A stretch of DNA of 52,411 nt, taken from Cytophagales bacterium. GTDB taxonomy: Bacteria; Bacteroidota; Bacteroidia; Cytophagales; Thermoflexibacteraceae. The translations under genes were made by a program, and so were the position numbers. Position 1 is the first letter of the stretch, and every line of letters begins with the position of its first letter. Positions 1 through 52,411 of the stretch are shown in pieces. Location: assembly GCA_947457925.1 (NCBI GenBank), contig CANGYA010000006.1, forward strand, positions 1 through 52,411, read 5' to 3'. Under the pieces are notes generated by a model. The model was not told the origin of the DNA, ran no database searches, and worked only from the letters and a program-made list of their open reading frames with translations.

Positions 1-1146
1 ACTTTTTCTTTATACGCAGCCTTTGATATTTTTCCTTCTTCCAAAGGAGCAGCTACGCATATTCATCATTTTTTGACAGCCCACCAAGATTTTTTTGCCG
101 AAAAAGGAGTTTGGCTACATTGTTTGGCAGATGAAAATTATCCTTTTTGGCAGCAAGAAAATCAAGTTACTATCACAAGATTTGCCCCAACAACGACTAA
201 TTTTTTATCTCGTACAGGCGAATATGCACAATATTTCAGTCAATTATTACAAAAAAGTACCAATTTAGAACTATGTCATTTTAGAGATATTTGGAGTGGT
301 TTGCCCATTTTGCAGATGCAGCCAACAATTCCTAAAATATTTGAAGTCAATGCTTTAAGTTCGGTAGAACTTCCATTCCGATACCAACTGAACCCAAACA
401 CCATTAGCAAATTACAAGAATTAGAGAAAATTTGTTTAACAGAAAGTCAAATTATTGTAGTGCCTTCGGTTATTTTGCAACAATATTTAATTAAAAACGG
501 TGTGAATCAGTCTAAAATTTTCGTCATTCCAAATGGAGCAGACATTCCACCTAACTTACCCAAACCTGCCAAAAGTCCCGACAATTATATCATGTATTTT
601 GGTGCTTTGCAGTCATGGCAAGGCGTAGATGTGTTGTTAAAGGCTTTTGCTCAACTGAAAGATAAAGAAAATCTCTACTTAGTGATAGCAAGTGCTGTCA
701 AAGAAAAATTCACAAAAAGTTTTCAGAAATTAGCAGAAAAATTACAAATACAAGATAAAATTTGTTGGCTTTATCAATTAGATAAAAGAAATTTAGCTGC
801 GTGGCTACAACACGCCTTATTGACTGTAGCCCCGCTAACAGAGTGCAGCCGAAATTTACAACAAGGTTGCTGCCCTCTCAAAATCATTGAATCTATGGCG
901 TGTGGTGTACCTGTAGTAGCTTCGGATATGCCTGTAACCAGAGAATTGATACGGCATGGCGAAGATGGTTATTTGGTACGTGCCGATAGACCTTTCGAGT
1001 TGGGGCGTAGCTTGCGAATTTTATTGGAAGAGAAAGATTGGAGAAAAAATTTAGGAACAGCAGCTAAACAAAAAATAGTACAAAATTTCACTTGGGAGCT
1101 TCAAAATAAAAAACTAAAAGAACTGTTTGCTTTAGCCACCCAATAG
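1..1146 (+). CDS. Glycosyltransferase family 4 (GT-B), 5' end outside window
   Basis: The frame is open from the first base, so the start lies left of the window; 381 codons are visible. A TTG at 73 could be read as a start, but the residues before it (PSSKGAATHIHHF) look like the N-terminal nucleotide-loop region of family 4 glycosyltransferases, so I treat the gene as truncated by the window. The C-terminal Rossmann half carries PLKIIESMACGVPVVASD, the E-x7-E nucleotide-sugar binding motif, and VIPNGAD precedes the second domain. The enzyme should transfer a sugar from an activated donor in the cytoplasm, probably for surface polysaccharide or a glycolipid; donor and acceptor cannot be told. 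A convergent hairpin follows at 1200-1232. Confidence 0.88.
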   Translation, partial: TFSLYAAFDIFPSSKGAATHIHHFLTAHQDFFAEKGVWLHCLADENYPFWQQENQVTITRFAPTTTNFLSRTGEYAQYFSQLLQKSTNLELCHFRDIWSGLPILQMQPTIPKIFEVNALSSVELPFRYQLNPNTISKLQELEKICLTESQIIVVPSVILQQYLIKNGVNQSKIFVIPNGADIPPNLPKPAKSPDNYIMYFGALQSWQGVDVLLKAFAQLKDKENLYLVIASAVKEKFTKSFQKLAEKLQIQDKICWLYQLDKRNLAAWLQHALLTVAPLTECSRNLQQGCCPLKIIESMACGVPVVASDMPVTRELIRHGEDGYLVRADRPFELGRSLRILLEEKDWRKNLGTAAKQKIVQNFTWELQNKKLKELFALATQ

Positions 1147-1199
1147 CCCCCAAAATTGTGTAATAGATTTTTTAGTATCACGCATCAAATATTCACAGA

Positions 1200-1232
1200 A
1201 AAACTAACATTTCTCAAAGAAATGTTAGTTTT
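1200..1232. terminator. Perfect 15-bp hairpin between convergent genes
   Basis: The left arm 1200-1214 and right arm 1218-1232 are perfect reverse complements with a 3-base CAA loop. The hairpin sits between a + strand glycosyltransferase and a - strand cyclophilin, where it can act as a bidirectional terminator. The same 33 bases occur in opposite orientation at 26846-26878, inside a MITE-like element. Confidence 0.75.
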
Positions 1233-1253
1233 AAACACTTTATATTAAATTTT

Positions 1254-1940
1254 TCATTGTGTTATTTCAATAGTTAAAGGAATTACGTTTACAGGTCTTT
1301 CTCCGTTTACCGTTGGCGACACAGCAATTTTGTCGACTATTTCTATGCCTTCTATGACCTCACCAAAAACTGTATATTCTTGGTCTAAATTTATATCTCC
1401 ACCTATTTCCATATAAGTTTTGTACTTTTCTGGGCTAAGTGTCAAGCCTTTTTTTTGTGCTAAACCTACTAATTCCGCAGAATCATACCTTGTACCTTGC
1501 ACAATAAAAAACTCCGTAGGCGAAGATTTTTTATTAGGATTATTTTCATTGGGTCTTGCCATAGCCAAAGCTCCTCTTTTATGAAAATAATTGGGGTGAA
1601 ACTCCGCAGGAATCATTGTTTTTTCTTTTTTTTGAGCCAATTTGCCCAAATCTCCGCCCTGAATCATAAACCTGTGGACTACTCTGTAAATTTCTGCTTT
1701 GTCATCATAATAACCATTTTTAACCAAACGTATAAAATTTGCTCTATGTAACGGTGTCGCATCATACAATTTACATTTAATATTACCCACACGAGTTTTT
1801 ATTAAAATAGTATTTTCTTTGTTTTTTTCAGCGTATTCCGTTAAGACTTCTTTTACATTTTCGTCTGTAATGGCTGGTTCACAAGCCCAAGTTGTGGCTA
1901 TAATGCCTGAAAAAAAGAGGTAACGTATTAGTAAAGACAT
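1254..1940 (-). CDS. Cyclophilin-type peptidyl-prolyl isomerase, exported
   Basis: 228 aa. The N-terminus (MSLLIRYLFFSGIIATTWAC) is a short signal sequence ending in a Cys, possibly a lipoprotein although the lipobox is weak. The cyclophilin domain starts near residue 45; YRVVHRFMIQGGD corresponds to the catalytic R/F/Q cluster, followed by FFIVQG and VFGEVIEGIEIVDKI. It should catalyse prolyl cis-trans isomerisation of envelope proteins. It has an insertion around residues 150-190 compared with minimal bacterial cyclophilins. Transcribed alone, convergent with the preceding glycosyltransferase. Confidence 0.9.
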   Translation of the reverse strand: MSLLIRYLFFSGIIATTWACEPAITDENVKEVLTEYAEKNKENTILIKTRVGNIKCKLYDATPLHRANFIRLVKNGYYDDKAEIYRVVHRFMIQGGDLGKLAQKKEKTMIPAEFHPNYFHKRGALAMARPNENNPNKKSSPTEFFIVQGTRYDSAELVGLAQKKGLTLSPEKYKTYMEIGGDINLDQEYTVFGEVIEGIEIVDKIAVSPTVNGERPVNVIPLTIEITQ

Positions 1941-2048
1941 AAATTAAGAGAGTTAAGGTAGCAAAAAAATAGTTTTGCGAGGAGATTTCAAATATCTTAG
2001 GGGCTATTTATACGGTTAAACCTATTATATTTATTTGTAACAAACAAC

Positions 2049-2543
2049 ATGAACAACTATCAAACAGTTTTTTTGGGTTTGGGGGGAAATTTAGGCAACA
2101 TACAAGCTAATTTGCAACAGGCTGTTGTACTTTTACAAAAAGCCGTTGGAGAGTTAATTACTCAGTCGAGCATTTATCAAACAAGGGCTTGGGGACGCAA
2201 CGAACAGCCCGATTTTTTAAATCAAGTGTTATGTTTTAAAACACAACTACCTGCTAATGAACTACTTACAGCTATACAAACAATAGAAACCTTGTTGGGT
2301 AGAAAAAGAGAAGAACATTGGGGAGCAAGGACTATGGACATAGATATTTTGTTTTATGGGCAAGAGTGTATTCATACGCCTACTTTGCTTGTCCCCCACC
2401 CTTACATTGCTCAACGCCGTTTTGTGTTAGTGCCTTTGGTAGAAATAGCTGGCGATTGGCTACACCCTCAAACACAAAAAAGTATGCGTGAGCTACTATT
2501 TGAATGTGAAGATAAATTAGAAGTAAATTATTTAGCTATATAA
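2049..2543 (+). CDS. folK: 2-amino-4-hydroxy-6-hydroxymethyldihydropteridine pyrophosphokinase
   Basis: 164 aa, the usual HPPK length. It transfers pyrophosphate from ATP to 6-hydroxymethyl-7,8-dihydropterin in folate synthesis. Visible signatures are FLGLGGNLGN at the N-terminus, the WGARTMDIDILFY motif (Mg/ATP-binding DxD) near residues 93-105, and HPYIAQRRFVLVPL. It stands alone on the + strand and converges with a small membrane protein gene 16 bases downstream; no other folate gene is beside it. Confidence 0.95.
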   Translation: MNNYQTVFLGLGGNLGNIQANLQQAVVLLQKAVGELITQSSIYQTRAWGRNEQPDFLNQVLCFKTQLPANELLTAIQTIETLLGRKREEHWGARTMDIDILFYGQECIHTPTLLVPHPYIAQRRFVLVPLVEIAGDWLHPQTQKSMRELLFECEDKLEVNYLAI

Positions 2544-2559
2544 ATCAAAGTATTACAAT

Positions 2560-2976
2560 TTATAAAGTAGGAAAAATCCAATGTAAAATACTGCCTATTA
2601 GTAAAGCAAAAATAGCAGCTATCCAACAATATGCTCCTAATCCCATTTTTACATTGACGGTCTCACCACCTTCATTTATCAAGGTGCTATTGACCCATAT
2701 TGTCGTAAAAGAAAGAAATAGTGAAAAAGTGCTAAACATAATAGCCATTTCTGTACTTTTTTTAGCCACTAAATAGAATAAAGCTATGAAAAAGGGAATA
2801 TTTGCCAACCACGCCACCGTCATCCACAGATTGTGTATAAAACCCAAACTGCCCAAAAAGAAACATATATAACCATCTACATCATGTTTTCCTTCTGTAG
2901 TATCTTTGAAAGCTGGTGTCATAAGGGCTACTAAATAGCAACAAACAGCTATGCCTATGAAAGTAAATTTTAACAT
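2560..2976 (-). CDS. Small four-helix membrane protein, unknown function
   Basis: 138 aa. I do not recognise the family. There are about four hydrophobic segments: residues 2-20, 35-70, 75-95 and 115-135. A charged loop (KDTTEGKHDVDGY) lies after the first. No catalytic motif is seen. The gene is followed by folK in convergent orientation and preceded 47 bases upstream by the GAF-SpoIIE phosphatase gene on the same strand, so the two may be co-transcribed. Confidence 0.7.
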   Translation of the reverse strand: MLKFTFIGIAVCCYLVALMTPAFKDTTEGKHDVDGYICFFLGSLGFIHNLWMTVAWLANIPFFIALFYLVAKKSTEMAIMFSTFSLFLSFTTIWVNSTLINEGGETVNVKMGLGAYCWIAAIFALLIGSILHWIFPTL

Positions 2977-3023
2977 TTTATACTAAAAATATTTGATATA
3001 AAATTTACTAAATAAAAATTATT

Positions 3024-4745
3024 TTAATCAACTTTTAGCCCAATGACCAAAATATCATCTCTCTGTGTGGTATTTTGCGTATGTGTAGCTAACATTGACA
3101 ACAGTGTTTCTTTTTGTTGAGACATTGGTTTTTGATGTATTTCCGTCAAGATTTGTTTAAACTGATGAATACCAAATCTTTCTCTTTGTTGGTTATTTTG
3201 GTCTGCATAACCATCTGAAAACAAGTAACATACACTTTGTAAGGGCAAGTCTAAATATTGCGTTTGGAATTGTTTATGCACAGGCTGTTTACCACCAATA
3301 CTTTTACGGTCTGCTTGCAACTCTCGAAGTATCGGAGAGGCAGCCTTAAAATAGTACAAGGGTCTTTTAGCTCCACAAAATGCAATCTGCCAATGCGTCT
3401 TTGCCGTTTTGTCAATCACCATGATACTTGCGTCCATTCCATCTACGTTATTGGTTTCGTTTTGCCTTAATAATAACTGTACTTCGTGATGTAAAGTTTC
3501 TAATATTTCATTAGGAGCAGTGATTTGCTTTTCTTTAATGATATGATTGAGCAAGCTATAGCCCAACAAAGACATAAAAGCACCTGCCACACCATGCCCT
3601 GTGCAGTCTGCCACCACCAAAAAAGTGCGTGCTTGGTCGTTATGCAGCCAGAAAAAATCTCCAGACACAATATCTTTTGGTAATAAAAGAATAAAATGTT
3701 CTCCCAATAATTTTTCACATAACTTATACGTAGGCATAATAGCCTCTTGAATCAACTGTGCTGCCCGAATACTATTACTAATTTGGGTTTGTGAAAGTTC
3801 TAATTGTAAATTTCTTTCTGAAATTAAATCTCTTTGTGCTATAATTTCTTCTTGTTGTTGATGTAGTTCTTCATTCAATACTACAACTTCTTCATGGGCT
3901 TTTTTAGCTATGTTTTCAGCTTCTTTACTTTTTAGCGAAGCATACGCCAAAGACACCATTGCACTCATAGACACCGTAAACAAAATATCTTCGGACTGCC
4001 AATTTCTAATACTGCCTTGATGTTCAAAACAAATGATACCGCCTAACTGTCCATCTATGAAAAACGGTATGTCCAACATAGAACTAATGCCAAGAGGTTT
4101 TAAATAAATAGTTGAAAATTCGCAAGTATCTGGGTGCGTCAAAGCATCGTCAGCCTTGATATAGTCTTTGGTACGAATGGCGTTAAAATAAGCAGGAAAA
4201 TCTTTGGCTAATAATTGCGTGCCTCTTGTGTGTTTGTGAGCTATTTTCTCGTATAAATCTAAGCATACAATACTATTATTGTCTTTTTGGTAACGCCAAA
4301 TACTTGCTCTTCCAACCTTCACTGCATTAGAAAGTATCTCTGTGATACGTTGTAGGGCTATATGTAAGTCCGCACCACTCAATGAATTATCTTTGGTAAG
4401 TTGTAAAAACGTAGTGATATTTTCTACCCAATACTCATCTTGGTATAAGGGGCGTTGTTGCTGAATGACTTGCTGATAAGAAAAGATTTTTTTATACAAC
4501 TGTCTATCATACAAATCTCCTATTCTATCTTCCCAAAGTTTTTTTGTAGTAGTAGAACTAAATTTGTAATTTGTTTCATCTATTTGTATAAACGTATCTA
4601 CAAAATTTTGATAGAGTACAGTTTGGACAAAAGCATCCATTTCACTATTTGTATAATCAGTAATAGCTTGTAATGTATTCAGATTAAAACTATTAGGTTG
4701 CAAACTTGCAATTACCAATAAGTCATGTGCAGTAGAAGATAGCAT
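3024..4745 (-). CDS. GAF-domain SpoIIE/PP2C-type serine phosphatase
   Basis: 573 aa from the ATG at 4745; the longer reading starts at TTG three codons upstream. Residues about 1-110 are an unrecognised helical region. A GAF domain follows (about 125-280; LGISSMLDIPFFIDGQLGG), then a coiled coil (about 285-330) and a PP2C/SpoIIE phosphatase domain. Metal-binding motifs are SGDFFW, VADCTGHGVAGAFM, GMDASIMVID and FSDGYADQ. Such proteins sense a small ligand or redox state through GAF and dephosphorylate partners such as anti-sigma antagonists, but no partner gene lies nearby. The phosphatase domain resembles that of the membrane protein at 36997-39183, so the two are likely paralogues with different sensors. 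Confidence 0.88.
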   Translation of the reverse strand: MLSSTAHDLLVIASLQPNSFNLNTLQAITDYTNSEMDAFVQTVLYQNFVDTFIQIDETNYKFSSTTTKKLWEDRIGDLYDRQLYKKIFSYQQVIQQQRPLYQDEYWVENITTFLQLTKDNSLSGADLHIALQRITEILSNAVKVGRASIWRYQKDNNSIVCLDLYEKIAHKHTRGTQLLAKDFPAYFNAIRTKDYIKADDALTHPDTCEFSTIYLKPLGISSMLDIPFFIDGQLGGIICFEHQGSIRNWQSEDILFTVSMSAMVSLAYASLKSKEAENIAKKAHEEVVVLNEELHQQQEEIIAQRDLISERNLQLELSQTQISNSIRAAQLIQEAIMPTYKLCEKLLGEHFILLLPKDIVSGDFFWLHNDQARTFLVVADCTGHGVAGAFMSLLGYSLLNHIIKEKQITAPNEILETLHHEVQLLLRQNETNNVDGMDASIMVIDKTAKTHWQIAFCGAKRPLYYFKAASPILRELQADRKSIGGKQPVHKQFQTQYLDLPLQSVCYLFSDGYADQNNQQRERFGIHQFKQILTEIHQKPMSQQKETLLSMLATHTQNTTQRDDILVIGLKVD

Positions 4746-4855
4746 AATATACAATGATGGAATACAAATAATACATGGTAAAGCTAAATAACAAAAGTGA
4801 ATTTTAAAATTTTTAGACTGTTTTTATTATTTAGCTTTTACGAATAACTTTTTAC

Positions 4856-4863
4856 TACATTTG
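4856..4863 (+). promoter_or_regulatory. Possible -7 box (TACATTTG) for the 4930 gene
   Basis: TACATTTG fits the Bacteroidetes -7 consensus TAnnTTTG, 66 bases before the ATG at 4930. No clear TTG is found at -33. A palindromic TTGATAATCAA motif lies between box and start (about 4900-4910); the same motif recurs in the intergenic repeats. Confidence 0.35.
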
Positions 4864-4929
4864 CATAATAAAAAATAAAACTGTAAAGCATTAATTACTT
4901 GATAATCAATTAGTTGATAAATATATTTT

Positions 4930-6156
4930 ATGAACATCTTAGTTACTACATTTTGGTCTTTCAAAGATGCTTTGATACAGACTTATACTCTCCCCTACTT
5001 AAAAATTATGCGGAAGCACCTGCCTGTAGGGAGTAGAATCTATTTACTAACCATAGAACAGCCTAAATTTGAAATACCAACCCACGAAATAGCACAGATA
5101 GATGCAGATTTAGCTCAATATAATATTGTGGCAATAAGGTTTCCGTATTTTAACTATGGAATTAAATCTTTGTTAAACTGGGGACGTATTTTAATACAAC
5201 TTTTATTTTTAATTATTTCAAAAAATATTACTATTATTCACTCTTTCTGCACACCTGCGGGGCTTTCAGGCTATATTTTAGCAGTACTTACAAGACGAAC
5301 TTTTATCATAGATAGTTACGAACCTCACGCAGAGGCATCTGTAGAGAACGGAGATTGGCAACGAGATAGTTTTCGTTTCAAACTCTTGTTTACAATGGAA
5401 AAGTTGATGTCTAAACGAGCTAACTATATTATTTCTGCTACGGAAGGTATGCGAAAGTATGCACAAGAAAAATACCAAGCCACTTTTAAACACTTTTTTG
5501 TCAAACCAGCTTGTGTAGATTTACAACAGTTTTCGCCGAGTCATCGAAAGAAAAAAGAAATTGTAGCCCAATTAGGTTTTGAAGGAAAGATAGTAGCCGT
5601 TTATGCAGGAAAATTTGGGGGCATTTATTTAGAAAAAGAAACTTTTGACTTTTTTAAAGTAGCCTATAACTTTTGGGGAGATAAATTTCGCATCTTGATT
5701 CTGACAAATCATAGTCGAGAACAAATAGAAAATTTTGCCAACAACAGTAACGTACCTATTGATATTATTCAACAAAAATTTGTAAAACATTCAGAAATTG
5801 CAGATTATATGGGAGTAGCCGATTTTGGAATTACCCCTGTAAAACCTATTCCTACCAAAAGATACTGCACACCTATTAAAGACGGTGAATATTGGGCGTT
5901 GGGTTTGCCGATTGTCATTACCAAAAATATTTCTGATGACTCAGAAATTGTAGCAGCCAATGACATTGGAGCAGTGATTAACGAATTTACACCACAAGAA
6001 TACTTGCGTTGTGTAAAAGTCATAGATAATTTATTGACTACCCACAAGCCCGAAGAACTATACGCAAAAGTAAGAGGCGTAGCCGAAAAGTACAGAAGCT
6101 ACGAAATAGCAGAACAAGTATATGCAAGTGTGTATGAGAGGTTATTGAAAGTATAA
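4930..6156 (+). CDS. Glycosyltransferase, GT-B fold (GT4-like)
   Basis: 408 aa. The N-terminal Rossmann half ends near residue 190 (KPACVDLQQFSP linker). The C-terminal half has AVYAGKFGG and the donor-site region CTPIKDGEYWALGLPIVI with its conserved E. There is no signal peptide; one hydrophobic stretch (LIQLLFLIISKNITIIHSFC) is the core of the N-terminal fold. Likely makes surface polysaccharide or glycolipid; substrate unknown. Followed by a short hairpin at 6164-6181. Confidence 0.8.
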   Translation: MNILVTTFWSFKDALIQTYTLPYLKIMRKHLPVGSRIYLLTIEQPKFEIPTHEIAQIDADLAQYNIVAIRFPYFNYGIKSLLNWGRILIQLLFLIISKNITIIHSFCTPAGLSGYILAVLTRRTFIIDSYEPHAEASVENGDWQRDSFRFKLLFTMEKLMSKRANYIISATEGMRKYAQEKYQATFKHFFVKPACVDLQQFSPSHRKKKEIVAQLGFEGKIVAVYAGKFGGIYLEKETFDFFKVAYNFWGDKFRILILTNHSREQIENFANNSNVPIDIIQQKFVKHSEIADYMGVADFGITPVKPIPTKRYCTPIKDGEYWALGLPIVITKNISDDSEIVAANDIGAVINEFTPQEYLRCVKVIDNLLTTHKPEELYAKVRGVAEKYRSYEIAEQVYASVYERLLKV

Positions 6157-6163
6157 ATGCTTT

Positions 6164-6181
6164 GTGTAAAATCTTTTACAC
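6164..6181 (+). terminator. Short hairpin after glycosyltransferase
   Basis: GTGTAAAA and TTTTACAC form an 8-bp stem with a 2-base loop, 8 bases after the stop. It is AT-rich and lacks a clear T-tract, so it is a weak terminator candidate. Confidence 0.4.
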
Positions 6182-6240
6182 CGTACATAGCATACGAAGT
6201 AAAAATGTAATTTAGGCTTATCAAATCAGAAAATAAACGT

Positions 6241-8280
6241 ATGAACACACCACCTATTGAGTTAGAAATTCGTAAACTCACTGATAAAATCAATTATTAC
6301 AACGAAAAATATTACCAAAGTCATATTTCAGAGGTTTCTGATTATGAGTTTGACCAACTCCTCAAACAGTTGGAAGATTTGGAACAAAAACACCCAAAAT
6401 ATAAACAACCAGATAGCCCAACAGCAAGAGTAGGAGGCACAATTACGAAGGATTTTGTGCAAGTAAAACACCGTTATCCTATGTTGTCGTTGAGTAATAC
6501 CTACAATGAAACGGAAATGCGGGAATTTGACGAGAGAATCCAAAAAGGCTTGGAGGGGCAGCCCTACAGCTATATTTGTGAGATGAAATATGATGGGGTA
6601 GCTATGAGTTTGACGTATGAAAATGGGATTTTAACCCAAGCCGTTACACGAGGAGATGGAGAACAAGGCGATGATGTTACAGCTAATATAAAGACTATCA
6701 AGACTTTGCCTTTAAAAGTTGTAGGTGATGATGTGCCTGCTTATTTTGAAGTGCGTGGAGAAGTGTATTTGCCTTTGGAGAGTTTTGAGAAAATCAACCA
6801 AGAAATAGAAGGAGAAAACATAGAAAGGCAAATTCAAGGCAAAAAGCTATTGACACCTTTGGCAAATCCAAGAAATGCAGCTTCTGGGACTGTTAAAATG
6901 CAAGATTCTTCTGTTGTTGCCAAACGTAAATTGGCTTGTTTTGTCTATGATTTATTGGGCGAAAATCTGCCTTTTCAAACACATGAAGAAAGTTTAGAGG
7001 CATTGAAACGGTGGAAATTTCCTGTTTTTCATAATAACCAAAAATGCACAAATATTGACGAAGTGTTGGCGTACATTAAGGCATGGGAAACCAAAAGATT
7101 TACGTTACCATTGGACACAGACGGAGCAGTAGTCAAACTGAATGATAAAATGCAACGGGAAAGTTTGGGTTTCACCGCCAAAAGTCCTCGCTGGGCAATA
7201 GCCTATAAATACAAAGCAGAAACCGCAGCAACTATCTTAGAATCAGTTACTTACCAAGTAGGTAGAACAGGGGCAGTTACGCCTGTAGCCAACCTAAAAC
7301 CTGTGAAATTGGCAGGGACAACTGTAAAACGTGCCACACTGCACAATGCCAACGAAATAGCAAGGTTGGATTTGCACGAAAAAGACACTGTTTTTGTAGA
7401 AAAAAGTGGGGAGATTATCCCAAAAATTACGGGGGTGGACAAAACCAAACGCCAACTGTTTGCCCAACCTATTATTTACATCAAAAACTGTCCTGAATGT
7501 AATACGCCTTTAGTGCAAAATGACGGAGAGGTAGCCTTTTATTGCCCAAATGACAAAAGTTGTCCGCCACAAATCAAGGCAAAAATTGAACATTTTGTAA
7601 GCCGAAAAGCCATGAACATAGACAGTTTAGGCGGAAAAACTATTGAAACTTTCTTTGATAATAAACTCATACGAGATATTACAGACTTGTACCAACTTAA
7701 TTTTCAAAGAATTAGAAACTTAGATGGTTTCAAAGATACTTCTACCAACAATATTTTGAAGGGTATAGATGCGTCTAAACAACAACCTTTTGCTAAAGTC
7801 TTGTTTGGTTTGGGTATTCGGTATGTAGGCGAAACTGTGGCAGAAAAGTTAGCAACTTATTTCGGTACTATAGATGCTATGATGAAAGCCAGCGTAGAAG
7901 AATTGGCACAAGTCCCAGAAATTGGACAAAAAATAGCGGAAAGTTTAGCAAATTACTTTGCAGAAGCTGACAATGTAGCACGTATTCAGGCTTTAAAAAA
8001 AGCAGGCTTACAGTTTGAAAATCAGCAAGTTGTAAAGGAAATTTTGAGTGATAAATTGGCAGGAAAAACCTTTGTCATTTCAGGAACTTTCGACAACTAT
8101 GGTCGTGAAGAATTAGCCGAAGTAATAGAACAACATAGCGGAAAGATTCTATCGGGAGTTTCGGGCAAATTGTCGTATTTGTTAGCAGGAAAAGACGCAG
8201 GCAGTAGCAAATTGGACAAAGCCCAAAAGCTGGGTGTGGCGGTGATTTCGGAGGCGGAGTTTTTGGAAATGATAAAATAA
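6241..8280 (+). CDS. ligA: NAD+-dependent DNA ligase
   Basis: 679 aa, normal length. It seals nicks in DNA using NAD+ in replication and repair. The adenylation domain holds the nucleophilic Lys in CEMKYDGVAMSL (residues about 113-124). The OB fold contains SPRWAIAYKYKAE. The Cys4 zinc site is CPECNTPL...YCPNDKSCPP. Helix-hairpin-helix repeats follow (residues about 500-580), then a C-terminal BRCT domain (GKTFVISGTFDNYGR onward). A strong 23-bp hairpin follows immediately. Confidence 0.98.
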   Translation: MNTPPIELEIRKLTDKINYYNEKYYQSHISEVSDYEFDQLLKQLEDLEQKHPKYKQPDSPTARVGGTITKDFVQVKHRYPMLSLSNTYNETEMREFDERIQKGLEGQPYSYICEMKYDGVAMSLTYENGILTQAVTRGDGEQGDDVTANIKTIKTLPLKVVGDDVPAYFEVRGEVYLPLESFEKINQEIEGENIERQIQGKKLLTPLANPRNAASGTVKMQDSSVVAKRKLACFVYDLLGENLPFQTHEESLEALKRWKFPVFHNNQKCTNIDEVLAYIKAWETKRFTLPLDTDGAVVKLNDKMQRESLGFTAKSPRWAIAYKYKAETAATILESVTYQVGRTGAVTPVANLKPVKLAGTTVKRATLHNANEIARLDLHEKDTVFVEKSGEIIPKITGVDKTKRQLFAQPIIYIKNCPECNTPLVQNDGEVAFYCPNDKSCPPQIKAKIEHFVSRKAMNIDSLGGKTIETFFDNKLIRDITDLYQLNFQRIRNLDGFKDTSTNNILKGIDASKQQPFAKVLFGLGIRYVGETVAEKLATYFGTIDAMMKASVEELAQVPEIGQKIAESLANYFAEADNVARIQALKKAGLQFENQQVVKEILSDKLAGKTFVISGTFDNYGREELAEVIEQHSGKILSGVSGKLSYLLAGKDAGSSKLDKAQKLGVAVISEAEFLEMIK

Positions 8281-8326
8281 AAAGTTCATGCTGTAGGTTT
8301 TGCAAAACCTACAGCATGAACTTTTT
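8279..8326 (+). terminator. ligA terminator, perfect 23-bp hairpin
   Basis: Arms 8279-8301 and 8304-8326 are perfect reverse complements with a GC loop, and the right arm ends in TTTTT. The left arm begins inside the ligA stop codon. The stem is unusually long for an intrinsic terminator and could also be a palindromic repeat used as one. Confidence 0.8.
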
Positions 8327-8568
8327 AAGGCTGATAGTTAAAAGTTAAACTCCTGATTAACAAATATTTAATCTAAAAAATCCGTGCAAATCTGTGTTAT
8401 TTGTGTCGTCTGTGTTCCTAAATTTCTTCACTTTTTTATGACAGTATAACCCACCAAAGATTTACAAGCATAATATTGTCCCTTGCACAAAGGTTTTAAG
8501 ATTTTAAGCAAACAAAAAGACAAAAAATTCCTACCTTTACACCCTAAAACTTTGGAAAAGAAAGCAAT
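8327..8568. other. Intergenic spacer ligA-mnmG with degenerate repeat
   Basis: No gene is visible. Around 8378-8420 lies a run of TCCGTG/CTGTGTT motifs ending in GTGTTCC. It resembles the decayed inverted-repeat element at 24706-24826. A TACCTTTA box at 8532-8539 could be the mnmG -7 element, but no TTG is well placed. Confidence 0.4.
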
Positions 8569-10476
8569 ATGTATCCAACTTATGATGTAATTGTGGTGGG
8601 GGCAGGACACGCAGGGTGCGAGGCTGCACACGCCGCCGCCCAGATGGGTTCTAAGGTGTTGTTGGCAACGATGAATATGCACACCATTGCCCAAATGAGT
8701 TGCAACCCTGCTATGGGAGGCGTTGCCAAAGGGCAAATTGTACGAGAAATAGATGCGTTGGGCGGTATGTCGGGCATTATTACGGACAAAACCATGATTC
8801 AGTTCCGTATGCTCAACAGGTCGAAAGGGGCTGCTATGTGGAGTCCACGCTGCCAGTCTGACCGTATGCGTTTTGCAGAAGAATGGCGGTTGGCATTGGA
8901 ACGAAACCCGAATGTGGATATGTGGCAAGAAATGGTTACGGGCATTTTGGTAGAAGACGGCAGCTGTGTAGGAATTAAAACGACTTTAGGCATAGAATTT
9001 AGGGCAAAAGCTGTGGTTTTGACCAATGGCACTTTCCTAAATGGCTTAATTCATATTGGAGAAAAACGGTTTGGCGGAGGTCGTACAGGCGAAAAAGCTG
9101 CTACAGGCATTACCGAACAGTTGGTGAGTTTGGGTTTTGAGGCGGGACGCATGAAAACAGGCACACCGCCCAGAGTTGATGGCAGAACCATTAACTACGC
9201 TGTGATGGAAGAACAAAAAGGGGACGAACCCGCAGGCAAGTTTTCGTATTCAAACGAAACGCAGCCTTTGACACACCAACGCAGTTGTCATATTACGTAC
9301 ACGAATGACGATGTACATGACATTTTGCGGACAGGTTTCGACAGGTCGCCAATGTTCAACGGCACTATTCAGGGCTTGGGACCCAGATATTGCCCTTCTA
9401 TTGAGGACAAAATCAACCGTTTTGCCGAAAGAAACCGCCACCAAATTTTCGTAGAACCCGAAGGTTGGGATACTGTAGAAGTTTATGTAAACGGATTTTC
9501 TACGTCTTTGCCCGAAGATGTGCAGTACAAAGCCTTGCGGAAAATTGTTGGTTTTGAAAATGCCAAAATGTTCCGCCCGGGTTATGCTATAGAATACGAC
9601 TATTTTCCGCCTACCCAACTCAAAATGACATTGGAAACGAAATTGGTAGAAAATCTATTCTTTGCGGGGCAAATCAACGGCACTACGGGCTACGAAGAAG
9701 CTGCTTGCCAAGGTTTGATGGCGGGTATCAATGCCCACAACAAAGCCAAAGAAAAAGACGAGTTCGTGTTGCAACGTGATGAGGCGTACATTGGCGTATT
9801 GATAGACGACTTAGTGAACAAAGGCACTGAAGAACCGTACCGAATGTTTACATCAAGAGCCGAATACCGTATTTTGTTGCGACAAGACAATGCCGATTTG
9901 CGTTTGACAGAAAAAGGTTATCAAGTAGGTTTGGCAACCGAAAAACGGTATGCACGCATGAAAGACAAAAAAGCCAAAGTGGAACAACTCATCAAGTTTT
10001 TGAGTGAAAAAAGTTTGACTCCTTCCGAAGTCAATCCGAAATTGCAAGAGTTGGGCAGTGCCGAGTTGATACAAAAAGTAAAAGCCCTTACGGTGCTACG
10101 CCGACCCGAATTAGGCTTGGCAGAAATAGCCCAAATAGACGAAGAAATGGCAAATTTTTTGGCAAATTTTGGCGAAGAAGAAAAAGAGGAGGCTCAAATT
10201 TTGGTAAAATACGAAACGTACATAGAAAAAGAACAAACGTTGGTCAATAAACTGAAGACTTTAGAAACGTACCGTATTAAAGAAGACTTTGATTTTCAAC
10301 AAATTAAAGCCTTGTCTGCCGAAGCCCGCCAGAAATTGACTAAAATTCGCCCAACGACCATAGGGCAAGCCTCACGTATCAGTGGTGTGTCCCCTGCCGA
10401 TGTGTCTATTTTGATGGTGTATTTGGATAAGCAGTTGGGGCAGAGTGAAGATGAACCTGTGGGGTGTGGGGTATAG
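8569..10476 (+). CDS. mnmG: tRNA uridine-5-carboxymethylaminomethyl(34) synthesis enzyme MnmG
   Basis: 635 aa, full length. With MnmE it installs the cmnm5 group on wobble U34 of tRNAs, using FAD. The N-terminus has the FAD Rossmann motif VVGAGHAGCEAA. SCNPAMGGVAKGQIVREIDALGG and NGTFLNG are family signatures; FAGQINGTTGYEEAACQGL lies near residue 365. The C-terminal helical tRNA/MnmE-binding domain includes IRPTTIGQASRISGVSPADV. mnmE is not in the window. Codon use shows more GC-rich codons than the surrounding genes. Confidence 0.98.
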   Translation: MYPTYDVIVVGAGHAGCEAAHAAAQMGSKVLLATMNMHTIAQMSCNPAMGGVAKGQIVREIDALGGMSGIITDKTMIQFRMLNRSKGAAMWSPRCQSDRMRFAEEWRLALERNPNVDMWQEMVTGILVEDGSCVGIKTTLGIEFRAKAVVLTNGTFLNGLIHIGEKRFGGGRTGEKAATGITEQLVSLGFEAGRMKTGTPPRVDGRTINYAVMEEQKGDEPAGKFSYSNETQPLTHQRSCHITYTNDDVHDILRTGFDRSPMFNGTIQGLGPRYCPSIEDKINRFAERNRHQIFVEPEGWDTVEVYVNGFSTSLPEDVQYKALRKIVGFENAKMFRPGYAIEYDYFPPTQLKMTLETKLVENLFFAGQINGTTGYEEAACQGLMAGINAHNKAKEKDEFVLQRDEAYIGVLIDDLVNKGTEEPYRMFTSRAEYRILLRQDNADLRLTEKGYQVGLATEKRYARMKDKKAKVEQLIKFLSEKSLTPSEVNPKLQELGSAELIQKVKALTVLRRPELGLAEIAQIDEEMANFLANFGEEEKEEAQILVKYETYIEKEQTLVNKLKTLETYRIKEDFDFQQIKALSAEARQKLTKIRPTTIGQASRISGVSPADVSILMVYLDKQLGQSEDEPVGCGV

Positions 10477-10487
10477 AGATTTGATTA

Positions 10488-10542
10488 TTGTAGTATGTGC
10501 TTCGTCTTTGCGTCAAATCACAGGCAGAAGCATATACTACAA
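10488..10542. terminator. Hairpin between mnmG and the TOPRIM-like gene
   Basis: Arms 10488-10503 and 10527-10542 pair over 16 bp with one G-T wobble; the loop is 23 bases. It separates the convergent mnmG and the frameshifted gene ending at 10546, so it can stop transcription from both sides. Confidence 0.6.
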
Positions 10543-10545
10543 ATT

Positions 10546-11201
10546 TTAATCTTCTTTTTTCTCCAATTCTTCTAATTTAGTTTTTATCGAATCTACAAAG
10601 TCTTTGAGGCTTTGGTTGTAGGGTAAATACTTTACTAAGTTTTTCATTTTCCTAAAATCTTGGCTTATTTTATCAAAATCAAGCCTTTCTCCTTTCAATA
10701 GATGTTTTAGTTTCTCTTTAGCATTGGCAGAAGAAACACTATCTTTTTTTTCTATAATTGTTAGACACCATGCCTCTATTTCCTCAATAGCAACAGCATA
10801 AAGTAATTTGTCTCTGTATATTTATTGTCTAACCATGAATTAATCAAATCTATTACTAATTTTCGCAACTCCTTACTGTAATTCTCATTGTTTTGCTTAG
10901 TAGGTTTTTGGAAAGGAAAATCTTGTTGTTCTATTTCTGCCGTATCTAAATGAACAATGACACAATCCGCTGCAAAAAATAAAAATGCCATTTCAAAATA
11001 ATATCGATAATCCTCTATACCCATGCAAGCCTTTTTTACCCCTTGAAAAGTACCAATAGTTGCATCATCAGGGCTACTTGCGTCTTTTTGCAAGGAGGGC
11101 TTTACAAAAAGAATATCACTCGAATCTATTTTAAAAGCCCTTAAAATGTTTTGAATTACAATTTGGTCTTCTGCACCCTCCGCAATAATAGCTACCCGCA
11201 T
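10546..11201 (-). pseudogene. TOPRIM-like (DUF4276-like) protein, frameshifted
   Basis: The first frame (11201 to a stop at 10776) begins MRVAIIAEGAEDQIVIQNIL, which resembles the acidic first strand of TOPRIM-type folds, and has VIVHLDTAEIEQQD, a D-x-D/E-like second motif. It breaks off near 10810. The -1 frame continues with YAVAIEEIEAWCLTI and runs to a TAA at 10546-10548. That EEIEAW segment is the kind seen in DUF4276-like proteins. Adding one base to the TTT run at 10807-10809 (AAA on the coding strand) joins both parts into a 218-aa protein; the span is 3n-1 bases, as expected for one missing base. It starts 16 bases after the AAA ATPase gene, so the two form an operon. A nuclease or effector role driven by the ATPase is an inference. 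Whether the break is real is open. Confidence 0.7.
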
Positions 11202-11217
11202 AAGTTTACAAGGTGAG

Positions 11218-12447
11218 TTAAAAGTTTTGAGAAATTGCCCCTAAAAAACCTCTTGTCCATAGTTCAGACAATTTATATTTTTCACCCATCTCATTTTTTA
11301 CATCAGGTTTTAGGTTGATGCGTCTTGTTTTGGTGTGTCCATTATCGTTTCTCCTCACCTCAAACAATCTTATTTCATCATCAAATAAATTTAGCCCATC
11401 TAAGATAGCAGGATTATGCGTTGTGATAAGCAACTGTTTATCATGTTCTTTGGCTAATTTACAGATTTCTGTCATTAAATATCTGCATAAATGAGGATTT
11501 AAGGCTGTTTCAATATTATCAATAGCAAAAAACTTAGGTGTTTTTTTGCTAATTAATAATGTCAAGTAAAATAAGATATGTAATACGCCTTCATTTACAT
11601 TTTCAGACGAGAAAATATTATCTTTTTTCAACATTAATTTATCTCTAAAAAATAATAAAGATTTGCTTTGACTAAGTTTATGTCCTTTGTACTTCAATTC
11701 ATCATTTTTATCTATAAAAAAGTCATCTAACCAACCTATAAAATAAGTATAAGACTTTAATTGTTTCATTTCCTCAATGTCTAATTCAGCTATCATACTA
11801 CCTAAATTCTCTCCATGTATGCCATTACGAGAATTAATAAACTCTGGAATCCCTCTTAATGATTGGGTATTTAACAAATAGATAAGATAATTATTCAAAA
11901 TATTGTACTCTTGGGTAAATGAAAAATCTTGCCTTTTCTTCATCTCCTCTATTATTTCTTGTTCTAATAATTGCTTAAACTCAGAACTATTTATAATTTG
12001 TCTTAATTCTTTCTGATTTAATTGCTCATCAAAAGATTTGGTTTTATCTGTGTTCTGAGCTAAAAAATTTTTAATGAAAAGGTCGATAGAAGTATTTTTC
12101 TTTAATTTTTTCCACTTACTATTTATATCATTTGGGTTATTAGGGTGTAAACTGCAATCTATAGTATTATTGTCATCAAACTTAAAATTTATCTCTATTG
12201 TTGGTTTCTTAGTTGTGCCAGCAAAAGAACTTATCATTAAAGAAGGTTTGGCTACTCGTATTCCTTTTGTATAAAGAATTTCTGCATCAATAGTCGTATA
12301 AGTTTCAGCTACACTCGCAAACCCCACCGCCTCCAAAATATTAGACTTACCACAACCATTTTCCCCAATAAATACATTCACACGACCTAATTCTATAGTA
12401 TCGTCTGCAATAGATTTAAAATTTTTAATAGTAATACTTTTTAGCAT
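11218..12447 (-). CDS. AAA/ABC-type ATPase, OLD/AbiL/PARIS-like
   Basis: 409 aa. The N-terminus MLKSITIKNFKSIADDTIEL and Walker A GENGCGKSN (residues 29-37) are those of AAA_15/AAA_21 SMC-like ATPases. The middle (about 110-260) is a helical insertion. The Walker B/signature half contains FFAIDNIETALNPHL, where DN replaces the usual DE, followed by LLITTHNPAILDGL with the switch His. In related two-gene systems (RloA/RloB, PARIS AriA/AriB, split OLD) such an ATPase guards or activates a TOPRIM-type effector; here the next gene is TOPRIM-like. This makes phage defence the leading inference, unproven by sequence alone. Chromosomal placement between mnmG and uvrA fits an inserted cassette. Confidence 0.82.
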   Translation of the reverse strand: MLKSITIKNFKSIADDTIELGRVNVFIGENGCGKSNILEAVGFASVAETYTTIDAEILYTKGIRVAKPSLMISSFAGTTKKPTIEINFKFDDNNTIDCSLHPNNPNDINSKWKKLKKNTSIDLFIKNFLAQNTDKTKSFDEQLNQKELRQIINSSEFKQLLEQEIIEEMKKRQDFSFTQEYNILNNYLIYLLNTQSLRGIPEFINSRNGIHGENLGSMIAELDIEEMKQLKSYTYFIGWLDDFFIDKNDELKYKGHKLSQSKSLLFFRDKLMLKKDNIFSSENVNEGVLHILFYLTLLISKKTPKFFAIDNIETALNPHLCRYLMTEICKLAKEHDKQLLITTHNPAILDGLNLFDDEIRLFEVRRNDNGHTKTRRINLKPDVKNEMGEKYKLSELWTRGFLGAISQNF

Positions 12448-12462
12448 AATAGTAAGTTTTTA

Positions 12463-12470
12463 CAAATATA
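12463..12470 (-). promoter_or_regulatory. -7 box (TATATTTG) for AAA ATPase operon
   Basis: On the - strand the bases read TATATTTG, an exact TAnnTTTG match, 15 bases before the ATG at 12447. This gives a very short leader. No TTG is seen at -33. Confidence 0.45.
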
Positions 12471-12535
12471 AAATAAAGTAGGTTAAATATAGGGGAAAAT
12501 AGTAAAGTAAAATCAGGGTATGAGAATAGAGACAC

Positions 12536-15349
12536 TTATATTTTTCCCTTCAAAAAATCTGCCGTATAGTTCCCCTCCAGTTTCACCATTTCTTCTGGTG
12601 TGCCTGTAAAACACAAATGTCCTCCGTTTTCTCCGCCTTCTTGCCCCAAATCTATAATCCAATCTGCCGACTTTATGACCTCCATATTGTGTTCTATTAT
12701 CAAAACCGTATGCCCTTGTTCTATCAGTGCGTTGATAGATACCAATAATTTGTGAATGTCGTGGAAATGTAGCCCTGTGGTAGGTTCATCAAAGACAAAA
12801 AATATTTTTGTGCCTTCTTTTACTGCCCCTTTGCTCAAAAAATAGGCTAATTTCACTCTTTGTGCCTCTCCCCCACTCAAGGTGCTGCTGCTCTGCCCCA
12901 ATTTTACATAGCCCAAACCTACTTTAGCCAATGGTTGCAGCCTCTCTACAATACGTTTTTCGTCTGCAAAAAACGTAATAGCTTCTTCTACAGTCATGCT
13001 CAAAACTTCCGAAATAGTTTTGTCTTTGTACGTTACTTCCAATACTTCTTGCTTAAATCTTTGCCCTTTGCAACTCTCACATTTGAGGCGTAAATCTGCC
13101 ATGAATTGCATTTCTATGGTTACTTCTCCTTCGCCCTGACATATTTCGCAACGACCACCTTCTACGTTAAATGAAAAAATAGCTGGCTTGTAGCCTCGTT
13201 GTTTCGCTAAGGCTTGGTCTGAAAACAACTCCCGAATGGCATCATACGCCTTGATGTAAGTTACAGGATTTGACCTCGAAGACTTGCCGATTGGGTTTTG
13301 GTCGACAAATTCTATTTGGTGAATAGCCTTTAAATTTCCGCCCAATTTGTCCATTTTACCTGTTTCTTCTGCACTCAATTCGTTCAAAAACTTACTCAAA
13401 GCAGGGTACAAAACTTTTTTTACCAATGTAGATTTGCCCGAACCACTTACGCCTGTAACTACTGTAAGGACTTGTAAAGGAAATTGCACTGAAATATTTT
13501 TCAAATTATTTTCCCTTGCTCCTACAATTTCTATATACTCATTCCAAGTTCTTCGAGTTTTCGGCACAGCCACTTGCAAAACACCCGACAAGTAAGCAGC
13601 CGTATAACTGTCTATTTCTGGGGTTAAATCACTCAATTTTCCTTGAAAAATTAAATTTCCGCCTGCAATGCCCGCCTCCTTGCCAATATCTATGAGCATA
13701 TCGGCAGCACGCATGACTTCTTCCTCATGTTCCACTACGACCACCGTATTGCCCAAATCTCGTAATTGCTTAAGAACTTGCACCAAATTTTGAGTATCTC
13801 TTGGGTGCAAACCAATACTTGGCTCGTCCAAAATATACATAGAACCGACTAAGGCACTGCCCAAAGACGTAGCCAATTTGATGCGTTGAAATTCTCCACC
13901 AGACAAGGTAGCTGTTAAACGGTTTAAGGTCAAATAGCCCAAACCTACTTGCACCAAATACGACAATCTATTTTTAATTTCCACCAAAATTCTTCGGGCA
14001 ACTTTGGCTTCATATTCATTCAATACTAAATTTTCAAACCAATATAAAGCATCTTTTACTGATAAAAGTACAATATCTGTTAAAGACTTACCTTTGATTT
14101 GTTCATTTTCTCCTATGCGTACATACTGCACATCTTTCCGCAATCTTGTGCCTCTACATTCGGGGCAAGTCATTTTGCTGCGGTATTTCGAGTACATGAC
14201 TCTGTATTTAATTTGGTGCAGATTTGCCTCCAAAAACGCAAAAAACTCGTCAAGTCCCGCAAAATATTCATTGCCTTTCCACAAAATAGTTTGCTGTTCT
14301 GCGGTAAGGTCTTGGTAAGGACGATGAATTGGAAAATCGAAACGAATACCATTTTTAAGTAGAGGGTGCAGCCACTCACTCATTTTGTCGGTTCGCCAAG
14401 GGGCAATAGCACCTTCATAAACAGACAAAGTTTTGTCTGGAATAACCAAATCCCTATCCAACCCCAATACATTGCCAAAACCTTCGCAATGTTTACAAGC
14501 ACCGTAGGGATTATTGAAGCTAAAAAAGTTAATGGTGGGTTCTTCAAAAGTCATTCCGTCCGCCTCAAACCTATCTGAAAAAGTAGTTCTGTTGCCATTA
14601 ACTAATTGAATAATACAATTTCCAAACCCTTCATCAAATGCCGTTTGAACGGAATCGGCTATACGATATTGATTGTCCTCGTCATTATGTTTTACGACAT
14701 TCCTATCTATTAAAAGTTCAATTTTTGTATCATCACTTATCTTTGTACTTTGAGCCACTACAGTTTCAATTTCCTCCACCTGTCCATTCAAAAACACCCT
14801 TGAAAAGCCTTTTTGCAACAAAATTTTGAGTTCTTCCTCCAAAGTTCTGTTGTTGGGTATCAAAGGACACAGAACCATGAACCTTGTGCCGTTCTCCAAA
14901 GAGTTCAAAAAATTTACAACATCTGTAGTTGTATCTTTGCGTACTTTTTTACCCGAAATAGGCGAATAGGTAACGCCAATGCGTGCAAAAAATAACTTCA
15001 AATAATCATATATTTCTGTGGTTGTGCCTACAGTAGAACGGGGATTTTTAGAACTTACTTTTTGTTCTACGGCAATGGCAGGCGACACCCCTTTGATGTA
15101 CTCCACTTCGGGCTTTTCCATACGCCCCAAAAACTGCCGAGCATAAGCACTTAGACTTTCTACATACATTCGTTGCCCTTCTGCAAACAAGGTATCAAAA
15201 GCCAAAGAAGATTTGCCCGAACCCGACAAACCCGTAATCACAACTAATTGGTTGCGTGGAATAGCAACATCTATATTTTTAAGATTATTTACTTTTGCTC
15301 CTTTGATAATGATGTATTCTTTGGGATTTAATTGGTCTATGTTCTGCAT
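12536..15349 (-). CDS. uvrA: Excinuclease ABC subunit A
   Basis: 937 aa from the ATG at 15349. The frame is open further upstream, but those 31 residues are not UvrA-like and would overlap the upstream gene. UvrA scans DNA for bulky lesions and loads UvrB. Two ABC modules are present: Walker [15 protein letters not shown] and [14 protein letters not shown], signatures [12 protein letters not shown] and [12 protein letters not shown]. Zinc modules [17 protein letters not shown] and [18 protein letters not shown] are intact. The Cys/His pair that follows FARIG in E. coli UvrA is replaced by SPISGKKV, as in some Bacteroidetes UvrA forms. It lies 76 bases downstream of the TPR-CHAT gene on the same strand, without a visible terminator. 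Confidence 0.97.
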
Positions 15350-15425
15350 GGCGGTTGGAAATTGAGAGGCTAAGATACGGAAAAAGCAAAAATAAATAGC
15401 AGCGAAATAGAAATTTAAACAAAGC

Positions 15426-17990
15426 CTATTCCCAACAAACAAAAGCCCCCCAAAAATAAGGGTGCGAATATTTGCCTCTTACAGTTAATTGGGCATCTCT
15501 AAAAGATTTGTGTAAATTATTGGTAGCCAACCAATTACGATAAAAATTTATCATTAATAATTGGGTAGCTCTGTCGTGGACTTTCCATAAACTCATGATG
15601 ACTCTGGTAGCACCTGCCGACAAAAAAGCCCTTTGCAAGCCAAAAACACCTTCGCCTTGTGCCACTTCGCCTATGCCTGTTTCGCAAGCAGACAAAACAA
15701 CCAAATGCGTATTTTCTAAAGACAAATTCATTACTTCTACGCCTGTCAATACGCCATCTTCTTGTGGGAGCAAAGTTTTTGCATCTGTAAGCAACAAACC
15801 ACATTGTAACAAAGGATTATCTTGATTCGGCAAATTCTCCGTTACATTATTTGTAAAAAAACCATGCGTAGCAATATGTAAAAACGAAGTGGGTTGTATT
15901 TTTTTAATTGTATTTTCCGTAGCTAATGTATCGATATATACGGCATTTGCCAAGTGGTATTCTTCACAAATTTTATGTATTTGGTCTATTTCTGTTTGTA
16001 CGGCAGGCAAGCCTAATAAAGATGCTCCCATCAAAACACCATTCTTTAAACTGTATGAATTGTTGGCTTGACTGTTCTTTTTTTCTACAATATCGTAACT
16101 ATTGCCCAAAATAATTGTATTGGCTTCGTCTATTAGGTAATTGCCTGTTTCTGGGTTCAATAGTGTTTGTAGATTAATTTGGTAATATGCTCCATCTGGA
16201 CACACATAAACTGTTAGGCTGTCTTTGGCAATATCTTTGGTAATAAAATTTACTTTTTCTTGGATAGTCAACCAAAAATTATTGTATGATTCATTATCCG
16301 TTCTTTGTTCTCTAATAGAATATTGGTAGAATTTTAAGCAGCTTGTTTCTAAGTCATTGCCATTAGATAGTAGCACGACTTGTGGATAATCAGTAGTTTG
16401 TGCAGTAGTTAGCAAGCATAAATAATGGGTGGTTGAATCCGTAGGGAATACCTTGACAAGTTCCAAAACCACTTCATTAGTTTGCAGACTTTTCTGTAAA
16501 TCTTGCCAAGAAAGTTGTTTAAGTAGTTGGTTTTGTGGCAATAAAGTAGCCTGATTTTGTGCAGAAAGTTGCTTTTCTACGGTTTCTATTTCCTCCAAAA
16601 TCACTTGTTTTTCATTGTTTAGTGCTGTTTGTTGTCGCCAACTATTTGCGTTGCGGTAAGCTAATTGTGCCAGCCAATCTTTTTTAGTTCGCCATTCTTG
16701 GTAAAGTGCTTGGGTGGTTGGCGACAAAGATTTTTGCAAAGACTGGTTGAGTTGCTTAAAATTTTTGAATAATAAACCCTTCATCAAAAATTGGTTTTCT
16801 GCCACTTGTACCATTACCGCAGGATTTTTCGTATAATATTTCAGGGCAAACGTATAATAGCTATTAAAAAATATCAATGTATTTTGGTAAAATTTCAGTT
16901 TTTCGGCTTCACTCAACGCAGGAAAAATTTGTATAATTTCTTGATGTTTTTTCTTGATTACTTGTAAATAAACTTGATTAGCTTTTTCATACAAACCTTG
17001 TTTTTCGTAGAGTTGTGCAGTATTAAACAAAGTATTGGTATAAAAAACAGTAGCTTCGCCCAAAGCACTTCCAAAGATTTTGAGGCTGATTTGGAACAAA
17101 GAATCAGCCTTTTGCCAATGCTGTTGTTGTTCATATAACTTAGCTAAGTTATTGATAGTCAAGGCGTATTCGGGGTGTTGGTTACCATACAGTTCTTGTG
17201 TGATGCTAAGACTTTGTAGTAAAAGCTGTTGGGCTTGTGCAAAACGGTTGCGTTGTGTATAAATGTACGCCAAATCTTCCAAAGATGCAGCGTAGTCGGT
17301 ACTTAGTACGCCTACATTCCGTTCTGTAATTTTCAAACTTTCTTGATACAAATCTTCTGCCTTTTTGTAGTCATTTTTTTGAGAATACAAGCCTGCCAAA
17401 TTGTGCAACAAAGTAGCATAGTCTGTGCTTTTTTTACCTACTGTTTGCTCTTTAATTTCTCTGGCTATTAAATAGTATTTTTCTGATTTATTAAAAATAC
17501 CTAATTGTTCATATAACAAGGCTAACTGTTCTATAGTATGTGCGTAGTCGGGGTGTAAAGCATCAGTTTGCCTTTCACGAATAGCCAAAGAAGTTTGTAG
17601 TAAAGGTTCTGCTTGGGCATATTTTCCCATGAGTTGGTACAAAACTGCCAAATTATCTAAGGCGGTGGCATAGTCCAAATGATTTTCGCCCAAAACTTCT
17701 TTTCTTAGTGCTTTGACGTTTAAGTACAATTTTTCTGCTTCTTCGTATTGCCCCAATTCTACATGGGTTTTCGCCAAAGCCTCCATTAATAAAGTCTTTT
17801 TTTCAACAGAAATTTTGTCTTGCAGACTCAATGCTAAGGCTTTTTGCCACAACGGTAGGGCTTTCAGGTACTCACCTGCTACAAAATGCTTTTCAGCTTG
17901 CTTGTTCAAATCTTTCCAGTTTTGGGCAGCCGACTGTTGTGAATAGACAAAAGAGATTAGCGAAAAAAGAAGTAGGAAAGGATAACGCAT
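15426..17990 (-). CDS. Exported TPR-CHAT protein (caspase-like peptidase family)
   Basis: 854 aa. A signal peptide (residues 1-22, ending in SAAQ) is followed by about eight tetratricopeptide repeats of the kinesin-light-chain type (about 25-340), a helical linker, and a C-terminal CHAT domain (about 560-854). The caspase-like dyad is visible as the His of LHIATHGFF and the Cys of LVVLSACETGIG. QGEGVFGLQRAFLSAGATRV is also a CHAT signature. CHAT proteins are clan CD peptidases; TPRs usually bind the activator. Export is unusual for a signalling protease, but TPR-CHAT proteins with signal peptides are common in Bacteroidetes. Substrate unknown. A well-formed promoter lies upstream at 18029-18056. 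Confidence 0.88.
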   Translation of the reverse strand: MRYPFLLLFSLISFVYSQQSAAQNWKDLNKQAEKHFVAGEYLKALPLWQKALALSLQDKISVEKKTLLMEALAKTHVELGQYEEAEKLYLNVKALRKEVLGENHLDYATALDNLAVLYQLMGKYAQAEPLLQTSLAIRERQTDALHPDYAHTIEQLALLYEQLGIFNKSEKYYLIAREIKEQTVGKKSTDYATLLHNLAGLYSQKNDYKKAEDLYQESLKITERNVGVLSTDYAASLEDLAYIYTQRNRFAQAQQLLLQSLSITQELYGNQHPEYALTINNLAKLYEQQQHWQKADSLFQISLKIFGSALGEATVFYTNTLFNTAQLYEKQGLYEKANQVYLQVIKKKHQEIIQIFPALSEAEKLKFYQNTLIFFNSYYTFALKYYTKNPAVMVQVAENQFLMKGLLFKNFKQLNQSLQKSLSPTTQALYQEWRTKKDWLAQLAYRNANSWRQQTALNNEKQVILEEIETVEKQLSAQNQATLLPQNQLLKQLSWQDLQKSLQTNEVVLELVKVFPTDSTTHYLCLLTTAQTTDYPQVVLLSNGNDLETSCLKFYQYSIREQRTDNESYNNFWLTIQEKVNFITKDIAKDSLTVYVCPDGAYYQINLQTLLNPETGNYLIDEANTIILGNSYDIVEKKNSQANNSYSLKNGVLMGASLLGLPAVQTEIDQIHKICEEYHLANAVYIDTLATENTIKKIQPTSFLHIATHGFFTNNVTENLPNQDNPLLQCGLLLTDAKTLLPQEDGVLTGVEVMNLSLENTHLVVLSACETGIGEVAQGEGVFGLQRAFLSAGATRVIMSLWKVHDRATQLLMINFYRNWLATNNLHKSFRDAQLTVRGKYSHPYFWGAFVCWE

Positions 17991-18028
17991 AGAGATTGGT
18001 TGAAAATGACTACTAAAAAAAGTTCTTG

Positions 18029-18056
18029 CAAAGATATATACTTATTTAGTAGTCAA
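18029..18056 (-). promoter_or_regulatory. Bacteroidetes promoter for TPR-CHAT gene
   Basis: On the - strand TTG (18054-18056), 17 bases, then TATCTTTG (18029-18036). This matches the TTG / TAnnTTTG consensus. Predicted transcription start is about 18022, leaving a leader of about 30 bases before the ATG at 17990. Confidence 0.6.
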
Positions 18057-18129
18057 GATGTTACAAAATAATTTTGCGTATAAGGTCTAACAACAAGAGA
18101 TTTTAAGTACGTCTTAAAGATATAATACT

Positions 18130-18164
18130 AAAAGGTGTAATCTTTATTAAAGATTACACCTTTT
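18130..18164. terminator. 16-bp perfect hairpin after DEAD-box gene
   Basis: Arms 18130-18145 and 18149-18164 pair perfectly around a 3-base loop. It lies 20 bases past the DEAD-box stop, has a T5 run on the + side, and separates that gene from the TPR-CHAT promoter. Confidence 0.8.
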
Positions 18165-18183
18165 TATGTCAAATAGTTAGACT

Positions 18184-19422
18184 TTATTTTTTCTTCTTCT
18201 TTTTCTTCACTTTTTCGTCCTCTTGCTCGGCTTCTTTGATGAGTTTTTTCCAGTTGTTGTCGTCATCTTCAGACAAAAAAACGGTTTCTTCGTATTCATT
18301 TTTGCTGATGCTCAACACTTCTATTGGATTTTCCAAGAACCCTTCAATATCTTTCAACAGATATTTTTCTTCGGGGCTACAAAACGAAAAAGCAAAACCT
18401 TTCCGCACTCCTCGCCCTGTACGTCCTACTCTGTGTACATAGTTTTCGGGTACATCTGGCAAATCATAATTGATTACATAATCTACATTGTCTATGTGTA
18501 TGCCCCTTGCACTCACGTCTGTAGCTATGAGTACCTTAATTACGCCTTCCTTAAACGCAGCCAAAGTTTGTAACCTATCCTCTTGTTCTTTACCTCCGTG
18601 CATGGTCAGGCTTTCAATACCTACTCTTGCCATTGCCATTGCTACTCTTTCCACTCTTACTTTGGTACGTACAAAAACCAAAAATCTACTTTCGGGTTTT
18701 TCTTTTACTAATCTTTCCAAAAAAGCCCTTTTGTCGTCCATTTCTACAAAAGCTACGGCATGGGTAATATTTCTGGAAATACGGTCTTTTGGAGAAATTT
18801 GTATTCTAATCGGATTTCTTACAATAGAATAAGCTAAATCTTTGATGTCTGTATTAATCGTAGCCGAAAAGAATAAAGTTTGGTGTATTTTCGGTAAAAA
18901 TTTGAGTACGTCTTGTATGTCTTTGTAAAAACCCAAAGCCAACATTTGGTCTGCCTCGTCCAGAATGAGCAATTCAGTTTTTGTAATTTTAATATGTTTT
19001 TGCTTAATAAAATCAAACATACGACCCGGGGTAGCCACTAAAACATCTACAGTCCGTTTTAGTTTCGCTATTTGTGGGTCTTGGCTTGTGCCACCATGCA
19101 GACAGACGATATTTAAGTTCGTGTATTGGGCTAATTTCTCAAAAACCTCTGCAATCTGCAAAGCCAATTCACGAGTGGGTAACATGACTAAGCAACGCAC
19201 TTCGCCAGCCTCTCTTTCTACTTTGTTTTGTAGCAACAAATGTAAAGCAGGAATAGCAAAAGCAGCCGTTTTACCTGTGCCTGTTTGAGCTATAGCCATT
19301 ACGTCCTCACCATTGAGAATTGAGGGAATAGCCCTAAATTGTATGTCTGTGGGACGTTTAAAGCCCAGATTCATCAAACTTTCTTTTATCCTTGCGTCTA
19401 TATGGTAGTCTTCAAATTTCAT
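18184..19422 (-). CDS. DEAD-box RNA helicase (RhlE-like)
   Basis: 412 aa. ATP-dependent RNA unwinding in ribosome assembly or mRNA turnover. All motifs are present: Q motif (FKRPTDIQFRAIPSIL), I AQTGTGKTAAF, Ia PTRELALQ, Ib TPGR, II DEAD, III SAT, V ATDVSARGIHIDNVDYV and VI HRVGRTGR. The C-terminus is a lysine run (KVKKKKKKK), a plain RNA-binding tail. A hairpin terminator follows at 18130-18164. The assignment to the RhlE group is from the overall pattern only. Confidence 0.95.
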   Translation of the reverse strand: MKFEDYHIDARIKESLMNLGFKRPTDIQFRAIPSILNGEDVMAIAQTGTGKTAAFAIPALHLLLQNKVEREAGEVRCLVMLPTRELALQIAEVFEKLAQYTNLNIVCLHGGTSQDPQIAKLKRTVDVLVATPGRMFDFIKQKHIKITKTELLILDEADQMLALGFYKDIQDVLKFLPKIHQTLFFSATINTDIKDLAYSIVRNPIRIQISPKDRISRNITHAVAFVEMDDKRAFLERLVKEKPESRFLVFVRTKVRVERVAMAMARVGIESLTMHGGKEQEDRLQTLAAFKEGVIKVLIATDVSARGIHIDNVDYVINYDLPDVPENYVHRVGRTGRGVRKGFAFSFCSPEEKYLLKDIEGFLENPIEVLSISKNEYEETVFLSEDDDNNWKKLIKEAEQEDEKVKKKKKKK

Positions 19423-19489
19423 AGTATTTGTAAAATATTGTTTATCAAGCTGATAAAAATTTTAGATTGTCATAGGCTTAAAAAAATAA

Positions 19490-19518
19490 CAGCCTTGTAG
19501 TTCTGCACTACAAGGCTG
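19490..19518 (-). terminator. Hairpin after exported TPR gene
   Basis: Arms CAGCCTTGTAG (19490-19500) and CTACAAGGCTG (19508-19518) pair over 11 bp, 19 bases after the stop of the gene on the - strand. Confidence 0.7.
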
Positions 19519-19536
19519 CAATATACAGCTAAAATC

Positions 19537-20886
19537 CTAATCTTTGATGACAAACGCCACCATATAAGTTTTGGCAGCACATAACAAGACTTCTTTTAGG
19601 GTGTATTCTCTTGGCTTCAGTTTCGCCATCGTTGCCAACTCTACTTTGGGATTTTTGGCAATTTGTAGTCGGTTGCCCTCTATGTTGTAGTTCAAATTAG
19701 AAGGGGAAAATTTACCTACCAATAAATCATTAGGTAACAACTCCCACGTAAGTCCTTCTTTTTTGTTACCGTGCATAATTTTTACGGTGTATCCCTCTCC
19801 TTGTTTTTCCACTCGTATCAACGCCAACATTACTTTGTCACCAATTTTATTTTTAATATCTAATTGGTATTCATTGGCTTTGTCTTTAGGCGTAATGTGG
19901 CACGTATAAACTTGGCTTATACTGCGTACTTCACCTCTTAGATTGGTCATGTCTTCTTCCAAAGGTAAATTGGACGGAGTGCCAGCACGTTGATTGACTT
20001 GGTTTTGTGCAAAACGGTAATCTATCAACAAGTTATTGAGCCTTTCAATCATGTTATTTGCCTTTGGGCTACCAGCTATCTGCTCAAACTTTGTTTCTTG
20101 TAATTCTTTTTCTACCTCTCTGATGGCGTATTGGTAATTCAGTTGTCCCTCTTTGTCATTAGCTTTCATTTCTTGTGCAATAGCATAGAAATAAAAAGCC
20201 TCTGCATCTTGGTCTTTTGTGATAATTTCCTGAAAAAGAGGCAAAGATTTATCAATATTATTTAGACAAAAATCTTCTAAACCCCTATACAATTCTCCTG
20301 CATCACTAAATTTTTCATACAATTTAATGAACTTATCTACAAACACCGCAGGAGCATCTGCCGTCAATTTCGCAGTGGTAGCATTGGCTTCGGCAGATTT
20401 GCTTTCAAAGTCCCCAGCTTGTTTTTTACATTCTTGCAAGGCTCTTTTGGCATCTGCCATGTCCTCGTAGTCTTCTGTCAAAACCTTAAAATCTTGTGCT
20501 GCTCCTACATATTTTTTGAGTTTGTAACGCAGCCATGCCCTCCGCATCACATACTCCGTAGTATTGTGCATAGCTATAGCTTTGTCATAGTCATTCAGGG
20601 CTTGTTCATATTGCCCTTGTCCTTCATAAGCCACAGCTCTAAAGAAGTAATAATCAGGGTCTTGCGTGTCCAAATCTACGGCTTGGCTAAAATACTTTTG
20701 GGCTTCCGCAAAGTTCTTTGTAAAAAAATGGTACTGCCCAACATTAAAAATAGCCAATGAACTTTTAGGGTTATTTTGGGCTACTTTTTCAAAAAAAGAC
20801 AACAATTTAGGATTGTTTTGGGCTACGGCTTGGAAAGAAAAAAAGCAAGCCAATAACACGAATAAGTGAACAGAATGGCGTTTCAT
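19537..20886 (-). CDS. Exported TPR protein, unknown function
   Basis: 449 aa from the ATG at 20886, which begins a clear signal peptide (MKRHSVHLFVLLACFFSFQA). The frame extends 22 codons upstream, but that stretch lacks a plausible leader. TPR-like helices occupy about residues 30-140 (YYFFRAVAYEGQGQYEQALNDYDKAI is typical; quoted in part: QYEQALNDYDKAI). The C-terminal half is not recognised; its last 110 residues are beta-rich and may form a separate domain. Probably periplasmic. Terminated by the hairpin at 19490-19518. Confidence 0.72.
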   Translation of the reverse strand: MKRHSVHLFVLLACFFSFQAVAQNNPKLLSFFEKVAQNNPKSSLAIFNVGQYHFFTKNFAEAQKYFSQAVDLDTQDPDYYFFRAVAYEGQGQYEQALNDYDKAIAMHNTTEYVMRRAWLRYKLKKYVGAAQDFKVLTEDYEDMADAKRALQECKKQAGDFESKSAEANATTAKLTADAPAVFVDKFIKLYEKFSDAGELYRGLEDFCLNNIDKSLPLFQEIITKDQDAEAFYFYAIAQEMKANDKEGQLNYQYAIREVEKELQETKFEQIAGSPKANNMIERLNNLLIDYRFAQNQVNQRAGTPSNLPLEEDMTNLRGEVRSISQVYTCHITPKDKANEYQLDIKNKIGDKVMLALIRVEKQGEGYTVKIMHGNKKEGLTWELLPNDLLVGKFSPSNLNYNIEGNRLQIAKNPKVELATMAKLKPREYTLKEVLLCAAKTYMVAFVIKD

Positions 20887-20988
20887 ACAGTTTTTGTTAA
20901 TAGTTGAATCGATAATAAATTCAAGATACAAAATTTTACTACAACAACACAACTAAAATTAGTTTTAGCCAAAATTAGCTAAATAACC

Positions 20989-21021
20989 AACTCCACAAGG
21001 GCTTAAAGCACTTGTGGAGTT
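20989..21021 (-). terminator. Second of two tandem hairpins, 20989-21021
   Basis: AACTCCACAAG (20989-20999) pairs with CTTGTGGAGTT (21011-21021). Together with 21051-21078 it forms a tandem pair downstream of the - strand zinc-finger membrane gene. Confidence 0.6.
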
Positions 21022-21050
21022 TTAAAAAATGAGTTATAAGCTCAATAAAA

Positions 21051-21078
21051 TAGCCTTGTGAGAAATCCCACAAGGCTA
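21051..21078 (-). terminator. First of two tandem hairpins, 21051-21078
   Basis: TAGCCTTGTG (21051-21060) pairs with CACAAGGCTA (21069-21078), 67 bases past the stop of the membrane gene. The stem sequence AGCCTTGT also occurs in the hairpin at 19490-19518, so the two may share an origin. Confidence 0.65.
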
Positions 21079-21145
21079 AGTGTCAATTAACACAGTAAGC
21101 TAAAATTTAGAAGTGTTACTTCTTATTTCTTAGATGGCGTAACGG

Positions 21146-21985
21146 CTATGTTTTGGGGTTTGCCCATTCTATCACACCGTCATCATCAAAATTATCTTTG
21201 GTTGCATAAAAATCAGACTTTTGTCGTCTTCGCATTGCCTCCATTCGGCAGTTATCAGAACAATATTTGGAGTATTGATTGTTAGTTTCGTATTCATTGT
21301 AGCAATTCGTACACATTTTTTCAAACAATCTTTCCTCGTCTATTTCCAAATCTTTTAGGAGTTGTGCCGTTAAATCTCTATCATTTTCATCTTCGTACTC
21401 GTCTATGACGAAAGGTTCTACTGGCTTTTTTTTAACACCTCCTTGTTGTTTTTTTGCCTTTGTTGCCATATTTTCCTTATTTTTTTCGGCTTTCATCGAA
21501 AAATTTCGAGAAAAATACCTTTGTGGGGATTGGCTATGCAATGTTTCCAATCTTTGTCGCATGACTTGTTCTCTTGCTTCCATTTCAGATTCTCTGTCAT
21601 TCGAGATTTGGTGCGTAGTATAAGCCACCAACATAGGCAACAAAACACTTAGAATAATGACAACAAAATGCACTTCTCTAACCGCCTCCCATGTCCAAGT
21701 CAAGTTCATGCGACCATACACCGAAAACGACACCACACAAGTAATAAGGGCTAAAAACCAAGAAGTAAAAACTTGCTTACGGATACCAAAAATCACGATA
21801 CACAATAACAAAAATGCACTTAGAAACACCGCAGGGATATGATTAAAAGCTCCCCAATCTGGTCGGTATTGTGTCATGAAATGAAAAAACATACTCTGAA
21901 AATTGCTGAACTCTACGCCCAAGCCTATCAACAAAATAAGAGTGAGTCCCATATTTTGTTTGAGTTTGAAATACAATTCGTTCAT
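21146..21985 (-). CDS. Four-TM protein with C-terminal zinc finger
   Basis: 279 aa, family not recognised. Four hydrophobic segments occupy about residues 12-35, 45-68, 73-92 and 103-122. A basic, charged cytoplasmic tail (about 130-200) follows. Near residues 227-250 a Cys cluster, CTNCYNEY then YCSDNCRMEAMRRR, forms a C-x2-C / C-x3-C treble-clef-like zinc site as seen in small DNA- or RNA-associated fingers. A membrane anchor with a cytoplasmic zinc finger suggests tethering of nucleic acid or a protein partner, but this is inference. Confidence 0.72.
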   Translation of the reverse strand: MNELYFKLKQNMGLTLILLIGLGVEFSNFQSMFFHFMTQYRPDWGAFNHIPAVFLSAFLLLCIVIFGIRKQVFTSWFLALITCVVSFSVYGRMNLTWTWEAVREVHFVVIILSVLLPMLVAYTTHQISNDRESEMEAREQVMRQRLETLHSQSPQRYFSRNFSMKAEKNKENMATKAKKQQGGVKKKPVEPFVIDEYEDENDRDLTAQLLKDLEIDEERLFEKMCTNCYNEYETNNQYSKYCSDNCRMEAMRRRQKSDFYATKDNFDDDGVIEWANPKT

Positions 21986-22149
21986 GCTCGTAATAGTTTT
22001 ATAGTGAATTGGAACTCCTCAACTGATTTGATACTACAAAACTATACCGCCAGACCGTAAACTATGTGTGGTCTAAAAAAAGATTTGAAAAATGTTTTGG
22101 TGGGGGCTAAAATGTGTACGAAGATAACGAAACTAATAAACAATGAACT

Positions 22150-22611
22150 TTACAATTCATTATCCCCATTGGTCTGCAAATTATCTATCATTTTTTGGGT
22201 CAATTTAATAAAAGTGCTGACCTCTTCGGGAGAAAAATTCTGTATGGCTTGCATTCGGTAGTCAAATACATACGGCAACAGCGTTTTGACAATCTCCTCC
22301 CCTGGTTTAGTGAGGCAAATGCGGTATTTTCTACGGTCATCGGCATCATCTTTCTTGAATATCCAACCCTTGCGGAGTAGCTGGTCTATGATACGTGCCG
22401 TAGTGGGGGCATCTTTTACAGAGTAATTCGCCAATTCTATTTGCGTAGGCTCGTGGTGTTCTTGCACTTGTTTTAGCACTACCCACTGGTCGACAGTTAT
22501 ATCTATCCCCGCAGCAAGAAAGGCTTGTTTTGCATTATGACGATATTTTTTGATAGCTACTTCCATCAAAAAAATATATAGGTTGGACATTTTGTCTTCT
22601 GCAAATATCAT
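22150..22611 (-). CDS. MarR-family transcriptional regulator
   Basis: 153 aa from the ATG at 22611; a TTG three codons upstream (22620) or the ATG at 22590 are alternatives. Winged helix-turn-helix: QIELANYSVKDAPTTARIIDQLLRKGW is the recognition region (quoted in part: DAPTTARIIDQLL), and DADDRRKYRICLTKPG is the wing with the conserved DxR. MarR proteins are dimeric repressors that respond to small ligands. It is divergent from the alpha/beta hydrolase gene. The 117-base gap contains TTGT-N7-ACAA (within 22700-22720), a possible operator. Confidence 0.92.
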   Translation of the reverse strand: MIFAEDKMSNLYIFLMEVAIKKYRHNAKQAFLAAGIDITVDQWVVLKQVQEHHEPTQIELANYSVKDAPTTARIIDQLLRKGWIFKKDDADDRRKYRICLTKPGEEIVKTLLPYVFDYRMQAIQNFSPEEVSTFIKLTQKMIDNLQTNGDNEL

Positions 22612-22728
22612 GTCGTACAAATTAGGTTAAGGCGAATGAACTAAAATGGATGCGTAAGCAAGTCTTTATTGAAATATATCACAAATTTTATGAATAATTG
22701 TATATTGCACAAATAAATTTTCAAGATA

Positions 22729-23580
22729 ATGACAACAAGCACTATCTTATGGGGCATAGTGGCGGCGGTAGCTTTGTACTTGCTTGCTATGTGGATTGTT
22801 TATCAAATCCAAGAATATTTCATTTTTAAGCCCGAAAAACTGCCCTCCTCCTTCCAATTCAAATATACTATTCCGTTTACAGAGTTGTTTTTTAACATGG
22901 AAGACGGTGCTATCATCAATGGTTTGCTGTTCCCTGTTCAAAATTCTAAGGGTTTGGTAATTTATCTACATGGCAATTCCAAAAGCATTAAAGGTTGGTC
23001 TAAGTACGCCAAAGATTTTATGCAACATGGTTTTGATGTGGTCATGGTAGATTACAGAGGTTTTGGCAAAAGTATTGGTAGCCGTAACGAAAGAGCCTTG
23101 AAAAATGATATGCAGCACGTTTACCAATATTTGGTACAAAGATACCCTGAAAGTAAAATTATTATTTACGGTAGGTCTTTGGGTTCGGGCTTTGCTGCCA
23201 AATTAGCCTCGCAAAACCACCCTCGCATGGTCATTTTAGATGCACCTTATTATAGTTTGAGCAAAGTAGCTGAAAGATTTTTACCATTTTTGCCTATTCC
23301 TTGGATTTTAAAGTACAATGTCCGCACCAATGCCGTCATAAAATATGTGAGATGCCCTATTCGAATTATACATGGCACGAAAGATAGACTTATCCCCATT
23401 AGTGCCAGCGAAGATTTGGCTGCTATTATGCCTTCGCAGACTATTTTGTATGCTATAGAAGGCGGAGGACACAATAATCTGCCCTCTTTTCCTATTTACT
23501 ACGAAGTTTTACAAAAGATTTTGGACGAGGCTCTGCAAGTGCCTTATGAGAAGCATTTGCATAGACCTGAATTGTTTTAG
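22729..23580 (+). CDS. Membrane-anchored alpha/beta hydrolase (BEM46/ABHD13-like)
   Basis: 283 aa. An N-terminal membrane segment (residues 5-25) precedes an alpha/beta hydrolase fold. The oxyanion motif is YLHGN; the nucleophile Ser lies in YGRSLGSG; the acid is the Asp of HGTKDRLIP; the His is in GGGHNNL. This is the arrangement of ABHD13/BEM46 serine hydrolases, whose substrates are poorly defined. The divergent MarR gene suggests ligand-controlled expression. Confidence 0.88.
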   Translation: MTTSTILWGIVAAVALYLLAMWIVYQIQEYFIFKPEKLPSSFQFKYTIPFTELFFNMEDGAIINGLLFPVQNSKGLVIYLHGNSKSIKGWSKYAKDFMQHGFDVVMVDYRGFGKSIGSRNERALKNDMQHVYQYLVQRYPESKIIIYGRSLGSGFAAKLASQNHPRMVILDAPYYSLSKVAERFLPFLPIPWILKYNVRTNAVIKYVRCPIRIIHGTKDRLIPISASEDLAAIMPSQTILYAIEGGGHNNLPSFPIYYEVLQKILDEALQVPYEKHLHRPELF

Positions 23581-23641
23581 GTAAATTGTTTTAAGTGAGT
23601 TTTTTATTAGAGTTTATAACTAATTTTAAAGATATGTAACT

Positions 23642-24726
23642 ATGCCAATTAATCCTCTGTTAATCAAGGCTTTAAAAGCAAAAAAATGTGTACTTATTAT
23701 TGGTCATGATGCAGTTTTGCAACCCGATAATCAAACACCTATTTATCAAAAAGCCTTAGACGAAGTAAGTACCTTGTTTCCTGACAATGTTTTTTATCAA
23801 CAGGGAGATGATTTTATGTATATCCACCTAAATTATGTGATGAAGTCTATGACAATATTGCAGAAATTTATGAAAATATGCCTGCTCCCACCTTTTATGA
23901 ACAGTTGGTACAACTTCCATTTTTTATGCTCATCAATACTTCGCCAGATAGTTATTTGAAACAAATTTTTGACCAAAAAACTAGTCAAGGTTTTCAATAT
24001 CTTTATGATTATTACCAAGCACAAGTAGTACCTAATCCTGTGGATAAAACCAATGACGAAGCTCCACTACTCTATAATTTATTTGGCACAACGGACTTGC
24101 CTGTTTCTATGATTTTTTCTTATAACAGATTATTCAATTATATAAATTCTTTGATAGGGCTAAATTATAAACTTCACCCAAGTATGACTAGCCAAATTGA
24201 TATTGTGTTTGTGGGTTTTAAATTCAATAAAATTTATTTGAATATGATTTTGTGGTTGTTAAATTTTCAGGGTATCAATCGTAAAAAATTTGCGGGCGGA
24301 ACAGCTTATTCCAAAGCATTAGAATTTGTCAAAGAACAATTTTTAGTGGAATTTGTAAACGAAAATATACCTGCATTTATTGCAGAACTATACAAAGAAT
24401 GTGAAAAATTAGGTATTTTACGTACTTTCAAAGCACCCACTGTTCCATTGACAAATTATGAAAATAAGGGACATGAGGGAATAAGCAAACGCAAACAGGA
24501 ATTATTGGAGTGTTTGGGGGATGCAGAATATGCAAGTCTATTTGAAAAATTAGATGCAGTAGGCTTACAAACAACAACAACTGCCAATTTTAAATCTATG
24601 TTTATACAAAGTAAAACAGACCATTTATTTGATACACAATTAGAGATTTTTATTAAAAGTTTAGGTTGTGGTAAAAAATGTATGATTTGTAATTTACTGA
24701 TAATCAATTATTTAATGGAACACTGA
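23642..24726 (+). pseudogene. SIR2-like protein, frameshifted, 3' end in repeat
   Basis: Two overlapping frames make one gene. Frame A from ATG 23642 reads ALKAKKCVLIIGHDAVL, the N-terminal nucleotide-loop of SIR2-like domains found in defence proteins, and ends logically at QQGDDF. Frame B continues YPPKLCDEVYDNIAEIYENM, FFMLINTSPDSYL and PLLYNLFGTTDLPVSMIF, again typical of SIR2-like (SIR2_2-type) proteins. Adding one T to the TTTT run at 23812-23815 fuses both into 361 aa. The rest (about 175-361) contains GFKFNKIYLNMILWLLN and helices; a partner domain may be present. The last residues (LIINYLMEH) are encoded in the left arm of a palindromic element (24706-24826), so the native C-terminus may be lost. 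NAD-consuming antiphage activity is inference from the family. Confidence 0.75.
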
Positions 24727-24826
24727 TGATGCTGATGACACGGATATTTACTGTTTTTTTAGTTTATCCGTGATTATCTGCCAAATCCGTGTTATCCGTG
24801 TTCCATAAGGTATTGATAATCAAATA
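24706..24826. repeat. Inverted-repeat element with TGATAATCAA ends
   Basis: Outer parts TGATAATCAAT...ATGGAACAC (from 24708) and GTGTTCCAT...ATTGATAATCA (to about 24821) are imperfect inverted repeats. The interior is a set of TCCGTG motifs. The left arm overlaps the end of the SIR2-like gene and supplies its stop codon. A degenerate relative lies near 8378-8420. Confidence 0.6.
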
Positions 24827-24886
24827 TTTATTTATCGTATATTTTTTACCACTACCAAAGTTTATCAATATAAGCACCACTAAAAT

Positions 24887-24965
24887 ACCTCGGCAGTGGT
24901 TGAAAACCCTGCTGATAGTTTGTGTTAAATAACCATCGGCAGGGTCTATCGACCACTGCCGAGGT
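24887..24965. repeat. 79-bp double-stem palindrome
   Basis: Outer arms ACCTCGGCAGTGGT (24887-24900) and ACCACTGCCGAGGT (24952-24965) are perfect. Inner arms ACCCTGCTGAT (24906-24916) and ATCGGCAGGGT (24935-24945) have one mismatch. The stems are more GC-rich than the surroundings. It lies between the SIR2-like gene and the end of the PD-(D/E)XK-like gene, and may end - strand transcription. Confidence 0.7.
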
Positions 24966-24978
24966 TGTAAAATGAGTT

Positions 24979-25647
24979 TTATAGTATTAGTCTTGTAAAC
25001 AAAATATGCTTAAATTTACGTAAAATGGCAATAATTTTTAATAAATCATCTTTTTTAATTGATGAAAAAGATTCAGATATACAATACTCTTTGCCGTCCA
25101 TAATAATAAAACGCCAAGTTTCACCTACGATTTCCACCCCATACAAAGGAATTGGCTTTTCGTTTTTGACTTGCCCTATCAAAAAAGCCTCAATCAGTTG
25201 TGCCATCGAGTCGCCAGATGGTTTTTTATGAGGTTTGTACTCCTGAAAGTGAAAATAAGGATTTTGGTGCAAGTCTAAATAGCCTTTTGCTAACATAAAA
25301 TCAGATTTTACTTTGAGTTGAATACCTTCTACGGTTGCCCATATCAGTTTATCAAAAAAACCAATTATTCCATTTTCATCTTTGAGATGCCCCAACTCTA
25401 AAATAAAGGCAATAAACTTCATTTTTAGGTCTTCTTCTGACCAACCAGCTATTTTATCAGAGGCTTCATTAAGTTTTCTATCAAAGAGCTGTTCCTCTAA
25501 AGCATCTAGTTGAGGAAAATCTACATCAAGCCACTCTCGCATTAAGGGTGTATGTTTTGTAATCCTTTTGAGATTAAACTGTAAAACCAATTCGGCTTCT
25601 GACCAATTTTTGCCTTCGTCTTCATCTGTTTTTTTTCGCCTTGCCAT
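24979..25647 (-). CDS. PD-(D/E)XK-like protein, function unknown
   Basis: 222 aa. Residues 121-138 read KGYLDLHQNPYFHFQEYK: an Asp (D125) followed by E136-x-K138, the spacing and hydrophobic context of a PD-(D/E)XK nuclease core. The C-terminal part (GVEIVGETWRFIIMDGKEYC, then ISESFSSIKKDDLLKIIAIL) recalls a group of Bacteroidetes hypothetical proteins that are often solitary. No signal peptide. The N-terminus is basic (MARRKK). Possibly a restriction-like or repair-related nuclease; this is a motif-based inference. A TATTTTTG box at 25665-25672 on the - strand is a plausible -7 element. Confidence 0.65.
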   Translation of the reverse strand: MARRKKTDEDEGKNWSEAELVLQFNLKRITKHTPLMREWLDVDFPQLDALEEQLFDRKLNEASDKIAGWSEEDLKMKFIAFILELGHLKDENGIIGFFDKLIWATVEGIQLKVKSDFMLAKGYLDLHQNPYFHFQEYKPHKKPSGDSMAQLIEAFLIGQVKNEKPIPLYGVEIVGETWRFIIMDGKEYCISESFSSIKKDDLLKIIAILRKFKHILFTRLIL

Positions 25648-25984
25648 AAAGTATAGTATTTATACAAAAATAAGAAAAAACTTTAATTTTAGATTGGAAA
25701 ACAACAAAAACCTACAAAGGTTTAGTAAATTGTGGGATAGAGTTTTGAGTTATGGCTTTATGCCCAATCCAAAAATGAAAAAATAGAGAGGGAAAAACAG
25801 GCAAAGAAATATTTTTAGCAGATTTGGCAGGCGTAGCCGCCGCAGAAGTACCCGTCAAGCAGCCTACGTTGGTGGAAAAGGCGAAGAGTTTTTTGGAGGA
25901 GTAGTTTCATTCGCCTGAAGGCGAATATTTAAGCAAGCACCTTTGACGTGCTGATGACATTCGCCTAAAGGCAATAGTACAATT
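25648..25984. other. Spacer with coding remnant and ATTCGCC palindromes
   Basis: No complete gene. At 25800-25904 (+) a start-less frame reads GKEIFLADLAGVAAAEVPVK then QPTLVEKAKSFLEE and a stop. A related copy without eight of these residues lies at 26659-26733. Palindromes ATTCGCCTGAAGGCGAAT (25909-25926) and a partial copy (25959-25975) follow. Confidence 0.55.
25909..25926. repeat. ATTCGCC palindrome copy
   Basis: ATTCGCCTGAAGGCGAAT is an 18-base perfect hairpin except for the central TGAA. Relatives lie at 25959-25975, 26962-26977, 44872-44889 and 44906-44924, making a dispersed short palindrome family. Confidence 0.6.
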
Positions 25985-26191
25985 TTACCAATTAAGCAAC
26001 GGCTTATCATTTTGGCGAACTGCCGTATAAAAATCATCAGTTTCCCACTCCGATACTTGGGGCAAGGTTTTTCGGGTGGGGCTTAGGGCTGCCTTTTGCT
26101 TTCGTTTGGCTAACAAAAAATCTATAAAAATCCTTACCTCGTCTTTTTCAGACAAGTTTAAAAGTGAGTATTTTAACAATAGTTCTTTCAT
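25985..26191 (-). CDS. Antitoxin-like small protein (DUF2281-type)
   Basis: 68 aa. The N-terminus (LLLKYSLLNLSEKDEVRIFIDFLLAKRK) has the helical LSE..EV..FIDFL pattern of DUF2281-like antitoxins (quoted: LSEKDEVRIFIDFLLAKRK). The C-terminus is basic then acidic, as for toxin-binding tails. Its ATG overlaps the stop of the PIN gene by four bases (ATGA), so it is translationally coupled to it. Order is toxin first, antitoxin second. If the PIN gene is dead, this is an orphan antitoxin. Confidence 0.65.
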   Translation of the reverse strand: MKELLLKYSLLNLSEKDEVRIFIDFLLAKRKQKAALSPTRKTLPQVSEWETDDFYTAVRQNDKPLLNW

Positions 26192-26568
26192 ATAATTTTT
26201 AAGTTTTCTATTCGTTCAAAATCCTTTCGGTTCAAAGTCATCAACTCCAAATCGTGTACCATTGCCGTTGCTGCTATGTAAATATCATTGTTGCTAATCA
26301 ACTGATTTCGTTTTCGCAAGTCCTGAAAAATACGAGTAGCCATTTCTGCCACTTCCTCCGAAAAATCTAAGACATTCAACGCCTCTTTTAGCGTATTTAC
26401 ATCTTGACGTTTGGTGTCGTCAGTTGCACCCGCCAATAATTCGTACAAAGAAATAATTGAGATATACGCATCTGTTTCCTCATATTTTTGCCCAAAAGCT
26501 GTATTTTACTTATTTTTTGCTCTCAAATATTCTATTAGGCAAGAGGTATCGAATAGTATTTTGGGCAT
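26188..26568 (-). pseudogene. VapC-like PIN-domain toxin with in-frame stop at codon 21
   Basis: From an ATG at 26568 the frame reads MPKILFDTSCLIEYLRAKNK, then a TAA (26506-26508), then NTAFGQKYEETDAYISIISL and on to the end in the same frame. Total 126 codons, the normal PIN toxin length. The four acidic PIN residues are all present: D of FDTS, E of LYELLAG, D of NNDIYIAATA and D of NRKDFERI. The first lies before the stop, so a downstream TTG start (26448) would give an 86-aa protein lacking it. PIN toxins are RNases. The single nonsense codon may reflect selection against the toxin; readthrough is possible but unsupported. Confidence 0.8.
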
Positions 26569-26658
26569 ATTGATTGGCAGTAAGTTTTCTGATTATACAA
26601 ATTTATTAAATTCTATATAAAAAAGAAATATTTTTGATACCTTTTGACCGTCAGAATA

Positions 26659-26733
26659 AGCAAAGAAATATTTTTAGCAGAAGTCCCCGCCAAGCAGCCC
26701 GCCTTGGTGGAGCAGGCAAAGAGGTTTTTGGAG
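26659..26733 (+). repeat. Second copy of a coding remnant flanking the toxin locus
   Basis: This 75-base stretch matches 25800-25904 in frame and mostly at the nucleotide level, except that the first copy has 24 extra bases (eight codons, DLAGVAAA). The two direct copies flank the PIN/antitoxin locus at a spacing of about 860 bases. The parent protein is not recognised. Confidence 0.55.
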
Positions 26734-26821
26734 TTTTTGTTCTACTTTCCATTATTTCCTTCTATCTTACTGCATTTTCAAACAAGGACACCTATGCAAA
26801 CTGAAACTGAAAGAAAATTGG

Positions 26822-26912
26822 GGTAGTACCATAGATGTAATGCTCAAAACTAACATTTCTTTGAGAAATGTTAGTTTTCATGTAGTCCCAGCATTACTTG
26901 TGTGGCACTACC
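26822..26912. mobile_element. 91-bp MITE-like element with IS1-like ends
   Basis: The ends GGTAGTACCATAGATGTAAT.. (26822-26844) and the complement of 26890-26912 (GGTAGTGCCACACAAGTAAT..) match at about 18 of 23 positions as terminal inverted repeats. The right end also matches the IS1-family end at 52210 (GGTAGTGTTACAGAATGTAT) at about 18 of 24. The interior is a perfect 15-bp hairpin (26846-26878) identical to the one at 1200-1232. Flanks AAAATTG and AAAAGTTG may be a decayed target duplication. Non-coding; likely mobilised in trans by an IS1-type transposase. Confidence 0.6.
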
Positions 26913-26996
26913 AAAAGTTGAACGATAGATTTGTCTTTGGGTGATTATTTTGCCAATTAAAATTCGCCTAAAGGCAAAATCTACAGTTGTTAGAGC

Positions 26997-28016
26997 TTAG
27001 GGTGCTGTTTTTCCCAAAGGGTTTTTGATATAGCCCCACTTGCCACCTTGTTTTACAGCACACACACCATCATAAAAAGAACCTGCATCTTCAAAAATAG
27101 CACGAATGATGTAATTGCCCTCTTTATTAATAAAACCATATTTGCCGTCTATGCACACACGAGCCAAGCCCTCTGAAAAAGAACTTGCATCTGAATATTG
27201 CGGTACAATCACTATTTTCCCTATTTTACTAATAAAACCGTACTCGTCTTTGTATTTTATCACTGCCATTCCCTCTTTAAAAGGGTGTGTGGGCAAGGGC
27301 ATTTTAAATACCATTTGATTATTTTTGTCTATAAAATAACCTTTATTGTCTTTTTTAACAGCAGCCATTCCCTCGCCAAAATCATCTGCACTTTGGTATT
27401 CTAAGGGTACTATTACTTTGCCTGTTATGTCTATATAACCCATTTTTCCGTTGAGGCGTACTTTGGCTAAACCTTCATAGAAGTTCCCTATTTCTTCGTA
27501 TTGTGGTTTTATGACCCACTTACCTGTTTTATTGATTACACCCCATTTATGGTCTTTTTGTACTGAAGCCAAGCCTTGATGAAAGTCGTTGGCGTGTTCA
27601 AATTGTGCAGCAATGACCATTTTTCCCGTAGTATTGATGTAGCCGTACAAATGCCCCGCATTAGGCACCGCCAATAACCCTTCTGAAAAACGGTGGCTGC
27701 CCATCAAAGACAATTCAAATTTATGGTCAATAACTAATGTACCAGATTTATCTACAAAGCCCCAAATACCTGTTTTTTCTACCGCAGCTAAGCCTTCTGA
27801 AAAAGCCCTTAATCCGTCAAATTCAGGCTTGATAACAACCTTGCCTATTTTATCTATGAAACCATACTTATGTCCTTTGGAAACACCCGCCAAACCGTCA
27901 TAAAAATCTCCTGCATGGTCAAACTGCGGTTTAAGCAGCCAATCAAAGCCTTGTTGGGCATACGCAACGAGATAAACAAAAGACAATAATAAAAAAAAGG
28001 GTAACAGTTTTTTCAT
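26997..28016 (-). CDS. Exported WG-repeat protein
   Basis: 339 aa with a signal peptide (residues 1-20, MKKLLPFFLLLSFVYLVAYA). About eight WG repeats of 32-36 residues follow, each like GLAAV.K...WGFID..GK.VI.P.F..; for example KYGFIDKIGKVVIKPEFD. The repeats should form a beta-structured scaffold outside the cytoplasm. Ligand and role are unknown. Repeat 2 has a short insertion (SLMGSHR). No motif beyond the repeats is seen. Confidence 0.9.
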   Translation of the reverse strand: MKKLLPFFLLLSFVYLVAYAQQGFDWLLKPQFDHAGDFYDGLAGVSKGHKYGFIDKIGKVVIKPEFDGLRAFSEGLAAVEKTGIWGFVDKSGTLVIDHKFELSLMGSHRFSEGLLAVPNAGHLYGYINTTGKMVIAAQFEHANDFHQGLASVQKDHKWGVINKTGKWVIKPQYEEIGNFYEGLAKVRLNGKMGYIDITGKVIVPLEYQSADDFGEGMAAVKKDNKGYFIDKNNQMVFKMPLPTHPFKEGMAVIKYKDEYGFISKIGKIVIVPQYSDASSFSEGLARVCIDGKYGFINKEGNYIIRAIFEDAGSFYDGVCAVKQGGKWGYIKNPLGKTAP

Positions 28017-28093
28017 AGTAATTTCAAGGTAGCAAACAAAGGGCTAAATCTGTAAAAAAATCAAAAAAAATCAAATTTACAGCCAAAAAAAAT

Positions 28094-28129
28094 AAGACTA
28101 TCCACCAACTATTGTTGTTAGATAGTCTT
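28094..28129 (-). terminator. Hairpin after MFS gene
   Basis: AAGACTATC (28094-28102) pairs with GATAGTCTT (28121-28129) around an 18-base loop, 87 bases after the MFS stop on the - strand. A TTT follows on the + side. Modest strength. Confidence 0.45.
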
Positions 28130-28165
28130 TGTAAATTAAAAAACTCTATTGTAAGTTATTAAAGT

Positions 28166-28213
28166 TTGTAGCATAGACTTTATTCTGTGCATACAATATA
28201 TTGATAATCAAAT
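28166..28213. repeat. Half copy of the TGTAGCATAGACTTTAGTCTGTG palindrome family
   Basis: TTGTAGCATAGACTTTATTC, then TGTGCATACAATATATTGATAATCAAATACTT. It matches the left arm and centre of the copies at 33138 and 50251 but lacks the right arm. It sits just past the MFS stop codon. Confidence 0.7.
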
Positions 28214-28215
28214 AC

Positions 28216-29439
28216 TTAGTTTATATTCACCAATTTACTACTTGAATTAGGCAAATAAGCTAAAAACGCCAATGCAACCGCCGAAGGCAACACAGCAGCC
28301 CAAAATGTATAGGCAAACATAGCAGGGTTATTATTGTAGAGCCAACCCGCCATAAAAGCCCCCGAGCCTATGCCCAATTCCATAGCCAAATAAGATGTAG
28401 CCAAAGCTCTGCCTCTGTTGGTGTCATTGGTTTGGTCTATAGTCCACGCCAAAACGGTAGGCGAAGCAATGCCCATGCTCATACCGTACAAAAATATACA
28501 CATAAACAGCGTAGTTGCATTGGTAGCAAAACCCATGCAAGTCAAGGCAATAACTTGTAAAGTAATGCCCCAACGTAGCACTTTGATTCTACCGTATTTA
28601 TCAGATACTTTGCCTGCGTATAATCTCACCAAAATAGAACCAAAGGTATAAAAAGCCATGAACAAGCCTTTGTTTTCAATATGCAAAAATTGGCTAATAT
28701 CAGGAGCTATGGTAAGCACCGCACCAAACGCAATGGTATAAAGAAACATAACCGTAGCGGGGTGAATAACGGTAGGTTCTATCACATCTTCCGCCTGAAT
28801 ATTAAAGTGATACCACCTCAAAGGCTGTTGGTGTGCTAAAGTTTCTTTGACAAAAAAGATGAGCAACCAAGACAAAAAGCCCAAAAAGCAAGACACATAA
28901 AACATAGCCTCTAAAGAGTAGTGCGAGGTAATAAAACTACCCAAAGAAGGGCTAATAGCCGTACCAATGTTAGCCAATAAGCCCATAAAGCCCATAGCTT
29001 CACCTCTCTTGTTAGGTGGCACAATGTCTGCCAAGATAGCAGAGTTGGCTGTGGGGGCTGTTCCTGCACAAAAACCATGTAGGAGGCGTACCATAAAAAA
29101 TCCAAAAATTGTACTTAACAAAGGGTACAGTAAAGCACAAATAGTACAAATAGCCACACCAAAATAAATAATAGGTTTGCGACCTATTTTATCGGCTAAT
29201 TTCCCACTAAAAGGTCTTGAAACGGCAGCCGTAATGGTAAATAAACCAATGATAAAACCTTTATAGTCTGCACCACCTAATTGGCTGAGGAACTGGGGAA
29301 GTTCAGGTATCAACATATTGAAACTTCCAAACAAGCAAAGTGAGCTAAGGCATAAGATAATGAATTGAGGCGAGTAAATACTTCGTTCTTCCAAGTTAGT
29401 AATGATTTTTAGTAATATCTGTACGGCTTTATACGGCAA
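28216..29439 (-). CDS. MFS transporter
   Basis: 407 aa with about 12 membrane segments. The loop 2-3 motif is GKLADKIGRKPII (consensus GxLaDrxGrk), repeated weakly in the second half as GKVSDKYGRIKVLRW. Pattern as in drug-efflux/sugar MFS of the DHA1 type; substrate unknown. The start is uncertain: position 29439 is a TTG, another TTG at 29394 would remove 15 residues, and no ATG precedes the first membrane segment. Confidence 0.88.
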   Translation of the reverse strand: MPYKAVQILLKIITNLEERSIYSPQFIILCLSSLCLFGSFNMLIPELPQFLSQLGGADYKGFIIGLFTITAAVSRPFSGKLADKIGRKPIIYFGVAICTICALLYPLLSTIFGFFMVRLLHGFCAGTAPTANSAILADIVPPNKRGEAMGFMGLLANIGTAISPSLGSFITSHYSLEAMFYVSCFLGFLSWLLIFFVKETLAHQQPLRWYHFNIQAEDVIEPTVIHPATVMFLYTIAFGAVLTIAPDISQFLHIENKGLFMAFYTFGSILVRLYAGKVSDKYGRIKVLRWGITLQVIALTCMGFATNATTLFMCIFLYGMSMGIASPTVLAWTIDQTNDTNRGRALATSYLAMELGIGSGAFMAGWLYNNNPAMFAYTFWAAVLPSAVALAFLAYLPNSSSKLVNIN

Positions 29440-29483
29440 TTTGTGTAGAAGTAATCTTAGAAAACCGTTAAAAAATCACAATG

Positions 29484-30701
29484 CTATCTACAGTATTGTG
29501 CCGTAACAGTCCATTGTGGACGTTTACGCAAAGACTTTATGGTATAATGTGTTTTAGATTTTTCTAAAATCCCTACGCCCAGCGTATCTAAAGACAACTG
29601 AAAATCAACAACTTTGCCATACAAACCCTGATACTTTGCCCCTAAGCCTTTTATATCAAACCTAAAAATTCCGTCCCTGTCCACATCATAAATCCTAAAC
29701 TTATAGGTTTGTGGAAAAGCACTATTCAAAGGTTGCCATTCCAACTGATATTCTCTTTCTAATTCGTCCACATAATGAAGTTGTGTAGTATTTTTATGAC
29801 ATTCTGTCGAATAAACGGTAGGACTATTAAAAAATCTCCACGCAATAGCCACTATAAAAGTTATCCCCAAAACAGCCATAAGCCTACTAAAATACTTTTT
29901 GGATAGAAAAGTAGGCTTTATACTTTCATTAGGTTTGTTTTCTGTTGTTTTAGTTAATTCCTTTTCTTTGGGTTTCGTATTGATTACCAATAAGTTACTC
30001 ACCTCTACAGGTAAATGATAGGCTGCGGGTACTTGTGTGGCAGTTTCACAAACTACATTCAATAGTTTTTCTTGTGGGGGCAACAAAGGTGGTAATTGCT
30101 TACGGCTGTCATAAAGTAATTCCAGCGTAGCAGGCGAAGTTGTTTCTAAAAATTTCCACGCCCTAATCATTACTTCCTTCCGTTCCGTATATTTTTGTTG
30201 AATAGCTTGCTGTGCTGTTAAGGGCAATTTGGCAAAAGCAGGTGAATGTAAAGTAACTTGTGCAGCCTTAGCAACTTCTTCTAAATACCTCCTAACCAAT
30301 AACTTAGCTTCTTCTTTAATAGGAAAAGTAAATTCAGATGGCAATGGAGAAGGCGGAGCTATTGGGGTTGCTGCAACAGAAGAATGTTCTACAGGAACTT
30401 CTTGGTGAGTAGTTTTGTCTGAATTGCCTATTTCCTCTGGTTGTAGTTCTTCTACAATATTTTTGTCATTATAAAAATTATTTTTTTCTATAATTGCCTG
30501 ATTTGTAGGTATAACAGGAATTTCTACAAACTCATTCATTGCTTCTTGTTTTAAATCGTGCATACGAAACAGTGGAATATCCAACTGTTTAGCAGCTTCT
30601 TCTATCTCAAAGTTTTCTTTTATGTCTAAAATTCCTTGATTTTCCTGTAGTTTTTGTAGAATAAATACTTTTAATCTTTGTTCTGTTAAGGTCAAGTTCA
30701 T
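29484..30701 (-). CDS. Single-pass membrane protein, unknown function
   Basis: 405 aa from the ATG at 30701 (MNLTLTEQRLKVF). A longer frame exists but its extra 28 residues look like intergenic translation. The cytoplasmic part (about 1-255) is largely helical, with Pro-rich low-complexity text near 100-120. One membrane segment lies near residues 268-288 (LMAVLGITFIVAIAWRFF). The C-terminal 115 residues outside contain beta strands and Asp-rich text (RIYDVDRDGIFRFDIKG). No family is recognised. Confidence 0.7.
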   Translation of the reverse strand: MNLTLTEQRLKVFILQKLQENQGILDIKENFEIEEAAKQLDIPLFRMHDLKQEAMNEFVEIPVIPTNQAIIEKNNFYNDKNIVEELQPEEIGNSDKTTHQEVPVEHSSVAATPIAPPSPLPSEFTFPIKEEAKLLVRRYLEEVAKAAQVTLHSPAFAKLPLTAQQAIQQKYTERKEVMIRAWKFLETTSPATLELLYDSRKQLPPLLPPQEKLLNVVCETATQVPAAYHLPVEVSNLLVINTKPKEKELTKTTENKPNESIKPTFLSKKYFSRLMAVLGITFIVAIAWRFFNSPTVYSTECHKNTTQLHYVDELEREYQLEWQPLNSAFPQTYKFRIYDVDRDGIFRFDIKGLGAKYQGLYGKVVDFQLSLDTLGVGILEKSKTHYTIKSLRKRPQWTVTAQYCR

Positions 30702-30790
30702 AGTGGGTGCAAACTTTTTAGGTAGTATAAATACTACGTAAAGATAATAGTTTTGGAAACGAATACTGAAATTTATTTGGTACAACTAAT

Positions 30791-30873
30791 AGAGTTTATG
30801 AATAATTCCATAAAACCCTCTCCAAATGGAGAGGGCAGGGTGAGGTCATAAGAAAAAATTATTCGTAAACTCT
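30791..30873. repeat. Nested palindrome at GT2 3' end
   Basis: Outer arms AGAGTTTATGAATAATT (30791-30807) and AATTATTCGTAAACTCT (30857-30873) match at 16 of 17. Inner arms CCCTCTCC (30816-30823) and GGAGAGGG (30828-30835) form a GC-rich hairpin. It ends at the glycosyltransferase stop and could act as its terminator. Confidence 0.65.
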
Positions 30874-31981
30874 AATCAATTTTCCGCCCTTTCCATGTAT
30901 TTTTCCCCGCCAATTTTACATAAATACTTCTCAATGCAATGATACACAAAGCAAACATTTTGGGAATATGCAGCAATATTGTTACTAAAATATTTTGCTG
31001 ACTCAACAAAGCCAAACAGATATTCATCATGCAAATAATTGTAAAACAAGCAATTAGCCCTAATAAATGCCATTCATAAAAAACAGCTACATAAGCTCCT
31101 GTTATCAAAAAACAATAGAATAACAATGCCAACGTACTATTACCAAAACCCGCCAAAAAGTTTTTGCTAAAACCTTTGACAGCCTCATTGCCATTCAAAT
31201 ACATTCGGCAGTGTATCAGACCTTTCGGCAATAAAGTCATAGCCTTTAAATGCTGTGATTTAATAATTTTCACTATTTCAATATCTTCTGTAATTTTATT
31301 TTTAACTTTTTCGTGCCACCAATATTGTTGGTAAATTTTTGCGTCAAAGAACATAAACTGCCCATTGGCTGCTGCCATTGAAGGAAAAGAAAATTGTTCA
31401 ATCCAACGCAGAGGCAACAAAGTAAGCAACAAATAGTGCATAATAGGCACAACTATTTTTTCGCCCCAAGTCTTCATAATTTGGTCTGGAAACAAAGACA
31501 ATAAAGCTACTTGATGACGTAAGGAAGTTTGTATGGCAGCCTCAATTAGTTGTTTTTTTGGAAGGACATCTGCATCTAAAAATAGTAAAAATTCAGGATT
31601 TTCTTGTAAAGCTGCTTGTGCCAACTGATGACAAGCCCAATTTTTACCTAACCACTTAGGCGGTAAAGTTGAGCCTTGTAAAATAGTCATATCAACTGTA
31701 GGGTTTTCTTGCTGAAATGCTTTCAGAATACCTAATGTATCGTCTGTGGAGTTATCGTCTAAGATAAATAGCTTGTAATGAGGGTATTGGCAAGCTGCTA
31801 AAGCTGTTAAAGTATTGCGGATATTGTGTGCTTCGTTGCGTGCAGGAATAAGAATAGCTACCAAAGGGGCAGTAAACACATCATTGTAAGCAATTAAATA
31901 AGGCTTTGAAAAGTAATTATACAGTGTGATTCCGCACCGCCACAACAAGAAAACAACTGTAATAAAAGCTATGTAGGTCAT
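30872..31981 (-). CDS. Membrane glycosyltransferase, family 2 (CrtQ/HpnB-like)
   Basis: 369 aa. Membrane segments lie at residues 2-20 and about 275-350. The GT-A domain between them has LIPARNEAHNIRNTLTAL, LFILDDNSTDDT, the metal-binding FLDADVLP and EDIEIVKIIKSQ. The pattern resembles carotenoid or hopanoid glycosyltransferases and lipid-linked polysaccharide enzymes. The start overlaps the stop of the upstream gene by four bases (31978-31981), so both are translationally coupled. Substrate unknown. Confidence 0.85.
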   Translation of the reverse strand: MTYIAFITVVFLLWRCGITLYNYFSKPYLIAYNDVFTAPLVAILIPARNEAHNIRNTLTALAACQYPHYKLFILDDNSTDDTLGILKAFQQENPTVDMTILQGSTLPPKWLGKNWACHQLAQAALQENPEFLLFLDADVLPKKQLIEAAIQTSLRHQVALLSLFPDQIMKTWGEKIVVPIMHYLLLTLLPLRWIEQFSFPSMAAANGQFMFFDAKIYQQYWWHEKVKNKITEDIEIVKIIKSQHLKAMTLLPKGLIHCRMYLNGNEAVKGFSKNFLAGFGNSTLALLFYCFLITGAYVAVFYEWHLLGLIACFTIICMMNICLALLSQQNILVTILLHIPKMFALCIIALRSIYVKLAGKNTWKGRKID

Positions 31982-32604
31982 TGTAAAGAATTGTAATAAT
32001 CTATGACTTGCATCAAATCTACTCGGCGTGTAACATCTATCTTTTTATCTTGTATAAAACTTGTTATTTTTTCTCTTTGGTCTTGTAACAAGTCTATTAA
32101 GTCTGCCCTTTTATCTGTAAATTTTATGACTTTACCACTTTTTTTAACCAAAAAATAGTAACTATCTACCAACACAGGCACATTTGTAAATACAGGCATA
32201 CCTAAACCATAACTATACATAGGCGTACTGCGTTGGATTACAGACTCTCTATTCAGCAAGGCAACTTTGTTACCATCTGCCAATAGCTCAAAGAAAACAG
32301 GGGAATCATATCCTGCCGTTTTTTGATAAGGCAAAGAGAAAAAAGTGCGAGGCATTTTGCTTATAAAGTCCAAAAAGTCAAAAGACTCTGTATTGTGCGA
32401 ACTGTAGGTTTTTACCACATTGTTAGGAAGGCGTAGTTGCAAGCTGTTGTTTTCCAAATTGTACTTTATGAAGCCTGTATAACTTTCGCCACTAAACAAT
32501 GTTATTTCTCCTTCATGCCAAGCATCTTTTGAAAATTCTTGCCCTTTCAGTAAAAAAGATAAGGATAAAAAAATAACTAATAGTGCAATTTTTTTCACAA
32601 GCAT
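31978..32604 (-). CDS. Exported protein coupled to GT2 gene, unknown function
   Basis: 208 aa with a signal peptide (residues 1-21, LALLVIFLSLSFLLKG-like). The mature part opens with beta strands GEITLFSGESYTGFIKYNLE and ends with a helix (DQREKITSFIQDKKIDV). Family not recognised. The four-base overlap with the glycosyltransferase suggests both act on the same envelope process. Confidence 0.7.
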   Translation of the reverse strand: MLVKKIALLVIFLSLSFLLKGQEFSKDAWHEGEITLFSGESYTGFIKYNLENNSLQLRLPNNVVKTYSSHNTESFDFLDFISKMPRTFFSLPYQKTAGYDSPVFFELLADGNKVALLNRESVIQRSTPMYSYGLGMPVFTNVPVLVDSYYFLVKKSGKVIKFTDKRADLIDLLQDQREKITSFIQDKKIDVTRRVDLMQVIDYYNSLQ

Positions 32605-32692
32605 TGTCGATGTAAAGTAAGTTTTTTAGATTTATACTCAGGTAAATTGTTCTTTAGTAGAGTCTTTGTGCTGCATACAATCAAAATTACTT

Positions 32693-33091
32693 TTAAGCCA
32701 CAGGGTTTAGTACAATGCTAAAGACGGTAATAGAATTTACATCACGTCCATAATAGAACTTATCTAAGGCTTCATACATATTTTTGGCTCTGAAATAAGA
32801 CGTTTGTAGCTCTTTTTTATTAGGTTCTGCCCACTGTATTGTGTAAGAACTTTCTTGTTCTCTATAAGTGCGTACATAGTCCAACATTTTTTGCAGAGCA
32901 TCTAATTTATCAATCCCTATAAGAGAATGAAATAAAAATGATTGGTTATGACGGCGATTAACTGTAATTAAATTGAGTTTGGTTTGGTTATTTTCTTGTA
33001 AAAAGTCAAAAATCAAATTACCTTCAATGCCTAAATACGACTCTATGGCTGCTTGCAAACGTGCTGTTTCTATATATTGGTCTTGTGTCAT
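32693..33091 (-). CDS. Small cytoplasmic protein, unknown function
   Basis: 132 aa from the ATG at 33091 (MTQDQYIETARLQAAI). The frame extends 13 codons upstream to 33130, where it runs into the repeat at 33138. Mixed alpha/beta, no membrane segment, no recognised motif. Residues about 100-132 contain FRAKNMYEALDKFYYGRDVN. Unlinked neighbours. Confidence 0.6.
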   Translation of the reverse strand: MTQDQYIETARLQAAIESYLGIEGNLIFDFLQENNQTKLNLITVNRRHNQSFLFHSLIGIDKLDALQKMLDYVRTYREQESSYTIQWAEPNKKELQTSYFRAKNMYEALDKFYYGRDVNSITVFSIVLNPVA

Positions 33092-33137
33092 AAATGTAAA
33101 TTCTTTGAATAGTGATAAATTTATATACAATTAATAT

Positions 33138-33217
33138 CTTGTGGCATAGACTTTAGTCTGTGTATATAATATATTGAAAATCAAATACTTATTACACAGA
33201 CTAAAGTCTATGCTACA
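33138..33217. repeat. Complete 80-bp palindrome of the TGTAGCATAGACTTTAGTCTGTG family
   Basis: Arms 33138-33162 and 33193-33217 are 25 bp with a single G-T pair. Each arm contains the smaller palindrome AGACTTTAGTCT. The centre is TATAATATATTGAAAATCAAA, close to the TTGATAATCAA core of other copies. Confidence 0.85.
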
Positions 33218-33231
33218 AACATTAATAAGAT

Positions 33232-33807
33232 TTATTTTTTGATAAAACTTCTTAGAAAGAAAGGAATCATATTCAGAGGTTTTACCAAATTTCTACGGTT
33301 AATCAAACCTTCTACCATTTTAAGGTCTTGTTCTTTAGCAAAAATACTAAAAGGCAAGTAGAAAAACTGCCCTCTGGTGAGCCATAATACAAAAGCATCT
33401 TTGCGAATATCGGCACGTTGAAACTTGTCCCATGCAATCATAAAACCTTCTGTTTCAGTCCGTTTAATCGTAACATTTTTGCTGTCAAGCTCATAAAACA
33501 TTTTTTCAAACATAATTTTGGCTTGTTCGGCTTGTGTTACGGCTGCAAACTGAGCCCCCCAAAAAAGCAAAAAAAGCAAGGACAGCAGCAAGGCAATGCC
33601 AAAACACCACCAAAAAGCCCCTGACACAAAAATAGGAATACAAAGAATAAGGAGAGGCACAAACCATGCGTACCAAAATTCTTTGAGGGAAGTTTCTAAG
33701 GCAAATTTGATGTAAAATTGTTTGTCTAAGGCGTACTTTTTTGTTTTCACTACGATACCCGCGGGGCGAGGTACTTGTTGTTGTACTTTTATTTGTTGTT
33801 TACCCAT
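33232..33807 (-). CDS. YcxB-like membrane protein
   Basis: 191 aa. Two closely spaced membrane segments (about residues 46-85) are followed by a soluble C-terminal beta domain (YELDSKNVTIKRTETEGFMI, then DKFQRADIRKDAFVLWLTRG and FYLPFSIF). This order matches YcxB-like proteins of unknown function. It ends beside the palindrome at 33138-33217. Confidence 0.7.
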   Translation of the reverse strand: MGKQQIKVQQQVPRPAGIVVKTKKYALDKQFYIKFALETSLKEFWYAWFVPLLILCIPIFVSGAFWWCFGIALLLSLLFLLFWGAQFAAVTQAEQAKIMFEKMFYELDSKNVTIKRTETEGFMIAWDKFQRADIRKDAFVLWLTRGQFFYLPFSIFAKEQDLKMVEGLINRRNLVKPLNMIPFFLRSFIKK

Positions 33808-33997
33808 AAAATTTGTATAAATAATAGTTTAGATGTATAGATTGTCTAAAAAATAGTGTGTCCAAGCACTTATTTTTCTTGTATTGGTATAGACAAAGGT
33901 ACGTATTTTTGGGCGAATTAATTTTGTTTATCCTGAAATATCTAATTATTCACGAAAATTATTGTAATTCGTAACTCAAAATTGTTTGTTAGTCTTT

Positions 33998-34927
33998 ATG
34001 GTGTCGCAAAACTCAAATTATACATCTGCCGAAGTTTGGCTGTCTTTGTCTAAACTGCTTTTTACTCTTTTTATTACGCTGTTTGTTGCACAGTTTATTG
34101 CGTATGGTTTTACGTTGCCTTTGCTGAATTACAGTGCCGAAGAATTAGAAGCATTAATCATTGCTCCCAAAGAATATCCGCATCACCGCATAGCATTTTT
34201 GTTGTTAGAAGGTATTATTAGAATATTACTTTTTATAGCTGCACCCATGTTTTTTTTGAATTATGTAGATACGGGTAATGATGCTTTGACCATACAAACT
34301 AATCCGAATCCGAAGTTAATTTTATGGGTATTACTGCCTGTGATTGTAATTACGGCAATGCCTTTGGACTCACATATTATCGCATGGAATCAGGCTATTC
34401 GTTTACCCGATTTTTTAGCTGCTTATGAAAACTGGGCGATGGCAAGGGAAGAAGAAGCTGCCGAACTCACACTTTTTTTAACCAAATATGAAAATTTCAT
34501 AGAATATATCATCGGTTTACTGATTATTGCCGTTGTGCCTGCGGTGGGAGAAGAATTGCTTTTTCGTGGGGTTTTACAAAATAAAGTGAATTTATTATTA
34601 AAAAATCCGCACTTGAGTATTTGGATTACGGCTTTTATTTTTAGCTTTATACATTTTCAGTTCTATGGTTTCTTTCCAAGAATGTTATTGGGGGCTATGT
34701 TTGGCTATTTATATTGGTGGTCGGGCAATTTGGTGGTAGCTATGGTGGCACACTTTATTAACAATGGCTTTACATTGACCATGATATATTGTAACCAAAT
34801 GGGTTGGACAGATTATGATTTACAAAATGCCTTTCCTATTTCCATTACAGCTATCACAACTTGTGTTTTTTGTGCTGCTATGTGGATTTTTTGGAAAAAC
34901 ACAACTAACGACCTACGAAATTCCTAA
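33998..34927 (+). CDS. CPBP-family intramembrane metalloprotease
   Basis: 309 aa from the ATG at 33998; a TTG four codons upstream is the alternative. About seven membrane segments. Abi/CPBP motifs: EELLFRG (E-E-x3-R), FSFIHF (F-x3-H) and HFINNG (H-x3-N). Family members are Rce1-like glutamate/metal proteases used in prenyl-protein processing, bacteriocin immunity or envelope signalling. cdsA follows after 47 bases, so the two are probably co-transcribed. Confidence 0.9.
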   Translation: MVSQNSNYTSAEVWLSLSKLLFTLFITLFVAQFIAYGFTLPLLNYSAEELEALIIAPKEYPHHRIAFLLLEGIIRILLFIAAPMFFLNYVDTGNDALTIQTNPNPKLILWVLLPVIVITAMPLDSHIIAWNQAIRLPDFLAAYENWAMAREEEAAELTLFLTKYENFIEYIIGLLIIAVVPAVGEELLFRGVLQNKVNLLLKNPHLSIWITAFIFSFIHFQFYGFFPRMLLGAMFGYLYWWSGNLVVAMVAHFINNGFTLTMIYCNQMGWTDYDLQNAFPISITAITTCVFCAAMWIFWKNTTNDLRNS

Positions 34928-34974
34928 AATTGTACTTAACCTATACAGCATATATTGTACTTAAACTTTTAAAA

Positions 34975-35823
34975 ATGTTTTTTAAAGAAGAACTTAGTCA
35001 AATGAGTGAATTGCAGAAACGTATGATTTCTGCTTCATTAGGGGCTTTACTGATTGTAAATAGTATTTATTGGAGTGAATGGACATATTTCGCCATATTT
35101 TTTGGTATTTGTATGTTTTCTCTATTAGAATTTTACAAACTTTTGGGCTTAGACGGCAACTTGCCTTTGCGTACTTTTGGTACATTAAACGGATTACTAC
35201 TATTTTCTTTGAGTTTTTTTATAGAAAGATTTGACCTCAATACGAAGTATTATTTTTTGTGTGCGGTGTCCCTCACAGGCATTTACTTTATCAAACTGTA
35301 TGTCAAACGAGATTTAAAACCTTTTGCCAATATAGCCTTTACATTTTTGGGTATTATTTATGTGGCTGTGCCTTTTTCATTGATAAATGTATCCATATTT
35401 TTTAAGCAAACTTATAGCTATCAAGTCATCTTAGGCACAATGCTTATTTTGTGGGCTTCTGACGCAGGGGCTTATTTTGCAGGTAAACGTTTTGGCAAAA
35501 GGAAGTTGTTTTACAGAATTTCTCCCAAGAAAACATGGGAAGGCAGTATTGGTGGTGGCTTAGCTGCTTTGTTTATTGGTTATGCGTTTTCATTTTTGTT
35601 TACAGACTTACCTTTGTGGAAATGGCTTTGCATCTCAATGATTATTGTGGTAGCTGGTACGTATGGTGACTTGGTAGAATCTTTGTTTAAACGCAGCATT
35701 AACATCAAAGACTCTGGCGGTGTGATACCGGGGCATGGCGGTTTCTTGGATAGATTTGACAGTTTGTTGCTGTCTGCACCGTTTATTACGGCATTTATTA
35801 AGATACTCATTGATTTTAACTAA
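34975..35823 (+). CDS. cdsA: Phosphatidate cytidylyltransferase
   Basis: 282 aa from the ATG at 34975; a TTG at 34930 is upstream in frame but gives an unlikely N-terminus. It makes CDP-diacylglycerol from CTP and phosphatidic acid, the branch point of phospholipid synthesis. About eight membrane segments. The C-terminal signature reads SLFKRSINIKDSGGVIPGHG then GFLDRFDSLL, the complete CDP-alcohol signature with K, D, HGG and D-R. SPKKTWEGSIGG precedes it. Confidence 0.96.
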   Translation: MFFKEELSQMSELQKRMISASLGALLIVNSIYWSEWTYFAIFFGICMFSLLEFYKLLGLDGNLPLRTFGTLNGLLLFSLSFFIERFDLNTKYYFLCAVSLTGIYFIKLYVKRDLKPFANIAFTFLGIIYVAVPFSLINVSIFFKQTYSYQVILGTMLILWASDAGAYFAGKRFGKRKLFYRISPKKTWEGSIGGGLAALFIGYAFSFLFTDLPLWKWLCISMIIVVAGTYGDLVESLFKRSINIKDSGGVIPGHGGFLDRFDSLLLSAPFITAFIKILIDFN

Positions 35824-35975
35824 CTCTAAGCACAGACACCTTTCAACTTCTTCAGGTTATCATAAGTAGCAAGGTGCTTACTTCGCAATCATGTATTTTT
35901 ACGAAAAAAGTTAAGTTTTCTTAGAAAAAAATAGGATAAATTGTATCTTTACTATTGAGTTAAAATATTTTGGAT

Positions 35976-36887
35976 ATGCCTATTATAGCAAAACGGTTCA
36001 TTAATCCCTTTACAGATTTTGGGTTTAAGAAAATATTTGGGGAAGAAAATAATAAGGAATTTTTAATAGATTTCCTCAATGAATTGTTGGGTGTGGAGAT
36101 TGTCAATCTTACTTACTTAAAAACAGAGAAGTTAGGTTTGGCAGAGATAGACCGCAGGGCTATTTATGACCTTTATTGTGAAAATGAGGCAGGCGAAAAG
36201 TTTATTGTAGAGCTACAACGTGCCAAACAAGAAAACTTTAAAGACCGCAGTATTTACTACGCCTCATTTCCGATTCAAGAACAAGCCAAAAGAGGCAAAT
36301 GGAATTATGAGTTAAAGGCAGTGTACTTTGTGGCTATCATGGACTTTAGTTTTGATACTACAGACACAGAAAACTTCGTGCATTATGTTCAACTCATGGA
36401 AACCAGACGCAAAGAGGTTTTTTATGATAAACTATTTTTCACGTACATAGAGATAGAGAAGTTTTATAAAGAACTGCATGAATTGGAAACCCATTTTGAA
36501 AAATGGCTTTATCTATTGAAAAACTTAGCTGCCTTAGACGATATTCCTGTGGAATTGGACGATGAAACTTTCCAAAGGTTATTTAAAGTAGCTGAAATAG
36601 CCAAATACAACCCACGCCAACGCCAAAATTATAGGAACAGTGAAAAAAACTATAACGACTATATTCTGTCTTTAGATACCTACTTCAGTGATGGGTATAA
36701 AGAAGGGGTTAAAGAGGGTATTGAGAAAGGACTGCAAGAGGGTATTAAAGAAGGACAGTACCAAAAAGCCCTACAAACAGCCGAAAAATGCCTTTTAAAG
36801 GGACTCACTGTAGAAGAAACCGTAGAACTTACGGAATTACCTATTGCTGTTATTCAAGAAATAGTGGATAAATTACCGAAAAGTTAA
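35976..36887 (+). CDS. Rpn/PD-(D/E)XK nuclease transposase-family protein
   Basis: 303 aa from the ATG at 35976; a TTG two codons upstream is less likely. N-terminus RFINPFTDFGFKKIFGEE is the hallmark of the family. The nuclease core is the Asp of RRAIYDLYCENE followed by KFIVELQRAKQ (E-x-Q). A Gly-Lys-Glu-rich repeat near residues 243-262 (GVKEGIEKGLQEGIKEGQ) is typical of the C-terminal half. Rpn proteins cut DNA and promote recombination; many are solitary, repeated accessory genes. Confidence 0.9.
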   Translation: MPIIAKRFINPFTDFGFKKIFGEENNKEFLIDFLNELLGVEIVNLTYLKTEKLGLAEIDRRAIYDLYCENEAGEKFIVELQRAKQENFKDRSIYYASFPIQEQAKRGKWNYELKAVYFVAIMDFSFDTTDTENFVHYVQLMETRRKEVFYDKLFFTYIEIEKFYKELHELETHFEKWLYLLKNLAALDDIPVELDDETFQRLFKVAEIAKYNPRQRQNYRNSEKNYNDYILSLDTYFSDGYKEGVKEGIEKGLQEGIKEGQYQKALQTAEKCLLKGLTVEETVELTELPIAVIQEIVDKLPKS

Positions 36888-36996
36888 ACCTTGTTTGATA
36901 ATTAAAAAAAAGCTGTAATAACTAAACCGTACTTTTTTAGTTGTTTCTATTGAAACAAAGACCAACGAACAAGAAAACTATAGACAACGGGTGTAA

Positions 36997-39183
36997 CTAA
37001 CATTGAAAACCGACTACTAATATATCGTCTGTTTGTGGGTAATTGCCTTTCCATGCTGTAATTTTTTCTAATAAAATACTTTCTTGTTTATCAAAGGGTG
37101 CTTGGTGGAGAGTTGTGAGTAAATCTCTAAAATGCTTAATCATAAACTTACGGTTATTACTACCGCCAAATTGGTCTGCATAACCATCTGTAAATAAATA
37201 AAATACGTCTTTGGACAAATACAAAATACGCTGTTCCTCAAAATGTTTGTCGTTCAAATGAGAACCGCCAATCGGATATTTAGAAGGTGCGTACTCTACC
37301 AATGCTCCATTGCGAAACTGATACACCACCCTTTTAGCACTTGCCAAAGTAATGACCTGTTCGACTATATTTATTTTCATAAGGGCAATGTCCATTCCGT
37401 CATTTACTTTGTCTTTACTCGTAACCACGCCTTGCTGTTGTAGAGTTTTTAATAAACTGTCGTCTAACTCTTTCAAAATACTTGCAGGTGAGGAAAGTTC
37501 TTGTTCATTAATAATTTTTCCTAATAAAGTATTACCAATCACCGTCATAAAAGCACCCGGCACACCATGCCCCGTACAATCTGCTACGGCAAAGAAAAAT
37601 TCCTGTGGGTGATGTGGCGAAGGTGCAAAAAAGTAAAAATCACCAGAAACAATGTCTTTGGGTTGGTAAAAAATGAAGGAATTAGGAAAAATACCTTTTA
37701 GTTTTTCTTTGGGTGGTAGCAAAGCCGTTTGTATTCTTTTGGCATACCGCACACTGTCTGTAATGTGTGTATAGGCGTGTTGCAAATGGTCTTTTTGCTC
37801 TTGTAATAGGTTACTTTGTGCCTCCAGTTCTTCGTTTTTATAGGCTATTTCCGCAGTTCTTTCGGCTACTTTCTGTTCTAAATCTCTGTTAATATTTTGC
37901 TGCAATTCTTCATTAGCTTTCAGTTGTGCAATTAATTCTTCTTGTGCTTTTTGCTTTTCTTTTTCTATCAAATTACTTCTGTAGCCTAAGCCAAAGGAAA
38001 AAATTATAATTTCTACTAATACGCCTACTGAAAAAGGACTAATAGTAATTGTACCGAAAATTACTCTTATCAATTCTACATTCAAGCCATTCAAGGTTTC
38101 TACCAAGCCACCGACCAATAAAGCTGCACTACCTACTGCCACAAATAGATTGAGGCTTTTATTGACTTTGCTGCTTAATAAAATAACAGATGAAATAATA
38201 CCTACTATAATGTCTATAATTAAAATACTACTAACTATCATATTAAATAAATCACTAAACATACGATTTAAGGTAGTGATAAACAGTATCATAACTACAA
38301 TGATACGTAAGCATACGTAGATATTATAAAACTTATTTAGCGTAATAGATATTTTTTTGAGGCTAACAAATTGCTTAATAAATAGTAGATAAAAGATAGG
38401 TACAAAACCTAAAAGTAATGTGTGAATAGCCCATCTCTCACCTAAAAAATCTCTTAAAATGACGATATTTTCAGGGAAACTACCGATACCAATGAATAGA
38501 GCTGAAAATAAAATATATAAACTGTAATATAAATAGGCTTTATCTCTAAAAATACCTGCAAGTAGTAGATTATAGAAAAACATTAGTAGGTAAGCACCTA
38601 AAAAAAGTGCTACCGTAAAATAATTTTTAATCGCCCAATTAATATAAACGTAAGGATTAGTTAATTTAATATTTAAGGAAGCTGAATTTTGTTTTTTTAT
38701 ACATTTTATCCATATATGAATAATTTGTTGTTTGAGGAGAAAAAAATTGGCTCTATTGGACAAATACGAAATGGCTCTATATTTTGTGGCAATTTGGTTA
38801 CCTGTAATGCTTTGTATAATTTTTCCATTCGGGTAAATAAAATAGATTTCTAATGAATCACAAGCAGGGGCAGTAAAGAAATATTCCTTGTCATAAGGGA
38901 GTACACTATAAATTTTTGTGTGTAGCCAAGTAGCATTTTCACTATCTAATAAAACTCTTTTTGTGCTATCCGCACCCACTTGTTGTAAGGGCATTTTTTG
39001 TACCTCGTTTAATGATAATAAATTGGTAGTATCTTCAAACCGATAAACAAATTGCCTAAGTACAGGGTAAATATTATGTTCTGTAATCAACTGCACATTT
39101 CGCAAACTATCTTGTGCTGATACTGTTGTAGTATGCACCAAAAAGCAATAGATACTTAGCAATAAAAGTTTTATGTTTTTCAT
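36997..39183 (-). CDS. 7TMR-DISM sensor with SpoIIE/PP2C phosphatase
   Basis: 728 aa from the ATG at 39183, which begins a signal peptide (MKNIKLLLLSIYCFL). Order: periplasmic 7TMR-DISMED2-like sensor (about 30-185), seven membrane segments (about 190-400), coiled coil (about 405-475), SpoIIE phosphatase (about 485-728). Metal-binding motifs are SGDFYFF, VADCTGHGVPGAFM, NDGMDIALM and FTDGYADQ. It should turn a periplasmic signal into dephosphorylation of a cytoplasmic target. The phosphatase domain is close to that at 3024-4745. No partner anti-anti-sigma gene is nearby. Confidence 0.9.
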   Translation of the reverse strand: MKNIKLLLLSIYCFLVHTTTVSAQDSLRNVQLITEHNIYPVLRQFVYRFEDTTNLLSLNEVQKMPLQQVGADSTKRVLLDSENATWLHTKIYSVLPYDKEYFFTAPACDSLEIYFIYPNGKIIQSITGNQIATKYRAISYLSNRANFFLLKQQIIHIWIKCIKKQNSASLNIKLTNPYVYINWAIKNYFTVALFLGAYLLMFFYNLLLAGIFRDKAYLYYSLYILFSALFIGIGSFPENIVILRDFLGERWAIHTLLLGFVPIFYLLFIKQFVSLKKISITLNKFYNIYVCLRIIVVMILFITTLNRMFSDLFNMIVSSILIIDIIVGIISSVILLSSKVNKSLNLFVAVGSAALLVGGLVETLNGLNVELIRVIFGTITISPFSVGVLVEIIIFSFGLGYRSNLIEKEKQKAQEELIAQLKANEELQQNINRDLEQKVAERTAEIAYKNEELEAQSNLLQEQKDHLQHAYTHITDSVRYAKRIQTALLPPKEKLKGIFPNSFIFYQPKDIVSGDFYFFAPSPHHPQEFFFAVADCTGHGVPGAFMTVIGNTLLGKIINEQELSSPASILKELDDSLLKTLQQQGVVTSKDKVNDGMDIALMKINIVEQVITLASAKRVVYQFRNGALVEYAPSKYPIGGSHLNDKHFEEQRILYLSKDVFYLFTDGYADQFGGSNNRKFMIKHFRDLLTTLHQAPFDKQESILLEKITAWKGNYPQTDDILVVGFQC

Positions 39184-39325
39184 CATGCTTTTAAAGAATA
39201 GATTTGAGAAATTGGCAAGGCAAGTAAGCAAATAGATAAAAGTAGATTTGTTTTTAGGCGAATATACAACTATTTTTTGCTATGACTTTTGTAATATTAC
39301 GGTAAATTTACCAAAAAGATAACAC

Positions 39326-40033
39326 ATGAACATCATCATCACAGGGGCAAGCAGTGGCATAGGCTACGCCACCGTTTTGGCATTGGCAGCAGACCCTCGC
39401 AACTATATTTTGGCGGTAGCACGCAGCGAAGATAAACTCCAGCAGTTGGCACAAGAAGCACAACAATTACACCATAATAATAATGTAGTAACGATTGCCT
39501 TAGACCTTACCCAAAAAGATTTTTTGCCTTTGCTCAAACAAGTAGAGAAATTAGGCAACGAAATAGATGTGCTGGTAAATAATGCAGGGGGACTTGTCAA
39601 TAAACCTTTCGGAGAGTTGCAAGATGAAGATTGGATAGAAATGTTCCAAACCAATGTGCTAAGTGCCGTTCATGCCACCAAACTTTTGTTGCCTTACATG
39701 GGTCAGCACCGTAGGGGTCATGTAGTTAATATTGGCAGTATGGGAGGGTATCAGGGTAGTAGTAAATTTGCAGGTTTGGCAGCCTACAGTGCCAGCAAAG
39801 CAGCTTTAGGCAATCTTACAGAGTGTTTAGCAGCAGAATATCCAGATTTGAATGTGGCGTTTAACTGTTTGGCATTAGGGGCAGTACAAACGGAAATGTT
39901 GGAAAAAGCATTTCCAAATTATCAAGCTCCAGTAAGCTGCCAAGAAATGGCACAATACATTGCATTTTTTTGCGTACATGGGCAGCAGTTCCAAAATGGT
40001 AAAATTGTTCCTTTGTCAATTACTACGCCTTAG
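39326..40033 (+). CDS. Short-chain dehydrogenase/reductase
   Basis: 235 aa. NAD(P)-binding motif TGASSGIGYATVLAL, NNAGG, the catalytic Ser in NIGSMGG and the YSASKAA motif (Y-x3-K). After the motif the substrate loop is short. Likely an oxidoreductase on a small hydroxyl/keto substrate; resembles uncharacterised SDRs related to YdfG. It stands alone, divergent from the DISM phosphatase. Confidence 0.9.
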   Translation: MNIIITGASSGIGYATVLALAADPRNYILAVARSEDKLQQLAQEAQQLHHNNNVVTIALDLTQKDFLPLLKQVEKLGNEIDVLVNNAGGLVNKPFGELQDEDWIEMFQTNVLSAVHATKLLLPYMGQHRRGHVVNIGSMGGYQGSSKFAGLAAYSASKAALGNLTECLAAEYPDLNVAFNCLALGAVQTEMLEKAFPNYQAPVSCQEMAQYIAFFCVHGQQFQNGKIVPLSITTP

Positions 40034-40117
40034 TTGGAAAATATAACAGTGCAGATTTATGCTGGAGATAGATTTTTATTTTGGAGTAAATTAATAGTGT
40101 AGCTTCCAAAAATAGCT

Positions 40118-40148
40118 GTCAAGAGTAAACTTGTATTTTATTCTTGAC
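40118..40148 (-). terminator. Hairpin after tRNA-Arg
   Basis: GTCAAGAGTAAA (40118-40129) pairs with TTTATTCTTGAC (40137-40148) with one G-T, 10 bases past the tRNA 3' end on the - strand. Confidence 0.6.
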
Positions 40149-40158
40149 AACAAGTTTG

Positions 40159-40230
40159 TAGCAGCAGTAGGAATCGAACCTACATCAAAGGCTCCGGAAA
40201 CCCTTATTCTATCCATTGAACTATGCTGCC
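40159..40230 (-). tRNA. tRNA-Arg (anticodon CCG)
   Basis: 72 nt. Acceptor GGCAGCA pairs with TGCTGCT (G1-T72 wobble). D arm GTTC/GAAT with loop AATGGATA. Anticodon arm AGGGT-TTCCGGA-GCCTT, anticodon CCG, reading CGG (Arg). T arm GTAGG-TTCGATT-CCTAC. Discriminator A; CCA is not encoded. A short antisense-like reading frame over this tRNA is an artefact. Confidence 0.95.
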
Positions 40231-40241
40231 GATTAGGACTG

Positions 40242-40274
40242 CAAAAGTAGTATAAATTGCGAAATAATTTGCAA
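40242..40274 (-). promoter_or_regulatory. Promoter for tRNA-Arg
   Basis: On the - strand TTG (40272-40274), 22 bases, then TACTTTTG (40242-40249), matching TAnnTTTG. The predicted start, about 7 bases later, lies just before the tRNA 5' end at 40230. Confidence 0.6.
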
Positions 40275-40307
40275 ATTTGTTGATAAAAATTCAATCATTG
40301 CTGTTGT

Positions 40308-40862
40308 ATGTCTAAAAACAAAGATGCCATCAGAGAATTATATGAGCAGTACGGGGTAGATGCCTACTATGAAAACAATGCACACCGTTACAAAAATCCT
40401 CATTTGCCGTATATTCAAGCCTTGTTACGTCAGAATGAAAGCCGTATTAACTATCAAAAAATTTTGGATTTGGGTTGCGGGCATGGGGAAGTTACTCGTA
40501 CCCTGCAAAAAATGGGCTACCAAAATATGACTGGCTGCGACCCTTATACGCATTTGTATTACACCAAAAAGACCAAACAGCCTTGTTTTAATTTTGGTTT
40601 CAAAGAAATATTAAAAGGACAACTTACAGGAGAATACTCTGCAATCATCGCAAGTTTCTCCATGCACCTTTGCGAAGAAAAAGAATTGTATGGGCTTACC
40701 TATCGGCTATTTGCCCACTCCCCTACTCTTGTGGTAATTACCCCACACAAAAGACCAGCCTTAGAAGAAATACAAGGTGTTGAATTGGTATTAGAAGATT
40801 TTGTATTGACAGATGAAAAAGGTAAAAAAGTATTTTTAAAATCATATATTCAAAAAATATAA
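40308..40862 (+). CDS. SAM-dependent methyltransferase
   Basis: 184 aa. Class I methyltransferase: motif I ILDLGCGHGEVTRTL (residues about 48-62), then the acidic end of strand 2 in MTGCDPYTHL, and IASFSMHLCEE as motif IV-like. Length is near the minimum for the fold. An SGNH hydrolase gene starts 8 bases after its stop, so they form an operon. Acceptor unknown. Confidence 0.85.
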   Translation: MSKNKDAIRELYEQYGVDAYYENNAHRYKNPHLPYIQALLRQNESRINYQKILDLGCGHGEVTRTLQKMGYQNMTGCDPYTHLYYTKKTKQPCFNFGFKEILKGQLTGEYSAIIASFSMHLCEEKELYGLTYRLFAHSPTLVVITPHKRPALEEIQGVELVLEDFVLTDEKGKKVFLKSYIQKI

Positions 40863-40869
40863 ATTAGTT

Positions 40870-41979
40870 ATGTCAAAAATAAAGTTAATTACTATTAATA
40901 TCATTGTGTTTTTTTGCTTACTATTCTTTATAGAAGGTGCTTCATGGCTTGTTCTTAGGCTAACAAACAAAAAAAAAGTTCCTTTACATGAAAGATTAGC
41001 CTACTACCAACAACAATCTTGGTCAAAAGACTACTTGGCAGAACATCAAAAATCATTTCAATTTGATTTTCACCCTTTTGTGATGTCCAGAAAACAGCCA
41101 TTTAAGGGGAAATATGTAAATATAGACAGCACAGGCTTACGTTACACTGCCTACAACAGTGCTAAAATTGGAGCTAAAAAAGTCTTTTTTATGGGAGGTT
41201 CTACCATTTATGGTACAGGCTCACCCGATAGTTTGACTATTCCATCTTATTTTTCAAAAATTTTACATCAAAAAAACGCCGATACTTCTATTGTAGCCTA
41301 TAATTTTGGAGAATCAGCTTGGGTAATTCAACAAAGTTTAATTCAATTAATAGGAGAGTTACGGAGTGGAAATATACCAGATTTTGTTGTTTTTTATGAT
41401 GGTGCTAACGATATGTACGCAGCGTTGCAAAATAAAAAAGCTAACTCTTTCCAAAATGCCGAAACGTATGCACAAAATATACGTCCAGATTTTAAAATTA
41501 TTTTACAAAGAATATGGAAATTAATAAAAGATAAAAGTTATACATTATCATTATTTGAGCAGTTTTTTGAAAAGCCCAAATTTTCAAGTTTGACTCCACA
41601 ACAAGAGCAAAATTTAGCACAAGATGTAGTAAAAAATTATTTTGCTACGTACCAACTGATAGAGGCTTTGGCAAAAAGCTATAATTTTAAATTTGCGTTG
41701 TTTTGGCAACCTACTTTGGCGGTTACTCAAAAAAGTTTGGGGAGTTATGAAAAAGAATTATTGGCTAAAGACGACAAAGTTTTAGCTAATTTTTTGAAAG
41801 TAACTACGCAATTTGTAGAAAAGGCATCTAAAGAAAAATATCCTCATTTTTACCTATTACACCATGCCCTTGATACCATTCCAGCAGATGTATTCTTTGA
41901 TTTTGTGCATATCACCCCACAAGGCAATGAAATGATTGCACAAAATATGATACAGGCTTTGGAGAAAAATAAGAATTAG
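40870..41979 (+). CDS. SGNH/GDSL-like hydrolase, membrane-anchored
   Basis: 369 aa. An N-terminal membrane anchor (residues 4-25) is followed by a SGNH fold: block I FMGGSTIYG (Ser nucleophile), block III VVFYDGANDMY (Asn), block V FDFVHITPQGNEM (Asp and His). Likely an esterase or O-acyl transfer enzyme acting on envelope glycans or lipids. The close start behind the methyltransferase suggests co-translation; a joint modification pathway is inference. Confidence 0.85.
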   Translation: MSKIKLITINIIVFFCLLFFIEGASWLVLRLTNKKKVPLHERLAYYQQQSWSKDYLAEHQKSFQFDFHPFVMSRKQPFKGKYVNIDSTGLRYTAYNSAKIGAKKVFFMGGSTIYGTGSPDSLTIPSYFSKILHQKNADTSIVAYNFGESAWVIQQSLIQLIGELRSGNIPDFVVFYDGANDMYAALQNKKANSFQNAETYAQNIRPDFKIILQRIWKLIKDKSYTLSLFEQFFEKPKFSSLTPQQEQNLAQDVVKNYFATYQLIEALAKSYNFKFALFWQPTLAVTQKSLGSYEKELLAKDDKVLANFLKVTTQFVEKASKEKYPHFYLLHHALDTIPADVFFDFVHITPQGNEMIAQNMIQALEKNKN

Positions 41980-42007
41980 TAGATAAGCTATTTGTCCAAC
42001 ACCTTAT

Positions 42008-42388
42008 TTATTTTAGAGCTTCTCTTTCTTCTTGTTTACCTTTTCGTAGCAATTTATCACCAAAAATTAGGGCAATAATAGCTCCTATACCTAAAATAGC
42101 ACCAGTTATAGCTAATCCAATAGGGGAAATGTTGGGGTTAGCATACGCACTTGCTATCAAAAATGCTAATCCAAATCCCATAGCATATAAAAGAGCAACT
42201 ATGCCTAATACAATAAGGAATGTCCCCCATATTTTCTTCTTATTTTTCTTTTTAACGATAGACCTAATAAGAAAGAACAGCCCAAACCCAAGCCAAAAAA
42301 CACTAAGTAATATGTCATTATTTTGAGTTGTAGCTGTTTTTTGTGGAGAAATTGTGGTATTTTTAGTTATAATGTAGCTTGTTTGCAT
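42008..42388 (-). CDS. Small membrane protein, unknown function
   Basis: 126 aa if translation starts at the ATG at 42388; ATGs at 42400 and 42442 would add residues. Three membrane segments at about residues 28-45, 55-85 and 92-115, with a Lys-rich stretch (KKKNKKK) between the first two. No recognised family. Separated from the carboxylase gene by the hairpin at 42439-42487. Confidence 0.6.
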   Translation of the reverse strand: MQTSYIITKNTTISPQKTATTQNNDILLSVFWLGFGLFFLIRSIVKKKNKKKIWGTFLIVLGIVALLYAMGFGLAFLIASAYANPNISPIGLAITGAILGIGAIIALIFGDKLLRKGKQEEREALK

Positions 42389-42438
42389 AAATATAATCAT
42401 TACTGTATTCCCATTACGAATAATATTGCACAAACATA

Positions 42439-42487
42439 ACACCCAAAAATTATCTAAATGTTAGAACTATTTAGATAACTTTTGGGT
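42439..42487 (-). terminator. Long hairpin after carboxylase gene
   Basis: Arms 42439-42458 and 42468-42487 pair over 20 bp with one mismatch around a 9-base loop. It lies 36 bases past the carboxylase stop on the - strand. Confidence 0.75.
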
Positions 42488-42522
42488 GCATAGAGATATT
42501 TTATGATTAAGAGAGGACTTTC

Positions 42523-44175
42523 TCAGACTTGAATCACGCCTACATTGTATCTTTTGGTGCTGGGTGCGTGGTTAGCAGCCTCTATACCCATAGAAATTAC
42601 TTTACGAGTTTCCAATGGGTCTATGATGCCATCTATCCACAAACGACTTGCAGCGTAGTAAGGCGAAAGTTGTTCGTCATATTTGCCTTTAATTTCGTTG
42701 AATAGTTTTTCTTCATCTTCTTGGCTCAACTCTTTACCTTTGGCTTTCAAAGAGGCAACTTTGATTTGCAACAAAGTTTTAGCAGCCGATGCCCCACTCA
42801 TTACTGCCAACTGCGAGGTAGGCCAAGCATAAATTAGACGAGGGTCGTAGGCTTTACCACACATGGCGTAGTTGCCTGCACCGTAAGAGTTGCCAACAAT
42901 AATTGTGAATTTAGGCACAACAGAGTTAGACATCGCATTCACCATTTTCGCACCGTCTTTGATGATGCCACCATGTTCTGAACGGCTACCCACCATAAAA
43001 CCAGAAACATCTTGTAAAAACACCAAAGGAATACGTTTTTGGTTACAGTTCATAATAAAACGTGCTGCCTTGTCTGCCGAATCTGAATAGATAACGCCAC
43101 CCATTTGTATTTCGCCTTTCTTGGTTTTCACTACTTTGCGTTGGTTAGCCACAATGCCCACAGCCCAACCGTCTATACGTGCATAGCCACAAATGAGGGT
43201 TTGTCCGTACAATTCTTTGTAATGTTCAAACTCGGAATTATCTACTAAACGGTTGATAATTTCCATCATATCATAAGGTTTTACTCTGTCGGCAGCAGGG
43301 TAAATACCATAAAGGTCTTTTTCGTTCAACTTGGGTGCAATGGCTTTCACTCTGTCATAACCTGCCTTCGGGCTGTCGCCTACTTTGCTCATAATGTTGC
43401 GAATAGCCGTTAAACATTCTTGGTCATTGGCAAATTTATAGTCCGTAACCCCAGAAATTTCGCAGTGAGTCGTTGCTCCACCTAAAGTTTCGTTGTCTAT
43501 GGTTTCGCCAATCGCAGATTTTACTAAATAAGAACCTGCCAAAAACACACTGCCCGTTTTATCTACAATCATTGCCTCGTCTGACATGATAGGCAAATAC
43601 GCCCCACCCGCCACGCAACTACCCATGATAGCAGCTACTTGTAAAATGCCTTCTGACGACATGATGGCATTATTGCGGAAAATTCTACCGAAATGTTCTT
43701 TATCAGGAAAAACCTCGTCTTGCATAGGCAAAAACACCCCTGCACTGTCCACCAAATAAATGATAGGAATACGGTTTTCCATAGCTATTTCTTGTGCCCT
43801 CAAATTCTTTTTGGCGGTTATCGGAAACCAAGCCCCAGCCTTTACGGTTGCGTCATTCGCCACGATAACACACTGACGACCAGTCACATAACCCAACACA
43901 ACCACCACACCACCAGACGGACAACCACCTACTTCTTGGTACATACCATCTCCCACAAATGCCCCAACCTCCAATGTAGGTTTGTCTTTGTCCACCAAAA
44001 ACTCTATTCTTTCTCTTGCTGTTAGTTTGCCTTGTTTGTGTTGTTCTTCTATTTTCTTTTCGCCGCCGCCTTTATGCACCGCAGCCAATCTTTGTTTGAG
44101 AGCAAAACAAAGTTGTTTTTGTACGTCTTCGTTTTTATTAAATTCTAAATCAATTTTTTCGTGCTGTGTTGTCAT
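42523..44175 (-). CDS. Acyl-CoA carboxylase carboxyltransferase (MCC-beta-like)
   Basis: 550 aa from the ATG at 44175; a TTG four codons upstream is possible. Carboxyltransferase of a biotin-dependent acyl-CoA carboxylase. Crotonase-fold signatures: GKLTARERIEFLVD, YLVDSAGVFLPMQDEVFPD then GRIFRNNAIMSSEGI, the oxyanion region GSCVAGGAYLPIM and FIIVGNSYGAGNYAMCGKAY-type text (GNSYGAGNYAMCGKAY). The LPMQDEVFP segment fits the methylcrotonoyl/propionyl beta group better than AccD. The biotin-carrying alpha subunit is not next to it. Confidence 0.92.
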   Translation of the reverse strand: MTTQHEKIDLEFNKNEDVQKQLCFALKQRLAAVHKGGGEKKIEEQHKQGKLTARERIEFLVDKDKPTLEVGAFVGDGMYQEVGGCPSGGVVVVLGYVTGRQCVIVANDATVKAGAWFPITAKKNLRAQEIAMENRIPIIYLVDSAGVFLPMQDEVFPDKEHFGRIFRNNAIMSSEGILQVAAIMGSCVAGGAYLPIMSDEAMIVDKTGSVFLAGSYLVKSAIGETIDNETLGGATTHCEISGVTDYKFANDQECLTAIRNIMSKVGDSPKAGYDRVKAIAPKLNEKDLYGIYPAADRVKPYDMMEIINRLVDNSEFEHYKELYGQTLICGYARIDGWAVGIVANQRKVVKTKKGEIQMGGVIYSDSADKAARFIMNCNQKRIPLVFLQDVSGFMVGSRSEHGGIIKDGAKMVNAMSNSVVPKFTIIVGNSYGAGNYAMCGKAYDPRLIYAWPTSQLAVMSGASAAKTLLQIKVASLKAKGKELSQEDEEKLFNEIKGKYDEQLSPYYAASRLWIDGIIDPLETRKVISMGIEAANHAPSTKRYNVGVIQV

Positions 44176-44300
44176 TGTGTTGGTCAAGTTAAATTTTGGA
44201 CAAAGGTAAGAAAAAATGCTGTTGGCTCAAGTGCTTACAGTGCTTTTGTCTGCAAATCATATTACCTTAAAATGGCTAAAAAAAATTTAATTCCTTTTTA

Positions 44301-44320
44301 TTAATGCTTGTAAGCATTAA
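44301..44320 (-). terminator. Small hairpin after frameshifted membrane gene
   Basis: TTAATGCTT (44301-44309) pairs with AAGCATTAA (44312-44320) with a 2-base loop, just past the stop at 44330. Confidence 0.5.
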
Positions 44321-44329
44321 TAAAACTAG

Positions 44330-44772
44330 TTAAACATCTATCAACTCATCTCCTTGTTCCAACATTCCTGCTACTTCATATACTATTACGCCCTTACTAC
44401 TCACTTTGAGGTTCAACATTCCTTTTTCCTGCATTTTATTCAATAGTTTGTCAGCTTCTGAGGCACTTAATAAAGTAGTAACAGAACTTGCTTGAGCTAC
44501 GGTAATTCGTCCACCACTTTTCAAAGCTAAATCCCAAATCAATTTTTTCTTTTCATATAACCTTTGTTCTTTTAAATTCTTTTGGGCAGTATAAACTAAC
44601 CATACACCCGAAACTACAGGCAAAAACCCATAAAAAACACCAAAGAAAGAAAACTTGCTAATGTTTCTTTCCCTTCATTGAGCTGTACGACTCCGCCAAA
44701 AGGAAGAAAAGCACCCAATACAATGAATCCGATACCACAATAGTAGCGTAAATGTTGCGAAAGTTTCATCAT
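44330..44772 (-). pseudogene. Two-TM protein with winged-helix-like tail, frameshifted
   Basis: From ATG 44772 the frame reads KLSQHLRYYCGIGFIVLGAF, then FLSLVFF, and stops. The -1 frame continues YGFLPVVSGVWLVYTAQKNL, then EKKKLIWDLALKSGGRITVA and helices to the stop at 44330. Adding one base to the six-A run (44632-44637 on +) joins them into 147 aa; the span is 3n-1. Two membrane segments lie at about 12-32 and 47-68. The tail (ALKSGGRITVAQASSVTTLL then KLLNKMQEKGML) looks like a helix-turn-helix fold. I do not know the family's function. Confidence 0.7.
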
Positions 44773-44806
44773 TGAAAAATGATTGTAAAAAATAAAGCAT
44801 TGTACC

Positions 44807-44971
44807 TGTAGAACGGACTTCAGTCCGTTTTTATATATTATTAGGTAAGTAAGTGGAAATAACTAAAGTGCATTCGCCTTTAGGCGAATAACTTGATAGT
44901 CAATGTATTCGCCTAAAGGTGAATGTACTATTTTCTTGTCCGAATAGCATTGGATTAAAGTCCGTTCTACA
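44807..44971. repeat. Composite nested palindrome, 165 bp
   Basis: Outer arms TGTAGAACGGACTTCAGTCC (from 44807 to 44827) and their complement at 44951-44971 match at 18 of 21, differing by transitions. Inside lie inverted ATTCGCC palindromes (44871-44890 and 44906-44925). Thus one palindrome family sits inside another. Confidence 0.7.
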
Positions 44972-45158
44972 TTGTTTGACGTTACGTTCAGGTATAAATA
45001 TTTCGTTCCTTCTTTCAAAATCTATCAATGATATTTTATTTCTTTGGAAACCATAAATAAATACCAAAGCACAATGATTAATTAGTAAACTTTAAATTAA
45101 AAATTATTTTAAGTCATTAATTAGCAATAAGTAAGAGTAACTAATTAATTGATAATAT

Positions 45159-45253
45159 TGTAGCACAGACTTTAGTCGGGGATGCCTAATCTGTAAGTAT
45201 TTGATTATCAAAAAATTACATACTATGAGTCCCCGACTAAAGTCTGTGCTACA
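45159..45253. repeat. Complete palindrome, 24-bp perfect arms
   Basis: Arms 45159-45182 and 45230-45253 are perfect reverse complements, of the TGTAGCACAGACTTTAGTC family. The tip differs from other copies (GGGGA in place of TGTG) but the change is mirrored in both arms. Confidence 0.85.
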
Positions 45254-45311
45254 TTTATTTTTTCCAATTACTTATATTGAAAAAAGTCTAATAGTACAGA
45301 CAGGAAAAAAC

Positions 45312-45353
45312 AAAAAACACCCACAACTTTCTTAACTGTTGTGGGTGTTTTTT
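45312..45353 (-). terminator. IHF/HU gene terminator
   Basis: AAAAAACACCCACAAC (45312-45327) pairs with GTTGTGGGTGTTTTTT (45338-45353) perfectly over 16 bp. The stop codon lies at the stem's edge. On the - strand it ends in a T-run, the form of a Rho-independent terminator. Confidence 0.85.
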
Positions 45354-45672
45354 AGTCCATTTCTTCTTCGGCTTCATTTGCCAAAGCAACTTTATCACTA
45401 CTTTTAATCTTTTCAATAAACACTTTGGCAGGTTTAAAGCTGGGTACATAGTGTTCTTTGATTTCGATAGCAACTTTTTTAGAGATGTTACGCCCTATTT
45501 TGGCAGCACGTCTTTTATTGACAAAAGAACCAAATCCTCTGATGTAGATATTCCGTCCTTCTGCCATATTGTTTTTCACAACAGTAAAAAATGCCTCAAC
45601 GGTAGTGGTAACGTCTTCTTTGCTGATACCTGTTTTGTCGGCTATCTCTGCGATGATGTCGGCTTTTGTCAC
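45352..45672 (-). CDS. IHF/HU-family DNA-binding protein
   Basis: 106 aa with a GTG start at 45672; an in-frame stop lies a few codons upstream, so no ATG is available. TKADIIAEIADKTGISKEDV opens the domain, GRNIYIRGFGSFVNKRRAAK is the DNA-bending beta-arm region with conserved GFGSF and RxxRxGRN-like text (RRAAKIGRNI), and FKPAK ends the domain. The C-terminus has an acidic tail (ANEAEEEMD). It bends or compacts DNA as a dimer. Strong promoter and terminator flank the gene, as expected for an abundant protein. Confidence 0.93.
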   Translation of the reverse strand: MTKADIIAEIADKTGISKEDVTTTVEAFFTVVKNNMAEGRNIYIRGFGSFVNKRRAAKIGRNISKKVAIEIKEHYVPSFKPAKVFIEKIKSSDKVALANEAEEEMD

Positions 45673-45725
45673 GTTATTGTCGGTTTAAAGGGTTATAAAC
45701 TGCTAATAATCAATACTTTCTGCTG

Positions 45726-45755
45726 CAAATATACAGTTCCTTTTCAGATTTGCAA
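45726..45755 (-). promoter_or_regulatory. Promoter for IHF/HU gene
   Basis: On the - strand TTG (45753-45755), 19 bases, then TATATTTG (45726-45733). An exact match to the Bacteroidetes consensus; start predicted near 45719. Confidence 0.7.
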
Positions 45756-45818
45756 ACATAATTGTAAGATTATTAGATAGTTAGCTTATTCATTGTCCAA
45801 AGTAAAGAAGAAAGCAAC

Positions 45819-46067
45819 TTAACCCACCAACGAATTGACCAAATCTATATACCCTTTTTCGGCATCTGCGTTGGCTGTTCCTTTGAGTTTTGCCCATGCG
45901 TCATACTTAGCTGCCCCTTTAAAATCAAACATACTTGGGCGTGAACCTTGCACATCGCCTTCGGTAGCTTGTTTATACAAGGCGTATAGTTTCAAAAGCA
46001 CGTCATTAGAAGGTGCATCTGACAAGGTTTTAATTTTTTCTGCTGCGTTTTTGAATGCGTCTGACAT
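45819..46067 (-). CDS. Acyl-CoA-binding protein
   Basis: 82 aa. Four-helix ACBP fold that binds long-chain acyl-CoA in the cytoplasm. LLKLYALYKQATEGDVQGSR and FDFKGAAKYDAWAKLKG are the family signatures, including Tyr/Lys ligands of the CoA phosphate. Slightly shorter than eukaryotic ACBP (86-90 aa). A TATATTTG box lies upstream at 46181-46188. A functional link with the carboxylase 2 kb away is possible but not shown. Confidence 0.93.
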   Translation of the reverse strand: MSDAFKNAAEKIKTLSDAPSNDVLLKLYALYKQATEGDVQGSRPSMFDFKGAAKYDAWAKLKGTANADAEKGYIDLVNSLVG

Positions 46068-46180
46068 AAGAAAGATGATTAAAATGTGAAAGAATAAGAT
46101 TTTTGAAACCCCACCTTTCCCTCCACACTTTGAGAGGGTTTTGTAAGGTTACTTAAAAGTTTTTGCTGCAAACTTCTTTA

Positions 46181-46188
46181 CAAATATA
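46181..46188 (-). promoter_or_regulatory. -7 box (TATATTTG) for ACBP gene
   Basis: TATATTTG on the - strand, 114 bases before the ATG at 46067. No TTG at -33. Confidence 0.4.
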
Positions 46189-46228
46189 ACAAAATTATAG
46201 GGATTGTATAAGGTATGATTAAAAGCCT

Positions 46229-46236
46229 TAATTTTG
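46229..46236 (+). promoter_or_regulatory. -7 box (TAATTTTG) for TMTC-like gene
   Basis: TAATTTTG fits TAnnTTTG and lies 28 bases before the ATG at 46265; TTG at 46204-46206 gives a 22-base spacing, somewhat long. Confidence 0.4.
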
Positions 46237-46264
46237 CAGCCTAAAAAATTAATTGAACCCCAAC

Positions 46265-47941
46265 ATGAAAAAGAATACCATTTATATTAGTGCCTTACTG
46301 TTGTTTGTGGCTGCCCTGTTCCTAAATACATTGGGCAACCAGTTTGTCAATTATGATGACGACCAATTTATCTTGAATAACTCTTTGATTAGAGAGTTTT
46401 CATTCAAAAGTATTTACGATATTTTCGTTACTTACTGGGATTTTTCTACCGTTTACAGACCCTTAGTTTATACGGCTTATGCCTTAGAATACCAATTATG
46501 GGGGCTTTCGCCTACAGGCTACCACTTGGCAAGTTTGTTGTTACACTTGGTCAATGTCTTTTTGTGTTTCAAACTCACCCAAAAATTGTCGGGTACAAGT
46601 TCTTTGGCGGTGGTCGTGGCTTTGTTATTTGCTATTCACCCTATGCGAACAGAGTCTGTGGCGTGGGCATTGGCACAAGCAGACGTATTGTATGCAAGTT
46701 TCTTTCTGTTCGGTTTGTGGGCTTATCTAAAATCTTTTGAAAACCCCAATCAGTTGCCAATTTCTGCCAAAAGACTGCATATCATTACATTCATAGCTTT
46801 TTTAGGGGCTGTTTTCTCAAAACCTACGGCTATTGTCTTTCCTGCGGTGCTTACGTTGTTGGACTTGTATAAAGGTAAAGAAATAGGTAATTTTTCACAA
46901 AATAGTTTTCAAACCATTATTCGTTCTACGGTAGGTAAACTTCATTTTTGGGTCGTGAGTGCAGGTATGGCTATTATTACGGTCATGGTACAAAGCAAAT
47001 TTCCTGCAATTACGGTCAATCAATTTTCGTTTTTGGAAAAAATCGTAGTTGTTTTCTATTCAATTTCTTTTTATCTCCTCAAATTGTTTTTGCCTATGGG
47101 CAACAATCCGCATGTATTGTTCCCCACACAATTAGAGTTTCAACATCACTTGATTGCCTTGTTATTGCCCACAGTCATAGCCCTACTATTTTTCTTCAAA
47201 TCTCAACGCAATATTACTCTTTTCGGCTTTTTGTTTTTCTTTCTCAATATTATTTTGGTAGCCAATATCATGGGCTTTGGACGTACCATTGTGGCAGACA
47301 GATACACTTATTTGCCTCATATTGGTTTGCTTTGGGCTATTTTATTACCTATTTGGGAAAAAAACAAACAATCTATGGTTTTATGGGGTGTAATAGGTGT
47401 GTACGGAGTTTGGTGTAGTTTCAGCACCTTCAAACAGAATACAGTTTGGTTCAATAGTTATACATTATGGAACACCGTAATTACCCACCAACCCACTAAC
47501 CATTTGGCGTATTTTTCGAGGGCAAATATGTTTAGAATGGAAAACAAATTGGCAGAGGCACAGCTCGACTATGACAGAGCCATTAGCCTACAAACCCAAG
47601 ACCACACCTATTACACCAATAGAGCTTTGACCAAAACAGCTTTGCAAGATTTTACAGGAGCAAAGGCAGATTTTGATAAAGCATTGAGTATCAACCCTTA
47701 CAGTTCGGATATTTATAAAAACAGAGCTTTGTTCTTTTATTTTACCAATAATTTTGCTGCTGCCGAACAAGATTTGACTAAGGCGTTGAGCATCAGAACA
47801 GATGACCCCGAAATTTATCACTACAGAGGTATTATGTCGTTTCAGTTAGGCAAGCAAGAACAAGCCTGTGAGGATTGGAGAAAAGCAGCCCAAATGAATT
47901 TTCAGGAGAGTATAGATATGATGGTGGGAAGGTGTCAATAA
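46265..47941 (+). CDS. TMTC-like multi-spanning membrane protein with TPRs
   Basis: 558 aa from the ATG at 46265; a TTG four codons upstream is the alternative. About 10-11 membrane segments (residues 5-400) follow the GT-C glycosyltransferase plan, with an acidic motif in the first outside loop (VNYDDDQFIL) and HPMRTESVAWALAQADVLYA, both characteristic of TMTC-type O-mannosyltransferase relatives. Four tetratricopeptide repeats (about 420-555) close the protein. Probably transfers a sugar from a polyprenyl donor to an exported protein. Ends at the hairpin 47957-47989. Confidence 0.85.
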   Translation: MKKNTIYISALLLFVAALFLNTLGNQFVNYDDDQFILNNSLIREFSFKSIYDIFVTYWDFSTVYRPLVYTAYALEYQLWGLSPTGYHLASLLLHLVNVFLCFKLTQKLSGTSSLAVVVALLFAIHPMRTESVAWALAQADVLYASFFLFGLWAYLKSFENPNQLPISAKRLHIITFIAFLGAVFSKPTAIVFPAVLTLLDLYKGKEIGNFSQNSFQTIIRSTVGKLHFWVVSAGMAIITVMVQSKFPAITVNQFSFLEKIVVVFYSISFYLLKLFLPMGNNPHVLFPTQLEFQHHLIALLLPTVIALLFFFKSQRNITLFGFLFFFLNIILVANIMGFGRTIVADRYTYLPHIGLLWAILLPIWEKNKQSMVLWGVIGVYGVWCSFSTFKQNTVWFNSYTLWNTVITHQPTNHLAYFSRANMFRMENKLAEAQLDYDRAISLQTQDHTYYTNRALTKTALQDFTGAKADFDKALSINPYSSDIYKNRALFFYFTNNFAAAEQDLTKALSIRTDDPEIYHYRGIMSFQLGKQEQACEDWRKAAQMNFQESIDMMVGRCQ

Positions 47942-47956
47942 TTCAAGGAAGTTTTG

Positions 47957-47989
47957 AACCTCACACAGACTACAAGTCTTTGTGAGGTT
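47957..47989 (+). terminator. Hairpin after TMTC-like gene
   Basis: AACCTCACACAGACT (47957-47971) pairs with AGTCTTTGTGAGGTT (47975-47989) with one mismatch, 15 bases past the stop. Confidence 0.7.
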
Positions 47990-48056
47990 AGTTTTATAGA
48001 ACAACGAATAGTGCTAAAATGTACAAACTATTGGTAAATAAATATCAGCTAAACTT

Positions 48057-48103
48057 AAAATCATTAGCCCTAACATTTTAAGAGCTATAGGGCTAATGAT
48101 TTT
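48057..48103 (-). terminator. Hairpin after DUF262/DUF1524 gene
   Basis: Arms 48057-48072 and 48088-48103 pair perfectly over 16 bp around a 15-base loop, 10 bases past the stop of the - strand gene. Confidence 0.75.
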
Positions 48104-48113
48104 CAAGAGTATC

Positions 48114-50162
48114 TTAAAGAATTTCCACCTCAAAATGAAGATTAAGTTTTTCTGCAATACTTTGTAGGCGTTTTTGCTTGCTACTTAAACTTGCATGAGA
48201 ATTAAAAAAAACACCTTGGATTTCGACCAAACCTCTTTGCTGGACAACTTGTGTAAATGCAGTTTTATCTTTATTGGCTATGCCTTTAATAGCTAATAAA
48301 TGCCAAGTTGGTGTTGCCAATGAATACATTTTTTGTAAGGCATTGATAAATTGTGCTTTTTGATTTTTGCCTTCCACAAGCTCACCTTCTACTTTCCACA
48401 CATACTCCGTACTATCTTGAGCATTGGCAGCATTCGGCAATAATTTGATGATTTGGTCTGCTATAAACTCTGTACGGTCTGTTATCTGTTGGCTTGTCCA
48501 TTGGTCTTGCGAAAAGTAATTTTCTCTTTCGTAGTTCCAAATTGTGTATTCTTGTAGTTTTGCTTTTTTCTCCGCAAAAGGTTTATTAGACAAACTCGAA
48601 TTTAGTTTTTGGGTCAGCAAAGTCAAATTACCAATCGTATTACTTAGCTTTTTAGTTTCCTCAAATTCCTCATCAGACAAATCACTTTGTTCTGCTTTTT
48701 GCGGAAAAATATGTTCTATGCTCAAATCTTCAAAATTTGTATAGCCCAATTTCCCTTCTGAATGTTGGTAAATTGCCAACCAAATAAGATAACGGACTAA
48801 ATCTCGTCTTCTATTTTCATATATTTCATATTCCAATAAACGACTCTTAAAGTCCTCGTCATTGTAAAATGGCGTAGCCTTTAACTTCACTATTTCATTA
48901 GCAATCTTTTGAGGTAATTCATTTTCATCTTCAAAATTCTCTAACAATTTGATAAGTGTAGGTAAGGTTTTATTCGGAAATTTCCGTTCATGTACCACCA
49001 AACGCAATGTGTAAGAAGCCAAAAGTAAAATAATGTTCTCCAACGTATCTTTCTGTATTTTCTTGTTGTCAAACAATTCAAAAGCCTTTAAAATCAAAGG
49101 TGTGGAAACAAAAACATCACAATAGTTAATAATTTTTAGCCCAATTTTTATAGTAGAATTATATTTGATAACATCTATTTTATCAGGAAAAATGATAATA
49201 TCAAAAAAATTTTTATACTTTTTCAATTTATCAAACAGGGCAGCAATAGAATTATTCTCTAAAAACTTAGTTAAAAACTCTTTCATTTCAGGATAAATAC
49301 GGTCTTGATGAATCGTATCTGGACGAGTTACGTTGGCAAATAAAAAGTATTTTAAAAAATTAGAGAAACTGTGTTTGATTTTCTGTTCTGCCAAATCCTC
49401 AAAATATTTTTCTAATGGATACCAATTATTTTCGTACACCTGCATTTCACCAACTTTCTTGATTTGAGGCATCATAAACAAATAATTGCGTATTAAATCA
49501 CTGCTATCCAACTGTTTACCACGAGAGTTAAGAGTTTCGAAAATCGTATTTGCGTCTTCGTTTTCCTCTAATTCTATGTCTATAAAATTTAGATTTTGAG
49601 TAAGTTTATCAAAAATTGTTCCTTCAAAATCTTCTGTTGGCTGAAACTTTTTATTGAACTCATTTAACTCTTTCTCAAAAAAATTAACCACTTCAACTAA
49701 GGTCTTTTCTTGAATTTCAGCAGGTACAAAATTTTCTTTATAAAAACCTAATACAAGATTTTCAAATTCTTTAAGGTTGTTATTCTTATTACTAAGTTTA
49801 AATCGTGTTTCTTGCGACCCGTCACGTTTAGTAACCACAAGGTAGTCTTTAATGATATTTTCATAAAAATATTTATTCCCTACATTATGTTTTTTAGTCC
49901 ATTTTGCCAATGCCAACAACAACAAAGAAATCGTTGTCAATCTCTGTTGTCCGTCAATTACAATTAGCTCTAAGCCTTTTTTTTGAATGACAACAGAGCC
50001 AATAAAGTGGTGTGTATTTTTATCAATTACTAATTTGAGGTCGTTGAAAAGTTCTTCCCAATTTTCCTTTTCCCAACTGTAAGCTCTTTGGAAAGGCGGA
50101 ATCACAAAATTAATTCCTTGAATGGGCATTTTTGAGTGAATGGAGGCTTTGTTTACGTGCAT
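48114..50162 (-). CDS. Fused DUF262-DUF1524 (GmrSD-like) nuclease
   Basis: 682 aa from the ATG at 50162. The frame runs 48 codons further to 50306, but that part is antisense to the palindrome at 50251 and looks spurious. N-terminal DUF262 (GmrS-like): FVIPPFQRAYSWEKENWEEL and VIDGQQRLTTISLLLLAL, the DGQQR motif of the nucleotide-binding ParB-like fold. C-terminal DUF1524 (GmrD-like): LSIEHIFPQ, the HNH His, and NTIGNLTLLTQKLNSSLSN, the HNH Asn region. About 95 residues beyond (from ENYFSQDQWTSQQ) form a small unassigned domain. Family members cut modified or foreign DNA (GmrSD, BrxU, SspE). No methylase or phosphorothioation genes are adjacent, so it appears to be a stand-alone defence gene. 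Confidence 0.9.
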   Translation of the reverse strand: MHVNKASIHSKMPIQGINFVIPPFQRAYSWEKENWEELFNDLKLVIDKNTHHFIGSVVIQKKGLELIVIDGQQRLTTISLLLLALAKWTKKHNVGNKYFYENIIKDYLVVTKRDGSQETRFKLSNKNNNLKEFENLVLGFYKENFVPAEIQEKTLVEVVNFFEKELNEFNKKFQPTEDFEGTIFDKLTQNLNFIDIELEENEDANTIFETLNSRGKQLDSSDLIRNYLFMMPQIKKVGEMQVYENNWYPLEKYFEDLAEQKIKHSFSNFLKYFLFANVTRPDTIHQDRIYPEMKEFLTKFLENNSIAALFDKLKKYKNFFDIIIFPDKIDVIKYNSTIKIGLKIINYCDVFVSTPLILKAFELFDNKKIQKDTLENIILLLASYTLRLVVHERKFPNKTLPTLIKLLENFEDENELPQKIANEIVKLKATPFYNDEDFKSRLLEYEIYENRRRDLVRYLIWLAIYQHSEGKLGYTNFEDLSIEHIFPQKAEQSDLSDEEFEETKKLSNTIGNLTLLTQKLNSSLSNKPFAEKKAKLQEYTIWNYERENYFSQDQWTSQQITDRTEFIADQIIKLLPNAANAQDSTEYVWKVEGELVEGKNQKAQFINALQKMYSLATPTWHLLAIKGIANKDKTAFTQVVQQRGLVEIQGVFFNSHASLSSKQKRLQSIAEKLNLHFEVEIL

Positions 50163-50250
50163 AAATTTTATTAGTTCAAAACACCTGAAATAAACAAAAG
50201 ATTGCTTGTTTAAAAAAATAAAACTAACAAAATTATTTTTAGAATAGAGG

Positions 50251-50351
50251 TTATTAAGGTCTGTAGCATAGACTTTAGTCTGTGCCTGTAATACATTGCT
50301 AATCAAGTAATTACTACACAGACTAAAGTCTATGTTACAAAACCTTAATAA
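50251..50351. repeat. Complete 101-bp palindrome of the TGTAGCATAGACTTTAGTCTGTG family
   Basis: Arms 50251-50284 and 50317-50351 are inverted over about 34 bases with few mismatches, extended beyond other copies by TTATTAAGGT at the outer ends. The core contains GCTAATCAAG. It lies between the DUF262 gene and the symporter promoter. Confidence 0.8.
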
Positions 50352-50428
50352 TCTCTAATAGTAATATTTTAATTAGACTTTCCTTCAACTACTTTATAGC
50401 CTTTTCTGGTTAAATTTCCTTAAGTCTT

Positions 50429-50458
50429 TTGTTACACTTTATATTACTTCTACCTTTA
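50429..50458 (+). promoter_or_regulatory. Promoter for sodium/solute symporter
   Basis: TTG at 50429-50431, 19 bases, then TACCTTTA at 50451-50458. It departs from TAnnTTTG only in the last base. The ATG follows at 50495. Confidence 0.5.
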
Positions 50459-50494
50459 CATACATAGTCGTATCTACTTTTTTATCACAAATTT

Positions 50495-52183
50495 ATGAGC
50501 CACTTAGACTGGATAGTATTATTTGCTACCCAACTTTACATTATTGGCTACGGTGCATACCGCAGCAGAGGTGCAAAAAAAGACATGAAAAGCTACTTAT
50601 TGGCAAACAACCAACTAAGTTGGCTCACCATAGGCATTTCTGTCATGGCAACGCAAGCAAGTGCCATTACGTTTTTGTCTATCCCCGGACAGGCTTTTTA
50701 TGACGGCATGGGTTTTGTTCAAATTTACTTTGGCTTGCCTTTGGCTACGGTGGTGCTTTGCCTTACTGTTGTGCCTATCTACAAAAAATTAGGGGTTTAC
50801 ACCGCCTACGAGTATCTGGAGCAACGGTTTGACCTCAAAACAAGGGCTTTGGGGGCTGTGCTGTTTTTGGTGCAGCGTGGACTCTCTACAGGCATTACCA
50901 TTTATGCCCCTTCTTTGGTACTTTCTACGGTGCTGCATTGGGATATTAATTGGACAATCATCATTACAGGCACTATCGTAACCATTTACACTGTTTTAGG
51001 TGGCACAAAAACCGTAAGCTATACCCAAATGCAACAAACTGCCATTATTTGGATTGGTATGTTTACAGCTACTTACATTCTTATTTCACACCTGCCCGAC
51101 AACCTTTCTGTAACAGACGTGGCTGCGGTAGCCCAAGAAATGGGTAAAATGGAATGGGTAAATTTCTCATTAGACCCTGCCAACAGATATACAATTTGGT
51201 CGGGACTATTAGGCGGATTCTTCTTGTCTTTGTCATATTTTGGCACAGACCAATCGCAAGTGCAACGGTATTTAGGCGGAGAAACTTTGAAAGAAAGTCG
51301 CATGGGTTTGATTATGAACGGCATTATCAAAATACCTATGCAGTTTTTTATCTTATTTATTGGTATTTTATTATTTGTTTTTTACCAATTTGCCCAACCC
51401 AAATTATTTTTTAATCAAAACGAAGTAGATGCCGTTTATCAGTCTTCTTACCAAACAGAATACCGTTTGTTAGAGCAAAAATTTGAGGCAACTGTTAAAG
51501 CAAAAAAAGAAAAAATAGTGGCTTATCAACAAGCCACAGATGAATTGGAAAAAGCCCAAATAGGCAAACAACTCAATACATTGGAGCAAGAAAGTAAGGA
51601 ACTTCGCAAAAAAGCCATAACCATTATCAAAGCTAACCACCCAAAGGCAGATGCCAAAGATTCGGACTATGTATTTATTAGCTTCATTATGAACTACTTA
51701 CCTATGGGGCTAATAGGCTTGTTGGTGTCCGTAATGATTTCCGCCTCTATGTCGTCCACTGCATCAGCCTTCAATGCCTTAGCCTCTACGAGTATTGTAG
51801 ATGTTTACAAAAGATTGATTCAACCCGCAGCCACCGAAGAACACTATGTAAAAGCCTCTAAGTTTTTTACTATTTTTTGGGGAGTTATCTGTATTTTCTT
51901 TGCAATTTTCGTGAGCCGTTTAGACAATATGGTGCAAGCTGTGAATATCTTAGGCTCTTTGTTTTATGGTACGGTATTGGGAATTTTCTTGGTAGCTTTT
52001 TACATAAAACACATTCGGGGCAATGCCGTATTTTGGGCTGCGGTAGTGTCTGAAGCTATTATATTAGCCAGTTTCTATTTCTTGGGCGACAAAATTGCCT
52101 ACTTGTGGTACAACTTGATAGGCTGCGTATTAGTGATGCTCTTGGCGTGGTTGTTTGAAACCTTGTACCCGAAAGAAACCTAA
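50495..52183 (+). CDS. Sodium:solute symporter (SSS family)
   Basis: 562 aa with about 13 membrane segments. SSS signatures: SYLLANNQLSWLTIGISVMA, SAITFLSIPGQ, GGTKTVSYTQMQQ and SYFGTDQSQVQRYL, the last being the core region with sodium-binding helix 8. Between about residues 305 and 395 lies a hydrophilic, coiled-coil-rich insertion (YRLLEQKFEATVKAKKEKIV then KAQIGKQLNTLEQESKELRK). Substrate unknown. Followed by an IS1-family end 26 bases after the stop. Confidence 0.92.
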   Translation: MSHLDWIVLFATQLYIIGYGAYRSRGAKKDMKSYLLANNQLSWLTIGISVMATQASAITFLSIPGQAFYDGMGFVQIYFGLPLATVVLCLTVVPIYKKLGVYTAYEYLEQRFDLKTRALGAVLFLVQRGLSTGITIYAPSLVLSTVLHWDINWTIIITGTIVTIYTVLGGTKTVSYTQMQQTAIIWIGMFTATYILISHLPDNLSVTDVAAVAQEMGKMEWVNFSLDPANRYTIWSGLLGGFFLSLSYFGTDQSQVQRYLGGETLKESRMGLIMNGIIKIPMQFFILFIGILLFVFYQFAQPKLFFNQNEVDAVYQSSYQTEYRLLEQKFEATVKAKKEKIVAYQQATDELEKAQIGKQLNTLEQESKELRKKAITIIKANHPKADAKDSDYVFISFIMNYLPMGLIGLLVSVMISASMSSTASAFNALASTSIVDVYKRLIQPAATEEHYVKASKFFTIFWGVICIFFAIFVSRLDNMVQAVNILGSLFYGTVLGIFLVAFYIKHIRGNAVFWAAVVSEAIILASFYFLGDKIAYLWYNLIGCVLVMLLAWLFETLYPKET

Positions 52184-52209
52184 TTGGGATAGTCTTGATT
52201 AAAAAATAT

Positions 52210-52411
52210 GGTAGTGTTACAGAATGTATGCTGCATTTATGCGGCATTTTTTCGCCAAATATAAGCTTTAATAAACCCATAGTGCATATCATCTTTTTTA
52301 GAAAAACATATTGTTTTACGGCATAATCTCTCGATATGTGTACGAAAATTTAGATTTTGTCTTTCAATTTTTTGAGTTTTAGCCTTACCAACAATATGTT
52401 TTTCCTTAGGA
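52210..52411 (-). mobile_element. IS1-family element, one end only
   Basis: The element begins at about 52210 with GGTAGTGTTACAGAATGTAT, plausible as its terminal inverted repeat, and runs past the right edge. It contains the 3' end of the transposase. The other end and target duplication cannot be seen. Confidence 0.7.
52237..52411 (-). CDS. IS1-family transposase (InsB-like), 3' part
   Basis: 57 residues to the stop at 52237; the gene continues outside the window. The frame reads PKEKHIVGKAKTQKIERQNL, NFRTHIERLCRKTICFSKKD and DMHYGFIKAYIWRKN. GK..TQ.IER.NLN.RT...RL.RKT.CFSK is the C-terminal signature of IS1 DDE transposase. The gene itself appears intact as far as visible. Confidence 0.88.
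   Translation of the reverse strand, partial: PKEKHIVGKAKTQKIERQNLNFRTHIERLCRKTICFSKKDDMHYGFIKAYIWRKNAA

Follow-up and report, generated by a model that had tools for sequence, protein, structure and literature searches.

A gene on the plus strand of the window (the whole 52,411-nucleotide stretch of Cytophagales DNA that was analysed) was found at 23642-24726, divided between two reading frames. Frame A (23642-23815) began with the ATG at 23642 and its translation (MPINPLLIKALKAKKCVLIIGHDAVL...QQGDD) aligned with homologues as a SIR2-like N-terminus of about 58 aa, which comprised the first strand and a degenerate glycine loop with IIGHDAV where catalytic sirtuins have GAGxS. Frame B contained 304 open codons, from 23812 to 24723, and homologue alignment identified its 23815-24723 part, also on the plus strand, as the remaining protein with the SIR2-like core. 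An ATG-started ORF lay within this frame at 23878-24726, the gene stop being 24724-24726, and its motifs read LINTSPD in place of TTNYD and LLYNLFG in place of KLHG. As a sequence-only reading of this DNA had proposed, the frames joined at a run of four T (23812-23815, plus strand) with a net change of -1 base, and the SIR2-like text that it had quoted from both frames was present in the translations.

Full-length unbroken homologues from the same taxonomic family (L010, L011-L014 and L016-L018) were obtained by searching with the 23878 ORF. Their ORFs measured 353-390 aa and each was intact in a single frame. The nearest relative was L010 (37%, E 1e-39), and L016 was a paralogue in the same genome, on contig C212. 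Because frame B aligned along its full length with unbroken homologues (L010, E 1.2e-39), its 304 open codons were not a chance occurrence. These results confirmed that frames A and B at 23642-24726 belong to a single SIR2-fold protein whose frame is interrupted once, near 23812-23815. All homologues being single-frame, with the junction unbroken in every one that was read, the break is peculiar to the window copy. Apart from this one frame lesion, the 361-codon gene was open, with no in-frame stops. A Phe tRNA could re-pair on T-TTT after a one-base slip, so that programmed -1 frameshifting at TTTT would yield the full protein, but the classical X-XXY-YYZ heptamer was absent and the homologues with full ORFs used a single frame without a break, which makes this mechanism highly improbable. 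A truncated SIR2-like relative of 201 aa with a foreign-looking C-terminus was also observed (L019, 1237-1842 of G003:C171), representing another broken copy of the family.

The joined window protein matched Pfam SIR2_2 weakly and below the cut-off (E 0.009), unlike its homologues, which scored above it; the PADLOC model PD-T4-10_B gave E 0.011. A search of solved structures with a sequence profile returned no SIR2, although fold comparison found one. For this comparison, nine homologues were aligned and L016 was folded as the representative (pLDDT 74, pTM 0.65). Foldseek ranked DSR2 and ThsA at the top (E 3e-8 to 5e-8; best 3.4e-8), and residues 1-268 of the model reached Z scores of 20.4 against BcThsA and 20.1 against DSR2, compared with about 13 for classical sirtuins. 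Since the predicted L016 structure matches DSR2 and ThsA far above classical sirtuins, the SIR2 fold can be considered established for the family at the level of the model, and the SIR2 assignment of the sequence-only reading was borne out (L016 against ThsA/DSR2, Z about 20). Residues 1-268 therefore have the same fold as ThsA, DSR2 and Avs5 (SIR2_2, PF13289).

The same reading had suggested an NAD-depleting role. In order to address the active site, we read the motif columns in 15 family members, six of them from other families of the order, on the basis of a weak profile comparison, these 15 sequences and the fold. Profile-profile alignment placed SPD on NYD and NIFG on KLHG and scored weakly overall (prob 54, E 1.3e-4). 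The HG-motif His was replaced in 15/15 members (F in six, L in five, M in two, A and C in one each), as was the Tyr of TTNYD (P in 14, F in one). The catalytic Asn was kept in three of the 15 and lost in 12 (S in four, T in three, A and L in two each, H in one), and the Asp of TTNxD was retained in 14/15. The glycine loop was degenerate, with LGP, LGH and similar sequences for GAGxS. The window protein itself reads NTSPD at the TTNxD position and lacks the Asn of defence sirtuin NADases, and the catalytic His of these enzymes (ThsA H152, DSR2 H171) was missing from all 15 members. T(T/L)NYD and HG were retained by the order's canonical SIR2_2 proteins, and the family differs from ThsA, DSR2 and Avs5 in that GAGxS, TTNYD and HG are degenerate throughout. 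The pocket consists of N112, Y113, D114 and H152 in ThsA and of N133, Y134, D135 and H171 in DSR2, which is crippled by mutating any of Tyr, Asp or His (PMC11263360), and the N110A mutation abolished Avs5 immunity (PMC12931631). The loss of the His alone is no proof of inactivity, because PaAvs5, which has NG for HG and no HG His, still hydrolyses NAD (PMC12931631). That precedent, together with the Asp kept in 14 members, the Asn kept in three and the match of PADLOC ThsA models to L119 and L122, would be compatible with an NADase whose active site is altered and with the protein being an NAD-depleting effector. We nevertheless consider this unlikely, given the degenerate loop, Tyr and His, the Asn lost in 12 members, and the DSR2 and Avs5 mutants. 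As the GAGxS loop, His and Tyr were all lost, in most members along with Asn, canonical NAD hydrolysis by the family appears unlikely from these alignments, and the proposed NAD-depleting role found no support.

The C-termini of the family were exchangeable among at least four kinds. Pfam EAD11 tails were present in L011, L012, L013, L018 and L119. EAD7 tails were found in L016 and L017 (E 2-3e-6, below the curated cut-off) and weakly in L014. L122-L124 carried TIR tails, and L120 and L121 other tails. The fourth kind, which we call EADx, was carried by the window protein and L010, in the position where direct relatives have Pfam EAD7 or EAD11. EADx was first seen as partial matches, which fell on the C-terminal end of a Roc-COR GTPase (L015) and on a small ORF before a NACHT gene (L020). 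A profile was then built from 13 copies, which together with the predicted fold delimited a C-terminal four-helix adaptor domain of about 60 aa in the window protein (24484-24663, plus strand). The profile matched no family in Pfam (EADs included), NCBIfam or PADLOC and, conversely, no Pfam EAD model hit any of the 13 members at E<=10. The EADx model was a 60-aa four-helix bundle (pLDDT 88.8), for which neither PDB nor BFVD yielded a significant structural match, a result that does not imply a new fold.

Within the order, 27 of 390 genomes carried EADx, with more than 100 hits and up to 16 copies per genome; a phylum-wide sample contained it solely in the window's own genome. Besides L015, it formed the C-terminus of Roc-COR GTPases in L059, L061 and C123, the last being a 793-aa LRR-Roc-COR protein of the window's own genome. 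A ParA-like KGGVGR ATPase (L062) likewise ended in EADx, TPR proteins (L065 and L066) began with it, and it adjoined KGGVGR ATPases in L072 and L078. Another contig of the own genome, C119, contained an N-terminal EADx cut by the contig end (L087, 1-156, minus strand). EADs are defined by such a distribution pattern (Kaur et al. 2020, PMC7159879). Like them (PMC7159879, PMC8195603), EADx is small, helical and non-enzymatic, occurs in several copies per genome at either the N- or the C-terminus, and is joined both to core NTPases and to effector-like or signalling proteins, but unlike them it lacks a match to any Pfam model. This distribution suggests that EADx is an effector-associated (death-like) adaptor, and it may equal a published EAD without a Pfam model, since a 2021 paper counts 12 EADs (PMC8195603). 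By analogy, we infer that EADx would dock homotypically.

The 3′ end of the window gene was modified by a mobile element. Positions 24664-24856 were occupied by a 193-bp IS1-family MITE with GGTTGTGGTAAAAAATGTATGATT-type terminal inverted repeats, assigned from its copies and from autonomous relatives (L052 and L053). The 22-bp terminus of the MITE was found at 69 sites (reversed control, 0), and this search exposed elements of 804 bp (C168) and 816 bp (C9), which were single-ORF IS copies; the 804-bp element encodes an IS1 transposase (DDE_Tnp_IS1, E 3e-29). Elsewhere the genome had about 40 related MITE copies, several of them at contig ends. The RNA fold of the MITE had an energy of -75.7 kcal/mol (z -10.9). 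An 8-bp duplication, AAAGTTTA, flanked the element, its left copy (24656-24663) encoding K-S-L, the end of EADx, and its right copy (24857-24864) being a perfect match. IS1-family target-site duplications are 8-10 bp long. Duplications elsewhere were of 8 bp in L032 and 13 bp in L034, and the words at MITE flanks were longer than those obtained after swapping partners (fraction 0.0015). With terminal repeats in common with the 804- and 816-bp IS copies and a target duplication, the element is an ordinary IS1-family MITE. A SIR2-like match at C81 was discarded as chance, being an alpha-amylase-like ORF that matched only by the MITE tail.

The perfect duplication substantiated the earlier proposal that a repeat had inserted into the 3′ end of the gene. 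The stop codon had been placed in the left arm of this repeat and does lie in its left half, but the element is larger than the 24706-24826 then assigned to it. Its left end is translated on the plus strand into a 20-residue tail, GCGKKCMICNLLIINYLMEH, followed by the stop (24664-24726). When the flanks were rejoined at AAAGTTTA, the protein ended in ...LEIFIKSLSI*, the presumed remnant of the native 3′ end being TCA ATA TAA (S, I and stop; 24865-24873, plus strand). The native C-terminus, which had been thought to be replaced, was thus hardly touched, with only the two residues SI exchanged for GCGKKCMICNLLIINYLMEH. Because the insertion lies two codons before this putative native stop, the MITE only lengthens the tail and, as judged from the sequence, the C-terminal domain is whole. 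Directly after the MITE there was a second, unrelated palindromic repeat (24886-24966; CCTCGGCAGTGG...CCACTGCCGAGG), with partial copies at roughly 15-20 other places in the genome. The neighbouring minus-strand genes included a 222-aa protein (24982-25647) with a PD-(D/E)xK-like PADLOC match (E 2e-5) and no Pfam match found, and a small ORF plus a PIN-domain ORF (25985-26448) resembling a VapBC-type toxin-antitoxin pair.

An nSTAND1 ATPase gene adjoined the SIR2-like gene in L054 (C212, own genome) and L018, according to Pfam, and in L119-L124 by clear sequence likeness (YPGxxPF...FFGR...). Relatives thus usually appear to lie beside an nSTAND1 ATPase. The C212 locus (L054, 1354-8208) was a complete operon of an EAD7 protein, the intact SIR2-like-EAD7 paralogue, an nSTAND1 ATPase and a long LRR protein, and constitutes a candidate conflict system. 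No nSTAND1 or other NTPase gene was seen beside the window gene or L010, and the only strong nSTAND1 of the own genome was the one on C212.

The window contained two further single-base frame breaks, both on the minus strand (10549-11240 and 44333-44862) and one falling within a T run. The first divided a small protein into two pieces (10549-10821 and 10779-11240) adjoining an AAA_21/AAA_15 ATPase gene (11221-12459), with which we take it to form an OLD/RloA-like pair. The second, at the T run, separated a small membrane protein into two frames (44333-44674 and 44617-44862). Such additional breaks in the same 52 kb make a sequencing or assembly error plausible. The gene would then be intact in the organism and the MITE-lengthened protein made and working, as is also suggested by the whole EADx domain and by the isolation of this single lesion among 361 codons that are otherwise open; we hold this tentatively, at slightly less than an even chance, as the breaks sit in dispensable-looking genes and the ligA- and mnmG-like genes of the window are open. 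That all three breaks affect dispensable-looking genes is what decay predicts. A true recent loss of function, in which a decaying conflict gene acquired a frameshift and a MITE insertion, would be consistent with two independent lesions in one gene, its orphan location, where no NTPase partner gene is present, the frequent loss of conflict genes and the existence of the truncated L019. The presence of one frame lesion only, with no in-frame stops, and a MITE that disrupts no domain argue against it, so that it is a serious possibility falling just short of an even one. Among the GTDB contigs scanned for the same species, only the source of L010 (a Cytophagales MAG) was recovered and no second genome.

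Altogether, we propose that the window gene is probably a non-catalytic SIR2-fold adaptor or effector-carrier of an NLR-like anti-phage network; the loss of NADase activity and the role in defence are what we infer. Its SIR2-like domain would serve as a nucleotide-binding or oligomerising platform and not as an NADase, and EADx would dock like-with-like onto EADx at the ends of NTPase or GTPase switches encoded elsewhere. Candidate switches in the own genome would be the LRR-Roc-COR GTPase on C123 and the N-terminal EADx ORF on C119. Such action in trans would be the simplest reading, because neither the window gene nor L010 adjoins an nSTAND1 and the only strong nSTAND1 lies on C212. The window copy has a single frame break, and the MITE adds a 20-residue tail to it, with the domain apparently retained.

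Avs5 combines SIR2 and a STAND ATPase in one protein, whereas the coupling proposed here would be between separate genes, and the family has small C-terminal adaptors and not the SLOG, STAND or sensor domains of ThsA, DSR2 and Avs5. At least 24 variable domains are reported at the C-termini of prokaryotic LRR-AP-GTPases (Roc-COR; PMC8195603). EADx occupies this variable position in C123, L059, L061 and L015, and differs from the fused effectors of such conflict systems in being, putatively, a docking domain. The SAMD9 family (PMC5445408) likewise has a variant SIR2-like domain and a STAND-like NTPase, with DEATH-superfamily adaptors in some animals, but all in one large protein that also contains AlbA and OB folds, whereas the family described here consists of small separate proteins. 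The single window copy is ordinary, a modest curiosity, but the family behind it seems to form a branch of NLR-like immunity in bacteria that has yet to be described. More specifically, but tentatively and with a little less than even confidence, it could be an undescribed two-part NLR-like module of Bacteroidota, in which a non-catalytic SIR2 platform with swappable C-terminal plugs (EAD7, EAD11, the new EAD and TIR) is switched by nSTAND1 in cis or, via EADx, by Roc-COR or other NTPases in trans. SIR2 domains in bacterial defence are usually taken as NADases. If our proposal is true, a family that keeps the fold, has lost the catalytic residues and exchanges TIR and death-like tails would be a bacterial counterpart of the catalytically silent scaffolds in animal immunity, and EADx, with more than 100 hits in one order, would provide a handle for pairing sensors with effectors outside shared operons.
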